Shown: piece by piece, positions 1 to 46,357 of the stretch
How the letters are laid out: each line of letters opens with the position of its first letter
Position numbering within the stretch: the stretch's first letter is position 1
Assembly: GCA_013696305.1 (NCBI GenBank)
Contig: JACCYV010000375.1
Coordinates: 1 to 46,357 of the forward strand
Length of the DNA: 46,357 bases
Direction of reading: 5' to 3'
From: Nitrospira sp.
Lineage (GTDB): Bacteria; Nitrospirota; Nitrospiria; Nitrospirales; Nitrospiraceae
Translations under genes and position numbers: made by a program
The notes under the pieces: generated by a model
Told to the model about the DNA's origin: nothing
Databases searched by the model: none
Seen by the model: only the letters and a program-made list of their open reading frames with translations

Positions 1-410
1 ACCCGATGGTTCTGTTCAGTCTCCTGCGCCACGAATTCGACCAACGTGGTAGGAGAACCTGGGGGAACTTCCTTTGCAGCGGCCGGTCCGGCATGCGGGC
101 GGGCCATCGACTTCAATTGCTCCCACACATTCTTATCAGCGGGGTAGAACTTGAGATTCTTGCCTGGGTGAATTCTTTGCCAGAACAGACCGCTTTCGGC
201 GTTTCCGCCGAACACGGCGATATTGAGCCACACCGCTTCGTCATAGGGATCCAAAATAATCACGCGACCCTGCAGCGTCGTGGGCTTGCTTAAATCTCCC
301 CACTCAAAGCGCTCCTGAAATGCCTCAATGGCTGATGCAGTGGAGGCAAACCCTACCACAAGAGCCACGGCAGCCATGAATGACCACCCTTTCTTTTGAA
401 GCTTCATCAT
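1..410 (-). CDS. Secreted protein of unknown function (3' end cut by window edge)
   Basis: A reading frame runs from ATG at 410 off the left edge, giving at least 136 residues. An AGGAGG Shine-Dalgarno lies about 7 bases before a double ATG. The N-terminus (MMKLQKKGWSFMAAVALVVG) followed by an AxA site near residue 27 is a typical Sec signal peptide, so the product should be periplasmic or outer-membrane associated. After the signal comes a short beta-like stretch containing LQGRVIILDPYDEAVW and then a region with charged and aromatic residues. I recognise no family. The next gene upstream (469-981) also encodes a small exported protein with an LKGRVW stretch in a similar place, so the two could be distant relatives or partners. 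The gap between them is 58 bases, which fits co-transcription. Confidence 0.75.
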   Translation of the reverse strand, partial: MMKLQKKGWSFMAAVALVVGFASTASAIEAFQERFEWGDLSKPTTLQGRVIILDPYDEAVWLNIAVFGGNAESGLFWQRIHPGKNLKFYPADKNVWEQLKSMARPHAGPAAAKEVPPGSPTTLVEFVAQETEQNHR

Positions 411-468
411 CACATCCTCCTTTAAGAAGACAAAAGAGTCTAAAGAATGTCGCCGCGAGTATAAATTC

Positions 469-981
469 CTACTTCAAGAGCTTGAAACCAGTAATGGTCC
501 GACCATCAAGCGTCACTTCCATCGCCACGAGCTCCTGCGATGCCTTGATAATCTGATCCATCAAATTTTTATCCTTAACGGCCAAGCGAACAGTGGTCGC
601 GGCATGATACCAACCAGAGTAGGTGTTATTCTTATCCGTACCGCCAGAATAACCCCAGGCGCAGCAACTGAACAATGGGTCTGGTGGCTTCACATCCATT
701 TGTGTCGACGAGCGTCCACCACCCTCGCCGGAAGCCGGTTCGCCTGTGTTCCAGTACTGAATACCGAAAAGAATTTCATTGTCAGGATTGTCTGCCCACT
801 GTGACCACACGCGTCCCTTCAGGGTATTCGTATTTTCGCCCTTGAAGGTTTTGTTACTACCCGTAATCACTTCGCTGACCCCGCCCCCTGCTGGAGCATC
901 CGCTGCCACCGAAATCCCGGCGGTCAGCAAGCCGACAACGGAGGACACTGCAAGTGTGGCTAGAATTCCGACCCTATTCAT
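469..981 (-). CDS. Secreted protein of unknown function
   Basis: 170 residues. The start ATG is preceded by AAGGAGGG at good spacing. Residues 1-27 form a Sec signal peptide ending in ISVAA or nearby. The mature part has a Gly-rich linker, an LKGRVWSQW stretch (about residues 54-62), a pair of adjacent cysteines (SCCAWGYSGG) and a C-terminal segment (VAMEVTLDGRTITGFKLLK) that looks like two short beta strands. No known domain is recognised. It is the first gene of a small two-gene run with the partial secreted gene at 1-410. The 370-base gap upstream suggests its own promoter, but I could not place one with confidence. Confidence 0.75.
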   Translation of the reverse strand: MNRVGILATLAVSSVVGLLTAGISVAADAPAGGGVSEVITGSNKTFKGENTNTLKGRVWSQWADNPDNEILFGIQYWNTGEPASGEGGGRSSTQMDVKPPDPLFSCCAWGYSGGTDKNNTYSGWYHAATTVRLAVKDKNLMDQIIKASQELVAMEVTLDGRTITGFKLLK

Positions 982-1353
982 AACCCTACCCTCCTTGGAA
1001 AAATGATGACCAGAGAAACTTAAAATCCCAGTGCTCTAAAAATAGTTCAGAAAAAAAATCCAGAGAACGCGCTAGGAGGAGGAAGTGCGACTGACACCCC
1101 CTTTCTCTCTGCTTACCTTCCCCTGTAATGCAGTCGAAATAAATTCAAACTCGGGTAATGAAAACGCGGCCATGGTACTCAAATCCTCGAAACGTGTCAA
1201 GAAAATGTTTTGGAGATCTCCTGCCCTAATATCCTCCACGAAACACTTATCACATCAATGAGTTATCCATCTTCATGCACGCGTCTCGTGGTTAAAAATT
1301 CACCCAGCTCAATGCGCTGGTTTTACCGTCCGCTTTTCCCTACTGCATGTGGG
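982..1353. other. Intergenic region, 372 bp, no gene seen
   Basis: This gap separates the secreted gene at 469-981 from the end of the M16 peptidase gene. It is AT-rich around 1021-1060 and probably holds the promoter of the secreted gene pair, but no convincing -35/-10 pair was found. A weak terminator-like hairpin for the M16 transcript lies at 1294-1320. Short frames on either strand have no Shine-Dalgarno or recognisable product. Confidence 0.5.
1294..1320 (-). terminator. Possible intrinsic terminator after the pnp-M16 operon
   Basis: On the minus strand a short CCAGC/GCTGG stem with a 7-base loop is followed after GTG by AATTTTT. The stem is only 5 bp, so this is a weak candidate. It is about 35 bases past the M16 stop, where an operon end is expected. 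Confidence 0.35.
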
Positions 1354-2607
1354 CTAAGAGGCGAATGACTGCAGGCTCGTGGATGGAATCGGCCCGAGCG
1401 CTGTAATCGAAAGACAGCGTTGATCCAACAGAGTTTGCGCCACACGGTAGACCTGATCGGTGGTAACACGGTCGATTTCCATTGTCATCTGTTCGAGTGA
1501 AATGTGGCAGCCTTGCGTCAGTTCATCTTTCGCTAATTTACTCATGCGGCTATGCGAGCTCTCCAAGCTGAGCATCAGGCTGCCCTTCATTTGATTTTTG
1601 ACGCGCGCCAGATCCTTGGCATCGATTCCATGCGTCCGAAGCTTCTTGAGTTCCCGGCACACGACCTCCACGACACGCTGAATCTCTTTCGGTCTCGTGC
1701 CCGCATATACCGTGATCATGCCGCCGTCGCAATAGGTAGATAGAAAAGAGTAAATCGAGTACACGAGCCCTCGCTTCTCCCGCACTTCCTGAAAAAGCCG
1801 CGAACTCACACTCCCTCCCAACACGCCATTCAGCGCATGAGCAGCATAACGATCCTTGTGACCGGCAGCCAAACCTTGAAGCCCCAAACAGAGATGCACC
1901 TGCTCAAGCGTTTTTCGCTTGACCAGCACGCCCCCGCTGACTTCAGGCGGCCGGCGACTCGACACAAGAGGCCTCCCTTTGTGCGAGCTGGAAAAGTACC
2001 GGGCCAACAATTGCTCCAAGCGTTTCCAGGTAAAGTTGCCTGCCACCGCCACGACCGTTCGCTCCGGGTCATAGTGGGACCCGACGTATTCGAGTAGATC
2101 GTTTCGCCCGAGCGCCTGAATCCTGGTGGCCTGACCGAGGATCGGTCGGCCCAACGGATGACCCCCGAGGGTGTGCTTCATGTGGAGTTCCTGAACAAGA
2201 TCCTCCGGATCGTCCTGAACCATGCGGATCTCTTCAAGCACCACCTGCTTTTCTTTTTCGACTTCTTTGGGTTCGAACCGGGAACGATAGAACAAATCCG
2301 AGAGGAGCTCCAAGGCCGCTTCCAGCTGCTGGTCCAGCACCTTCACATAAAAGGTGGTCGTTTCGCGGGTGGTGAACGCGTTCATTTCCCCGCCCAGCGC
2401 ATCGATCTCACGAGAAATCTGAGTCGCCGACCGGCTGCGGGTCCCCTTGAAAAACATATGCTCGAGGAAGTGAGAGAGCCCCTCTTCCCCGCGCTGCTCG
2501 TCGCGAGACCCGACGTTTACCCAAATTCCGATCGTGACGGACTTCAACGTCGGGATTAGCTCGGCTACAATACGCTGCCGGTTATCGAGAATGATCTTGC
2601 GATACAC
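1354..2607 (-). CDS. M16 family zinc peptidase (processing-peptidase-like)
   Basis: 417 residues, the usual length of the single-unit bacterial M16B peptidases related to the mitochondrial processing peptidase beta subunit. The inverted zinc motif HFLEH is at residues 46-50, and the distal zinc-binding glutamate is in QVVLEEIRM near residue 126. The GEMNAFTTRETTTFYVKVL block and the C-terminal VREKRGLVYSIYSF segment are typical of the family. Translation starts at GTG (2607), 6 bases after the pnp stop, with AGGA upstream. M16 genes are often found next to pnp, so coupled expression is expected. The physiological substrate is unknown. No signal peptide is seen, so it should be cytoplasmic. 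Confidence 0.92.
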   Translation of the reverse strand: MYRKIILDNRQRIVAELIPTLKSVTIGIWVNVGSRDEQRGEEGLSHFLEHMFFKGTRSRSATQISREIDALGGEMNAFTTRETTTFYVKVLDQQLEAALELLSDLFYRSRFEPKEVEKEKQVVLEEIRMVQDDPEDLVQELHMKHTLGGHPLGRPILGQATRIQALGRNDLLEYVGSHYDPERTVVAVAGNFTWKRLEQLLARYFSSSHKGRPLVSSRRPPEVSGGVLVKRKTLEQVHLCLGLQGLAAGHKDRYAAHALNGVLGGSVSSRLFQEVREKRGLVYSIYSFLSTYCDGGMITVYAGTRPKEIQRVVEVVCRELKKLRTHGIDAKDLARVKNQMKGSLMLSLESSHSRMSKLAKDELTQGCHISLEQMTMEIDRVTTDQVYRVAQTLLDQRCLSITALGPIPSTSLQSFAS

Positions 2608-2613
2608 GATCGA

Positions 2614-4731
2614 TTATCCTGCCGGCGTGGGCTCGGTGGCAGGAGAGCCTGCGGGCGCAGGCATCGCTTCCTTCCGGCTCAGACGAATCTTCCCTTGTTT
2701 ATCGATTTCCATTACCTTCACCATGACCTGGTCCCCTTCGGAGACCTCGTCGGTCACCGCCTTGACCCGATGGTGGGCCAGCTGGGAAATATGCACCAAC
2801 CCGTCTGTGCCGGGAAGGACTTCAACGAAGGCCCCGAAATCCATGATCTTCCGAACCGTGCCGTGATAAATCTTCCCGACTTCGACTTCCTCGGTCAGGC
2901 GTTTGATCATATCGATGGCCTTCTGTGCTGACGCCTCGTCGGAGGAGGCAATGGTGACATCCCCCGTATCTTCGACATTGATCTTCACACCGGTCTCCGC
3001 GATGATGCTGCGGATCATTTTCCCACCCGGACCGATGACGTCGCGAATTTTGTCCTGCTTGATTTTCAGCGGGAATATCCGTGGTGCGAAGGCGGATAAT
3101 TTGGTGCGAGGCGTGTTCAACGCCTCGGCCATACGTTCGAGAATATGCAGGCGGCCGGTCTTCGCCTGAGCCAGAGCCTCGCGCATCAGCGCCGACGTAA
3201 TGCCTCCGATCTTGATGTCCATCTGGAGCGCGGTGACGCCGTTCTTGGTCCCCGTCACCTTGAAATCCATATCTCCCAGATGATCTTCCAGCCCGAGAAT
3301 GTCGGACAGGACCAATACCTGGTCCCCTTCCTTGATCAATCCCATGGCAATGCCCGCGACCGGTTCCTTGATGGGGACGCCCGCATCCAACAGCGCCAAT
3401 GTACCCCCGCAGACCGTGGCCATCGAGGACGAGCCGTTCGACTCCAAAATTTCCGACACAATTCGCAGCGTATACGGAAACTTATCTTTTGTGGGGATGA
3501 CGGATTTCAACGCCCGTTCCGCAAGAGCACCGTGTCCGACCTCGCGACGTCCCGGCGAACGGAGCGGCCGTGCTTCGCCGACACTGAAGGGCGGAAAGTT
3601 ATAATGCAGCATGAAGGTGCGCATATATTCCCCCTCCAAGGCATCGATGCGCTGCTCGTCATCCGTCGTACCGAGGGTCACCACGGCCAGGCTCTGTGTC
3701 TCACCACGCGTAAAGACGGCGGAACCGTGCGCCCGCGGCAATACGCCTACTTCACAGGTGATGGGACGAATGTCCGCGGGGCCACGGCCATCGGCACGCA
3801 CCCGTTTTTCGAGAATCATATTGCGAACTTCCGTATACTCCAGGCCGTGAAAAATGATCTTCACGTGCCGGTCCCGATTCGGTTCGTCTGTCTTAAGTTT
3901 CGCGATGGTCTCCGACAAGACCTGATCCAGACGTTCCTGTCGCGCGCTTTTGTTGGGAATGAGGATCGCTTCGCGAATCGGACCGGCCACTAATGCACGC
4001 ACCTGATCAGTCAGCGCTGCACCGATAGGTTCCTGCGCCACGACTCGTTTCGGCTTACCGGCCAGCCCGCGCAGTTCTTCGATCTTCGCCACAATTTTCT
4101 TGATTTCACTATGCGCCAATTCGATCGCTTCCAGCATGGTCGCTTCAGGCAATTCATTGGCTCCGGCTTCGACCATCATCACCGCATCCGCAGTCCCGGC
4201 CACCACGAGATGGAGATCGCTCGTTTCCAAGACCTCTAAGTCGGGGTTCACAACAAACTGCCCGTTGACACGGCCAATTTTCACGCCTGCGATCGGACCA
4301 TTGAACGGGATCGATGAGATCGCCAGAGCCGCAGAGGCTGCGATAATACCGATGACATCGGATACACCCGTCTTGTCGGCGGACAAGACCGATGCGATGA
4401 CCTGAGTGTCGAAATAGTATCCTTCCGGAAAGAGAGGTCGAAGCGGTCGATCGATCAACCGGCTGGTGAGCACTTCCCGTTCAGACGGGCGACCTTCTCG
4501 CTTAAAATAGCCGCCGGGAATCTTCCCCGCCGCGTAGGTCTTTTCCTGGTAATCCACGGTCAACGGAAGAAAATCCACTCCCGGCTTGATGTTTTGAGAT
4601 GCCACGGCCGTCGCCAGGACGACGGTGTCGCCGTAAGTCGCCCAAATTGCACCGTCCGCTTGCTTCGCAATACGACCGGTCTCCAACGTCAAGCGGCGGC
4701 CCGCCAACTCAATGTCTACAGCATGTTTCAT
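2614..4731 (-). CDS. pnp: Polyribonucleotide nucleotidyltransferase (PNPase)
   Basis: 705 residues, the standard PNPase length. It performs phosphate-dependent 3'-5' RNA degradation and is normally part of the degradosome. Two RNase PH-like domains are visible, the second with the FNFPPFSVGEARPLRSPGRRE-type phosphate and active-site region. A KH domain (IRDVIGPGGKMIRSI) lies near residue 560 and an S1 domain (GTVRKIMDFGAFVEVLPGTDGLVHISQL) near 630. The ATG at 4731 has AAGGAG 8 bases upstream. It follows rpsO after a 186-base spacer with two inverted repeats, the arrangement in which E. coli pnp is autoregulated. The C-terminal tail after S1 is short and rich in Pro, Ala and Thr. Confidence 0.98.
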   Translation of the reverse strand: MKHAVDIELAGRRLTLETGRIAKQADGAIWATYGDTVVLATAVASQNIKPGVDFLPLTVDYQEKTYAAGKIPGGYFKREGRPSEREVLTSRLIDRPLRPLFPEGYYFDTQVIASVLSADKTGVSDVIGIIAASAALAISSIPFNGPIAGVKIGRVNGQFVVNPDLEVLETSDLHLVVAGTADAVMMVEAGANELPEATMLEAIELAHSEIKKIVAKIEELRGLAGKPKRVVAQEPIGAALTDQVRALVAGPIREAILIPNKSARQERLDQVLSETIAKLKTDEPNRDRHVKIIFHGLEYTEVRNMILEKRVRADGRGPADIRPITCEVGVLPRAHGSAVFTRGETQSLAVVTLGTTDDEQRIDALEGEYMRTFMLHYNFPPFSVGEARPLRSPGRREVGHGALAERALKSVIPTKDKFPYTLRIVSEILESNGSSSMATVCGGTLALLDAGVPIKEPVAGIAMGLIKEGDQVLVLSDILGLEDHLGDMDFKVTGTKNGVTALQMDIKIGGITSALMREALAQAKTGRLHILERMAEALNTPRTKLSAFAPRIFPLKIKQDKIRDVIGPGGKMIRSIIAETGVKINVEDTGDVTIASSDEASAQKAIDMIKRLTEEVEVGKIYHGTVRKIMDFGAFVEVLPGTDGLVHISQLAHHRVKAVTDEVSEGDQVMVKVMEIDKQGKIRLSRKEAMPAPAGSPATEPTPAG

Positions 4732-4794
4732 CTATGGTCTCCTTCAGTTAAGTCCCACAGATGCCCACAGAGATACGCTCAGCTCAAACGACCA

Positions 4795-4837
4795 CTCATT
4801 CATGTCGTCATATTTCCAGTGATTCGCCATGAATGAG
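4795..4837 (-). promoter_or_regulatory. Inverted repeat in the pnp leader
   Basis: A perfect 10-bp inverted repeat has arms 4795-4804 (CTCATTCATG) and 4828-4837 (CATGAATGAG) separated by 23 bases. It lies about 60 bases upstream of the pnp ATG in the rpsO-pnp spacer. In enterobacteria a leader stem-loop in this position is cut by RNase III and used by PNPase to control its own synthesis. The same role here is only an inference from position and structure. Confidence 0.5.
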
Positions 4838-4873
4838 GTGAGCCTATGTCAGTGTTCACCTGCGAGGACGATG

Positions 4874-4905
4874 GTCGGCCGCCGCCCGCAATGGTGGCAG
4901 CCGAC
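4874..4905 (-). promoter_or_regulatory. Stem-loop just after rpsO
   Basis: In the transcript GUCGGCUGCC pairs with GGCGGCCGAC (10 bp, one G-U pair) around a 12-base loop. The stem begins about 12 bases after the rpsO stop codon. No U-run follows, so it is unlikely to terminate by itself. It could protect the rpsO mRNA 3' end after processing or slow polymerase before pnp. Confidence 0.5.
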
Positions 4906-4917
4906 TCGTTCACACGA

Positions 4918-5187
4918 CTACTTGCGAATGCCTAAACGCTCGATAATCGCACGGTACCGACCTTCATCAATGTGGCGGAGATAGTCCAACAATCGCCGCC
5001 GGCGCCCTACCAGCGTCAACAGCCCGCGCCGAGAATGGTGATCCTTCTTGTGCAATTTGAAATGCTCCGTCAAATACGTAATCCGGTTCGTCAGAATGGC
5101 GATTTGCACTTCCGGAGAGCCGGTGTCCTTCTCATGCTGCTGGAAACTCTTCACCAATTCCGTTTTCACTTCTTTCACGAGTGCCAT
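4918..5187 (-). CDS. rpsO: 30S ribosomal protein S15 (uS15)
   Basis: 89 residues, the exact family length. It binds 16S rRNA in the platform of the small subunit. The family blocks [35 protein letters not shown] and [11 protein letters not shown] are all present. The start ATG has GAGGAG about 10 bases upstream. It sits between truB and pnp, the classical bacterial order. S15 represses its own translation in E. coli, but no matching pseudoknot was sought here. Confidence 0.98.
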
Positions 5188-5226
5188 ACGTCTCTACTCC
5201 TCTAATGAATTCGCCATTCTATCGCC

Positions 5227-6225
5227 CTATGATTCTTCCGTAAACAATACTTTCGACACAGCAATCGGCTGTTGACTTAGATCAGGTTTCACGATAGCCG
5301 CGCCTACCGGCAAGGTACCAACGGCCAACAGACGTCCCGATTCGTCCTTGATACGGATGGCCCGATTCGATTCCGCAGGGAAAGCCGACGGCCAACCGCT
5401 CCATGCCAGCACTTCGGACTGGGAGACCGGCATTCCGTGCACGACTCGCTGAGCTGTCCCCGCTCTCACCGTGCAGGACGGAAGTCCTGCCAATGCGTCG
5501 TCCAGCGTGAGCATCGAGGCAGCAAGCGTACCCTGCTCCAGCCTCGATTCAACTTCCTCGACCGTCAACGCCTGCTCCAGCGTCAGCGGTCCCACACGCT
5601 CGCGAACCAGAGTCGACATATGACCACCGACTCCCAACTTGTCGCCGATATCCGCGCAGAGCGTCCGGATATAGGTTCCCTTGGAGCAGGTCACCCGGAA
5701 TGTCACATCGGGAATCTGAATTTTGACAATGTCCAGACGAAACACCGTCACTAGGCGCGCCTGGCGGGGAACATCCCGTCCAGCCCGTGCGGCCTTGTAC
5801 AGAGGGACACCGCCGACCTTGACCGCCGAGTACATGGGAGGCACCTGTTGAATGGGCCCTTCAAACGCTGCGGCGACTTCGCGAATACGATCTGCCGTCA
5901 CCCGCTCAATCGGTGATCGCTGGAGGAGAGTTCCTGTGCCATCTTGGGTGTCGGTAGTTTCCCCGACTCTTAAATCGGCCAGGTACGTCTTGTCCCACTC
6001 CAGCAAATATTCGGCAATGCGCGTCCCGCGCCCCACCAGCAACGGCAAGACACCGGTCGCGGCTGGATCCAGCGTGCCGGCATGGCCTAACTTCATCCCG
6101 CGTAACTTCCCCCGGATCCGAGCAACCACATCATGTGAAGTCCATCCTGCTTCCTTGCGGACATTCAGCACACCGTCTTGAAGGGCTGTGGCCAGTTGCG
6201 GCTCTTTCGTGGCTATCATCGTCAT
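5227..6225 (-). CDS. truB: tRNA pseudouridine(55) synthase
   Basis: 332 residues. It makes pseudouridine 55 in the T-loop of tRNAs. The catalytic aspartate is in HAGTLDPAATGVL (Asp53), followed by the family blocks DKTYLADLRVGETTDTQDGTG, QVPPMYSAVKVGG and CSKGTYIRTLCADIG. The last 90 or so residues, with SEVLAWSGWP and IRIKDESGRLLAVG, fit a PUA-like RNA-binding tail. The ATG at 6225 lies 3 bases after the rbfA stop, so it is translationally coupled. The roughly 17 residues before the conserved core (NVRKEAGWTSHDVV) are a short non-conserved leader. Confidence 0.97.
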   Translation of the reverse strand: MTMIATKEPQLATALQDGVLNVRKEAGWTSHDVVARIRGKLRGMKLGHAGTLDPAATGVLPLLVGRGTRIAEYLLEWDKTYLADLRVGETTDTQDGTGTLLQRSPIERVTADRIREVAAAFEGPIQQVPPMYSAVKVGGVPLYKAARAGRDVPRQARLVTVFRLDIVKIQIPDVTFRVTCSKGTYIRTLCADIGDKLGVGGHMSTLVRERVGPLTLEQALTVEEVESRLEQGTLAASMLTLDDALAGLPSCTVRAGTAQRVVHGMPVSQSEVLAWSGWPSAFPAESNRAIRIKDESGRLLAVGTLPVGAAIVKPDLSQQPIAVSKVLFTEES

Positions 6226-6228
6226 TTG

Positions 6229-6627
6229 CTAGGCATCGCTACGAGTTGACTCGTCAGGTATTTCTGTTTGGACATGGTCACGGTGCAGGCCGTCCAACAA
6301 TTCTAGGACACGATCGGCTCTGGGGCCGCTCACATCCTTTATAAACGTCAGTTCAGGCAGATAGCGTAACGCCAGACGGCGGCCCAACTCAGCCCGCACG
6401 AATCCGCTCGCCTTGGCCAAACCATCGAACACCTGCCGCTCACCGTCTTTCTGCTCCATGGTCGTGACAAACACGCGCGCAATACGCAGATCTTTGGTCA
6501 GCTCCACATCGGTCACCGTGACGGAGCGCACCCGCGGATCCTTAATTTTCCGCATCAGGATGTCCGCGACTTCCATGCGAATCTGATCCGCCACGCGATC
6601 GGCCCGGCTATACGTCGACTTGGTCAT
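6229..6627 (-). CDS. rbfA: Ribosome-binding factor A
   Basis: 132 residues, with a single KH-like fold. It helps 16S rRNA maturation and 30S assembly, and in E. coli it is needed in the cold. The N-terminal block (RADRVADQIRMEVADILMRKIKDPRV), the central VTVTDVELTKDLRIARVFVTT and the LRYLPELTFIKD block near residue 95 are typical. It lies 9 bases after the DUF503 gene and 3 bases before truB, the common nusA-infB operon order. Confidence 0.96.
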   Translation of the reverse strand: MTKSTYSRADRVADQIRMEVADILMRKIKDPRVRSVTVTDVELTKDLRIARVFVTTMEQKDGERQVFDGLAKASGFVRAELGRRLALRYLPELTFIKDVSGPRADRVLELLDGLHRDHVQTEIPDESTRSDA

Positions 6628-6636
6628 GACGCCGCC

Positions 6637-6918
6637 TTAGAGCAACTCAATTTGCGAACGCACCAGTTGGATCGTGGGCACCGCCCGAATCAGATTCACT
6701 GCTTGATCCAGCACCTGGTTCACATGCGCAGATTCGTTGGCCACACACGCCAAACCGAGGATCGCCTTTTGCCACAAATCCTGATCTCCAACCTCGGCGA
6801 CCGAAACATTGAACTTGTCCCGTATCCGGCTTTTCACGCTTTGCAGAACCCGACGCTTGTCCTTCAATGAATGGCCGTCGGGAATAAACAACTCCATGGT
6901 GCAGAGCCCAACGATCAT
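6637..6918 (-). CDS. ylxP: YlxP-like DUF503 protein
   Basis: 93 residues, typical for DUF503. The family is a small ferredoxin-like-fold protein of uncertain role encoded between infB and rbfA in many bacteria. The motifs [49 protein letters not shown] and a C-terminal [11 protein letters not shown] are clear. The ATG overlaps the infB stop by 4 bases (ATGA), so translation is coupled. Its context suggests a role in translation or ribosome assembly. The function remains unproven. Confidence 0.93.
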
Positions 6919-9521
6919 GCCCGATGACTTTGCGGAGACGCGCCTCGATTGACCGGTTCAAGCTTGGCAGCAATTTTATCGAAGAGATAGGCTTCGATAA
7001 TGTCTCCGGATTTGAGGTCATTGAAATTCTCGACCGTGATGCCGCACTCATACCCCTGCTGCACTTCTCGCACATCGTCCTTGAACCGCCGGAGCGACCC
7101 AAGCTTGCCTTCGTACACCACCACGTTATCCCGAATAACCCGCACCCCCACACTGGTTCTTGATATAACTCCGTCCACCACGTAACAACCCGCCACGAGA
7201 CCGGCTTTCGGAATTGTAAACATCTGCCGGACTTCAGCTCGGCCAAGAACACGCTCCTTGAGCATCGGCTCAAGCAACCCTTCCATGGCCGCGCGGATAT
7301 CGTTCAGCGCATCGTAGATAATGCCATAGAGGCGCACATCGACACCTTCGCGCTCAGCCAGCGCGGCCGCTTTCGGCTCCGGACGGATATTGAACCCGAT
7401 CACGATCGCTTTGGAGGCCGCCGCCAAGAGAATATCCGTTTCCGTAATGCCGCCGACGCCACTGTGCATGACCCGCAGTTTTACGGCTCCAGCCGGCATC
7501 TTTTCTACCGCGGAAGCCAAGGCTTCAGCCGAACCCTGCACATCGGCCTTGATGACGATGGGCAACTCTTTAACATTGCCTTCCTGAATCTTGGCAAACA
7601 AGTCATCCAAGCTGATTTTCGCCGGTCCGGCCAAATCTGCGGCACGCTGCTTCATGGCCCGTTCCTGGGCAATCTCGCGAGCGACGCGTTCATCCTTCAC
7701 AATGGTGAACAGATCTCCCGCACCCGGCACGCCCGGTAACCCGATGACTTCAACAGGTACCGACGGCCCTGCCTCGGACGCCTTACTTCCCGTATCTGTA
7801 ACCAGCGCCCGTACACGCCCGCTAAATGTTCCCACCACAAAGGCATCCCCGACGTGCAGGGTCCCGCTCTGCACCAAAACCGTGGCAATCGGTCCGCGGC
7901 CGCGGTCCAATTTTGCCTCGATCACCAGGCCTTTTGCCATGCGTGAGGGGTCGGCTTTCAGCTCCAGTACCTCTGCCTGCAGCAGAACCATTTCCAGGAG
8001 CTGATCAAGCCCGGTCCGCTGCTTGGCGGACACTTCCACCATGATTGTGTCGCCACCCCAGGGTTCAGGAATCAAGCCATGCTCGGTCAGGGCATTCTTC
8101 ACACGATCGACATTGGATCCAGGCTTGTCGACCTTATTGATGGCCACAATGAGCGGCACTCCAGCGGCCTTTGCATGATGAATGGCCTCAACCGTTTGCG
8201 GCATGACGCCGTCGTCGGCGGCGACGACCAGGATGACAATGTCCGTCGCTTTCGCTCCACGCGCGCGCATCGCCGTGAAGGCTTCGTGCCCCGGCGTATC
8301 GAGAAAGGTCACCTGTTTGCCGCGAACGCCCACGATATAGGCCCCGATATGCTGCGTGATGCCTCCGGCCTCGCCCTCCGCCACCTTCGTTTCACGAATG
8401 GCGTCAAGCAGGGAGGTTTTGCCGTGATCGACATGCCCCATGATCGTCACGACCGGCGGCCGCAGCACGGCCTGCTCCTCACCGGTGGATTGTGCGGCCT
8501 CTTCCAGCAGTGCCTCACCGACCTTTTCCGTCGATACTTCCACCCTGGTACCATACTCTTCAGCAATCAAGAACGCTGCTTCGAGATTGATCGACTGATT
8601 GAAGGTCACCATCTGACCCATCTCCATCAGCTTTCTTACAACATCTGCCGGACGCTGACCGATGAGTTCCGCAAACTCCTTGACGCTCACTCCTGCGCTC
8701 AGTTTCACGCTTTTCTTTCTCGGCTTGGTGACTTCCGTGGGCGACGCATGGTGAATATGCTTGGACCGGTCTTCACGACGCTGTACCGGAATGGCCCGAA
8801 GGTCGCCCCATCGGGTGGCATCATTCTTAAACTTTGCTTCATCTTCCTCCCGCGTCCGTGGCGCCTTTTTGGCCTTTTTGAGCTTCTCGCGTGCCGCTGC
8901 CTCACTCTCCAGTGCCTCCGCAGACGCACTCTTCCTCTTTGCCGCCGCAAGCGCATCGAATGAGGGCGCGGTCAAAGAGGCCGGCTGACCTGTTTTGACC
9001 GACGATTCCTCCGACGGTGTCATGACGGCCGGCGATGCCGTCGACTCTCCCGATGAACTCGGCTCAGAAGGATCTGTTGCAATCGCGTCACCCGCCGGAC
9101 CGGCAGAGGGCGCCATATTGGCCGCATCAACTCCCGGCGATGCAGCATGAGGGGAGATCGCAAATGCGGATTCTGCCGCCGCAAGAGGCGCGGCACTCTC
9201 TTCAACGCCTTCTTCTTTTTTCTTTTTAATGAGAATGCGTTTCTTGTCGGGTTTCTGAGGCTCTTCATGCGTCACCGCATGCGCCCTCTCGTGGGACGCC
9301 CCGGATTCCTTCGACGTGCGAAGCGCTTTCTTGACGCCGTGCCCGCCTGAGCCGGATTCCCCGGCCCGTGCCTTCACACTCACCTTCTCCAGCACGATTC
9401 GAACTGAATCTTCATCCAAGGCGCTGCTGTGGGACGCCACCGGAATCCCGAGCCGTTTCAGTTCAGGAATCAATTCCCGATTCTCCATCCCCAGCTGCTT
9501 TGCTAATTCGTACACCCGCAT
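6915..9521 (-). CDS. infB: Translation initiation factor IF-2
   Basis: 868 residues. This GTPase places initiator tRNA on the 30S subunit and promotes subunit joining. The first 45 residues match the IF2_N fold ([21 protein letters not shown]). A long low-complexity Ala/Ser/Lys/Glu linker follows to about residue 270, then a second IF2_N-like segment ([25 protein letters not shown]). The GTPase shows GHVDHGKTS near residue 360, DTPGHEAF and NKVDKPG. Domains II to IV end with the fMet-tRNA-binding region ([25 protein letters not shown]). No strong Shine-Dalgarno precedes the ATG at 9521. The gene lies 63 bases after nusA with no ylxR between them. Confidence 0.98.
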
Positions 9522-9584
9522 ACAGTGCCGCTTCGCTCCACCCGCTTAGATAATTGCCATTCAGCTCATGAATGTTGAGCCGCT

Positions 9585-10724
9585 TCAGTCCGCCTGTGAC
9601 GCCGCAGCGCGCGCCTCATCCTGCTGGCGCTGTGCCTCGGTCTCTTCCGCCAGGGCCGCTTTAATATCCCGATCCCGCTCAGCCTTTTCTTTCTCATATT
9701 CCGTCGCGCTGATGATGTCGATCTTCCAGCCGGTCAACCGCGCGGCAAGCCGCACATTTTGCCCGTTCTTCCCGATGGCCAGAGACAATTGTGAATCCGC
9801 CACGACAACCAAGGCTGATTTCTTTTCTTCGTCGATTCCCACCTTCTCGATCGTGGCAGGATTCAACGCCTCTGCAATGAAGACGCGCGGATCTTGCGTC
9901 CATGTGATGATGTCGATCTTTTCACCGCGCAATTCCCTTACCACCGCCTGCACACGTGAGCCTTTAATGCCAACACAGGCCCCCACCGGGTCCACGGCCT
10001 TGTCACGCGACGAAACGGCGATCTTCGTTCGATCCCCAGGCTCACGCACGATCGACTTGATTTCGACGATCTTTTCTCCGACCTCCGGGACCTCAAGCTC
10101 GAACATTTTTGCCACGAACTGGGGGTGGCTGCGTGAGAGGATGACCTGCACATCCTTAGGCGTGCGACGTACCTCCAACAGCAAGGCCTTCACGCGATCA
10201 CCACGGCGATAGGTTTCGCGTGGGATCTGCTCTTGAATGGGAAGAATCGCCTCTGTCTTGCCGAGATCGACCAGGAAATTTCGCCGTTCCATGCCGAGAA
10301 TAATTCCATTCACCAGGTCACCTTGGCGGGTCGAGTACTCCTTCTGAACCGCTTCCCATTCAGCCTCTCGCACCTTCTGAAAAATAACCTGCTTCGCCGT
10401 TTGGGCAGCGATACGACCCAGTTCGTCCATTTCGATCAAGGAACCGATCTCATCACCGACCTCTGCGCCTTCGTCAAAGAGGCGCGCCTCCTTCAGAGAA
10501 ATCTCGGCTTTCGGATTCGCCACCGTATCGACAATGATCTTCTTCGAGACGACTGAGATCTCGCCGGTTTTGCCGTCAATTTCCACTTGAATGTTTTCGG
10601 CCTGACCGAAACGTTTCTTTGCGGCGGTTAGAAGTGCCGACTCGATCGCGCCAATGACCCTGGCCTTATCGATCCCTTTTTGACGACCGATTTCATCAAT
10701 GACTGCGATCAATTCTCGGTTCAT
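9585..10724 (-). CDS. nusA: Transcription elongation/termination factor NusA
   Basis: 379 residues: an N-terminal RNA-polymerase-binding domain, S1 (about residues 135-200, GIILGMERRNFLVDLG), and two KH domains (KGSRVQAVVRELRGEKIDII and GKNGQNVRLAARLTGWKIDII). It lacks the acidic repeats found at the C-terminus of the 495-residue E. coli protein and ends in a short Glu/Ala-rich helix, like shorter NusA proteins of many phyla. GAGGTG precedes the ATG. It lies 45 bases after rimP. Because NusA modulates hairpin-dependent pausing and termination, the terminator just upstream of rimP could allow it to control its own operon (inference). Confidence 0.97.
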   Translation of the reverse strand: MNRELIAVIDEIGRQKGIDKARVIGAIESALLTAAKKRFGQAENIQVEIDGKTGEISVVSKKIIVDTVANPKAEISLKEARLFDEGAEVGDEIGSLIEMDELGRIAAQTAKQVIFQKVREAEWEAVQKEYSTRQGDLVNGIILGMERRNFLVDLGKTEAILPIQEQIPRETYRRGDRVKALLLEVRRTPKDVQVILSRSHPQFVAKMFELEVPEVGEKIVEIKSIVREPGDRTKIAVSSRDKAVDPVGACVGIKGSRVQAVVRELRGEKIDIITWTQDPRVFIAEALNPATIEKVGIDEEKKSALVVVADSQLSLAIGKNGQNVRLAARLTGWKIDIISATEYEKEKAERDRDIKAALAEETEAQRQQDEARAAASQAD

Positions 10725-10769
10725 AGCTCACACCTCATGGTTAACCCACCACCCCGGCATTCACTGCTG

Positions 10770-11288
10770 CTAAGAAAACTCCACCTTCCGACGCGCCAAG
10801 GCGATGTGATCAAATTCAATCCGAACGGTTTCCGTCGATTTTTTTTGTTGAACCACGAGCGTCACGGCACCGTCTTCAACCTCTACGACTGTTCCGACGA
10901 TCCGCCATTGCTCATGAATAGGCTCGCGCAACTTGAGATTTACGGGCTGTCCAATCAGGCGCCGATAGTCTCGTACTCCCCGCAATGGCCGATCTAGGCC
11001 CGGCGACGATACCTCCAGCGTGTAGGCATGAGGAAACGGGTCCATGACATCGAGCGCCGGACTCAGCGAGCGATGCGCCTGCTCACAATCTGTCAGCGTG
11101 ACTCCTCCCGGTTTGTCGATAAAGACACGGATCACAGTCCGCGGGCCTTGGCCGGCACAGATTGCCTCGACCAATTCCAGACCATACGACTGTAAAATAG
11201 GCGCCGCGACTTCCAGCACACGCAGATTCAGGGCCTCAGCACGTTTGACTGAGGGCTTACCTGCAGGCACTGCTCCCGCTTCACTCAT
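10770..11288 (-). CDS. rimP: Ribosome maturation factor RimP
   Basis: 172 residues when started at ATG 11288 (MSEAGAVPAGKPSVKRAEAL). A longer frame to 11330 is open, but its first codons lie inside a terminator hairpin, so it is rejected as the start. RimP assists late 30S assembly. The family blocks GLELVEAICAGQGPRTVIRVFIDKPGGVTLTDCEQAHRSLSPALD, YTLEVSSPGLDRPLR and a C-terminal SH3-like part with IEFDHIALARRKVEF are clear. The Shine-Dalgarno is poor. It heads the rimP-nusA-infB operon. Confidence 0.93.
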   Translation of the reverse strand: MSEAGAVPAGKPSVKRAEALNLRVLEVAAPILQSYGLELVEAICAGQGPRTVIRVFIDKPGGVTLTDCEQAHRSLSPALDVMDPFPHAYTLEVSSPGLDRPLRGVRDYRRLIGQPVNLKLREPIHEQWRIVGTVVEVEDGAVTLVVQQKKSTETVRIEFDHIALARRKVEFS

Positions 11289-11300
11289 AAGACAAAAGAA

Positions 11301-11332
11301 GCTCAAACAAAAAAGTGGGCCTTGGCCCACTT
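11301..11332 (-). terminator. Intrinsic terminator between dat and rimP (possible attenuator)
   Basis: A perfect inverted repeat, AAGTGGGCC (11313-11321) and GGCCCACTT (11324-11332), has a two-base centre. On the minus strand it is followed by TTTTTTGTTTG. This is a strong intrinsic terminator for the upstream dat operon, 48 bases after the dat stop. It ends only about 15 bases before the rimP ATG, leaving no room for a promoter between the terminator and rimP. Confidence 0.85.
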
Positions 11333-11343
11333 ACAGCGCGGGA

Positions 11344-11372
11344 ACAATACCATGCCATATTATTGAAAGCAA
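11344..11372 (-). promoter_or_regulatory. Weak candidate promoter for rimP operon, upstream of the terminator
   Basis: On the minus strand TTGCTT (11372-11367) and TATTGT (11349-11344) are separated by exactly 17 bases. The match to the sigma-70 consensus is modest (3/6 and 4/6). If used, the transcript would start a few bases before the terminator hairpin, so initiation and termination would be tightly linked. It is included because the operon needs a promoter somewhere here. Confidence 0.3.
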
Positions 11373-11379
11373 GAGGCGG

Positions 11380-12219
11380 TTACCCGGTGAACGCGTTCCA
11401 TCGAGCGGATAAGAGGCGTGACACAACGCCCGGCGCGCCGTCTCCGATCATTTTCCCATCGACCCGCACCACGGGCAATACATCCACAGTCGTTCCTGTC
11501 AAAAAGACTTCAGACGCCGTGAACAACTCATTCCGACTGACAAAGGCCTCCGCAACGGCGAGGCCTTCTTTCCGAGCCAACTCCAATACGATCGCGCGCG
11601 TGACGCCGGACAGAATTTTGTGCCCTTCGGGAGCGGTTTGAATAACACTATTTCGCACCACCATCACATTGCTGACCGATCCTTCCGTCACCATGCCCTC
11701 CCGAATCAAGATCGCTTCAAACACTCCGGCCTCTTTGGCCTGTTGACGCGCCAGCACATTAGCCAGCAGATTGACGCTCTTGATATCGCAACGTCCCCAG
11801 CGGATATCGTCGATCGTGATGGCTTGAACCCCCGCATTTCGAACCGATGCCCCGAGCGGGTGAAGTTCGCGGAAGGTCAGAATGGTGGCCGGAGAGATGT
11901 CAATGGGAAAGGGATGATCTCGAGGAGCTTGTCCGCGGGTGATCTGCAGATAGATCTTAGTCTCCGGAAATCGGCTCAGCCGAAGGCCCTCATGAATCAA
12001 TGAGGTCCATTGAGCCATGGTGTGGCCCGTTGCCAGCTGCAGCGACTGCGCACTCCGCTCCAGCCGGGTCAGATGGGCCTCAATGGAGAAGGGCCGGCCG
12101 CGGTAGGTACGAAGGACTTCGTAAACACCATCACCGAACTGAAACCCACGATCCTCAATGCTGACGACGGCGTCAGCCAGCGGGCTAAAGCGACCATTCA
12201 CGCAGGCCATGTCAGGCAT
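11380..12219 (-). CDS. dat: D-amino acid aminotransferase (class IV PLP enzyme)
   Basis: 279 residues, the length of bacterial D-alanine transaminases. It exchanges amino groups between D-amino acids and 2-oxo acids, typically giving D-glutamate for peptidoglycan. The PLP lysine is in CDIKSVNLLANVLA (Lys147). The block EDRGFQFGDGVYEVLRTY and, most telling, APRDHPFP with an Arg-x-His pair (100-102) match the D-amino acid transaminase carboxylate site rather than IlvE. TEGSVSNV and TGTTVDVLPV complete the PLP site. It is the last gene of a four-gene run and is followed by a strong terminator. A branched-chain aminotransferase is the main alternative. Confidence 0.85.
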   Translation of the reverse strand: MPDMACVNGRFSPLADAVVSIEDRGFQFGDGVYEVLRTYRGRPFSIEAHLTRLERSAQSLQLATGHTMAQWTSLIHEGLRLSRFPETKIYLQITRGQAPRDHPFPIDISPATILTFRELHPLGASVRNAGVQAITIDDIRWGRCDIKSVNLLANVLARQQAKEAGVFEAILIREGMVTEGSVSNVMVVRNSVIQTAPEGHKILSGVTRAIVLELARKEGLAVAEAFVSRNELFTASEVFLTGTTVDVLPVVRVDGKMIGDGAPGVVSRLLSARWNAFTG

Positions 12220-12246
12220 GACACATTTCTCGCCGCTCCTATTTTT

Positions 12247-12579
12247 TCAGGACACCGTCACATAAAAAATTTGCCGGTCCTCTGCGGTGAATTTCCAGCC
12301 CATCCGTTTTTCAAACACCAGTCGGTGAGTCCCGACCGCCACCGGATTGAACTCGAACGTTCGCTGTCCATTGTCGACTGCGTTATTGCTGGCGATGCGA
12401 AGAAAATCGTCCTCGACCAGAGGCATCACGGCGGCGTCATAGACCGGGACCCACTGTTCCCCTCTTGTGCGATCCTCCCACAAGTGAATGTGGATAGATG
12501 CCCCCCTTCGAGCCGTGAGCGTTTTGGCTCCCGGCTCCTGCTCAGCTCCCTTCGGTACCGCCTTGCTTGATGGACTCAT
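12247..12579 (-). CDS. Small chagasin-like (I42-type) protein, tentative
   Basis: 110 residues. The C-terminal half, with VGTHRLVFEKRMGWKF followed by an alternating beta strand (RQIFYVTVS), resembles the last strands and the R-x-W region of chagasin-type cysteine-peptidase inhibitors. A GEQWVPVYD stretch sits where the NPTTG-like loop is expected, although the NPTTG motif itself is not conserved. No signal peptide is seen, so if it is an inhibitor it acts inside the cell or is exported another way. It lies 39 bases after the Rieske gene and 27 before dat, so it is co-transcribed. The family call is weak, but the gene itself is well supported by context. Confidence 0.55.
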   Translation of the reverse strand: MSPSSKAVPKGAEQEPGAKTLTARRGASIHIHLWEDRTRGEQWVPVYDAAVMPLVEDDFLRIASNNAVDNGQRTFEFNPVAVGTHRLVFEKRMGWKFTAEDRQIFYVTVS

Positions 12580-12618
12580 AACTCTCTCTTGTGACTTTGG
12601 ACCCCTGGTCCATTGAGG

Positions 12619-12936
12619 CTATACTTTACGCCGCCCCCCGATGAACACCTGGCCCCCTTCCACGCGCACATCATAACTCCCGACGCAGTAGCCCCCCCCG
12701 TCCGTTCCTTGTCCGTTTCGCACATCGAACGCCAGATCATGCCAGGGGCAGGAGACGACATGGCCCTTCACGCGCCCTTTATTCAGCGGGCCGCCTTCGT
12801 GAGGACAGGCATTGTAAATGGCGTGAAAACGTCCTTCGATATTAAACAACGCGATAGCACGCTCATGTACTTTCACGACCTTGACTTGGCCGGGAGGAAT
12901 ATCCTCGACCTTAGCCACACACTGAAACCCTTCCAT
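12619..12936 (-). CDS. Rieske-type [2Fe-2S] ferredoxin
   Basis: 105 residues forming one Rieske domain. The two cluster motifs are CPHEGGPL (Cys44, His46) and CPWHDLAFD (Cys63, His66). There is no signal peptide or transmembrane segment, so this is a soluble, NirD-like or oxygenase-ferredoxin-like electron carrier in the cytoplasm. The start ATG has GGAG at good spacing and lies 16 bases after the DUF192 gene. No reductase or oxygenase partner is adjacent. The partner could be the Rieske oxygenase at 38609-39697, but nothing in the sequence proves that. Confidence 0.9.
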   Translation of the reverse strand: MEGFQCVAKVEDIPPGQVKVVKVHERAIALFNIEGRFHAIYNACPHEGGPLNKGRVKGHVVSCPWHDLAFDVRNGQGTDGGGYCVGSYDVRVEGGQVFIGGRRKV

Positions 12937-12952
12937 AAAACACTCCGATACC

Positions 12953-13450
12953 TTACATGCGAAGCGTAAATTTCAGCTCCATTCCCACCTCAAGCCCTTC
13001 TCGCCGAACGTAGCCCCCATCGGCTTCGATCAAGTAACGAATCGGCTCGGGCGCAGGTCCATACAGCGGACAAGGATCCTGCGGGCAGGGCGGCACATGC
13101 TCCAAGATATGCACCACGTGGTGGCTCTCATCAACCCATAACATATCGACGGGGATGCGAAACTGTTTGGTTCGAACCCGATGCAATCCCGTCGACTCAA
13201 AGATATAAAGCATCCCTGTGTCGGCTGGCAATCCTTCCCGGAACGCCAGCCCGAAGAGAAGCTTCTCGGGAGTGCTGGCGACTTCCGTTTCCATGACCTT
13301 CCCATTCGGAAATTCCACAATGATGAGCTCGGATTCCTTTGGACCTCCGAGAAATAGGCTGATGCTGACCAGCAGAATCACTAAGAGCACGAACGTCACG
13401 ATTTTTTTGCGACGCTGCTCCGATTCAGGCCCGCGCCCGCTCTTCACCAT
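12953..13450 (-). CDS. DUF192 family exported protein
   Basis: 165 residues. Residues 16-35 form a single hydrophobic helix after a basic N-terminus, a signal anchor or signal peptide. The rest is a DUF192 domain: VEFPNGKVMETEVASTPEKLLFGLAFREGLPADTGMLYIFE, IPVDMLWVDESHHVVHI and a C-terminal VRREGLEVGMELKF. DUF192 proteins are small periplasmic or secreted proteins of unknown function, common in bacteria and archaea. A CPQDPCPLYG stretch adds two cysteines in a loop. It is the first gene of the DUF192-Rieske-I42-dat run and is divergent from the ferredoxin gene at 13695. Confidence 0.9.
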   Translation of the reverse strand: MVKSGRGPESEQRRKKIVTFVLLVILLVSISLFLGGPKESELIIVEFPNGKVMETEVASTPEKLLFGLAFREGLPADTGMLYIFESTGLHRVRTKQFRIPVDMLWVDESHHVVHILEHVPPCPQDPCPLYGPAPEPIRYLIEADGGYVRREGLEVGMELKFTLRM

Positions 13451-13574
13451 AATGAAATACCGTTGAACATGGCTGCATCCTCACTTGGTCGCAGACGCGC
13501 AGATCCGCATCTACATTGGGCCCAAAGCCCCATGACTTTTAGAGCGCTAGGCCTTCTTCCCAAGTCTCGCTCTG

Positions 13575-13604
13575 TTGACTTGCCGAAGAATCGCAGCTTA
13601 GAAT
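13575..13604 (+). promoter_or_regulatory. Sigma-70-type promoter of the ferredoxin gene
   Basis: TTGACT (13575-13580) and TAGAAT (13599-13604) are separated by 18 bases, each matching the consensus at 5 of 6 positions. The predicted start near 13611 gives an 84-base leader before the ferredoxin ATG. Confidence 0.65.
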
Positions 13605-13612
13605 GCGATCCT

Positions 13613-13627
13613 GTTTCGCCGCGAAAC
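13613..13627. promoter_or_regulatory. 15-bp palindrome at the predicted transcription start (operator candidate)
   Basis: GTTTCGC-C-GCGAAAC is a perfect 7-bp dyad around one base. It begins 8 bases after the -10 box, so it overlaps the predicted start site, where a repressor would block transcription. It could also form a short RNA hairpin at the mRNA 5' end. Confidence 0.4.
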
Positions 13628-13694
13628 TATGGTCGCGACGGCACGAAATTGTCAACATCTTATCCGTCATTAAGGAAATGAGGAGGCACAGGCC

Positions 13695-14042
13695 ATGGCG
13701 CTTCTGATCACCGATGAATGTATTTCTTGCGGGGCATGCCTGCCCGAATGTCCCAATGAGGCGATATTCGAAACGCGAAGCGACGCCGAAGGCAAAGGCA
13801 ATCATGTCGGCGACGGACAGGGGGTCGGCGACAATATTTACATCATCACTCATGATCGTTGCACGGAGTGCGTCGGGCACTTTGACGAACCGCAATGCGC
13901 GGCGGTCTGCCCGGTGGACAATTGCTGCATATCCGACCCGGCCTACCCGGAAACGACCGACGTGTTGCTGGAAAAAGCCAAGACTCTGAACCCGGACAAA
14001 GAAATCGATGCTGCCAAGGTCTGGAGCGGCGTTCGCAACTAA
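13695..14042 (+). CDS. 2[4Fe-4S] ferredoxin of the Allochromatium/YfhL type
   Basis: 115 residues. The first cluster motif is CISCGACLPEC (Cys9, 12, 15, 19). The second is CTECVGHFDEPQCAAVC (Cys56, 59, 68, 72) with the eight-residue insertion between the second and third cysteines that marks the Allochromatium-type ferredoxins, which have very low potentials. Two more cysteines (77-78) follow. The linker between the motifs (residues 28-50) is longer than usual and rich in Gly and Asp. GAGGAGG precedes the ATG. It is monocistronic with a clear promoter and a hairpin after the stop. A soluble low-potential electron carrier, for example for reductive CO2 fixation, is a reasonable inference. Confidence 0.93.
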   Translation: MALLITDECISCGACLPECPNEAIFETRSDAEGKGNHVGDGQGVGDNIYIITHDRCTECVGHFDEPQCAAVCPVDNCCISDPAYPETTDVLLEKAKTLNPDKEIDAAKVWSGVRN

Positions 14043-14075
14043 GTCTCACCTGTCAATACATGTGCGTGGCACCAT

Positions 14076-14098
14076 GAAGGCTCCTTCCGGGAGCCTTC
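14076..14098 (+). terminator. Hairpin after the ferredoxin gene
   Basis: A perfect 9-bp stem GAAGGCTCC/GGAGCCTTC with a 5-base loop lies 34 bases after the ferredoxin stop. Only a weak T-rich tract follows (gctgcttctccctg), so it may be an inefficient or Rho-assisted terminator. Confidence 0.5.
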
Positions 14099-14280
14099 GC
14101 TGCTTCTCCCTGATATCCTGACAGCACTTAGACTCTCGAAACATCACTCCTCTGGATTTCCGCTGTCGGCCGCTGTAGACTTTGAGTGCGGAGAGTCCTG
14201 GTAAGGACACGCAATTCATCTCGCATGAGGTGTGGTCCTATCACAACCCGTCACCCAGTCTTTCTCACCGGGAGGTGCCC

Positions 14281-14616
14281 ATGATGCGCTTTACCCATTT
14301 GACTTTACTTGGCTGCCTGGCCAGCCTCTTTCTCTCAAGCCAGACACTCGCCAGCACCGCAGATGTCGGCATAGTCATAGAGAGTTTCGTCACGAAACAA
14401 TTTCCGGGTGCGGCCAGTCACTTTTGGATTGTGAATGAAACACAATGGGATGGTGACGAAATGATTGTCGATGTTGCCGCGATCGTCACAGATCGCCTGC
14501 TGACCGAGCCCACCGCGAGCCGCTTCTTACTGCTGATCGTGGCCGGGAACCTCAAAGGGTCCCAAAGTATCCCTCTGGACGCCGTGACGGAGTGCAAGAA
14601 GGAACAAGAGGCCTGA
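14281..14616 (+). CDS. Small secreted protein of unknown function
   Basis: 111 residues from ATG 14281, which has GGGAGGT 4-9 bases upstream. The open frame continues upstream to 14182 but without a ribosome site, and the signal peptide starts at this ATG (MMRFTHLTLLGCLASLFLSS, cleavage near TLAS). The mature protein is about 88 residues, with a likely beta-alpha pattern and one cysteine near the C-terminus (TECKKEQEA). No family is recognised. It faces the cupredoxin gene, and a strong bidirectional terminator lies between them. Confidence 0.75.
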   Translation: MMRFTHLTLLGCLASLFLSSQTLASTADVGIVIESFVTKQFPGAASHFWIVNETQWDGDEMIVDVAAIVTDRLLTEPTASRFLLLIVAGNLKGSQSIPLDAVTECKKEQEA

Positions 14617-14658
14617 GCAACTGCGTTGCCTCACCGAAAACCATTGTCCTAGACACGA

Positions 14659-14694
14659 CAACGCCCCGTCTGCAGCGAAGCAGACGGGGCGTTG
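14659..14694. terminator. Strong shared hairpin between convergent genes
   Basis: A perfect 15-bp stem (arms 14659-14673 and 14680-14694) with a 6-base loop lies 42 bases after the small secreted gene and 27 bases after the cupredoxin stop on the other strand. There is no long T-run on either side, but the very stable GC-rich stem midway between convergent genes fits a bidirectional terminator. Confidence 0.75.
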
Positions 14695-14721
14695 CACTAT
14701 GGGGACGTATGGACGAATCGA

Positions 14722-15201
14722 CTACTTAAGCATCAAAATCTTGCCACCGACGTGAGCCGGGTGCAAATGGCAGCGGTACAGCAGCGTATTCCCCTGCGTG
14801 GCATAGAACATATCGCTGGTCGGAACACCGATATACTTGGTTTCGCCCGGCTTCAGCACCACTTCGGCCTTCATCACAAAGGGTGAACCCTCATTGGTCA
14901 CGTCGGTCATCTGGAACCCATGCTCGCCTGTGGAATTGTTCGTCACCTTCAATACGACCGGACGGCCCGGCCGAACCTTGAAATCGATAATGGTGATTGG
15001 AGGGTACCAGGCCTTCATATTGCCGATTTCCACAGCGAACAATTCCCCATCGACTACCAATTCTTTAAACGGCTGACCGACGACGGAACCGGTTTCCAAG
15101 TCACCGATCTCGACCCCGCCAGCTTGGTGCGCATACGCGCCTGATGCCCCGGCCACCAGCATGACCAGGCCAAAAAACACTGCTACCATCGTCTTACCCA
15201 T
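14722..15201 (-). CDS. Exported cupredoxin (type 1 copper protein)
   Basis: 159 residues with a Sec signal peptide cleaved near AYAHQ (residue 24). The cupredoxin fold is shown by VVLKVTNNSTGEHGFQMT (copper ligand His94) and the C-terminal loop YRCHLHPAHVGG (Cys144 with His145, 147 and 150). The ligand Met may be replaced or lie further on (ILMLK). The product should be a periplasmic electron carrier or copper-binding protein. The Shine-Dalgarno AAGGAGGT is a perfect match to the 16S 3' end at optimal spacing, and a promoter with a 140-base leader is visible, so high expression is likely. Such soluble cupredoxins are frequent in nitrifiers. Confidence 0.88.
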   Translation of the reverse strand: MGKTMVAVFFGLVMLVAGASGAYAHQAGGVEIGDLETGSVVGQPFKELVVDGELFAVEIGNMKAWYPPITIIDFKVRPGRPVVLKVTNNSTGEHGFQMTDVTNEGSPFVMKAEVVLKPGETKYIGVPTSDMFYATQGNTLLYRCHLHPAHVGGKILMLK

Positions 15202-15347
15202 GACCTACCTCCTTAAAGAGATTAAGAAGAGATGTGATTAGGTTGGTGAATAATGACCACCGCGCCCAGTAACCTCTGCCCGACGTTCTGCACCGGAGCA
15301 CAGTCGCTACGAATCAAAATGTCCCCAAAAAGGCTAGCGAGGGACAC

Positions 15348-15377
15348 CTTATAGCACAGGGATTAAAAAGGATGCAA
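15348..15377 (-). promoter_or_regulatory. Promoter of the cupredoxin gene
   Basis: On the minus strand TTGCAT (15377-15372), an 18-base spacer and TATAAG (15353-15348) form a fair sigma-70 promoter. The predicted start near 15341 leaves a leader of about 140 bases, long enough for post-transcriptional control, although no known riboswitch was recognised. Confidence 0.5.
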
Positions 15378-15472
15378 GCAAGTTCTTAGGCGTTGCGTGA
15401 GCACTCCCGACCGGGAGACATGCAGACAATCATTCGAAGAAACGAAAAGATGTTAATTGACATTTCAGGCAC

Positions 15473-17047
15473 TTACGGAAACGATTTGACGTCAGGAGAC
15501 ACGTCTGGGGTGTGCGATCCAATCAATAGATCATAGGGTGTATAGTCATCCGTCAAGGTCAGCCCCGGGGACCATGGCTTGGTTCGTCGCGTCGCCAGCA
15601 ACGTCGCAGATTCCGGTGGCAACCGACGAGCTTCGACCTGCGATTGAATGCGCGACACCATTTCATCGTACGACATCCTGTCGATTGGGCTTCCACCGAA
15701 AAAAATCAAATTCTCCGCAGTCGTTTGATGCGGCCGCCACGGTCCCTTCACACCAAAGGATTCGATGGTGGGGAATGCCGTCTTTACCGTCTGTACCACC
15801 GCATTCGCGCGCTGGAGATCCCCGCCTTCTCCCGATGAAGCCAGATTAAGGGCCACGACACCGTTTGGATTCATCCGGCTCCGGAGCTCTGAAAAAAATT
15901 CAACCGTGGTTAAATGAAAGGGAACGAGGTGCCGGGCAAACGCGTCGACCCAGATGACGTCATAGGTCACGTTCGTGTCTCGTAAAAATACCCGGGCATC
16001 TTTGACGAACACATGATGATTGGCGGGCGGTCGATATTCGAAATATTGCTCCGCCATCTGCACGACGACGGGGTCGAACTCGACGACATCCAACTCCAAC
16101 TCCGGCCAGACCAGATCCAACCACTTGGCAAGCGATCCACCCCCATGTCCCAGGATGAGTCCCCGTTTGGGTTCCGGCGCCAGCGCCACGGCCGCCACCA
16201 TGAGCTGGCTGTAAGGCAGGAACAGGGTGACGGGATCTGCCCGCCACATGACCGCGTGCCAGGTTCGATCCAGCACCAGATATCGGAACAGGTCGTCGTC
16301 GCGGACACGCACTTGCTGATAGGGACTATCCTCCTGGTGCACAAGCCCGGCAACGGGAGGCGTCCTTCCGAACAATTGCCAACTTAAAATGAGTAGGCCG
16401 GCGAGGAATAAACCGACGAGCTTGGTCGCCCTCGCACTCCCCCGCTGCAGCCACAGCAAGCCGAGCAGCACCTGTACTACTCCCAAAGAGGCGACGAGCG
16501 TCTGGGTTCCCAACCACGAAAGAAGGAAAAATGCCGTGCCCCAGGTCCCGGCCAGACTTCCGACCGTGGAAAGGGCGATCATGCTGCCGGCGTGACGGCC
16601 AAGATACCCCATATCGACGACCGCTAAACGAAGCAGCGCCGGCATGACACCGCTCAACCCGAATGCGGGAGGGGCGAGCAACACACAGGCCGCAAGGCTG
16701 GGTCCCCATCGCGGATCTTCAACGACCTTGGCCACCTTGAAAATCGTTACCTGCCCCATCCAGGACATCAGCAAGGTCCAAGCTCCTGATCCGAGCAGCA
16801 GCCAGGCCAGAACTGCTGCGACGCGATATCGATCCGACGCCCAACCGCCGAACGCATAGCCCGAACTCATGGCCGCTAGAATGATGCCGATCAGGGCTCC
16901 CCACACATACAGCGAATTTCCGAACACCGGCGCGAGCAAACGGCTTCCGAGAATTTCCAGGGCCATGACAATCGCGCCGGTCACGAGCGCCGTCATGAGC
17001 AAAAACAGACGTGGAGTGGAATGAGAAACAGGTTCCTGCACCATCAT
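15473..17047 (-). CDS. Membrane protein with spermidine-synthase-like domain
   Basis: 524 residues. The N-terminal half (about residues 12-215) has seven or so hydrophobic helices beginning LLMTALVTGAIVMALEILGSRLLAPVFG, the signature of the MFS-like part of fused spermine/spermidine synthase family proteins. The C-terminal half is a Rossmann methyltransferase-like domain with GLILGHGGGSLAKWL, a nucleotide-binding acid in LDVVEFDPVVVQMAEQYF and DVIWVDAF. The usual polyamine-synthase pair of aspartates is not fully obvious, so the substrate may not be a polyamine. It probably shares no operon, because a short gap and the CBS gene lie upstream on the same strand. Confidence 0.85.
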   Translation of the reverse strand: MMVQEPVSHSTPRLFLLMTALVTGAIVMALEILGSRLLAPVFGNSLYVWGALIGIILAAMSSGYAFGGWASDRYRVAAVLAWLLLGSGAWTLLMSWMGQVTIFKVAKVVEDPRWGPSLAACVLLAPPAFGLSGVMPALLRLAVVDMGYLGRHAGSMIALSTVGSLAGTWGTAFFLLSWLGTQTLVASLGVVQVLLGLLWLQRGSARATKLVGLFLAGLLILSWQLFGRTPPVAGLVHQEDSPYQQVRVRDDDLFRYLVLDRTWHAVMWRADPVTLFLPYSQLMVAAVALAPEPKRGLILGHGGGSLAKWLDLVWPELELDVVEFDPVVVQMAEQYFEYRPPANHHVFVKDARVFLRDTNVTYDVIWVDAFARHLVPFHLTTVEFFSELRSRMNPNGVVALNLASSGEGGDLQRANAVVQTVKTAFPTIESFGVKGPWRPHQTTAENLIFFGGSPIDRMSYDEMVSRIQSQVEARRLPPESATLLATRRTKPWSPGLTLTDDYTPYDLLIGSHTPDVSPDVKSFP

Positions 17048-17107
17048 CGAGGAAGGACCGTTAGAGACAGTGAGGCGAAGCAGCAGAACTCAGACTGACC
17101 CTGCATC

Positions 17108-17518
17108 TTATAACGTGCCCCAATTCTTAAAGTATCGAAGCAGATCGCGCACAGAAATTATGCCGACCACGCGGCCCTCTTCTGTCACGACGAGGTGCCG
17201 GATCCCTCGCTCGGCCATGATATCACTCGCCTCGTGTGCCGATCGGGAGATATCAATCATCATGATGGGGGCACTCATCACCGCCCGGGCCGTAACCTGC
17301 TCGGCAACGGCTCCACTGGCCATGGCTTTTCGGACGAGATCCGCCTCACTGACAATTCCCACATAGTCGCCGTGGTCAACGACGAGCAACGCCCCGACTC
17401 GGGCATCACGCAGTTGTTGCGCCACAGTCAACAACGTGTCATCGAGATGCACCGTCCTGGTGATGGGACGCATCATCATCGCCAGGGGTCGCTGGATGGG
17501 CCCGCCGGACACTGCCAT
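17108..17518 (-). CDS. Tandem CBS-domain protein
   Basis: 136 residues, made up almost entirely of two CBS motifs (about residues 15-70 and 80-134). The ends of each motif, VGIVSEADLVRKAM and VGIISVRDLLRYF, are typical, and such pairs bind adenine nucleotides. No catalytic domain is attached, so it probably senses energy charge and regulates a partner protein. It lies 60 bases upstream of the spermidine-synthase-like gene on the same strand and could be co-transcribed with it. It is divergent from UDP-glucose dehydrogenase, with a 185-base shared upstream region. Confidence 0.9.
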   Translation of the reverse strand: MAVSGGPIQRPLAMMMRPITRTVHLDDTLLTVAQQLRDARVGALLVVDHGDYVGIVSEADLVRKAMASGAVAEQVTARAVMSAPIMMIDISRSAHEASDIMAERGIRHLVVTEEGRVVGIISVRDLLRYFKNWGTL

Positions 17519-17612
17519 TCACCATCCTCTCCTGCGAAGAGGGCCGAATTCTACTGAAGTGCACCGCAATCTGCAATTCTCGCCCACTTTCAAACCGAAA
17601 CCTGCGATTTGA

Positions 17613-17641
17613 TTGCTCGCACTCGTTCGCATTGCTATACT
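17613..17641 (+). promoter_or_regulatory. Promoter of UDP-glucose dehydrogenase
   Basis: TTGCTC (17613-17618), a 17-base spacer and TATACT (17636-17641) form a plausible sigma-70 promoter. The start near 17648 gives a leader of about 55 bases that carries the CAGGAGGAG ribosome site. Confidence 0.55.
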
Positions 17642-17703
17642 GCGACGCTGCAGCCACACTCACACGAACATCCCTCAGCTTTTCTTCAGGAGGAGACGCA
17701 TCC

Positions 17704-19023
17704 ATGCATATCAGCGTGATTGGAACGGGCTATGTCGGCCTGGTGACCGGTGCCTGCTTCGCGGAATTCGGCGTGAACGTCACGTGTATGGACACTGACG
17801 CGCGCCGTATCGATAAACTTGAGAAAGGCGAAGTCCCCTTTTTCGAACCCGGCATCACCGAACTTGTGGCCAAAGGCATCAAAGAAGACCGCCTCCATTT
17901 CACGACCGATGTCGCCAAAGCCGTAGATAAAGCGCTGGCCATCTTCATCGCCGTCGGAACCCCTCCGAAATCAGACGGATCGGCCGACCTGTCCTATGTC
18001 GAAGAAGTGGGACGCGGTATCGCGAAAAACATGACCGGGTATAAAGTCATTGTCACCAAATCCACAGTTCCCGTCGGCACGGGTGAAAAATTGCGTGAAG
18101 TGATCAAGGCCAATCAAACCGGCCGATTCCGTTTCGACATCGTATCGAATCCGGAATTCCTTCGTGAAGGCTCCGCGATTGAAGATTTCATGCGGCCCAA
18201 CCGCGTGGTAATCGGCGCGGACAGTGAGCACTCCGTGGCAATCATGAAAGATCTCTACCGCCCGCTGTATCTGCTGGAAACCCCCATCGTCGTGACCGAC
18301 ATACCGACCGCTGAAATGATCAAGTACGCTTCCAATGCGTTTCTGGCCGTCAAGATATCCTTCATCAATGAAATTGCCACGGTCTGCGAAAAGGTGGGCG
18401 CCGACGTGCAGATGGTCTCGAAAGGGATGGGGCTCGACAATCGCATCGGAAGCCAGTTTTTGCATGCCGGGCCGGGTTTCGGGGGCTCCTGCTTTCCGAA
18501 AGACTTGGCTGCACTGGTCCAGACCGGCGAACGCGTGGGGTACCCGTTTCAGATCGCAGGGGCCGCTGCCAAGGTGAATTACGAACAACACCTGCGGATG
18601 GTGACGAAGATTCAAGACTCTTGTGGAGGAGTGAAGGGAAAAATTCTCGGCGTATTGGGACTATCCTTCAAACCCAACACCAACGACATGCGGGAGGCGC
18701 CGTCACTGACGATCCTGAGCGAGTTGATGAAGGTCGGAGCGACGATACGCGCCTACGATCCGGAGTCAATGGAAGAGTCCACCAAATTGCTACCGGGCAT
18801 GGTGCCCTGCCAGGACGCTTACGACGTGGCCGAGGGCGCCGACGGCCTGATTATCATGACCGAGTGGAACCAGTTTAGAAATCTCGATTTCGAACGTCTG
18901 AAAAAATCCATGCGGCAGCCGCTGTTACTGGATCTACGCAATACCTACGATACGGATCGCGTCGTCGGCTTCGGCTTCCGCCACGTCTCGGTCGGTCGTC
19001 CCACCAAAGACCCTATCGCATGA
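17704..19023 (+). CDS. ugd: UDP-glucose 6-dehydrogenase
   Basis: 439 residues from ATG 17704, which has AGGAGGAG upstream. An in-frame extension to 17632 is rejected because it covers the promoter. It oxidises UDP-glucose to UDP-glucuronate with two NAD+. The NAD-binding GTGYVGLVTG is at residues 7-16. SNPEFLREGSAIEDF and the catalytic cysteine in GPGFGGSCFPKD (Cys263) are clear, and the C-terminal domain binds UDP-sugar (GLSFKPNTNDMREAPS). Its product would feed the UDP-glucuronate 4-epimerase encoded at 44918-45940, for capsule or lipopolysaccharide. It converges on the HEAT cluster with only 19 bases between stop codons. Confidence 0.96.
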   Translation: MHISVIGTGYVGLVTGACFAEFGVNVTCMDTDARRIDKLEKGEVPFFEPGITELVAKGIKEDRLHFTTDVAKAVDKALAIFIAVGTPPKSDGSADLSYVEEVGRGIAKNMTGYKVIVTKSTVPVGTGEKLREVIKANQTGRFRFDIVSNPEFLREGSAIEDFMRPNRVVIGADSEHSVAIMKDLYRPLYLLETPIVVTDIPTAEMIKYASNAFLAVKISFINEIATVCEKVGADVQMVSKGMGLDNRIGSQFLHAGPGFGGSCFPKDLAALVQTGERVGYPFQIAGAAAKVNYEQHLRMVTKIQDSCGGVKGKILGVLGLSFKPNTNDMREAPSLTILSELMKVGATIRAYDPESMEESTKLLPGMVPCQDAYDVAEGADGLIIMTEWNQFRNLDFERLKKSMRQPLLLDLRNTYDTDRVVGFGFRHVSVGRPTKDPIA

Positions 19024-19042
19024 ACGGTACGTCGGATTGCGG

Positions 19043-19753
19043 CTAGCTGAGGAGCTTCGCTCCTTCGGCCTGAGCCCCTTCTTTGGGCTTCGGCTTATAG
19101 CCCATCCGATCAAGCACCTTCATAATTTTCGTCTTCAGCCGGTCGTCGGCGTCCGCAAGGGCCGTCGCGAGAGGTTCAACGGCCGGCTTTCCAATCTTCC
19201 GGATGATCTCCGTCGCCGATTGACGCACGTCGTCTTCCTCTGAGGCCAATAACGGCACGAGCGAAGACACAGCCGTCCCGCCAATCTTAATCAGCGAATC
19301 GTAGGCCCGCTGCCGCACGTCGCCCACCTCGTCGGTGAGGGCGCCCACCAATGGCACGACGGCGCGTGGATCTTTTAACTCGCCGAGGACTTCCGCGGCA
19401 TACTTCCGGTTAAGCCAATGAGAATCCTTGAGATCAATCAACATGGCATCGGCTTTCTGCGCATTCGGATCCTTCGCGCGAATCCGGAAGCTCTTCGCGA
19501 TGCGCTTGCCCCCTTCTTCGACCACGCGGATTGTCGCCCCATCGCCGGGCTTGAGCTTGAGGAAATCTTCGAGGGCTTCTTCACCGACATCCAACATCAC
19601 GGTCTTGCCGTCGTAGGCGAGGAGTTCGACTTCAAGCTGCTTGGCTTCCGGATTGACGGCCACGACCCGCTCCGTCACCAGATTGAAGCCATCTTTTTTG
19701 GCCCCCCCCTTGGGTCCGATCTGAATCAGTTTTGCCGGTGCTTCATCTGCCAT
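19043..19753 (-). CDS. HEAT-repeat protein 5, with N-terminal beta domain
   Basis: 236 residues from ATG 19753. A longer open frame upstream overlaps the previous HEAT gene and is rejected, and AAGGAA precedes this ATG. Residues 1-95 do not look like HEAT repeats. They show short beta strands (FNLVTERVVAVNPEAKQLEVELLAYDG) and may form a small barrel. Residues 100-220 are PBS-lyase-type HEAT repeats (LNRKYAAEVLGELKDPRAVVPLVGAL), ending in a MKVLDRMGYKPKP tail. It is the last gene of the five-gene array. The different N-terminus suggests it is a specialised end member, perhaps a partner-binding subunit. The function is unknown. Confidence 0.8.
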   Translation of the reverse strand: MADEAPAKLIQIGPKGGAKKDGFNLVTERVVAVNPEAKQLEVELLAYDGKTVMLDVGEEALEDFLKLKPGDGATIRVVEEGGKRIAKSFRIRAKDPNAQKADAMLIDLKDSHWLNRKYAAEVLGELKDPRAVVPLVGALTDEVGDVRQRAYDSLIKIGGTAVSSLVPLLASEEDDVRQSATEIIRKIGKPAVEPLATALADADDRLKTKIMKVLDRMGYKPKPKEGAQAEGAKLLS

Positions 19754-19776
19754 AGTAGTACAGTTCCTTATTCCGG

Positions 19777-20538
19777 TTATGACGAGGTCGCCTGTTTCCA
19801 TCCCAAACTCGCAAGAACACCTTCGACTGTTTCTTGCACCATTGTATTTTCGTCTTCCAGGAGAGGCAGCAGCGGCTCGATCGCCTGCTTCGCGCCGAGA
19901 CGCGCCAACGATTCGGCCGCGTTCCGCCGCACGAGCCAATCCTCATCCTGAAGCGACTGGATCAAGGCATCGGCGCTTCGCACATCACCGATTTTCCCGA
20001 GCGCTTCCGCAGCATGGCGCCGCACCATCCAATTCGTGCCCAACAAACCGCCGATCAGGGCATCGACCGCCCGCGTATCGCCGATCTTTTTCAAGACCCG
20101 GGCCACGTCTTCCCGCACTGTGCCGTCGCTGAGCGCTTCGATCAATCCCGGAGTGGCCCGCGAGTCTCCAATCCTCTCCAACGCCCACACCGCTGCTGTT
20201 CGCACCGCACCGTCTTTGTCTTTCAAAGCCACCATCAGCGGGTCCACCGCACGGGCATCGCGGAAGCGTCCCAAGACGTTCGCCGCCTGTTCCCGAATCG
20301 ACCATTCATCGTCACTCAGCGCGTCCAGCAGCTGATCGAAGGCGACCGGACCGATGCGTACCACGGCGGTAGCCGCTGCTTCGCGAATCACGACATCCTC
20401 ATCCGCCATCAAGCCGATCAGTTGGGGAATGGCCTCGTTGCCCATCTGTCCCAGACTGGCCATCGCATGCTCGCGCAATGCATCGTTATCATCCCGGAGC
20501 GCGGCTATTAATTGTGCTATACGCTCGGCATCACTCAT
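19777..20538 (-). CDS. HEAT-repeat (PBS-lyase-type) protein 4
   Basis: 253 residues, nearly all HEAT repeats of about 31 residues. Typical units are SIREQAANVLGRFRDARAVDPLMVALKDKDGAV and MVRRHAAEALGKIGDVRSADALIQSLQDEDWLV, about eight in all. The tail VLASLGWKQATSS matches the ends of HEAT proteins 1, 2 and 5. The ATG overlaps the stop of HEAT protein 3 by 8 bases (ATGAGTGA), so the two are translationally coupled. There is no signal peptide. Such superhelical proteins act as scaffolds or, in cyanobacteria, as lyases for phycobilin chromophores. The latter substrate is not expected here, so scaffolding is the better guess. Confidence 0.88.
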   Translation of the reverse strand: MSDAERIAQLIAALRDDNDALREHAMASLGQMGNEAIPQLIGLMADEDVVIREAAATAVVRIGPVAFDQLLDALSDDEWSIREQAANVLGRFRDARAVDPLMVALKDKDGAVRTAAVWALERIGDSRATPGLIEALSDGTVREDVARVLKKIGDTRAVDALIGGLLGTNWMVRRHAAEALGKIGDVRSADALIQSLQDEDWLVRRNAAESLARLGAKQAIEPLLPLLEDENTMVQETVEGVLASLGWKQATSS

Positions 20539-21631
20539 GATCGTCCGATTCCTCCTGTCCGACCGGTTGTGCGTCTTCGAGCGCAGCTAGCTTGTCCGCA
20601 ATGAGCCCGGCGCTATAGGACACAATACCGTCCCGATCGCCGCGCAACCGGATGAACAGCTCATTATGCGGACGCAATACTTCCACGTCCTTGATTTTGG
20701 CCAGGGCCTCGATCGCCATGACCCGCAGGGGCCTGATCGGGATAGCCTCGATATATAATTGCGCCGGACGCGGGTCACCGATCAGCCCGAGTGATTTCAC
20801 GGCGTACTCCTTTACGCCGGTATCCTTGTCGACCTGAAGCCGTTTCATCAACGGCTCGACTGCGCGAACATCCCCGATTTTGCCCAGCAGATCAGCCGCC
20901 GCTTCGCGCACCACCCAATCGTCATCCTCAAGATACTCGATCAAAATCTCGACCGCCGGACGCCCGATCCCGAGGAGATCCATGACAGTGTCCATACGGG
21001 CCTCCTCCCGTTCACTTGCGCCCTCGATATCCCGTAGCGCATCGAACCTGCTATCAATCCGCTCGCGGATCGCACCCAGCTTTTTCAACGTCCGCACGGC
21101 AGTGTCGCGAACCGCCGGGGACGCCATCGCATCAATCAAGCCGTCTACCGAGCGCGGATCGAGCAAATGCTCCAGAATCGTCGCGGCTGTCGTCTGTGCC
21201 TCCACCTCCGGATGGGTCAACATCTCGCAGAGGGGGGTAATCGCATTCGGTATCAAGCCCAGAAGTTGGCGAACGCGACTTCGCACATCTTCATCCGGCG
21301 ACTCATGGAGATTCCGCACAAGGCCTGCCGCTGTCTCGTCATCTAGATTACCGGCCATCTGTTCGATGGCGGAAAACGCGGCCTGCCGAACCGATTCATC
21401 CGGATCCCGAAGTAAACCGACCAGCGAGACGCCTGCCGCCGGATCTTTAATCCGGGATAACATCCCCGCCGCTTCAACGCGGAGCCGAACATCACCCGTC
21501 CCTAAGGCCTGCGTTAAGGCGCGCACCGCGCGAGGACCTCCGGCCAGGCATGCAGCCGTAGCCCGCATGCGCCGCCACTCTTCCTCGTGGGTCAACTCAG
21601 AAACCAGCGTGTCGATAGACTCTTTAGGCAT
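20531..21631 (-). CDS. HEAT-repeat protein 3
   Basis: 366 residues of HEAT repeats, for example LRVEAAGMLSRIKDPAAGVSLVGLLRDPDESV and VVREAAADLLGKIGDVRAVEPLMKRL. Between about residues 180 and 225 there is a charged non-repeat stretch (DIEGASEREEARMDTVMDLLG) that splits the protein into two superhelical halves. Unlike its neighbours it lacks the terminal GW-x-P-like tail and ends in an acidic segment (EESDDHE). The ATG lies one base after the stop of HEAT protein 2, so coupling is strong. The N-terminus (SELTHEEEWRRMRATAACLAG) starts directly with a repeat. The function is unknown. Confidence 0.88.
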   Translation of the reverse strand: MPKESIDTLVSELTHEEEWRRMRATAACLAGGPRAVRALTQALGTGDVRLRVEAAGMLSRIKDPAAGVSLVGLLRDPDESVRQAAFSAIEQMAGNLDDETAAGLVRNLHESPDEDVRSRVRQLLGLIPNAITPLCEMLTHPEVEAQTTAATILEHLLDPRSVDGLIDAMASPAVRDTAVRTLKKLGAIRERIDSRFDALRDIEGASEREEARMDTVMDLLGIGRPAVEILIEYLEDDDWVVREAAADLLGKIGDVRAVEPLMKRLQVDKDTGVKEYAVKSLGLIGDPRPAQLYIEAIPIRPLRVMAIEALAKIKDVEVLRPHNELFIRLRGDRDGIVSYSAGLIADKLAALEDAQPVGQEESDDHE

Positions 21632-21632
21632 C

Positions 21633-22715
21633 TTACATGCGCCCCGGGCGCCACCCGACGGCCGTCAATGTCTCTCGCACGTAATAGCGAATATTTTCAT
21701 CCTTCTCTTTCGCCAGCACCGCCAGCAGGGATGGAATAATCACCGGTCCGAACTTGACCAGCGCCGCAGACGCTTCGGAGCGGGTGACCGTGTTCCGCAA
21801 GGCCACCATCAGCGACGGAATCGCGACATCATCAGCAATCATCCCCAACGCTCGAGACGCCATGCCCATGATCGCCATCTCATCGGTCCATCCGTCAGCG
21901 CAGGCTGCAGCGGAATGGCTCGGTTCTCCCTGTGGGGCGCCTTCCACAATTCGTCGCAAGAGAGGCACGGCGCGACGGTTCCCGATGTGACCGAGCGCTT
22001 CCACGGCCAGAAGCCGTAACGTCGGCTCCTTCATGACAGTTACCAGATAATCCACCGCCCGGGCATCTCCGATCGCACCGAGCGCGCGCACCACATCCTC
22101 ACGGATGGCCGAATCCCGATCATTGAACAATGCGCGGAGCAACGGCTCAACGGCGTCCGACGATCTCAACTTTCCTAATGCTTCGACTGCATGGAGACGA
22201 ACCAACCACTCGTCATGTTGCAGGGCCTGGATCAATGCGACCGCGGCGACCCCCCCGAGGGAAGCCAGCGCGATGGATGCTTCTTCGCGAACGGCTTTGA
22301 CCTTATCCTGTAGCAGCGGCATCAAGGCGGCTACTGCCTCTGGGTCGCCGATTCGCCCTAATCCTTTTGCGGCATGCATGCGCACAATCCAATCACGACT
22401 GCCCAGCGCAGTCACAAGCGGCGAAAACACCCGCGCGTCGGCGATCAAGGCTAAAATGCCCGAAGCCGATTCCTGCACCTGCAATGCGGGATCGGCCAGA
22501 CAGGTTGCCAGAGCTGTTACCGAGGGTTCGCCGATTAAGGAGAGCGCCCCGATCGCCGCTTCGCGCACGGCACGATCGGCGTCGCGAAGAGCCCTGGTCA
22601 GCGGCACGACCGCGCGAGGGTCCTTAGACGATCCCAGTATGGTCGCAGCCTCTTCCCGGATCGCCCAATCCTCATCCGACAGAGCCGCGATCTGTTCACT
22701 GACGGTGTCGGCCAT
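21633..22715 (-). CDS. HEAT-repeat protein 2
   Basis: 360 residues of about eleven PBS-lyase-type HEAT repeats, beginning with VSEQIAALSDEDWAIREEAATILGSSKDPRAVVPL. The central repeats are very regular (KGLGRIGDPEAVAALMPLLQDKVKAV). Near residue 245 an insertion containing ASRALGMIAD is preceded by CADGWTDEM, with a lone cysteine. The protein ends in LTAVGWRPGRM, like proteins 1 and 4. The start ATG has GAGG upstream. A 179-base gap to HEAT protein 1 makes a separate internal promoter possible. No membrane or export signals are seen. Confidence 0.88.
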   Translation of the reverse strand: MADTVSEQIAALSDEDWAIREEAATILGSSKDPRAVVPLTRALRDADRAVREAAIGALSLIGEPSVTALATCLADPALQVQESASGILALIADARVFSPLVTALGSRDWIVRMHAAKGLGRIGDPEAVAALMPLLQDKVKAVREEASIALASLGGVAAVALIQALQHDEWLVRLHAVEALGKLRSSDAVEPLLRALFNDRDSAIREDVVRALGAIGDARAVDYLVTVMKEPTLRLLAVEALGHIGNRRAVPLLRRIVEGAPQGEPSHSAAACADGWTDEMAIMGMASRALGMIADDVAIPSLMVALRNTVTRSEASAALVKFGPVIIPSLLAVLAKEKDENIRYYVRETLTAVGWRPGRM

Positions 22716-22894
22716 GGTACCTCGGCCTCTCGTGAAGCTCTCGACCTTAACACAGGCATTTTTCAGGGGTCAACGCAGGGTCGGTTGTGCGACCTGGCAT
22801 CGAATCCATCGAGCGAGCGGGGCAAAACAGGAGGGGAATAGCCGGGAGGCGCTGGGATTACCTGGAGCACCGGTACAGGAAAGAGAAGCGGAAG

Positions 22895-24265
22895 CTACCG
22901 CACCGAACCCTTCGCGAAATCCCCGCTAGGACCGAAGCGGCCGATATCTCCAAGCGGCCGATCGACACGCAGATTGTCGGCCTGGCTGGAGTCCACCGAT
23001 GTCTCCTCATCAGGAGGCGTCCAGCCCAGTTTTTCTAATGTCTCCACCACAAGCAATCGCAGGGAATCTTTGGCAGTGAGCCGGACTGATGCGTAAGAGA
23101 GAACGCGTTCGCCTTCGGCTTCGACTTCCGAGGCTTTGGGATCATAGAGAAAAGAAATCAGCGGTTCGATCGCTGAATCACCGATCAGCACCAGCGCCGC
23201 GGCAGCTTTCTCCCGCAAGACGCCGTCTTTCAAGAGCATGATGAGATCGGGTATGACGCGGGAGTCGCGGAAATGTCCCAGCGCGGTGGCCGCCGCTTCT
23301 TTAATAAACGCATCTTCACTGACGATGCACCCGGGGGTGGGAGTTCCCTCCTGTCGAACGCCTTTTCCCTTGAGGGCGTCCAAAACAGCCGGGAGGGCTC
23401 GAGGGTCGCCGATCATACCCAGCGACGCAATAGCATGGCGTTTGACCGCACCGTCTTTCATGGCTTCCAGCAGTCCATCAATGGCACGGGGATCGCCGAT
23501 CATGCCCAGCGCAATCGTGGCATCTTCACGCACGGCACGGTCCGGATCTTTCAGCGCGTCGATCAACGCATTGATGACACGCGGTTCACGCACCCAGCTT
23601 CGGCCGATCTGATAGTCCGTCGTCATGCCCCCCAATGCACGGGCGGCATGACAGCGCACGACGAAATCTTTGTCCTTCAGGGTCTCGATCAACACGTCGA
23701 CGGACGGCTGACCAATGGCCACCAAGGCAATACCGGCCGTTTCCCGGATAATCTTTGACGAGTCCCGGAACATTTTGATCAACACGGGAATGGCTTTGGG
23801 ATCGCCGATTTTTCCCAGCGCCTCCGCGGCGGCACTCTTCACAGCCCCGTCGCGATCTCGACAGGCAAAGATCAACCCCTCAACCGTGCGCCGGTTGCGA
23901 AGCTCCCCGCAGGCTTTCGCAGCATATTCTCGTACGCGCCACCGCTCATCTTTCATCGCCACCAGGATCCGATCAACCTGACTTTCTCCAAAAGACACCA
24001 TGGCCGCAACGGCTTCATTACGGACTTCCATGATGGGATCATTGAAGAGCGAAATGAGGGCTTCCATCGCTTTCACGCCGCCGATCTTCGCGACCCCCCA
24101 TCCGGCGCGAGTCCGCACGGACCAATACTCGTCTGCGCAGGCCCCGATGAGCGCATCCAGCGTAGTCGGATCCGCTAAGTCTGCCAGCGCTTTCGCCGCC
24201 TCTTCACGGGTTGCGTCATCCGCATCCTCAAGCGAATCGAGGAGATCATCGAGTGCCTGTGCCAT
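22895..24265 (-). CDS. HEAT-repeat protein 1 (largest of the array)
   Basis: 456 residues from ATG 24265, which has GAGGTGA upstream. A GTG one codon earlier is less well spaced. About thirteen HEAT repeats run from DDLLDSLEDADDATREEAAKALADL to about residue 370, with a typical unit VKSAAAEALGKIGDPKAIPVLIKMF. A loop near residue 300 holds GVRQEGTPTPGCIVSEDAF, between repeats. The region near residue 415 reads LVVETLEKLGWTPPDEE, the shared terminal motif, followed by about 40 polar residues. The start overlaps the end of the small exported protein gene (24246-24734) by 20 bases, so the two are coupled. That links this cytoplasmic-looking scaffold to an exported product. Confidence 0.88.
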   Translation of the reverse strand: MAQALDDLLDSLEDADDATREEAAKALADLADPTTLDALIGACADEYWSVRTRAGWGVAKIGGVKAMEALISLFNDPIMEVRNEAVAAMVSFGESQVDRILVAMKDERWRVREYAAKACGELRNRRTVEGLIFACRDRDGAVKSAAAEALGKIGDPKAIPVLIKMFRDSSKIIRETAGIALVAIGQPSVDVLIETLKDKDFVVRCHAARALGGMTTDYQIGRSWVREPRVINALIDALKDPDRAVREDATIALGMIGDPRAIDGLLEAMKDGAVKRHAIASLGMIGDPRALPAVLDALKGKGVRQEGTPTPGCIVSEDAFIKEAAATALGHFRDSRVIPDLIMLLKDGVLREKAAAALVLIGDSAIEPLISFLYDPKASEVEAEGERVLSYASVRLTAKDSLRLLVVETLEKLGWTPPDEETSVDSSQADNLRVDRPLGDIGRFGPSGDFAKGSVR

Positions 24266-24734
24266 CACTCACCTCACTATTGCCGTAATAGGCATCGCGC
24301 TGACCGCCATGAGGATAGGTGCGCTTGCACCGTACCACCAAGGTCTGAGTCCCGCGGCCCTCCACACATTGATCGAGTGACTTGGAAAATTCCACGCGCC
24401 CGTCCAGACTCACCGTAAAGGGAAAGTCGAATGTAAAACTGATGAACTTGTATTGCCCCGGCTTGAGCTTTAATTCCCGCGTCTCGGTCGTCCGATACGC
24501 ATCGGAGGTTTCGGGGTCCAATACCCAGAGTGGCGGTGTCACGCCGGGCACCTGCCACCATGATTGTGGGACCAGCGGAGTGGGATCGATTGTAATCGCA
24601 TGTTCCTTGGCGTAGGCCGGGGGGGGGCCGGCAGCGAGGAGCCGTTCCGGATTCGCCGTCAGTACCGCCGCGAGCGCCATACTCCCCAAAAAGATCCGCC
24701 GCGGGATGAAATCTCTCTGACACGATGAATGCAT
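24246..24734 (-). CDS. Exported protein of unknown function linked to HEAT cluster
   Basis: 162 residues. The N-terminus (CQRDFIPRRIFLGSMALAAVL) is a signal peptide with a twin arginine just before the hydrophobic core, so export may use Tat, though it lacks the full S-R-R-x-F-L-K consensus. The mature part is beta-rich, with ETRELKLKPGQYKFISFTFDFPFTVSLDGRVEFSK and two cysteines (Cys in DQCVEG and VVRCKR) that could form a disulfide in the periplasm. No family is recognised. It overlaps the first HEAT gene by 20 bases and follows the degenerate alkaline-phosphatase-like gene by 49 bases. Confidence 0.72.
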   Translation of the reverse strand: MHSSCQRDFIPRRIFLGSMALAAVLTANPERLLAAGPPPAYAKEHAITIDPTPLVPQSWWQVPGVTPPLWVLDPETSDAYRTTETRELKLKPGQYKFISFTFDFPFTVSLDGRVEFSKSLDQCVEGRGTQTLVVRCKRTYPHGGQRDAYYGNSEVSDGTGTR

Positions 24735-24783
24735 CCGACCTCTATTGTAGCAGCGGGCTTGCGGGGGCCGCGGAGAACGCCGT

Positions 24784-25797
24784 CTAGAATATTTCTTCCA
24801 CCGGCTGGCTCTCCCACTCAGTGTAAGTGCTGAGTCCTAGGGCGCGCATCACCGTCGCACCCGTATCGATAATCGACACCGGCTGACGAAACGTATGACC
24901 AGCCTTGATGACGACGCCAGACGCGATCCAGGGCACCACCGGAACATTGTTCGCTTGATCATTCGACGCATCGCCGGCCGAAAATTGCGTCTCACCGACC
25001 GCACTCAGCGACGTGGCAAAAACGGTGGTCCGCTTGGTCAGGCCGAGCTCACGGTACAAATCAAGGACCGCCCCCATGGCCTTGTCCACTGCCCTCAGCG
25101 CGTCCTTGTACGCCACAGATTTCCAGCCCTGCGCTTCACCGACACGTCCGGGGGCAGGCAAATGAACAACCAGGAAATGCGGTAATGCCGGAATCGCATG
25201 ACCGTACCCGGATCCGCTTGTGGCCTTCTTGAAATAATCCCGCACATAGCTGATCAACCGATCGGGGTTACATTCGGCTCGAAGTGGGCCGCACATCTGA
25301 TAGTCCGTATAGGGCTCCGGCTTCGCGAGCTGATAGAGCGACTCGTCCATGTAGAAAATGGCGCTGTCCCGACCACCGCTCAGGTCGAGATAGTCAAAGA
25401 CGGTCGGTGCTCGGGGATACCCACGGCTAAATTCAAAAACATTCCATGTAATTCCATGCTTCGCCACCGACATTCCTGTCACCAGCGACGCCATGGTCGG
25501 CAATCGGCGCGCAGGAGCGACGGCCGTAGCGGACCACGTCACAGCCCCATCTTTCACGAGCGTCGACAAGACCGGCATGGCTTTGCTTTTCAATGATTCT
25601 TGTCCAAGCCCTTCCAGCACGAACAGGATGACATGTTCCGTCGTGACTTCCGAGGCAGATGGAAGAACCGCAGAAGATTCCCGTGCGGCAAGGGCAATGG
25701 ATTGGAATGAAAACGTGGTCACGATGAGAGACAGGACCAGGGCGATGCCGATGCCCCAGGCCGCCATGGTTGTCCGAATGCTGCTGGTACGAGCCAT
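24784..25797 (-). CDS. Alkaline-phosphatase-superfamily protein, apparently catalytically degenerate
   Basis: 337 residues from ATG 25797, which has GAGGCAGGT upstream. A longer open frame to 26484 runs antisense into the next gene and is rejected. Residues 12-36 form a signal peptide or membrane anchor. The fold of the nucleotide-pyrophosphatase/sulfatase group is recognisable: HVILFVLEGLGQESL (55-69), PTMASLVTGMSVAKHGITWN (100-119), PVVPWIASGVVIKAG (286-300) and IIDTGATVMRALGL (309-322). The expected metal and nucleophile residues are not. The first Asp is Glu62, the nucleophile position before LP is Arg, the D-x-x-G-H site reads HLPAPGRVGE, and S-D-H-G reads SLSAVGE. A binding or structural role is therefore more likely than catalysis. 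Confidence 0.75.
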   Translation of the reverse strand: MARTSSIRTTMAAWGIGIALVLSLIVTTFSFQSIALAARESSAVLPSASEVTTEHVILFVLEGLGQESLKSKAMPVLSTLVKDGAVTWSATAVAPARRLPTMASLVTGMSVAKHGITWNVFEFSRGYPRAPTVFDYLDLSGGRDSAIFYMDESLYQLAKPEPYTDYQMCGPLRAECNPDRLISYVRDYFKKATSGSGYGHAIPALPHFLVVHLPAPGRVGEAQGWKSVAYKDALRAVDKAMGAVLDLYRELGLTKRTTVFATSLSAVGETQFSAGDASNDQANNVPVVPWIASGVVIKAGHTFRQPVSIIDTGATVMRALGLSTYTEWESQPVEEIF

Positions 25798-25971
25798 TAC
25801 CTGCCTCACCACGCGACCCTTCATCAGGAAAAGAAAAAATACCTTAGCACGCTGTTTTCCGGGAAGGCAAGGCACGAACCACGCATCACATGGCGTCCCC
25901 GCGAGATCGATGTTATCCTGGCAGAGTCCGCACACCTTCAACTGCCTATCGCATCCCTGTGTGAATGAGTC

Positions 25972-27231
25972 ATGCTCCAAAACGGTATTCTCAAATGTCT
26001 CCGGCTCATCACCCTCACGTCCTCGTGGACAGGAGTCGCTGGTCCCCTGATGGGCTTGCTCATGATCATCCCAAGCGTTTTCTTCGCCTGCCCCACTGTC
26101 AGCCACGCCGAGCTTCGAGTCGTCACCGGCACGGGTGAACACCGGATGAGCGACCGAGAGACCAAAGAAGATGCTATTCGGCTCGCGATGCAGCAGGCCA
26201 AGAAACAAGCGTTGGAACAGGTCGCGTCCTACCTGGAGAGCGTGACGGTGGTACGAGACCTGGACGTCACTCAGGACGAAATTCGCAGTTACACCGCCGG
26301 GATGGTGCTGGTTCTGGATCAACAGGTGAAGACTGAACTCGATGGAGATGTCGTGGTGGTCCGCATCGTTCTCACGGCTCAAGTGGACAGCGACGAGGTC
26401 GCCCAGGCCGTGACCGCCCTCAAACAAAACGAGGATGCGCGGCAGGAGCTCCTCGCGCTGAAACAGGATGTGGATCAGTTGCAACAGGAACTGGAAGCAG
26501 CCAACGAGGCCTTAGCCGCAGCCACTTCACCGGAACAGGCCCAGCAATTGAGTCAGGTGCGGAAAGACCTGCTGGATCGCGCGCAGTCAAATGCGATGGT
26601 CGCCCAGGCCTGGACTGACTGGGTCTTGGTAGCGCCGATCATACAACCGTACCCCGCTGCAGGGTTCGCGCAGGTTCAGGCCCTGCTTGGCCTCGCAGGT
26701 CGACTGAATCCCAACAACCCACACCTCGCCCTCGCACAACAGACCGTGGGAGCCAAAGTGCCCCCCGCGCCGCCACAACCTCGACAGCCGCCGGTTCCCC
26801 ATACTGTCCCCTTTCTCCCGGGGTACTACGTGGTGCCACAACAACCTGGCGCAACCCCGTCGACCAATTCCCGTCAACTTTCGAGCGTCTATCAACTCAA
26901 GCCGCTATTGCCCAATCCGTCGGGACAACTGCCGCCGTCCGGTACCACGACGACGATCATCCAAGTCCCTGCTCAGCGGGGAATGCTTCCGCAGAATTCG
27001 GGCCGCAGTCTGATGCCGACCTATCGACAAGTTCCGGCGCCGAATGGCCGGCCGGCCCCGCATACGCTGCATACCCATCAACCAGGGAGTGACAAAGCCT
27101 CCGCATCCGCACCTCCATCCGCCGCCTTGCCTGGTGGAATCCCGCCTTCGATCGAGCGTCAGGTCCCACGCGCACCGGTGATCGCCCCGCCCCCACCGCC
27201 GCCCAGCGCCTTCAATCAGGGAGGAAAGTAA
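25972..27231 (+). CDS. Exported FlgT/LPP20-like protein with proline-rich tail
   Basis: 419 residues. Residues 1-46 form a long signal peptide (cleavage near SHAEL). An internal ATG at 26050 would give a shorter one. The next 110 residues (VVTGTGEHRMSDRETKEDAIRLAMQQAKKQALEQVASYLESVT) match the N-terminal fold of FlgT/LPP20-like proteins, which use repeated Ala and Glu in a long helix packed on a sheet. Residues about 150-200 form a coiled coil (LLALKQDVDQLQQELEAANEAL). From about residue 265 the chain is rich in Pro and Gln and low in complexity. It is divergent from the alkaline-phosphatase-like gene, and the next gene starts 3 bases on. The product is likely periplasmic. No flagellar gene is nearby. 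Confidence 0.75.
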   Translation: MLQNGILKCLRLITLTSSWTGVAGPLMGLLMIIPSVFFACPTVSHAELRVVTGTGEHRMSDRETKEDAIRLAMQQAKKQALEQVASYLESVTVVRDLDVTQDEIRSYTAGMVLVLDQQVKTELDGDVVVVRIVLTAQVDSDEVAQAVTALKQNEDARQELLALKQDVDQLQQELEAANEALAAATSPEQAQQLSQVRKDLLDRAQSNAMVAQAWTDWVLVAPIIQPYPAAGFAQVQALLGLAGRLNPNNPHLALAQQTVGAKVPPAPPQPRQPPVPHTVPFLPGYYVVPQQPGATPSTNSRQLSSVYQLKPLLPNPSGQLPPSGTTTTIIQVPAQRGMLPQNSGRSLMPTYRQVPAPNGRPAPHTLHTHQPGSDKASASAPPSAALPGGIPPSIERQVPRAPVIAPPPPPPSAFNQGGK

Positions 27232-27233
27232 TC

Positions 27234-27794
27234 ATGTCGACAGGTCCTGGGCTCGTTCAACCAGGATGGGGGCTCTTGTGTGCGCTGTTTCTGACAACCC
27301 CCGCTCTGGCAGCAGACACGACCACGCCCGATGTGCGCGACAAGGCCGACCAGACCTTCGAACGCCTTCACAAGCGCGAGCAGCGGAACGCACCCGAGAG
27401 CATAATTCGTCCGCAGCAGGATCACGCGCCTCTGTCTCACGCTGAACAATTTCTCATTGGACAAGGACAAGGCGATCTCAGCAAAGGCAAACTGGTCTGT
27501 CAGCGCGTGTCCGAGCTGGCCGCCCGGGCCGACATTGCCAAACAGATCCGGGTGCTGGTGAAGGAACATGCCACCGACCGCTTGCGCGAACGAACCGGCC
27601 GGGAAGCGGAACAAGACATCGAAGTCGTGCGGGAAGAAATCGTTCAGGAATACCTGCAAGGGGTCAACATCATCGAGCGCCGCGCCGACGAGGAAACCAA
27701 AACCTGTTCGGCCACGGCCGTCATGTCCAAAAATCAGCTACTTCCGAAACCCTCCCAGGAATCGTCCGACCCCGGGTCGGCTGTGCGCCGCTGA
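27234..27794 (+). CDS. Exported LPP20-like helical protein
   Basis: 186 residues with a signal peptide (GWGLLCALFLTTPALAAD). GGAGGAAAG precedes the ATG, which starts 3 bases after the preceding stop, so translation is coupled. The mature part contains GKLVCQRVSELAARADIAKQIRVLVKEHATDRLRER followed by a coil-like helix and ERRADEETKTCSATAVMSK. This resembles the helix-plus-strand unit of LPP20/FlgT-N domains and so is a probable paralogue of the domain in the preceding protein. Two cysteines (in VCQRV and KTCSA) may pair. The tail is polar and disordered. The function is unknown, and it likely works together with the preceding gene product. Confidence 0.72.
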   Translation: MSTGPGLVQPGWGLLCALFLTTPALAADTTTPDVRDKADQTFERLHKREQRNAPESIIRPQQDHAPLSHAEQFLIGQGQGDLSKGKLVCQRVSELAARADIAKQIRVLVKEHATDRLRERTGREAEQDIEVVREEIVQEYLQGVNIIERRADEETKTCSATAVMSKNQLLPKPSQESSDPGSAVRR

Positions 27795-27866
27795 ACCTCC
27801 TTCAAGATCGACCCATCGGTCGCTCCATTGAACTTCGCGCTCCGTTTCGGGTAAGACAATCTTCCC

Positions 27867-29123
27867 ATGCCCATCGAGAACAACTTCCAGCACGACGAAC
27901 TTTCGCGTAAAAATCCCGGCGACCGGCTCGCCTATGCGGATTGGACGACGCCGCCTGACGTTGACTCGCCCGCCTGGCAGGAAGCGATGGGCCAAGCCGG
28001 GCACAAACTATCTCAGGCCGGAGTTCGGCTGATCATGTTTCTGCATGGCTCTATACCAGGCACCGATGTCTTTGGCCTGGGACGGCTCGATGAGGTGGGT
28101 GGTCTCAAAAGGGGCTACTCACGCGGCATCTCCGGTCTGGATTCCCTTCTCTCGTTCATGCGGGAAGGTACGAACGGAATTACCCCGCTCCCGGGCGGTC
28201 TGAAGCCGCCGCTTTCCAATGATGACGCTACAAAGAATCTGCTCGATGCACAGATCGGCGACGCCGGGAATTTTACGACGGCGACGATCGAGCAAGGCCG
28301 GAGAGCTTTGAACGAGAAGCTGACGAAACCCATCGCCTGCGTCCGGGAAATCTGGTCCAGCGAACACCATCATCTCGGCCGCGCCCTGGCCGCCTGTCGG
28401 TTGTTGGACCGTCTGCATGGCCTCATCTCCGATCACCACTTAGGATCCGACGATCGAATGCTCATTCAAGCCCATGGGCAGGCCGGGCTCGTACTCGCTC
28501 TCGCCTCCAATCTGCTCTGTCCCTCGCCGATCACCGGACGGAAAACCCTCTTCGAACTCCTGCTGGCCGCTCAACCGCAGGCACCAGACACTCAAGTGAT
28601 TCACCGCATCGAGCCGCTGCTGACCAGCGGCACCTTGCTCAACGGCGTCGCGCTCGATATCGTCACCTTCGGCACACCGGTGCGCTATGGCTGGGATCCG
28701 TCCGGCATCGGCAAACTGCTCCATGTCGTCAACCATCGCAATTTGCGCACCGACGGAAAAACCTGGCTCTCTAAAATGGATATGCCGCAAATCACCGTTG
28801 AGATGCCGATCGCCTGGGGCGGTGACTACGTGCAGCAACTCGCCGCTGCCGGAAGCGATGCCGTCCCCGCCAAAGATGCGGCCAAGGCTGTGAATAAATC
28901 TATTTGGGAATTGGTAGAGCCTTACGATGGCTTCGAACGTTGGGTGGAGTGTGCGCGACGCTCGGGACGTGTCCCCAGCGAGGGACAGTGTCTGCTGGTG
29001 GACTACAAAGACTGCACGAGCTCCACCAATGTCCGCGATCACTACTATGGCCATGCCGCCTACACGCGAACCAACGCGATGCTCTTCAACTTCAATCAGA
29101 TCGTCACCCGCTTCTATGCCTGA
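27867..29123 (+). CDS. Alpha/beta-hydrolase-like protein lacking nucleophile serine
   Basis: 418 residues, without an obvious signal peptide. It has the landmarks of a lipase-like alpha/beta hydrolase: LIMFLHGSIPGTDVFG near residues 55-70 (oxyanion strand), a nucleophile-elbow position LIQAHGQAGLVLALASNLL (199-217), and LDIVTFGTPVRYGW (263-276), the post-elbow strand of lipases. The elbow normally reads G-H-S-x-G-G but here is A-H-G-Q-A-G, so the serine is Gly. A His-rich region (DHYYGHAAY) near the C-terminus could hold the catalytic His. Either the enzyme is inactive or another residue serves. It follows the exported gene pair by 72 bases. The Shine-Dalgarno is poor. Confidence 0.7.
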   Translation: MPIENNFQHDELSRKNPGDRLAYADWTTPPDVDSPAWQEAMGQAGHKLSQAGVRLIMFLHGSIPGTDVFGLGRLDEVGGLKRGYSRGISGLDSLLSFMREGTNGITPLPGGLKPPLSNDDATKNLLDAQIGDAGNFTTATIEQGRRALNEKLTKPIACVREIWSSEHHHLGRALAACRLLDRLHGLISDHHLGSDDRMLIQAHGQAGLVLALASNLLCPSPITGRKTLFELLLAAQPQAPDTQVIHRIEPLLTSGTLLNGVALDIVTFGTPVRYGWDPSGIGKLLHVVNHRNLRTDGKTWLSKMDMPQITVEMPIAWGGDYVQQLAAAGSDAVPAKDAAKAVNKSIWELVEPYDGFERWVECARRSGRVPSEGQCLLVDYKDCTSSTNVRDHYYGHAAYTRTNAMLFNFNQIVTRFYA

Positions 29124-29301
29124 GCTGGAACTCTGACCTCGCCAGTCGGGGTTGAGGCGCGCGGCCAGTGCGATTGACACAGCCAGGCGGCAGGACCCGC
29201 TGCACACTCCAGGATTCGGGTCGAGCAGGCCTCTGCTTGCTCCCGGCCAAGTCGTCGAGTAGACTCTCCTTCAAGGTCTGTCTTTTCTTGGAGCTGTGGC
29301 C

Positions 29302-29499
29302 ATGTCACCGTTGCCCCCCTACCCAGACGATGGGCGTATTGCCGACAATTTGCGCCGCTCGGTCGAACTGACGGAGTTGGGGCTGGCGTTGCGTCTGGCC
29401 GTGATCGAGCTGCGGGATGTTCCGGGCGAGGGAATCACGCAGGTCATGCACGAAATTCGACTTGCCAAAGAGCAGGCATGGCGGCAGAGCCGATCCTAG
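29302..29499 (+). CDS. Small protein upstream of nucleotidyltransferase (possible antitoxin-like partner)
   Basis: 65 residues from ATG 29302, with GGAG 8 bases upstream. A GTG at 29296 is too close to that site. The protein is helical: an N-terminal DGRIADNLRRSVELTELGLALRLAVIEL followed by ITQVMHEIRLAKEQAWRQ. Small proteins of this look are often encoded just before a stand-alone nucleotidyltransferase. It overlaps the nucleotidyltransferase gene by 22 bases, so the two are translationally coupled. The pair is arranged like a toxin-antitoxin module, though which one would be the toxin is not shown by sequence. No DNA-binding motif is obvious. Confidence 0.6.
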   Translation: MSPLPPYPDDGRIADNLRRSVELTELGLALRLAVIELRDVPGEGITQVMHEIRLAKEQAWRQSRS

Positions 29500-29995
29500 T
29501 CCAGGCTTTTTCCGACCTCATTATCGACTTCAACCGCCGCGGGGTGGCGTATGCGCTGGCCCGGGGGCTGGCCTACAGCGCGTTGGTGGAGCCGCGAGCT
29601 ACGACGGACATTGACCTCCTCATTCTTCTGGAGCCGCCCTCGCGCGATCAGGTGCAGGCGCTCGTCTCCTCTCTGTTCGACTCCACCGTCGTTCATCCGG
29701 CCCCGATGGTCTTCCAGGGGATTTCAATTTGGCGGGTTGTGGGGATTCGCTCAGATCAGGAAGTCATCGTCGATTTCCTTCTGGCGAACTCGGCCTATCT
29801 TCAGACCGCATTCCTTTCGGCGCGCTGCAGGTGCCGATGCTTTCGCTCGAGGATCTGATCATCCTTAAGATGGTGGCGGGGCGGCTGCAAGATCGCGCTG
29901 ACCTGGAAAAAATCCATGCTCGGCAGGCCGACTTGCACGTCGATTGGAGGTATGTCGATTACTGGAAAATGATGCTCGGCCTCGTCGACCGATAG
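29478..29995 (+). pseudogene. Stand-alone nucleotidyltransferase (AbiEii/MNT-like), frameshifted
   Basis: The frame beginning ATG 29478 encodes a nucleotidyltransferase with GLAYSALVEPRATTDIDLLILL (the D-x-D site in TDIDLLI) and VIVDFLLANSAYLQT, and then runs into an unrelated tail and a stop at 29858. The expected end of the domain, IPFGALQVPMLSLEDLIILKMVAGRLQDRADLEKIHA, is encoded in the -1 frame from about 29807 to 29995. The break lies near 29807, where a few residues also seem to be missing, which fits a small deletion not divisible by three. Sequencing error is possible. If real, the module is inactive. The intact part would be about 110 residues and keeps the nucleotide-binding site. 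Confidence 0.7.
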
Positions 29996-29997
29996 GT

Positions 29998-30315
29998 AGG
30001 GCAAGACCATTGAGTAGCATGGTGGAATTCCCTGAGACCGAACGGTGATTTGAGCAAGACACAGCGACCATCGAATGGTCCAGATCTTTGTCTCACCCCG
30101 CAGCTCGAAACGATCGCCATATCCGATCGACTCCCGATCCTCCTCGGCTCCCGCAAGCTCCAGCAGAACTGGCGCCGGCTCATCGGCTGCAAGCATACCG
30201 CATGCGGCCTCGACTATTTGCCGGTGAGCATAGGCGATCTGGACAGCCCTGATTACGGGAGAAAGTGCATAACCCGCGACCGAGAACGCAGCCGGCGGCC
30301 TTTTTCACCATCCTA
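29998..30315. other. Intergenic region, 318 bp, no gene supported
   Basis: The stretch lies between the broken nucleotidyltransferase and the metallopeptidase on the other strand. Short frames on the plus strand have no ribosome site or recognisable product. A GC-rich run followed by TTTTT occurs at about 30286-30306, but I found no good stem to call a terminator. Confidence 0.4.
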
Positions 30316-30702
30316 CTAATACGGCATTTCGTCGTCATCTAGCCCAAAATGATGCCCGATCTCGTGCACGACAGTGTCTCGAACTTCTTGCACCACTTCT
30401 TTTCTGGTGCGGCACAATCTCAGAATCGGCCCGCGATAGATGGAGATTTTCGCCGGTAGTTGCCCGCCGGTCTGAAAGAATGATTCTTGATCGATGGAGA
30501 GGCCTTGATAGAGGCCAAGCAGATCTTCGTCTTCCTCCATCTCCAGATCGGCTAACAGGTCAGGAGAGGGCTCGTCTTCCACCACCACTGCGACGCTGGA
30601 AATGAGTCTGGCATACTCGTCCGGCAGGCTATCCAGTGCCCGCTGCACGAGTTCCTGGAACTCCGGCTCAGTCACAGATAGTAATGGTCGTCGACGGGTC
30701 AT
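30316..30702 (-). CDS. Zincin-like metallopeptidase (DUF1025 type)
   Basis: 128 residues from ATG 30702 (MTRRRPLLSVTEPEF). An in-frame TTG at 30753 would add 17 residues, but that part does not resemble the family. The zinc motif HEIGHHFGLDDDEM lies at the C-terminus, as in the small zinicin_1/DUF1025 proteins, preceded by the family blocks FQELVQRALDSLPDEY, VAVVVEDEP and LLGLYQG. Substrates are not known for the family. It is encoded 77 bases downstream of polA on the same strand and may be co-transcribed. Confidence 0.85.
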   Translation of the reverse strand: MTRRRPLLSVTEPEFQELVQRALDSLPDEYARLISSVAVVVEDEPSPDLLADLEMEEDEDLLGLYQGLSIDQESFFQTGGQLPAKISIYRGPILRLCRTRKEVVQEVRDTVVHEIGHHFGLDDDEMPY

Positions 30703-30779
30703 GTCAGGAGTAGTTAGAGCCGTTCCCGATGATCCGCACTTCGAAACGCACAAGCAGGGGACCTTCTCAACTTTCCTGC

Positions 30780-33425
30780 CTAGGGATGGGCCGCTCGCCA
30801 GTTACAGCCTATCCCGAGATCCACCTTGAGTGGAACCGACAAGCCCAGCTTCGTCCCCGTGGCCTCCATTTCCTGCTTCACGAGCTGCTTCGCTTGTTCC
30901 AGTTCCTGATCTGGAACTTCAAAGATCAATTCGTCATGCACCTGGAGAATCATTTTGCAGCGGGGCAATTCGCCTTGCAGGCGTTGGTGCACGTTGATCA
31001 TGGCCACTTTGATAAGGTCCGCAGCAGAACCTTGAATCGGACTATTGACCGCGATGCGTTCGCCGGCGCCGCGCTGAGCCTGATCGCCGCTTTGAAGTTC
31101 CGGAATCGGCCGGCGGCGGCCAAGGATCGTCGTCGTATAGCCCTTTGTCTTTCCATCGTCGATATTCCGATCCATAAGGGCTCGCACTGCGGCAAACTTT
31201 TCGAAAAACGTCTCGATGTATTTCTTGGCATCGGCTTGCGAGACACCGATGTTGGACGCGAGCCCGAACGGACTGATCCCATACACAATCCCGAACACGA
31301 CGCTCTTCGCCGTGCGCCGCATGTCTCGCGTGACCTGCGCGGCCGGAAGGTTAAAAATTTCCATGGCTGTCGCCATATGGATATCCTCGCCCTGCTCAAA
31401 TACCTGCAGTAACCGGGGATCCTGAGAGAGGTGCGCTAAAATACGTGGTTCGACCTGACTATAGTCGGCGCAGAGCAGGTGATGTCCCGTCGGTGCTATG
31501 AAAGCCTCGCGGATGCGCAGGCCATAGTCGCCCTTGACCGGAATGTTTTGCAGATTCGGGTCGGTGGACGAGAGGCGCCCTGTCGATGCGACGGTCTGAT
31601 TCAGCGACGTGTGGAGTCGCTTGGTCTCGGAATTCACCAGTTGCGGCAAGGCATCGACATAGGTCGACTTCAGTTTGGTCAATGTGCGGTAGTTGAGAAT
31701 TTGCGCCGGGATGTCATGCTGAGCGGCCAGTTGCGTAAGTGTGTCTTCATCCGTGGAGTATCCGGTTTTGGTTTTCCGGAGCGGCTTCAGGCCCAGAGTC
31801 TCAAAGAGCACGGTAGCCAGTTGCTTCGGCGAACCGATGTTGAACTCCCCACCGGCCAGACTGTAAATCGCTTTCACCATCTGCTCGAGCTCCCGCTCCA
31901 ATTCCTTGCTCAAACCATACAAGCCTTCGACGTCGAGCAGGAAACCATTGCGTTCGATCTCGGCCAACACCGGCACCAACGGCATCTCTACATCCTGAAA
32001 CAGCGCGAGACTCCCTTGCTCCGCGAGCCGCTCGCGTAACATCGGCGCAACTTTGGCGGTCACCGCCGCAGCTTCACCCGTTCGACGGACCAGGCTCTCA
32101 TCGACATCGAATAAAGAGGACGCCTTCCGGTCGGCCGGATCACCCGCCTCCGCACCAAGTTGATAACCCAGCAGGTCCATGGCGACCGCTTCCAAGGAGT
32201 GCGCACGGCGATTCGGATTCAGCAGGTAGTCCGCGACCATCGTGTCGAAATAGGGGCCCTGCATGTCCACCGTCTGACGACGAAGCGCCACTAAGGCCGG
32301 CTTGAGATCATGGACCGCTTTCGGCTTCGTCGCGTCACGTAAGAATGCGGTGATCGGCCGCGGCCAACTTCCCGCCTCACCTTGCACAAATGCGGTGTCA
32401 CCATCCGGCAAGCCCAGAGCACAGCCTCGCACCTCCGCCAGCACTCCCGTCTCACCGGTCAACACACAGGTCACACTCAGCATATCCTCCGGCTGTCGTC
32501 GCGTGAGAAACGATCGTGCCATGGCGTCATCCTGAAGTGCTTCGATGTCACTCCCTAACCGATTTTGCTCAGGGGTGTCACCCTGGAATGCCTTGGCCAA
32601 GGTCATGAACTCCAGCTCACGCAGCAGAGCCACTAACGTTTCGGTATGCGGCGCCTTCGCCCGGAACTCTGCCGAGACAAACTCGATCGGACAATCCATC
32701 TGAATCGTCGCCAGACGCCTGCTCATGCGTGCATTTTCCCCCTGCTCCAGTAGGAGATTTTTGGTTTTTACCGGTGTCACCTCCTCGATCCGGCCCAGGA
32801 GTTTCTCGATCGTGTCGAACTGCGTGATCAGTTTGACCGCCGTTTTCTCGCCGATTCCTTTCACGCCGGGAATATTGTCGGTGGCATCACCCATGAGGCC
32901 CATGATCTCCACCACCCGCGCCGGCTCGACACCGAACCGCGCCTCCGAATCCGACTCGCTGAACCATTTGTCCTTCACCGGATCGTAAATGCGCGTCTTC
33001 GGAGTCAGCAGTTGGAACATGTCTTTGTCGCTCGTGACGATCGCGACATCGAGACCTTCAGCTTCCGCCTTCCGCCCCAGGGTGCCGATCAAATCGTCGG
33101 CTTCGTAACCTTCCTGCCGGATCACCGGCAGCGCCAAAGCCTCCACCACACGATGGATGTAGGGAATCTGCGCGCTCATACCTTGCGGCATCGGGGGCCG
33201 CTGCGCCTTGTATTCCTTGAACGCCTCATGGCGGTGGGTCGGACCCTTCTCGTCAAAGACCACCGCCACATAGTCCGGCCGATGGTCCCGCAGGACCTTG
33301 AGCATCATGGTCGTAAAACCGTACACGGCATTCGTCTGCAAGCCCTTGGAATTGGACAGCGGCGGCAAGGCAAAAAAGGCCCGATAGATGTAGGCGCTGC
33401 CGTCGATCAGGTAGAGAGTGGGCAT
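30780..33425 (-). CDS. polA: DNA polymerase I
   Basis: 881 residues from ATG 33425 (MPTLYLIDGSAYIYRAF). The longer frame upstream is rejected because the family begins here. The enzyme fills gaps and removes RNA primers. The 5' nuclease domain (1-290) shows GYEADDLIGTL and GVKGIGEKTAVKLI. The 3'-5' exonuclease-like domain (about 300-490) lacks the catalytic acids: where D-T-E-T is expected the chain reads TCVLTGETG, so proofreading is likely lost, as in Taq and Bacillus enzymes. The polymerase domain has motif A (DYSQVEPRILAHLS), the O-helix region RRTAKSVVFGIVYGIS and motif C (QVHDELIFEV). It lies 64 bases after the PGPGW membrane gene. Confidence 0.96.
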   Translation of the reverse strand: MPTLYLIDGSAYIYRAFFALPPLSNSKGLQTNAVYGFTTMMLKVLRDHRPDYVAVVFDEKGPTHRHEAFKEYKAQRPPMPQGMSAQIPYIHRVVEALALPVIRQEGYEADDLIGTLGRKAEAEGLDVAIVTSDKDMFQLLTPKTRIYDPVKDKWFSESDSEARFGVEPARVVEIMGLMGDATDNIPGVKGIGEKTAVKLITQFDTIEKLLGRIEEVTPVKTKNLLLEQGENARMSRRLATIQMDCPIEFVSAEFRAKAPHTETLVALLRELEFMTLAKAFQGDTPEQNRLGSDIEALQDDAMARSFLTRRQPEDMLSVTCVLTGETGVLAEVRGCALGLPDGDTAFVQGEAGSWPRPITAFLRDATKPKAVHDLKPALVALRRQTVDMQGPYFDTMVADYLLNPNRRAHSLEAVAMDLLGYQLGAEAGDPADRKASSLFDVDESLVRRTGEAAAVTAKVAPMLRERLAEQGSLALFQDVEMPLVPVLAEIERNGFLLDVEGLYGLSKELERELEQMVKAIYSLAGGEFNIGSPKQLATVLFETLGLKPLRKTKTGYSTDEDTLTQLAAQHDIPAQILNYRTLTKLKSTYVDALPQLVNSETKRLHTSLNQTVASTGRLSSTDPNLQNIPVKGDYGLRIREAFIAPTGHHLLCADYSQVEPRILAHLSQDPRLLQVFEQGEDIHMATAMEIFNLPAAQVTRDMRRTAKSVVFGIVYGISPFGLASNIGVSQADAKKYIETFFEKFAAVRALMDRNIDDGKTKGYTTTILGRRRPIPELQSGDQAQRGAGERIAVNSPIQGSAADLIKVAMINVHQRLQGELPRCKMILQVHDELIFEVPDQELEQAKQLVKQEMEATGTKLGLSVPLKVDLGIGCNWRAAHP

Positions 33426-33489
33426 GGGGCAAGACAACGCGAATCGTGAAAGGTGGACCTGGGGACAGCCACTGCGGACATCCTTCGAG

Positions 33490-33927
33490 CTATTTATTTT
33501 CCGGAGCGATAATGAGCGGCGGTTTATCGAATTTGGCGCGCATCGCATTGATCGTGCTGAGGACAGTCGACTGCCCCACGATCTTGGCCTCCATTCGCCG
33601 CTTACCGGGGAACTCGATCAGGGAGAGGCCGATCAACATAGTCAGCACCCCTTGCCCAGGCAAGAACAACATGAGGAAGCCCGCCACTAGAAAAATCGCT
33701 CCCACCAGGTTCTTCACGAGGTGCCCGATGACGCGAAGAATCGGATGGTGGTTTTCCATCCACGGGCGCGGAATACGAATATCGAAATAGTCGGCCGGCA
33801 GCCGCATCAGAATGATCGGGATCGCCACAAGGGTCCCCACGAACATCAACACGGAAGAGACGGCGAATCCAATCAGGATATTGGCCGGCACGTATGCTTC
33901 GAGTTGCGTCAGAAGCTCACTGATCAC
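33490..33927 (-). CDS. PGPGW-domain membrane protein
   Basis: 145 residues. Two hydrophobic segments are clear: residues about 16-42 (IGFAVSSVLMFVGTLVAIPIILM) and about 72-100 (LVKNLVGAIFLVAGFLMLFLPGQGVLTMLIGLSLI). The second contains the glycine/proline core FLPGQGVLTMLIGLSL of the PGPGW family, whose usual P-G-P-G-W reads P-G-Q-G-V here. Such inner-membrane proteins have no assigned function. The charged C-terminus after the second segment is cytoplasmic. It is encoded just ahead of polA on the same strand and probably shares its transcript. Confidence 0.75.
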   Translation of the reverse strand: MISELLTQLEAYVPANILIGFAVSSVLMFVGTLVAIPIILMRLPADYFDIRIPRPWMENHHPILRVIGHLVKNLVGAIFLVAGFLMLFLPGQGVLTMLIGLSLIEFPGKRRMEAKIVGQSTVLSTINAMRAKFDKPPLIIAPENK

Positions 33928-33982
33928 CGGCGCATCCTAGCATGGGACTTCGCATGACGGAAAGGTGCTTCAGGGAGACGGG

Positions 33983-34012
33983 TTTACGTTCTCTGCGCCC
34001 CCAGGCTATAAT
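33983..34012 (+). promoter_or_regulatory. Promoter with perfect -10 box directly before a start codon
   Basis: TTTACG (33983-33988), an 18-base spacer and TATAAT (34007-34012) form a good sigma-70 promoter. The ATG of the next gene is at 34021, within a base or two of the expected transcription start, so its mRNA may be leaderless. Confidence 0.6.
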
Positions 34013-34020
34013 TCGGCGCT

Positions 34021-34425
34021 ATGCTGCCATCGAGCGTCAGCAGCGCCATCCTGCTACAGGCTTTCTCACTGGGCTACCGCCGGGCCATTCTCGGACTCAT
34101 CCTGTCCTTGAGCACGGCCGGCCCCGGTGACCGGGCTGCACAAGCCGCCGAGGCCGCGCCTTCTGTTGCGGAGTCGGAGCTGCAGATCGAGATCACCAAA
34201 ATCGGGCTCGGCAAAGAGGTGGTGATTACCAATGGCCGCAAGGAATGGTTCATGCGCGTCGAAGTGACCCCGGAAAATTCTGTAGTGGTGCGACAGGAAA
34301 AAGAGGGGGAACGCTACCTGCTCGACGAGAGTGAGATGCACGACCGCGCCATGACTCCCGCTGAAGTGGATACGGCGATTACCGACTTTGTGAACAGCGT
34401 CAAAACCAGGCAGAAGGTGAACTAG
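34021..34425 (+). CDS. Exported small protein of unknown function
   Basis: 134 residues from ATG 34021. There is no Shine-Dalgarno. The start lies next to a -10 box and looks leaderless. A basic, hydrophobic N-terminal stretch (YRRAILGLILSLSTAGPG) ending near AAQAAEA suggests a signal peptide of about 44 residues, long for Sec. The mature part is a two-strand plus helix domain (ESELQIEITKIGLGKEVVITNGRKEWFMRVEVTPENSVVV) with a C-terminal helix containing AEVDTAITDFVNS. No family is recognised. The next gene, encoding a DsrE protein, begins 5 bases after its stop, so the two are an operon and their functions may be connected. Confidence 0.65.
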   Translation: MLPSSVSSAILLQAFSLGYRRAILGLILSLSTAGPGDRAAQAAEAAPSVAESELQIEITKIGLGKEVVITNGRKEWFMRVEVTPENSVVVRQEKEGERYLLDESEMHDRAMTPAEVDTAITDFVNSVKTRQKVN

Positions 34426-34430
34426 CCCGC

Positions 34431-34850
34431 ATGTCAGACAAGCCCAAATTCGTCATCTTCGCCCACAGTGCCACATACGACACCCTGCATCAGGTCGCGA
34501 CCCTCGGCCTCACCGCCGCCGCCATGGACAAGGATGTCATTGTAGTGTTGTTGTTTTGGACGATCAAAAAGTTGGCCGAGGGTAAGATCGACCTCATCGA
34601 TTTCCCGCCGGAATACGCCGCCTCCGCAGAGCAAGTCGCCCGTCTTCTGAAGGAAAAGAAGGTCCCCACGATCTCCGAAATGTTTCACGAAGCCCGTCTC
34701 GTCGGACAGTTTCGGCTCATCGCGTGCAGTGCGGGCCTGGAATATATGGGCGTAGAGGCCGGCGCAGTGGAGCGATATGTCGACGAGGTCCTCGGCCTCC
34801 CCTCCATCCTCTCGCTGACCGCGCAGGCGGAGACGAAGCTCTTCATCTAG
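34431..34850 (+). CDS. DsrE/DsrF-like family protein
   Basis: 139 residues, forming a single DsrE-like domain. It begins KFVIFAHSATYDTLHQVATLGLTAAAMDKDVIVVLLFWTIKKL, the strand-helix-strand start of the family, and ends with FRLIACSAGLEYMGVEAGAV. The cysteine in LIACSAG is at the position used for sulfur transfer in DsrE proteins. The family handles protein-bound persulfides or serves structural roles. It follows a small exported protein by 5 bases. The DsrE2/TusA operon at 37568-38366 lies 3 kb away, so two related sulfur-transfer loci are close together. Confidence 0.82.
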   Translation: MSDKPKFVIFAHSATYDTLHQVATLGLTAAAMDKDVIVVLLFWTIKKLAEGKIDLIDFPPEYAASAEQVARLLKEKKVPTISEMFHEARLVGQFRLIACSAGLEYMGVEAGAVERYVDEVLGLPSILSLTAQAETKLFI

Positions 34851-34907
34851 CGACCGTGAGTCCTACCACGTAAGGCGACTGTCCTACGCTAACGCCCTTG
34901 TTGACGC

Positions 34908-35567
34908 CTAACGTGACCTCGTGACACCGACGCGATCGCAATAGTTCACCAGCTTACATTGGCTACAGAATGGTGAGATCGGCTGGCAGATGTTCTGCCC
35001 GTAGGGCACGAGAAGATCGTTGAAGGTGATCCAATATTTGCGGGGGAGTTTTTTTCGGAGCGTCTGTTCGGTTTCGTCAGGATTCTTCGTCTCCACATAG
35101 CCCCAGCGATTGCTGATCCGGTGCACGTGGATGTCGACGCAAATCCCCGGCTTCCCATAACCAACCGTCACCACCAGATTCGCCGTCTTTCGTCCCACGC
35201 CAGGCAACGTCAGTAACTCGTCGATCCGGTCCGGCACCAGACCGTCAGATCGTTCGAGGAGTCGGGAACAGATCTGCTGAATCTGTTTCGCTTTGGTCCG
35301 GTAAAAACCGACGGGGTAAATGGCTTGTTCGATGGCCGAGGTCGTCAATTTTTGCATCGTGGACGCGGTCCCGGCCAAGGCAAACAGTCGCACGCCGGCT
35401 TCGGCAGTGGTTTTGTCTTTGGTCCGTAAGCTCAAGAGGCAGGAAATCAAGACGAGGAAAGGATCACGACCGGACTGTCGGGCTACGACACCGACAATCG
35501 GCTCAGGCCAGCGAGCAATCTCTCGCTTGACCGTTCTGATGACGGCGTGGATGTCTCGCGCCTGCAT
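34908..35567 (-). CDS. nth: Endonuclease III (DNA glycosylase/AP lyase)
   Basis: 219 residues from ATG 35567 (MQARDIHAVIRTVKREI). The open frame upstream reaches into rpsU and is rejected. The enzyme removes oxidised pyrimidines from DNA. The helix-hairpin-helix LPGVGRKTANLVV contains the catalytic lysine (GRKTA), and VDIHVHRISNRWG contains the catalytic aspartate. A C-x6-C-x2-C-x5-C cluster motif (CQPISPFCSQCKLVNYC) at the C-terminus binds [4Fe-4S]. It lies 71 bases after rpsU on the same strand and faces the DsrE gene. Confidence 0.93.
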   Translation of the reverse strand: MQARDIHAVIRTVKREIARWPEPIVGVVARQSGRDPFLVLISCLLSLRTKDKTTAEAGVRLFALAGTASTMQKLTTSAIEQAIYPVGFYRTKAKQIQQICSRLLERSDGLVPDRIDELLTLPGVGRKTANLVVTVGYGKPGICVDIHVHRISNRWGYVETKNPDETEQTLRKKLPRKYWITFNDLLVPYGQNICQPISPFCSQCKLVNYCDRVGVTRSR

Positions 35568-35638
35568 GGGTCTGCCGGGAAAGGGAAGGGAACAGGGGAT
35601 GATCGAAATGGTCGGCGGAGGGAAGGGAAGCCTGACGA

Positions 35639-35833
35639 CTAATCGGACCGTCTCTTCGCGAGCCACTTCTGCCGGCGGCGTTGCGCCTCTCGCTCTTTCG
35701 CCTTTTTACGGACACTCGGCTTTTCGTAATACCGGCGACGCTTCAGTTCGCGGAACAACCCTTCGCCCGCCAATTTCTTCTTGGCGACCTTCAGGGCTTT
35801 TTCGACGTTGTTGTTGAAGACCTTAATTTCCAT
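35639..35833 (-). CDS. rpsU: 30S ribosomal protein S21 (bS21)
   Basis: 64 residues, very basic. The sequence MEIKVFNNNVEKALKVAKKK and the FRELKRRRYYEKPSVRKK block are characteristic of S21, which helps mRNA binding at the start of translation. AAGGT precedes the ATG. The gene is placed after the formiminotransferase-cyclodeaminase (23 bases) and before nth, an unusual surrounding for rpsU, which is often next to dnaG or yqeY. It may be expressed mainly from a promoter inside the upstream gene, but none was identified. Confidence 0.93.
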   Translation of the reverse strand: MEIKVFNNNVEKALKVAKKKLAGEGLFRELKRRRYYEKPSVRKKAKEREAQRRRQKWLAKRRSD

Positions 35834-35856
35834 CGTCAGCTACCTTCGACCCTCTT

Positions 35857-37455
35857 TCACCGAAGTTTCAGAATATTCAACATTTTTTGCGGCCACGAAT
35901 CGAAGGGCGGAGTGTAGCATAGCGATTTTGCATCCACAAGCATTTGTTCTGCAGCCGAGAAGCGATCACGAATCGCTGCAATAAGCTGCTGATTTGGCTG
36001 ACCTTTCATGTTCTCCTCGACCATTCCAAGGCATCCCTCGATCACCGCGTCTCCGAGACGTATCGCGATGTTGAGATCCGGATAGACCTGTGGTTTCGCA
36101 GACGCCAGAAGTCCCCGGAGAAGCGGAATCATTTCGCAGGAGAGCTTCACAATCTCCAGCGGCGTTTCTGCCGCCGCCAATAAACTCGATGAGAGTTGGA
36201 GCGCGTGCTCCGGGTGATTGAGCGGGAGCTTGTTCGCTTGAAGCACCTGCGCATACACCTCGCGGTCGATCTTCACCAATTCATGGAGACGCGTTCGTAT
36301 CTCGGATAGACGCGTTTCGACCGCTCGCGATTGATTCCGGTTGGCCACCATGACACCCAGGGAGGCCGCGAACGCCGACGAGAGGGCACCCACACTTCCG
36401 CCTGTCAGGCCCTGGATCTCTGCCGCCATCCCATCGACCGCCCCGGTCTTCGCCGGTGGCGCCGGTTTCTCCTTGGACAATTGCGACACCGAGAGCCGTC
36501 CGAACGCCTCTCGCGACTCGGCGCTGTCCAATCGCGATTCGAGGACCTGCCGGTCGTCAAATCGGTCCAGGCGAAGCGCCTGTTGAGCCGTCGCAATGAG
36601 CGCGGGCTCCGGAACCAACCCGATGATCTCTGTCCCAGCCACGTCCACTCCACGTGCCTCTGCCTCCCGCTGCACTGCGGCAAAGACGACATGCAGCGGC
36701 GTCTCCTCGTGGTTCGTGAGGTTCATCGACACTTGCACAAGGCCCAGACTTTTTAGTTCAACTCCGATCGCTTTGACGAATGGGAGGCCCCCGTTCGACT
36801 GTCGAACGACCTTAGCAATATCGGTGGCAATCGACAGATCGCCGCTCTGCAGATTCACGTTAAAGGCGATGAGCGACCACCGCGCTCCCACGACCGTGGC
36901 CCCGGCCGTCTGGTGCAGGTGCTTCGGGCCGAAGTCCGGCGCCCAGGCCGGATCAGTTTCCATCCTCGCCGCCAGCCCTTTCACTCCGCCCTTTCGAATC
37001 CACTCGAGGTTTTTCCGCTCGGGCCTGGAGAACGCCTGCTCGTACAGAAACACCGGGATCTTCAATTCGTTGCCGATACGCTGGCCGACCATCCGCGCCA
37101 GCTGCACACAATCCTGCATGCTGATGCCGCGGATCGGCACGAACGGCATCACATCCGTCGCGCCCACGCGCGGATGTTCGCCATGGTGGCTGCGCAGGTC
37201 GATCAACTCGGACGCCACCCGCGCCATCTGGAATGCTACTTCGGCCACGGCATAGGGGCGGCCGGCAAACGTCACGACCGCGCGATGGTGATCCGGGTCC
37301 ATCGTCTCATCCAGCAAGGCCACACCAGGCACCGAATGGACGACGTCGACCACAGCCTGGACGATGTCGGGATTCCGGCCCTCACTGAAGTTCGGCACAC
37401 ATTCGACGACTTGATTCACCGCATTCCCCGTTTCATGCCCACTCGTATTCAACAT
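35857..37455 (-). CDS. ftcD: Formiminotransferase-cyclodeaminase (bifunctional)
   Basis: 532 residues from ATG 37455, with GGGAG upstream. The open frame up to 37509 runs into a terminator and is rejected. Residues 1-310 are the glutamate formimidoyltransferase: VVECVPNFSEGRNPDIVQAVVD and the DPDHHRAVVTFAG segment with His56-57. Residues about 340-532 are the cyclodeaminase, with its Gly-rich start LTGGSVGALSSAFAASLGVMVANRN. The protein moves the formimino group of formiminoglutamate to tetrahydrofolate and releases ammonia, giving 5,10-methenyl-THF. No other histidine-degradation gene is in the window, so a one-carbon role independent of histidine use is possible. The fused form is typical of animals but also occurs in bacteria. 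Confidence 0.88.
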   Translation of the reverse strand: MLNTSGHETGNAVNQVVECVPNFSEGRNPDIVQAVVDVVHSVPGVALLDETMDPDHHRAVVTFAGRPYAVAEVAFQMARVASELIDLRSHHGEHPRVGATDVMPFVPIRGISMQDCVQLARMVGQRIGNELKIPVFLYEQAFSRPERKNLEWIRKGGVKGLAARMETDPAWAPDFGPKHLHQTAGATVVGARWSLIAFNVNLQSGDLSIATDIAKVVRQSNGGLPFVKAIGVELKSLGLVQVSMNLTNHEETPLHVVFAAVQREAEARGVDVAGTEIIGLVPEPALIATAQQALRLDRFDDRQVLESRLDSAESREAFGRLSVSQLSKEKPAPPAKTGAVDGMAAEIQGLTGGSVGALSSAFAASLGVMVANRNQSRAVETRLSEIRTRLHELVKIDREVYAQVLQANKLPLNHPEHALQLSSSLLAAAETPLEIVKLSCEMIPLLRGLLASAKPQVYPDLNIAIRLGDAVIEGCLGMVEENMKGQPNQQLIAAIRDRFSAAEQMLVDAKSLCYTPPFDSWPQKMLNILKLR

Positions 37456-37485
37456 GCCCCACTCCCGAGGGTGCCTGAGGCAAGG

Positions 37486-37522
37486 AAAAAGCCGGAGGCT
37501 GATGATCATGCCCTCCGGCTTT
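37486..37522 (-). terminator. Strong intrinsic terminator after the dsrE2-tusA operon
   Basis: On the minus strand AAAGCCGGAGG pairs with CCTCCGGCTTT (11 bp) around a 13-base loop, followed by TTTTTCC. It begins 46 bases after the tusA stop. It ends only about 31 bases before the ftcD ATG, so ftcD has little room for a promoter of its own. Confidence 0.88.
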
Positions 37523-37567
37523 GCCTAACATGACAGCCTCGCGCCTGTGCGCGCCTGCCGCCGAGTG

Positions 37568-37813
37568 CTACTTCGTTTTTTTGACAAAGGCCTTGTAGAT
37601 CCGTTTGGAAGAACTCTGCTCCTCTTCCATGCCCACCATTTCGTGGCCAGTGGTCTGACACCAGGCCGGCATGTCCTTCTTGATGCCTTCGTCGTCCGAT
37701 ACGACTTCCAGCACCTGGCCGGTTGTGAGTTCCTTAATTTTCTTCGAGGTCAAAATAATCGGCATCGGACAGAAGTACCCAAGCGTATCGAGCTTCACAT
37801 CAGCCTGCATCAT
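37568..37813 (-). CDS. tusA: TusA-family sulfur-carrier protein
   Basis: 81 residues, the usual TusA length. The family motif C-P-x-P occurs in YFCPMPIILTSKKIKELTTG (Cys15), the cysteine that carries the persulfide. A second cysteine lies in MPAWCQTTGHEMVG, with the C-terminal KRIYKAFVKK strand. TusA passes sulfur for tRNA thiolation and molybdenum cofactor or, in sulfur oxidisers, to and from Dsr proteins. It is encoded 22 bases after the dsrE2 gene and followed by a strong terminator. The GGGGGG run ahead of the double ATG is a workable ribosome site. Confidence 0.9.
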   Translation of the reverse strand: MMQADVKLDTLGYFCPMPIILTSKKIKELTTGQVLEVVSDDEGIKKDMPAWCQTTGHEMVGMEEEQSSSKRIYKAFVKKTK

Positions 37814-37835
37814 GGATGCCCCCCAAACCGATTAC

Positions 37836-38366
37836 TTATATGAACAGATTGACGCTGCCTCGCTTGGCTTCGGCCAAGTACGTCGTCACACCCGCAAACT
37901 GGTCGATCCCGTCGATCAGCGTATCCTTTGTAATACCCATCATGCCCATCGTCGTCGTGCAGGCGATGAAATGAACGCCGAGGTCCAGCGCCATCTCCAT
38001 CAATTCCGGCACACCCGGCATGCGATTCTGTTTCATCACCACCTGCATCATCTTCGTGCCCAGTCCCCAGAAGTGAAAGCGGGACAGCGGCAGCGTATCC
38101 GCTCCGCCTTTGTTGAGGAGGCCGAACATGCGGCGCAGCCAGTCCGTGGCCGAACTGCGCGCGCCTTTCTTCCGAATCGTGTTCAATCCCCAGAATGTGA
38201 AAAACACCGTCACCTGCATGCCCATGGCAGCGGCCCCGGTGGCAATGATGAAGGCGGCCATGGCCTTATCCAAATCACCACTCAAAAGGACGATCGTGAC
38301 ACGATCAGATTTCGACTCGCGCAGCTCCGCTAGAGCAGTCGTCGGTTCGATTTGTGCGGTGATCAT
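37836..38366 (-). CDS. DsrE2-like sulfur-transfer protein
   Basis: 176 residues. It begins with a strand and the segment DRVTIVLLSGDLDKAMAAFIIATGAAAMGMQVTVFFTFWGLNTIRKK, which is typical of DsrE2/DrsE_2 proteins (distinct from DsrE). The near-C-terminal LGVHFIACTTTMGMMGI contains the cysteine expected to accept sulfur. Proteins of this type are usually encoded with TusA and a rhodanese and are membrane-associated or soluble sulfur relays. Here the order is dsrE2-tusA, without a rhodanese. A consensus promoter lies upstream, with an operator-like palindrome on its -35 box. Confidence 0.88.
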   Translation of the reverse strand: MITAQIEPTTALAELRESKSDRVTIVLLSGDLDKAMAAFIIATGAAAMGMQVTVFFTFWGLNTIRKKGARSSATDWLRRMFGLLNKGGADTLPLSRFHFWGLGTKMMQVVMKQNRMPGVPELMEMALDLGVHFIACTTTMGMMGITKDTLIDGIDQFAGVTTYLAEAKRGSVNLFI

Positions 38367-38418
38367 TGATTGCCTCGCATCTCAAAATACGAATGTCGCG
38401 CATGAAGCATCCAAAGAA

Positions 38419-38448
38419 ACTATAGTCTCCGCTTCTTTTTCTTGTCAA
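38419..38448 (-). promoter_or_regulatory. Strong promoter of the dsrE2-tusA operon
   Basis: On the minus strand TTGACA (38448-38443, perfect consensus), 18 bases and TATAGT (38424-38419) form the best promoter in the window. The start near 38412 leaves a leader of about 46 bases before dsrE2. Confidence 0.8.
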
Positions 38449-38452
38449 GAAA
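38438..38452. promoter_or_regulatory. Perfect 15-bp palindrome over the dsrE2 promoter -35 box
   Basis: TTTCTTG-T-CAAGAAA is a perfect dyad (7+1+7) that covers the -35 box. A dimeric regulator binding it would compete with RNA polymerase, so it is a good operator candidate. It also lies 72 bases ahead of the divergent Rieske oxygenase promoter. Confidence 0.55.
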
Positions 38453-38523
38453 CAGAAGGGCCACCATCAGGTGCTTCGAGCCGTAACCCGCCCCGGCGGC
38501 CTCCGCGCCGCGCCGTCGCTTGC

Positions 38524-38552
38524 TTGACCTGCTCAAGGCCCGCCGTTATAGT
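38524..38552 (+). promoter_or_regulatory. Promoter of the Rieske oxygenase gene
   Basis: TTGACC (38524-38529), a 17-base spacer and TATAGT (38547-38552) give a good sigma-70 promoter (5/6 each). The start near 38559 leaves a leader of about 50 bases. Confidence 0.7.
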
Positions 38553-38608
38553 TTCCTTGTGACCCTAACATCCCGTTCTTCGACGCATCCTTCGTAAACT
38601 CCTCATCT

Positions 38609-39697
38609 ATGAACACCGACCTCATCACCGAACTCAAGCCTGCGAAGAGCGCCCCGCTGCTGGGATTCTGGTATCCCGTCATCACGAGCGCATCGCTGGC
38701 GATCGGCCAAATGCAATCGCAGGTGATGCTGGGACTGCCGATTCTCGTGTGTCGCGATCGCCGGCGACAAGTGTCGGCCATGCGCAATATCTGCCCCCAT
38801 CGCGGCATGCCGCTGTCGTTCGGACATTTCGACGGCGATCGTGTCGAGTGCGCCTACCATGGCTGGCAATTCGATACAGGCGGCCGTTGTCGCCACATCC
38901 CTGCGCTGATCGAAGGCTCTCCGCTCCAGCCCGACAAGATCGGCATTACCTCGTATCCCTGTCAGGATCGGGACGGCTACGTCTGGGTGTTTCTCCCCGA
39001 CCCGCATCAACCGGCTCAGCCTGTTCCGGAGATCCCGCGTCTCCCACTACCCTCCGAGCCTTATCGCATGATCCACATCTCGAATACGTTGGACTGCGCC
39101 ATCGACGACGGCATCGTCGGCCTCATGGATCCGGCCCACGGTCCCTTCGTCCATCAAAGTTCCTGGTGGCGCTCAAAGGCCAGCATGCACGACAAGGTTA
39201 AAACCTTTGAGCCGATCCCGAACGGGTTTCGCATGGTCCCCCACGCGCCTTCCAAAAACAGCGGGCCCTACAAGCTGCTGAATCTCTTTTACGGTGGTCC
39301 ACTCACGACCACCATCGATTTCGTGCTTCCCAACCAACGCTTCGAGTTCGTCCAGTGCGGCTCGATGTTCGTCTCCACGCGCGTGACCGTCACCCCGATC
39401 AGCGAACAACAATGCCGGATCGATTTTTGCGCCGCGTGGAATGCGCTGCGGTGGTTGCCGTTCTCCAAGACGTTGTTCCGGTACTTCGGCAATATATTTA
39501 TGAAACAGGACAAGCAAGCAATGGAGCGACAGGCCATGGGCTTGCGCTATAAACCGCCTCTCATGCTGATCGATGACGCCGATACGCCGATCAAGTGGTA
39601 TTACAAACTCAAAGCCGGCCATCTAGCCTCCGTTCAAAGCGGACAGCCATTGGACCATCCCCTCAAGGGCCCCGTCACGCTTCGTTGGCGGAGTTAA
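38609..39697 (+). CDS. Rieske non-heme iron oxygenase, alpha-subunit type
   Basis: 362 residues. The N-terminal Rieske domain has CPHRGMPL (Cys62, His64) and CAYHGWQFD (Cys81, His84). The C-terminal part carries the mononuclear iron site in LMDPAHGPFVHQ (Asp174, His177, His182), the D-x2-H-x4-H pattern of ring-hydroxylating oxygenases. There is no transmembrane segment or signal. The substrate cannot be told from the sequence. The closest general group is the single-subunit oxygenases and demethylases acting on sterol-like, pheophorbide-like or hopanoid-like compounds. It is divergent from dsrE2-tusA. The Rieske ferredoxin at 12619-12936 is a possible but unproven electron donor. Confidence 0.87.
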   Translation: MNTDLITELKPAKSAPLLGFWYPVITSASLAIGQMQSQVMLGLPILVCRDRRRQVSAMRNICPHRGMPLSFGHFDGDRVECAYHGWQFDTGGRCRHIPALIEGSPLQPDKIGITSYPCQDRDGYVWVFLPDPHQPAQPVPEIPRLPLPSEPYRMIHISNTLDCAIDDGIVGLMDPAHGPFVHQSSWWRSKASMHDKVKTFEPIPNGFRMVPHAPSKNSGPYKLLNLFYGGPLTTTIDFVLPNQRFEFVQCGSMFVSTRVTVTPISEQQCRIDFCAAWNALRWLPFSKTLFRYFGNIFMKQDKQAMERQAMGLRYKPPLMLIDDADTPIKWYYKLKAGHLASVQSGQPLDHPLKGPVTLRWRS

Positions 39698-39709
39698 CTG
39701 GCTATTGCC

Positions 39710-41734
39710 TCAGCTGACCTGCCGGCTGGTACCGTTATGTGGCTCATTCAGAAGAGCCATCGCCCGTCGAATCTGATCGCGAGACCCGAGGAGTGTGAGC
39801 ACGTCGCCCGCTTGCAGGCGCACGGTTTCAGACGGATTCGACTGGGTGACCTGGCTGCGGGTCCACGCGATCACAGAGGCGCCGGTTCGCGGGCGGATCG
39901 AGAGTTCTGCCAGCGACTTTCTCACCGCCGGAGCATCCTCGTCGATGCGGCAGGTTTCCACCTCCACATCGGTCAACGTGCCTCCGCGAAGATGGTGGGC
40001 CAATTCCGGCATCTCGCTACGACGCAACAGGGCATACCCCTCCCGGCGAATTTGTTCGGCCTTCTGCGCCACGAATTCCTGCGGCAAACTGTAGGTTCGC
40101 AGCACCAGCGCGAATATTTCAATCGACGTCTCGAACTCCTCCGGCACCACGTCGTCCGCACCCAATTGGTGCAGCTCTTCCAACTCTCGCAAATAACGCG
40201 TCCGCACCACGATGTGCAGTTTCGGGTTCAATCCTTTCGCGACCTTCACTGTCCTGCGTGTCGTGAAGGGATCGGAGAGCGCCACCACCAGCACTTTCGC
40301 ATCGTCGATTCTCATGTGCCGAAGCACATTGGCATTCGAGCCATCGCCATAGTATATGGGCACGCCATGACGAGACTCGCGGCGCACCGTGTCGCCATCC
40401 AGATCGAGGGCCACATGGGGGATCTCGGTTTCGCTCAGGACGCGGGCGAGATTTCGACCGTTGAGCCCATACCCCACGATAATCACATGGTCCTTAATAC
40501 GGATCTGCTGCCCCTCCAGCTGCGCCACATGCGCGACCGTGCGGGTCGGCAACCAGTGCCGCGCCCGTTGCATGGCCTCGACCCGTCTCCCCAGGTGAGG
40601 CGACCACTGCATCAAGAAGGGTGTCACGACCATCGTCAAGACCGACATCGCCAAAAATAACTGGTACAGGTCTCCCGTCAACAGCCCCGCGTCCTTCCCT
40701 TGCTGCGCCAGGATAAAACTGAACTCACCCACCTGCGCCAGCGCCACCCCGACGAGGACCGCCGACCTCGGCGGGGCCCCTGCCGCGATCATCGCCCCGG
40801 CCCCGGCCACCAACTTTCCCACAATCACCGCCAGCAACATCCCCAGCACAATGAAGGGATGTTCCATCACCACGCGCGGGTCCATCAAGACGCCGATCGA
40901 TACAAAAAACAAGCTATTGAAACTATCACGGAACGGCAGCACCTCCGCAAGCGCCTGGTGGCTATACTCCGATTCAGAAATGACCAAACCGGCGATAAAT
41001 GCGCCAAGGGCCAGCGACAGCCCACCCAGCGAGGTCAGCCAGGCAATGCCGAGGCAGAGCACGATGATCGAGAGCAGAAAGAGCTCCCGGCTGCGGCTCC
41101 GGACGATGTGACGTAACAACCGCGGCACGAGATACCAGGCCGCCGCGACAATCAACCCGACGACGACCGCCGCCTTGACCAATGTCATCAGGACCGTGCC
41201 CATCGCGCTTCCACTCGGGGTGGCAAGAATCGGCGTGACGAGCATCATGGGCACGACAGCAAGGTCCTGGAAAATGAGAATCGCAACCGTGGCGCGGCCA
41301 TGAAACGAGTCGCTCTCGCCTTGTCCGGAAAGAGCCTTCAGAACGATGGCCGTACTACTTAAGGAGAGAAGAAAGCCCCAGAAGATCCCCTGTTGATACG
41401 ACAATCCCACCGCGAGAGCCCCCAGCATCGCTAGAATAAGCACTCCCCCGGTCTGCACGGGAGCGGCCACCATGAGAATGCGGCGGGCAGCGGCAAAGTG
41501 CGCAGACGAAAATTCCATCCCGATCGTGAAAAGAAGGAGCACAATCCCGATCTCAGCCAGCACCTGCACCTGGGACACATCCGGAATCAGGTGGAGCCCA
41601 TGCGGACCGATCAAGGCGCCCGCCACGAGAAAACCGGCGATCGACGGCAAGCGAAACTGGTGAAACACGAAGACCACAGCAGTAGACACTGCATAGATCA
41701 CCAGGAGATCGCCAAGAACTGCGTAGTCACTCAT
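39710..41734 (-). CDS. Kef-type monovalent cation/proton antiporter (CPA2)
   Basis: 674 residues from ATG 41734 (MSDYAVLGDLLVIYAVSTAVV). Residues 1-385 contain about twelve transmembrane helices of the Na+/H+ exchanger fold, including the unwound-helix region AGFLVAGALIGPHGLHL and GLSLALGAFIAGLVISES. A cytosolic TrkA-N domain begins with HVIIVGYGLNGRNLARVL near residue 415 and binds NAD(H) or nucleotide. A TrkA-C domain follows (about residues 590-660, ASVIAWTRSQVTQSNPSETVRLQAGDVLTLLG). Such proteins export K+ or Na+ in exchange for protons. The stop lies 12 bases from the oxygenase stop on the other strand. Confidence 0.92.
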   Translation of the reverse strand: MSDYAVLGDLLVIYAVSTAVVFVFHQFRLPSIAGFLVAGALIGPHGLHLIPDVSQVQVLAEIGIVLLLFTIGMEFSSAHFAAARRILMVAAPVQTGGVLILAMLGALAVGLSYQQGIFWGFLLSLSSTAIVLKALSGQGESDSFHGRATVAILIFQDLAVVPMMLVTPILATPSGSAMGTVLMTLVKAAVVVGLIVAAAWYLVPRLLRHIVRSRSRELFLLSIIVLCLGIAWLTSLGGLSLALGAFIAGLVISESEYSHQALAEVLPFRDSFNSLFFVSIGVLMDPRVVMEHPFIVLGMLLAVIVGKLVAGAGAMIAAGAPPRSAVLVGVALAQVGEFSFILAQQGKDAGLLTGDLYQLFLAMSVLTMVVTPFLMQWSPHLGRRVEAMQRARHWLPTRTVAHVAQLEGQQIRIKDHVIIVGYGLNGRNLARVLSETEIPHVALDLDGDTVRRESRHGVPIYYGDGSNANVLRHMRIDDAKVLVVALSDPFTTRRTVKVAKGLNPKLHIVVRTRYLRELEELHQLGADDVVPEEFETSIEIFALVLRTYSLPQEFVAQKAEQIRREGYALLRRSEMPELAHHLRGGTLTDVEVETCRIDEDAPAVRKSLAELSIRPRTGASVIAWTRSQVTQSNPSETVRLQAGDVLTLLGSRDQIRRAMALLNEPHNGTSRQVS

Positions 41735-41760
41735 CGTGTAAGGGGCCGGAGGGTGGTTTG

Positions 41761-41782
41761 GATCACGTACCGGTGCGTGATC
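41761..41782. repeat. Inverted repeat upstream of the Kef antiporter
   Basis: GATCACG (41761-41767) and CGTGATC (41776-41782) flank an 8-base centre that contains ACCGGT. It lies 27 bases upstream of the antiporter start codon and could be an operator or leader hairpin. Confidence 0.4.
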
Positions 41783-42023
41783 GTCCCGCAGCATAACGTA
41801 GGGCTCTCAGCCGAACAAGCAGGTACGCATGCTGGAAGCGTCGCGCGCGGGTACAAGGTGCGCAGGAACTCAGAGCAGGGGACTACAAGAGGAACTTCCC
41901 TCGGCATGACCGAACAGGCTGGCTCGACTGCGCGACACACTTCATCTCAGCCGACCGATGCGCACCTCAGTCTCAAGCCTGGACAAAGTCCCTCCTGCTG
42001 ACCTCGCACGCCGATTATTGTAG

Positions 42024-42048
42024 CTCCCCTGAGACGCACCTCGGGGAG
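42024..42048. repeat. Hairpin with one bulge in the non-coding stretch
   Basis: CTCCCCTGAG (42024-42033) pairs with CTCGGGGAG (42040-42048), with one bulged T. No T-run follows on either strand. It could mark the end of the decayed transcript from 42564, but there is little support. Confidence 0.3.
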
Positions 42049-42235
42049 AGTTGATTACCCCGCCAGACACGACGATTCATGGCGAACCGCGCAGTCGCTG
42101 GAGCGGCCAGGAAGGGAAGGCGTACTTTCAGCAATACGTTACCTGAGCGGCGACCCGTCCACCACGGCATTGCTGCGACGCCTGCAGGGCTTTTCGGATC
42201 CGCGAGTGCAGGGGAATCGCTCGGGGTCATGTGGG

Positions 42236-42564
42236 TTAGAAGGGAATGCGAATACCCATCTGAAACTCGTTGGGCATGATGCCTTTGCCTAACACTCGCC
42301 CAGGAGGTTGTGTTGCGGGAATACCGACGAGAGCACCAGCACTCGATCACGCTCCGTGACATACCCATCCCCGAATCCCGCGCCGACGTAGGGAATCAAG
42401 GTCTGCTCGCTGATATGTATCCGATCGCTCAACAAAGGGGTTTGTCGAACCATGTCCTGACTGCGATCGGTGACTGTGGGAAGCTGAGTTAATGCGATCG
42501 GACCCATCATGCCTGATGACAGGATGCCTTTGTCTCCCATTCTCCTCATCTGTGTCGGTTTCAC
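42236..42564 (-). pseudogene. Decayed C-terminal part of an outer-membrane beta-barrel protein
   Basis: On the minus strand the frame from GTG 42564 encodes a Ser/Thr-rich part and then alternating residues (LIPYVGAGFGDGYVTERDRVLVLSS), before a stop at 42289. In the next frame, from about 42294, the sequence continues as VLGKGIMPNEFQMGIRIPF and ends at a TAA at 42236. A final strand with a C-terminal Phe is the signature of outer-membrane barrel proteins. The two pieces are joined by a frameshift near 42294. The front of the barrel is missing, because the previous gene ends at 42589. The protein identity (for example an OmpA-, PagL- or porin-like barrel) cannot be told. Confidence 0.65.
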
Positions 42565-42588
42565 TTCGCGTGAAACCTTCCGGCTGAC

Positions 42589-44763
42589 TCACAGATTCGC
42601 CATACGGGCTATACACCGAAATCCGATCGTGGCGCACCGATCCAAGCCCGGCCACATGAGAAGAAATTTTGCGGCAAAATCAGTCGCCTGAGGACCACCG
42701 TCCATATACCAGGGAGAGCCCTGCGCGGTGTAGTAGCACCCTCCGCGAATCATGCAGAATCGCGTACGCCCATCCGTTCGTTCGCTTTCGGTCCACTCCC
42801 AGGTGTTCCCGCACATGTCATAACATCCGAACGGAGACCGACCGTCGGGAAACGCAATGACGCTCGTGGTGGTACCGGTTTCTCCGCCATTGCATCGCCC
42901 GGATTTCATCACATCCCCCCAGGGATACTTCAAAGCCGACGATCCCTGCGCGGCATATTGCCATTGTTCCTCGGTGGGGAGCGCCTTGCCGGCCCACTCT
43001 GCATAGGCTTGCGCATCTTCCAGGCCTACATAGACCACCGGGTGATCCTCCTTTCCAAGCGGTGGCTTTCCGTCGGCCCAATGCGTGAGAAAATTTTCTG
43101 GATGGCGGGGGCGATAGCGCGCGCTGAGAAGGAACTCGGCATACTGGGCGTTAGTCACAGGCGTCAGGTCGATCGCATAACCCGCCAGGGCGACAGGCCG
43201 TTCGAATACTTGCGGCTTGTGAAAGTTGGCATACAGTTCATCGCGGTTCATTTCATTCCCGTAAAATCCACATTCCCGGGTTCTCAACTGCACGCGGAGC
43301 GTGACGGTCGCTGCCGGAATCAGCACCATTCCCGCGGGAGGTGTATGCGTGGGGTAGACAGGACTCTGCCCCGAATCCCGCAACCTGACTGGTCGGGGAG
43401 GCACCTCCGCAGCTTCCTCCGCCCCTACGCCCAGGGCTTGTTGCACGTCAAGAAAGCTGGAAAAGTCCGCACCTAATGACGCCGGCGTTCCGGCTACGAT
43501 ACCCGCGATCCCCCGGCGGGCAAGCGTGCCGTCAAGAATTGTCATTTCTCCATCGATCCGAGGGAATATTTCCCGGCCCGCGACGACATCAAAATACTGC
43601 ATCCCATCTGCAGTAGGAACTTTAAGGACCGCCTCCGATATCGATCGATCCGCGCGATTCACGAGAGTCCAGAGTCTGACGCCCGACCCTTCCCAGACGG
43701 TGGCATACACATCAGGAGCTTCGGTTTGAACAAGCGGGGTCCACCCCTCTCCCGAAAAGAGGGACGCGAAGTGGCGTTGGATAGAGACTATGGTACGAAG
43801 GACAGTGCGATCCCTTGCCGACCATCCGACCCATGAACCGAACACGTTTTCCCAGACGACCATTCCACTTCCGTTCATCCACGCCGTATGAAGCTGGGGT
43901 ATATGGTCGGAATTCCAACGAGTCGTTTGATGGAGCATATGGCGACGCTCAAACCACTTGTTCCTCAGAATACCGGGGACGAGACTGTCTTCGAAATGTT
44001 GCGCCCAGGACATGTGATGGTCGTGAATGTATGCGAGAGGCAATTCGCCTTCTCCCTCAAGTACAAGTCCCGGACGTATACGATCCAAAGCCTGGCGCAG
44101 CCCGTCAGGGGCAAGCGGCATCGTGTCGAGATAGACGCCGTCGGCTTCAGTGGCTTGGACCAGATCGGCCAATGCGTCGACATCGGAGACCGCTTCGCGG
44201 CGAGTCCCCACATCCCAAGGTTTGTACACGAGCAATGCGCGTACTTCCCGGCCATGACACTGTCGCACGACCTCTCGTAACCCATTCAAACCTCCAGGCA
44301 TGTCGCGATAGAAATCGAATTGATTGCGATTATCGGCTCCGATCCGCGGATAGGCATGCCATAGGATCAGATTGTCGAAACCACCAAAATCGTGTTGGGC
44401 CTGCTTCAGGAATTGTTCCACCCTATATCGGCCTGCCTCATAGTCGAAGAACGTAGGGTCACACAACATGACGAAACAGCTTGAGAAACTGGACCGCGTC
44501 CAGGACATCGCCTCGTCGCGATAGCGCACGTCGTTATAGTGGGAGGTCCGGCGGGTTCGATCGCGCCATTCAGCCAGTTGTCGGCGAAAGAGCGGCCATA
44601 GCCGAGGCGAATCGGGTGCTTGGATCAACGGCTTGCTGAAGTCAGGCTCTGCGATCGGCGATTGGGCGGCCGACCAAGAGAGTCGACTGGCATACAACCA
44701 TGCCCCGAACCCGAACAGCGATTTCAAAAGTTGGCGACGGAAAACCGGAAGATGCGAGTGCAT
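42589..44763 (-). CDS. Exported TIM-barrel-like protein with C-terminal SUMF/FGE-like domain
   Basis: 724 residues from ATG 44763, which has GGGTGG upstream. An ATG 12 bases earlier is less likely. The N-terminus has paired arginines in FRRQLLKSLFGFGAWLYASRLSW, a Tat-like or Sec signal. Residues about 80-380 look like a glycoside-hydrolase-type barrel (GVYLDTMPLAPDGLR, VLEGEGELPLAYIHDHHMSW). Residues about 480-720 form a formylglycine-generating-enzyme-like (SUMF1) domain with VALAGYAIDLTPVTNAQYAEFL, GKALPTEEQWQYAAQG and MIRGGCYYT. The Cys pair needed by true FGE is not evident, so the domain is probably structural or a different oxidase-like use. It is probably an extracytoplasmic enzyme acting on sugars. 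Confidence 0.78.
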   Translation of the reverse strand: MHSHLPVFRRQLLKSLFGFGAWLYASRLSWSAAQSPIAEPDFSKPLIQAPDSPRLWPLFRRQLAEWRDRTRRTSHYNDVRYRDEAMSWTRSSFSSCFVMLCDPTFFDYEAGRYRVEQFLKQAQHDFGGFDNLILWHAYPRIGADNRNQFDFYRDMPGGLNGLREVVRQCHGREVRALLVYKPWDVGTRREAVSDVDALADLVQATEADGVYLDTMPLAPDGLRQALDRIRPGLVLEGEGELPLAYIHDHHMSWAQHFEDSLVPGILRNKWFERRHMLHQTTRWNSDHIPQLHTAWMNGSGMVVWENVFGSWVGWSARDRTVLRTIVSIQRHFASLFSGEGWTPLVQTEAPDVYATVWEGSGVRLWTLVNRADRSISEAVLKVPTADGMQYFDVVAGREIFPRIDGEMTILDGTLARRGIAGIVAGTPASLGADFSSFLDVQQALGVGAEEAAEVPPRPVRLRDSGQSPVYPTHTPPAGMVLIPAATVTLRVQLRTRECGFYGNEMNRDELYANFHKPQVFERPVALAGYAIDLTPVTNAQYAEFLLSARYRPRHPENFLTHWADGKPPLGKEDHPVVYVGLEDAQAYAEWAGKALPTEEQWQYAAQGSSALKYPWGDVMKSGRCNGGETGTTTSVIAFPDGRSPFGCYDMCGNTWEWTESERTDGRTRFCMIRGGCYYTAQGSPWYMDGGPQATDFAAKFLLMWPGLDRCATIGFRCIARMANL

Positions 44764-44917
44764 GTGTCCACCCATTCAGAGTAACGGCGTAATATGTCGG
44801 TTTTACTCGGGAGGACAGGCGGTTTCAAGGGAGTAGGCTCAGACGAAAACGGCCGGGTATCACACGACAGCCCGCCGAGGTCTGTCCGGAGAGAACAAAT
44901 GAAGGACATGCGGGTTG

Positions 44918-45940
44918 TTATACTTTGTAGTACTCCCGATACCACTCCACGAAGCGGGCGATGCCGGTCTCGATCGATGTAGCTGGTTTGAAGCCGGTGT
45001 CGCGCATGAGATCCGCGACATCGGCATAGGTGGCCGGCACGTCACCGGGTTGGAGCGGGAGAAAATTCTTTTCGGCCTTCCTGCCGAGCGTCTGTTCGAG
45101 CACCTCGATGAATCGCAGCAGCTCAACCGGCTGGTGATTGCCGATGTTGTAAAGACGATAGGGCGCGGAACTGCTACCGGGATCGGGCTTGTCACTGGAC
45201 CACTTTGGATCCGGCTGAGCGGGACGATCGAGCGTCCGCAGCACCCCTTCGACGATATCGTCAACGTAGGTGAAGTCGCGCTGCATCTTCCCCTGATTGA
45301 ACACGTCGATCGGCCGCCCTTCAAGAATCGCTTTCGTGAAGAGAAACAGCGCCATATCCGGACGGCCCCAGGGACCATACACGGTAAAAAATCGCAGCCC
45401 GGTGATGGGAATGCGGTAGAGGTGTGCGTAACAGTGCGCCATCAGCTCATTGGCCTTCTTTGTGGCGGCATAAAGGGAAACGGGATGGTCGACATTATCG
45501 TGCACCGAGAAGGGCATCTGCGTATGGCCGCCGTAGACCGAACTGGTCGAGGCATAGACGAGGTGCTCCGCCTGGTGGTGCCGGCAGCCTTCGAGGATAT
45601 TCAGAAATCCATCGATATTGCTTGCAGTATAGGCATGGGGGTTGACTAACGAATACCGGACGCCGGCCTGCGCGGCCAGATGGACGACTCGGCTGATGGG
45701 CTGTTGCTCGAAAAGAGCGGCAATTCCGGCACGGTTAGACAGATCCAACTTGGTGAATTGGAATTGCGGGTGCGGCAGGAGTTTTGCCAAACGCGCTTCC
45801 TTCAAACGGACATCGTAGTAGTCGTTGAGATTGTCCAGACCCAGTACGGAATCGCCGCGATCGAGCAGCCGTGTGGCGACATGAGACCCGATGAAGCCGG
45901 CCGCGCCGGTGACAAGCACGAATTCCTTTGAAGACCCCAT
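44918..45940 (-). CDS. UDP-glucuronate 4-epimerase (GalE/SDR family)
   Basis: 340 residues. The NAD-binding [10 protein letters not shown] lies at residues 11-20, and the catalytic Tyr157-x3-Lys161 is in [21 protein letters not shown] provides the Ser/Thr of the triad. The block [21 protein letters not shown] and [23 protein letters not shown] match UDP-glucuronate 4-epimerases (CapI/GAE type) better than GalE. With UDP-glucose dehydrogenase (17704-19023) it would yield UDP-galacturonate for polysaccharide. It lies downstream of an unknown gene whose 5' end is outside the window. Confidence 0.9.
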
Positions 45941-45976
45941 ATCGCCTCTCTTCCCTTTTCAGACCGATTATCTATG

Positions 45977-46357
45977 CTACAAAATTGAGGCGCGTCCGCC
46001 TCGCTTCATGAACGACGGGTCCCCGTGATCGACCCGGTAGAGCGACAACGGAGCCAGGATCTCGGCAGCCGATGAGACGTGCATTGACCCATCGCCGGCA
46101 CGTCGAAAGATATCCAGCGCACGAGCGCGATGATACCGACAATCACGCCGCGCCAGAAGATCTTTCAGCTTTTCCGGCGGTTCCCAATTGGCGGTGAGCA
46201 GGGCTGTGCGTGCCGGATTGCGCTGGCTGAACATAAACGACAGGTGATCGGGATACCAATCGGCCCCGCCGGTGGCGTAGGACACGAAGAGGCTGGCTTG
46301 AGCGGCGGCACAGAGCTCGTCCAAATACCCGTTGGTGAGATAGCCGTTCTCTCCCAC
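45977..46357 (-). CDS. Unknown protein, 5' end outside window
   Basis: At least 126 residues are visible, ending at a stop at 45977, with the frame open across the right edge. The first visible codon reads GTG but is probably internal. The visible part contains GYLDELCAAAQASLFVSYATGGADWYPDHLSFMFSQ and a charged helical region (PPEKLKDLLARRDCRYHRARALDIFRRAGDG). No family is recognised. The stop is 37 bases upstream of the epimerase ATG on the same strand, so the genes are probably co-transcribed. A role in polysaccharide synthesis is only suggested by this neighbour. Confidence 0.6.
   Translation of the reverse strand: MGENGYLTNGYLDELCAAAQASLFVSYATGGADWYPDHLSFMFSQRNPARTALLTANWEPPEKLKDLLARRDCRYHRARALDIFRRAGDGSMHVSSAAEILAPLSLYRVDHGDPSFMKRGGRASIL

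Follow-up and report, generated by a model that had tools for sequence, protein, structure and literature searches.

A conserved promoter and a probable attenuator hairpin ahead of rimP-nusA-infB in Nitrospira

The minus strand of this Nitrospira contig carries, between a dat-like aminotransferase gene and rimP, a promoter followed directly by a hairpin and a U-tract. The hairpin probably works as a leader attenuator for rimP-nusA-infB, at which termination raised by NusA would act as negative feedback. The idea of an attenuator for the rimP operon has already been published (PMC2965389); the present analysis adds nitrite-oxidising Nitrospira and most of the phylum, with strong conservation, to the range of a known attenuator that has been little tested. 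What may be distinctive is the geometry in Nitrospirales, where the hairpin abuts the promoter as judged from the predicted transcription start.

The window is the whole stretch of DNA that was analysed, 46,357 nt in length. The minus-strand genes of the locus follow one another in the order dat-like aminotransferase, rimP, nusA, infB, DUF503 gene, rbfA and truB, with the following assignments:

11380..12219, minus strand: dat-like class IV aminotransferase (Aminotran_4, Pfam E 1.2e-49), stop at 11380, upstream of rimP
10770..11288, minus strand: rimP (Pfam RimP_N and RimP C-terminal domain), ATG at 11288
9585..10724, minus strand: nusA (NusA_N, S1 and KH domains, Pfam)
6915..9521, minus strand: infB (Pfam)
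6637..6918, minus strand: DUF503 gene (Pfam)
6229..6627, minus strand: rbfA (Pfam)
5227..6225, minus strand: truB (Pfam)

The DUF503 gene (6637-6918), situated between infB and rbfA, shares 4 bases with the 3' part of infB. The ATG at 11288 is supported as the real start of rimP because changes in the first 22 codons are mainly third-position (182:26:10, 17 genus loci); from the same codon-position changes a start codon further downstream was judged unlikely.

The elements between dat and rimP are, in the direction of transcription:

11367..11372, minus strand: -35 element TTGCTT (TTG-type -35 in 94/94 Nitrospirales)
11344..11352, minus strand: extended -10 TGGTATTGT, 12-14 nt before GTGGG in 94/94 Nitrospirales
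11335..11338, minus strand: predicted transcription start, placed from the -10 position, about 7 nt after the -10
11313..11332, minus strand: terminator hairpin AAGTGGGC(CAAG)GCCCACTT, rimP-leader motif, 8 perfect pairs, loop CAAG
11305..11312, minus strand: U-tract TTTTGTTT, directly after the hairpin

The hairpin and U-tract together have a predicted energy of -14.0 kcal/mol (34-nt stretch). A sequence-only reading of this DNA had placed a perfect terminator between dat and rimP, and the 8 perfect pairs followed by TTTTGTTT bear this out; its distance of 15 bases to rimP was close to the 16 nt measured between the end of the T-run (11305) and the ATG (11288). From the end of the stem to the ATG there are 24 nt. 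Both strands of the 46-kb window were searched for hairpins with at least 8 Watson-Crick pairs, at least 5 G/C, a loop of 3-6 and at least 6 T of 8; the one at 11332-11313 is the only match, the expectation from simulated first-order Markov sequence being 0.05 per window. For the exact hairpin pattern, allowing up to 3 mismatches, 0.03 matches per window are expected, and the second match found is the same palindrome on the opposite strand. A plus-strand terminator was rejected, because on that strand the hairpin lacks a T-run after it (TACAGCGC).

The promoter, TTGCTT-N17-TATTGT with a preceding TG that extends the -10, lies at 11372-11344 on the minus strand, directly upstream of the hairpin. 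A simple promoter scan missed it because TTGCTT and TATTGT match the E. coli consensus poorly. Matches to TTGCTT-N16-18-TATNGT number three in the whole genome, one of which is 11372-11344. Between the hairpin and the rimP ATG, no TANNNT -10-like hexamer was found in the 8 genus loci checked. Both results agree with the earlier claims that no space for a promoter is left after the terminator and that a possible promoter lies just upstream, where it is now seen to be conserved. Counted from the predicted start, the hairpin would span about +4/+6 to +23/+25, and the RNA released by termination would be about 30-35 nt long. The literature on Nitrospira yielded no relevant start-site maps, transcript ends or reporter data.

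The TTG...TGNTANNNT promoter, the hairpin and the U-tract are kept in 94/94 Nitrospirales sequences, which are related by descent and do not represent 94 independent events, and the hairpin with its T-run is present in all 80 loci of a public scan. The spacing from the -10 to the GTGGG stem core in Nitrospirales is 12 nt in 7 sequences, 13 nt in 82 and 14 nt in 5; dinucleotide shuffles of the same stretches predict 0.5 promoters at such spacing. Promoter and hairpin vary much less than do the dat codons next to them or the spacer of the promoter. In 28 of 29 genus genomes the hairpin is present as a single copy, with 0 matches for a reversed control pattern.

Its strict Nitrospirales form was found in 37 of 148 genomes of the phylum, and GTGGG...CCCAC followed by a T-run was seen in 21 of 23 Nitrospirota families that were sampled besides the window's own (f1); this form was not found upstream of rimP in families f6 and f14. 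Of 41 further Nitrospirota sequences that carry the hairpin, 26 have a promoter of the same type, in most cases at 26-53 nt from the stem. Across the phylum the GTGGG/CCCAC core pairs are nearly invariant, which suggests sequence recognition, and at the second outer position 99 sequences have an A-U pair, 30 G-C and 6 G-U; the switching between A-U and G-C suggests real pairing. The T-run is invariant in Nitrospirales, and conservation of the U-tract equals that of the stem. That the hairpin is chiefly a stabiliser of the 5' end of the mRNA, with termination incidental, is considered very improbable. Such a role would suit a hairpin within about 5 nt of the 5' end, its location relative to the predicted start, but a stabiliser would not need the U-tract, and in many other families the hairpin lies about 26-53 nt from the -10.

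The hairpin directly follows dat and would in fact also stop dat transcripts. It could thus be simply the dat terminator, with rimP served by read-through or by another promoter. Of 80 Nitrospirota loci, 78 have dat upstream of rimP; the remaining two loci are truncated. With dat nearly always the neighbour in this family, gene order by itself does not tell to which gene the element belongs. In a sister family of the same order (f2), in which dat was not detected upstream, the promoter, its spacing and the hairpin all persist; most other families without dat upstream also retain the hairpin, which therefore belongs to rimP and is not just the terminator of dat. The simple dat terminator is also at odds with the promoter conserved between dat and the hairpin in 94/94 sequences, with the lack of a promoter-like hexamer after the hairpin and with a degree of stem conservation well beyond what an ordinary terminator would require, and is considered unlikely. 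The attenuator of rimP-nusA-infB suggested in the sequence-only reading thus gains support from the conserved promoter, hairpin and U-tract, the lack of any promoter seen downstream, the single copy and the independence from dat.

In the attenuator model, transcription would start at about 11338-11335 from the promoter at 11372-11344, and RNA polymerase would reach the intrinsic terminator within the first 30-35 nt or so. Some polymerases would stop and release a tiny RNA, and the remainder would read through into rimP-nusA-infB and probably also into DUF503-rbfA-truB. Plentiful free NusA would raise termination, and nusA expression would fall. Termination at the hairpin in vivo is predicted from the sequence, and the setting of read-through by NusA in Nitrospira is proposed by analogy. 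With the hairpin beginning at about +4 to +6 there would be no room for an antiterminator, so that read-through would have to be set by proteins or by the polymerase itself. Because the stem is near-invariant and antiterminator space is lacking, the element appears to be read by a protein (NusA, perhaps with NusG) instead of responding to a small molecule or to competition from another RNA fold. NusA usually binds the polymerase once it has left the promoter, a point against NusA acting on a hairpin as early as about +5 to +24.

The published rimP-leader is a GGGc...gCCC terminator before rimP-nusA-infB, with NusA proposed as its regulator (Naville and Gautheret 2010, PMC2965389). As far as its sequence can tell, the Nitrospira element has all of the rimP-leader features that were tested: location 5' of rimP-nusA-infB, a GGGc...gCCC stem within AAGTGGGC(CAAG)GCCCACTT, a T-stretch after the stem, no visible antiterminator and a distance from stem to ATG inside the published 4-130 nt (PMC2965389). 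The conserved promoter upstream would place the terminator within the transcribed leader, if the predicted start is correct. The element differs in its wider conserved core (AAGTGGGC...GCCCACTT) and in that the hairpin abuts the predicted promoter, whereas the B. subtilis leader cited in PMC2965389 is about 180 nt long.

In B. subtilis, autoregulation of nusA by NusA-stimulated termination in the leader is reported in a 2025 review (PMC12288461). There too the same gene is controlled and an intrinsic terminator lies in the leader; provided that the predicted start holds, the Nitrospira leader would be far shorter, and a NusA effect in it is proposed by analogy. Beyond Nitrospirota, where spread is judged from the literature and the E. 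coli sequence, the metY-rimP-nusA-infB operon of E. coli (t1/t2, PMC6511841) likewise has terminators directly before rimP, the last being TGGGC(TTTA)GGCCC-T7. The metY gene, several promoters and tandem terminators of E. coli have no counterpart in the Nitrospira locus. The parallel drawn earlier with a structured enterobacterial leader stands as a looser comparison: the short GGGC/GCCC terminator agrees, but no Rfam leader family matches the window at the gathering score, or the region at E<=10.

NusA is the best candidate for setting read-through, since it was proposed in PMC2965389 and since nusA autoregulation is reported for B. subtilis (PMC12288461). A leader attenuator governed by another factor (NusG, RimP, growth-rate or nucleotide effects), or by a constant read-through ratio that does no more than determine how strongly the operon is expressed, is given a modest chance. 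In its favour, an antiterminator cannot be seen, PMC2965389 also considered feedback by RimP, and the conserved TTGTTT of the U-tract resembles the B. subtilis NusG pause motif TTNTTT (PMC12288461), which is a lead only. Among these possibilities, however, NusA feedback alone has reported experimental support for the operon, in another phylum (PMC12288461).

For the NusA-responsive attenuator, a further possibility is put forward tentatively: in Nitrospirales it may be fused to its promoter, with a leader that is hardly more than the terminator, and may sense free NusA through the rate of its association. The terminator, which keeps an almost constant distance of 12-14 nt from the -10, would begin at about +5, and termination would then be in competition both with escape from the promoter and with the initial binding of NusA to the polymerase. 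Such a promoter-abutting arrangement, if real, would provide a minimal natural system (about 30 nt) for NusA-dependent termination, without riboswitch or antiterminator.

Some further variation was observed in the leader region. The G that interrupts the U-tract TTTTGTTT, and so creates the NusG-like TTNTTT motif, is present in 92% of Nitrospirales and, at the exact position, in 58% of sequences from other families. In place of GTGGG...CCCAC, family f6 (L142-L144) has ahead of rimP a hairpin of the type GGCGGGC...GCCCGCC with a weak T-run; family f14 (L157-L158) shows no such hairpin. In L159-L161 and L183 (family f15) and in L166 (f20), a long inverted repeat, apparently the terminator of the gene upstream, reaches exactly as far as the TTGC of the rimP promoter.
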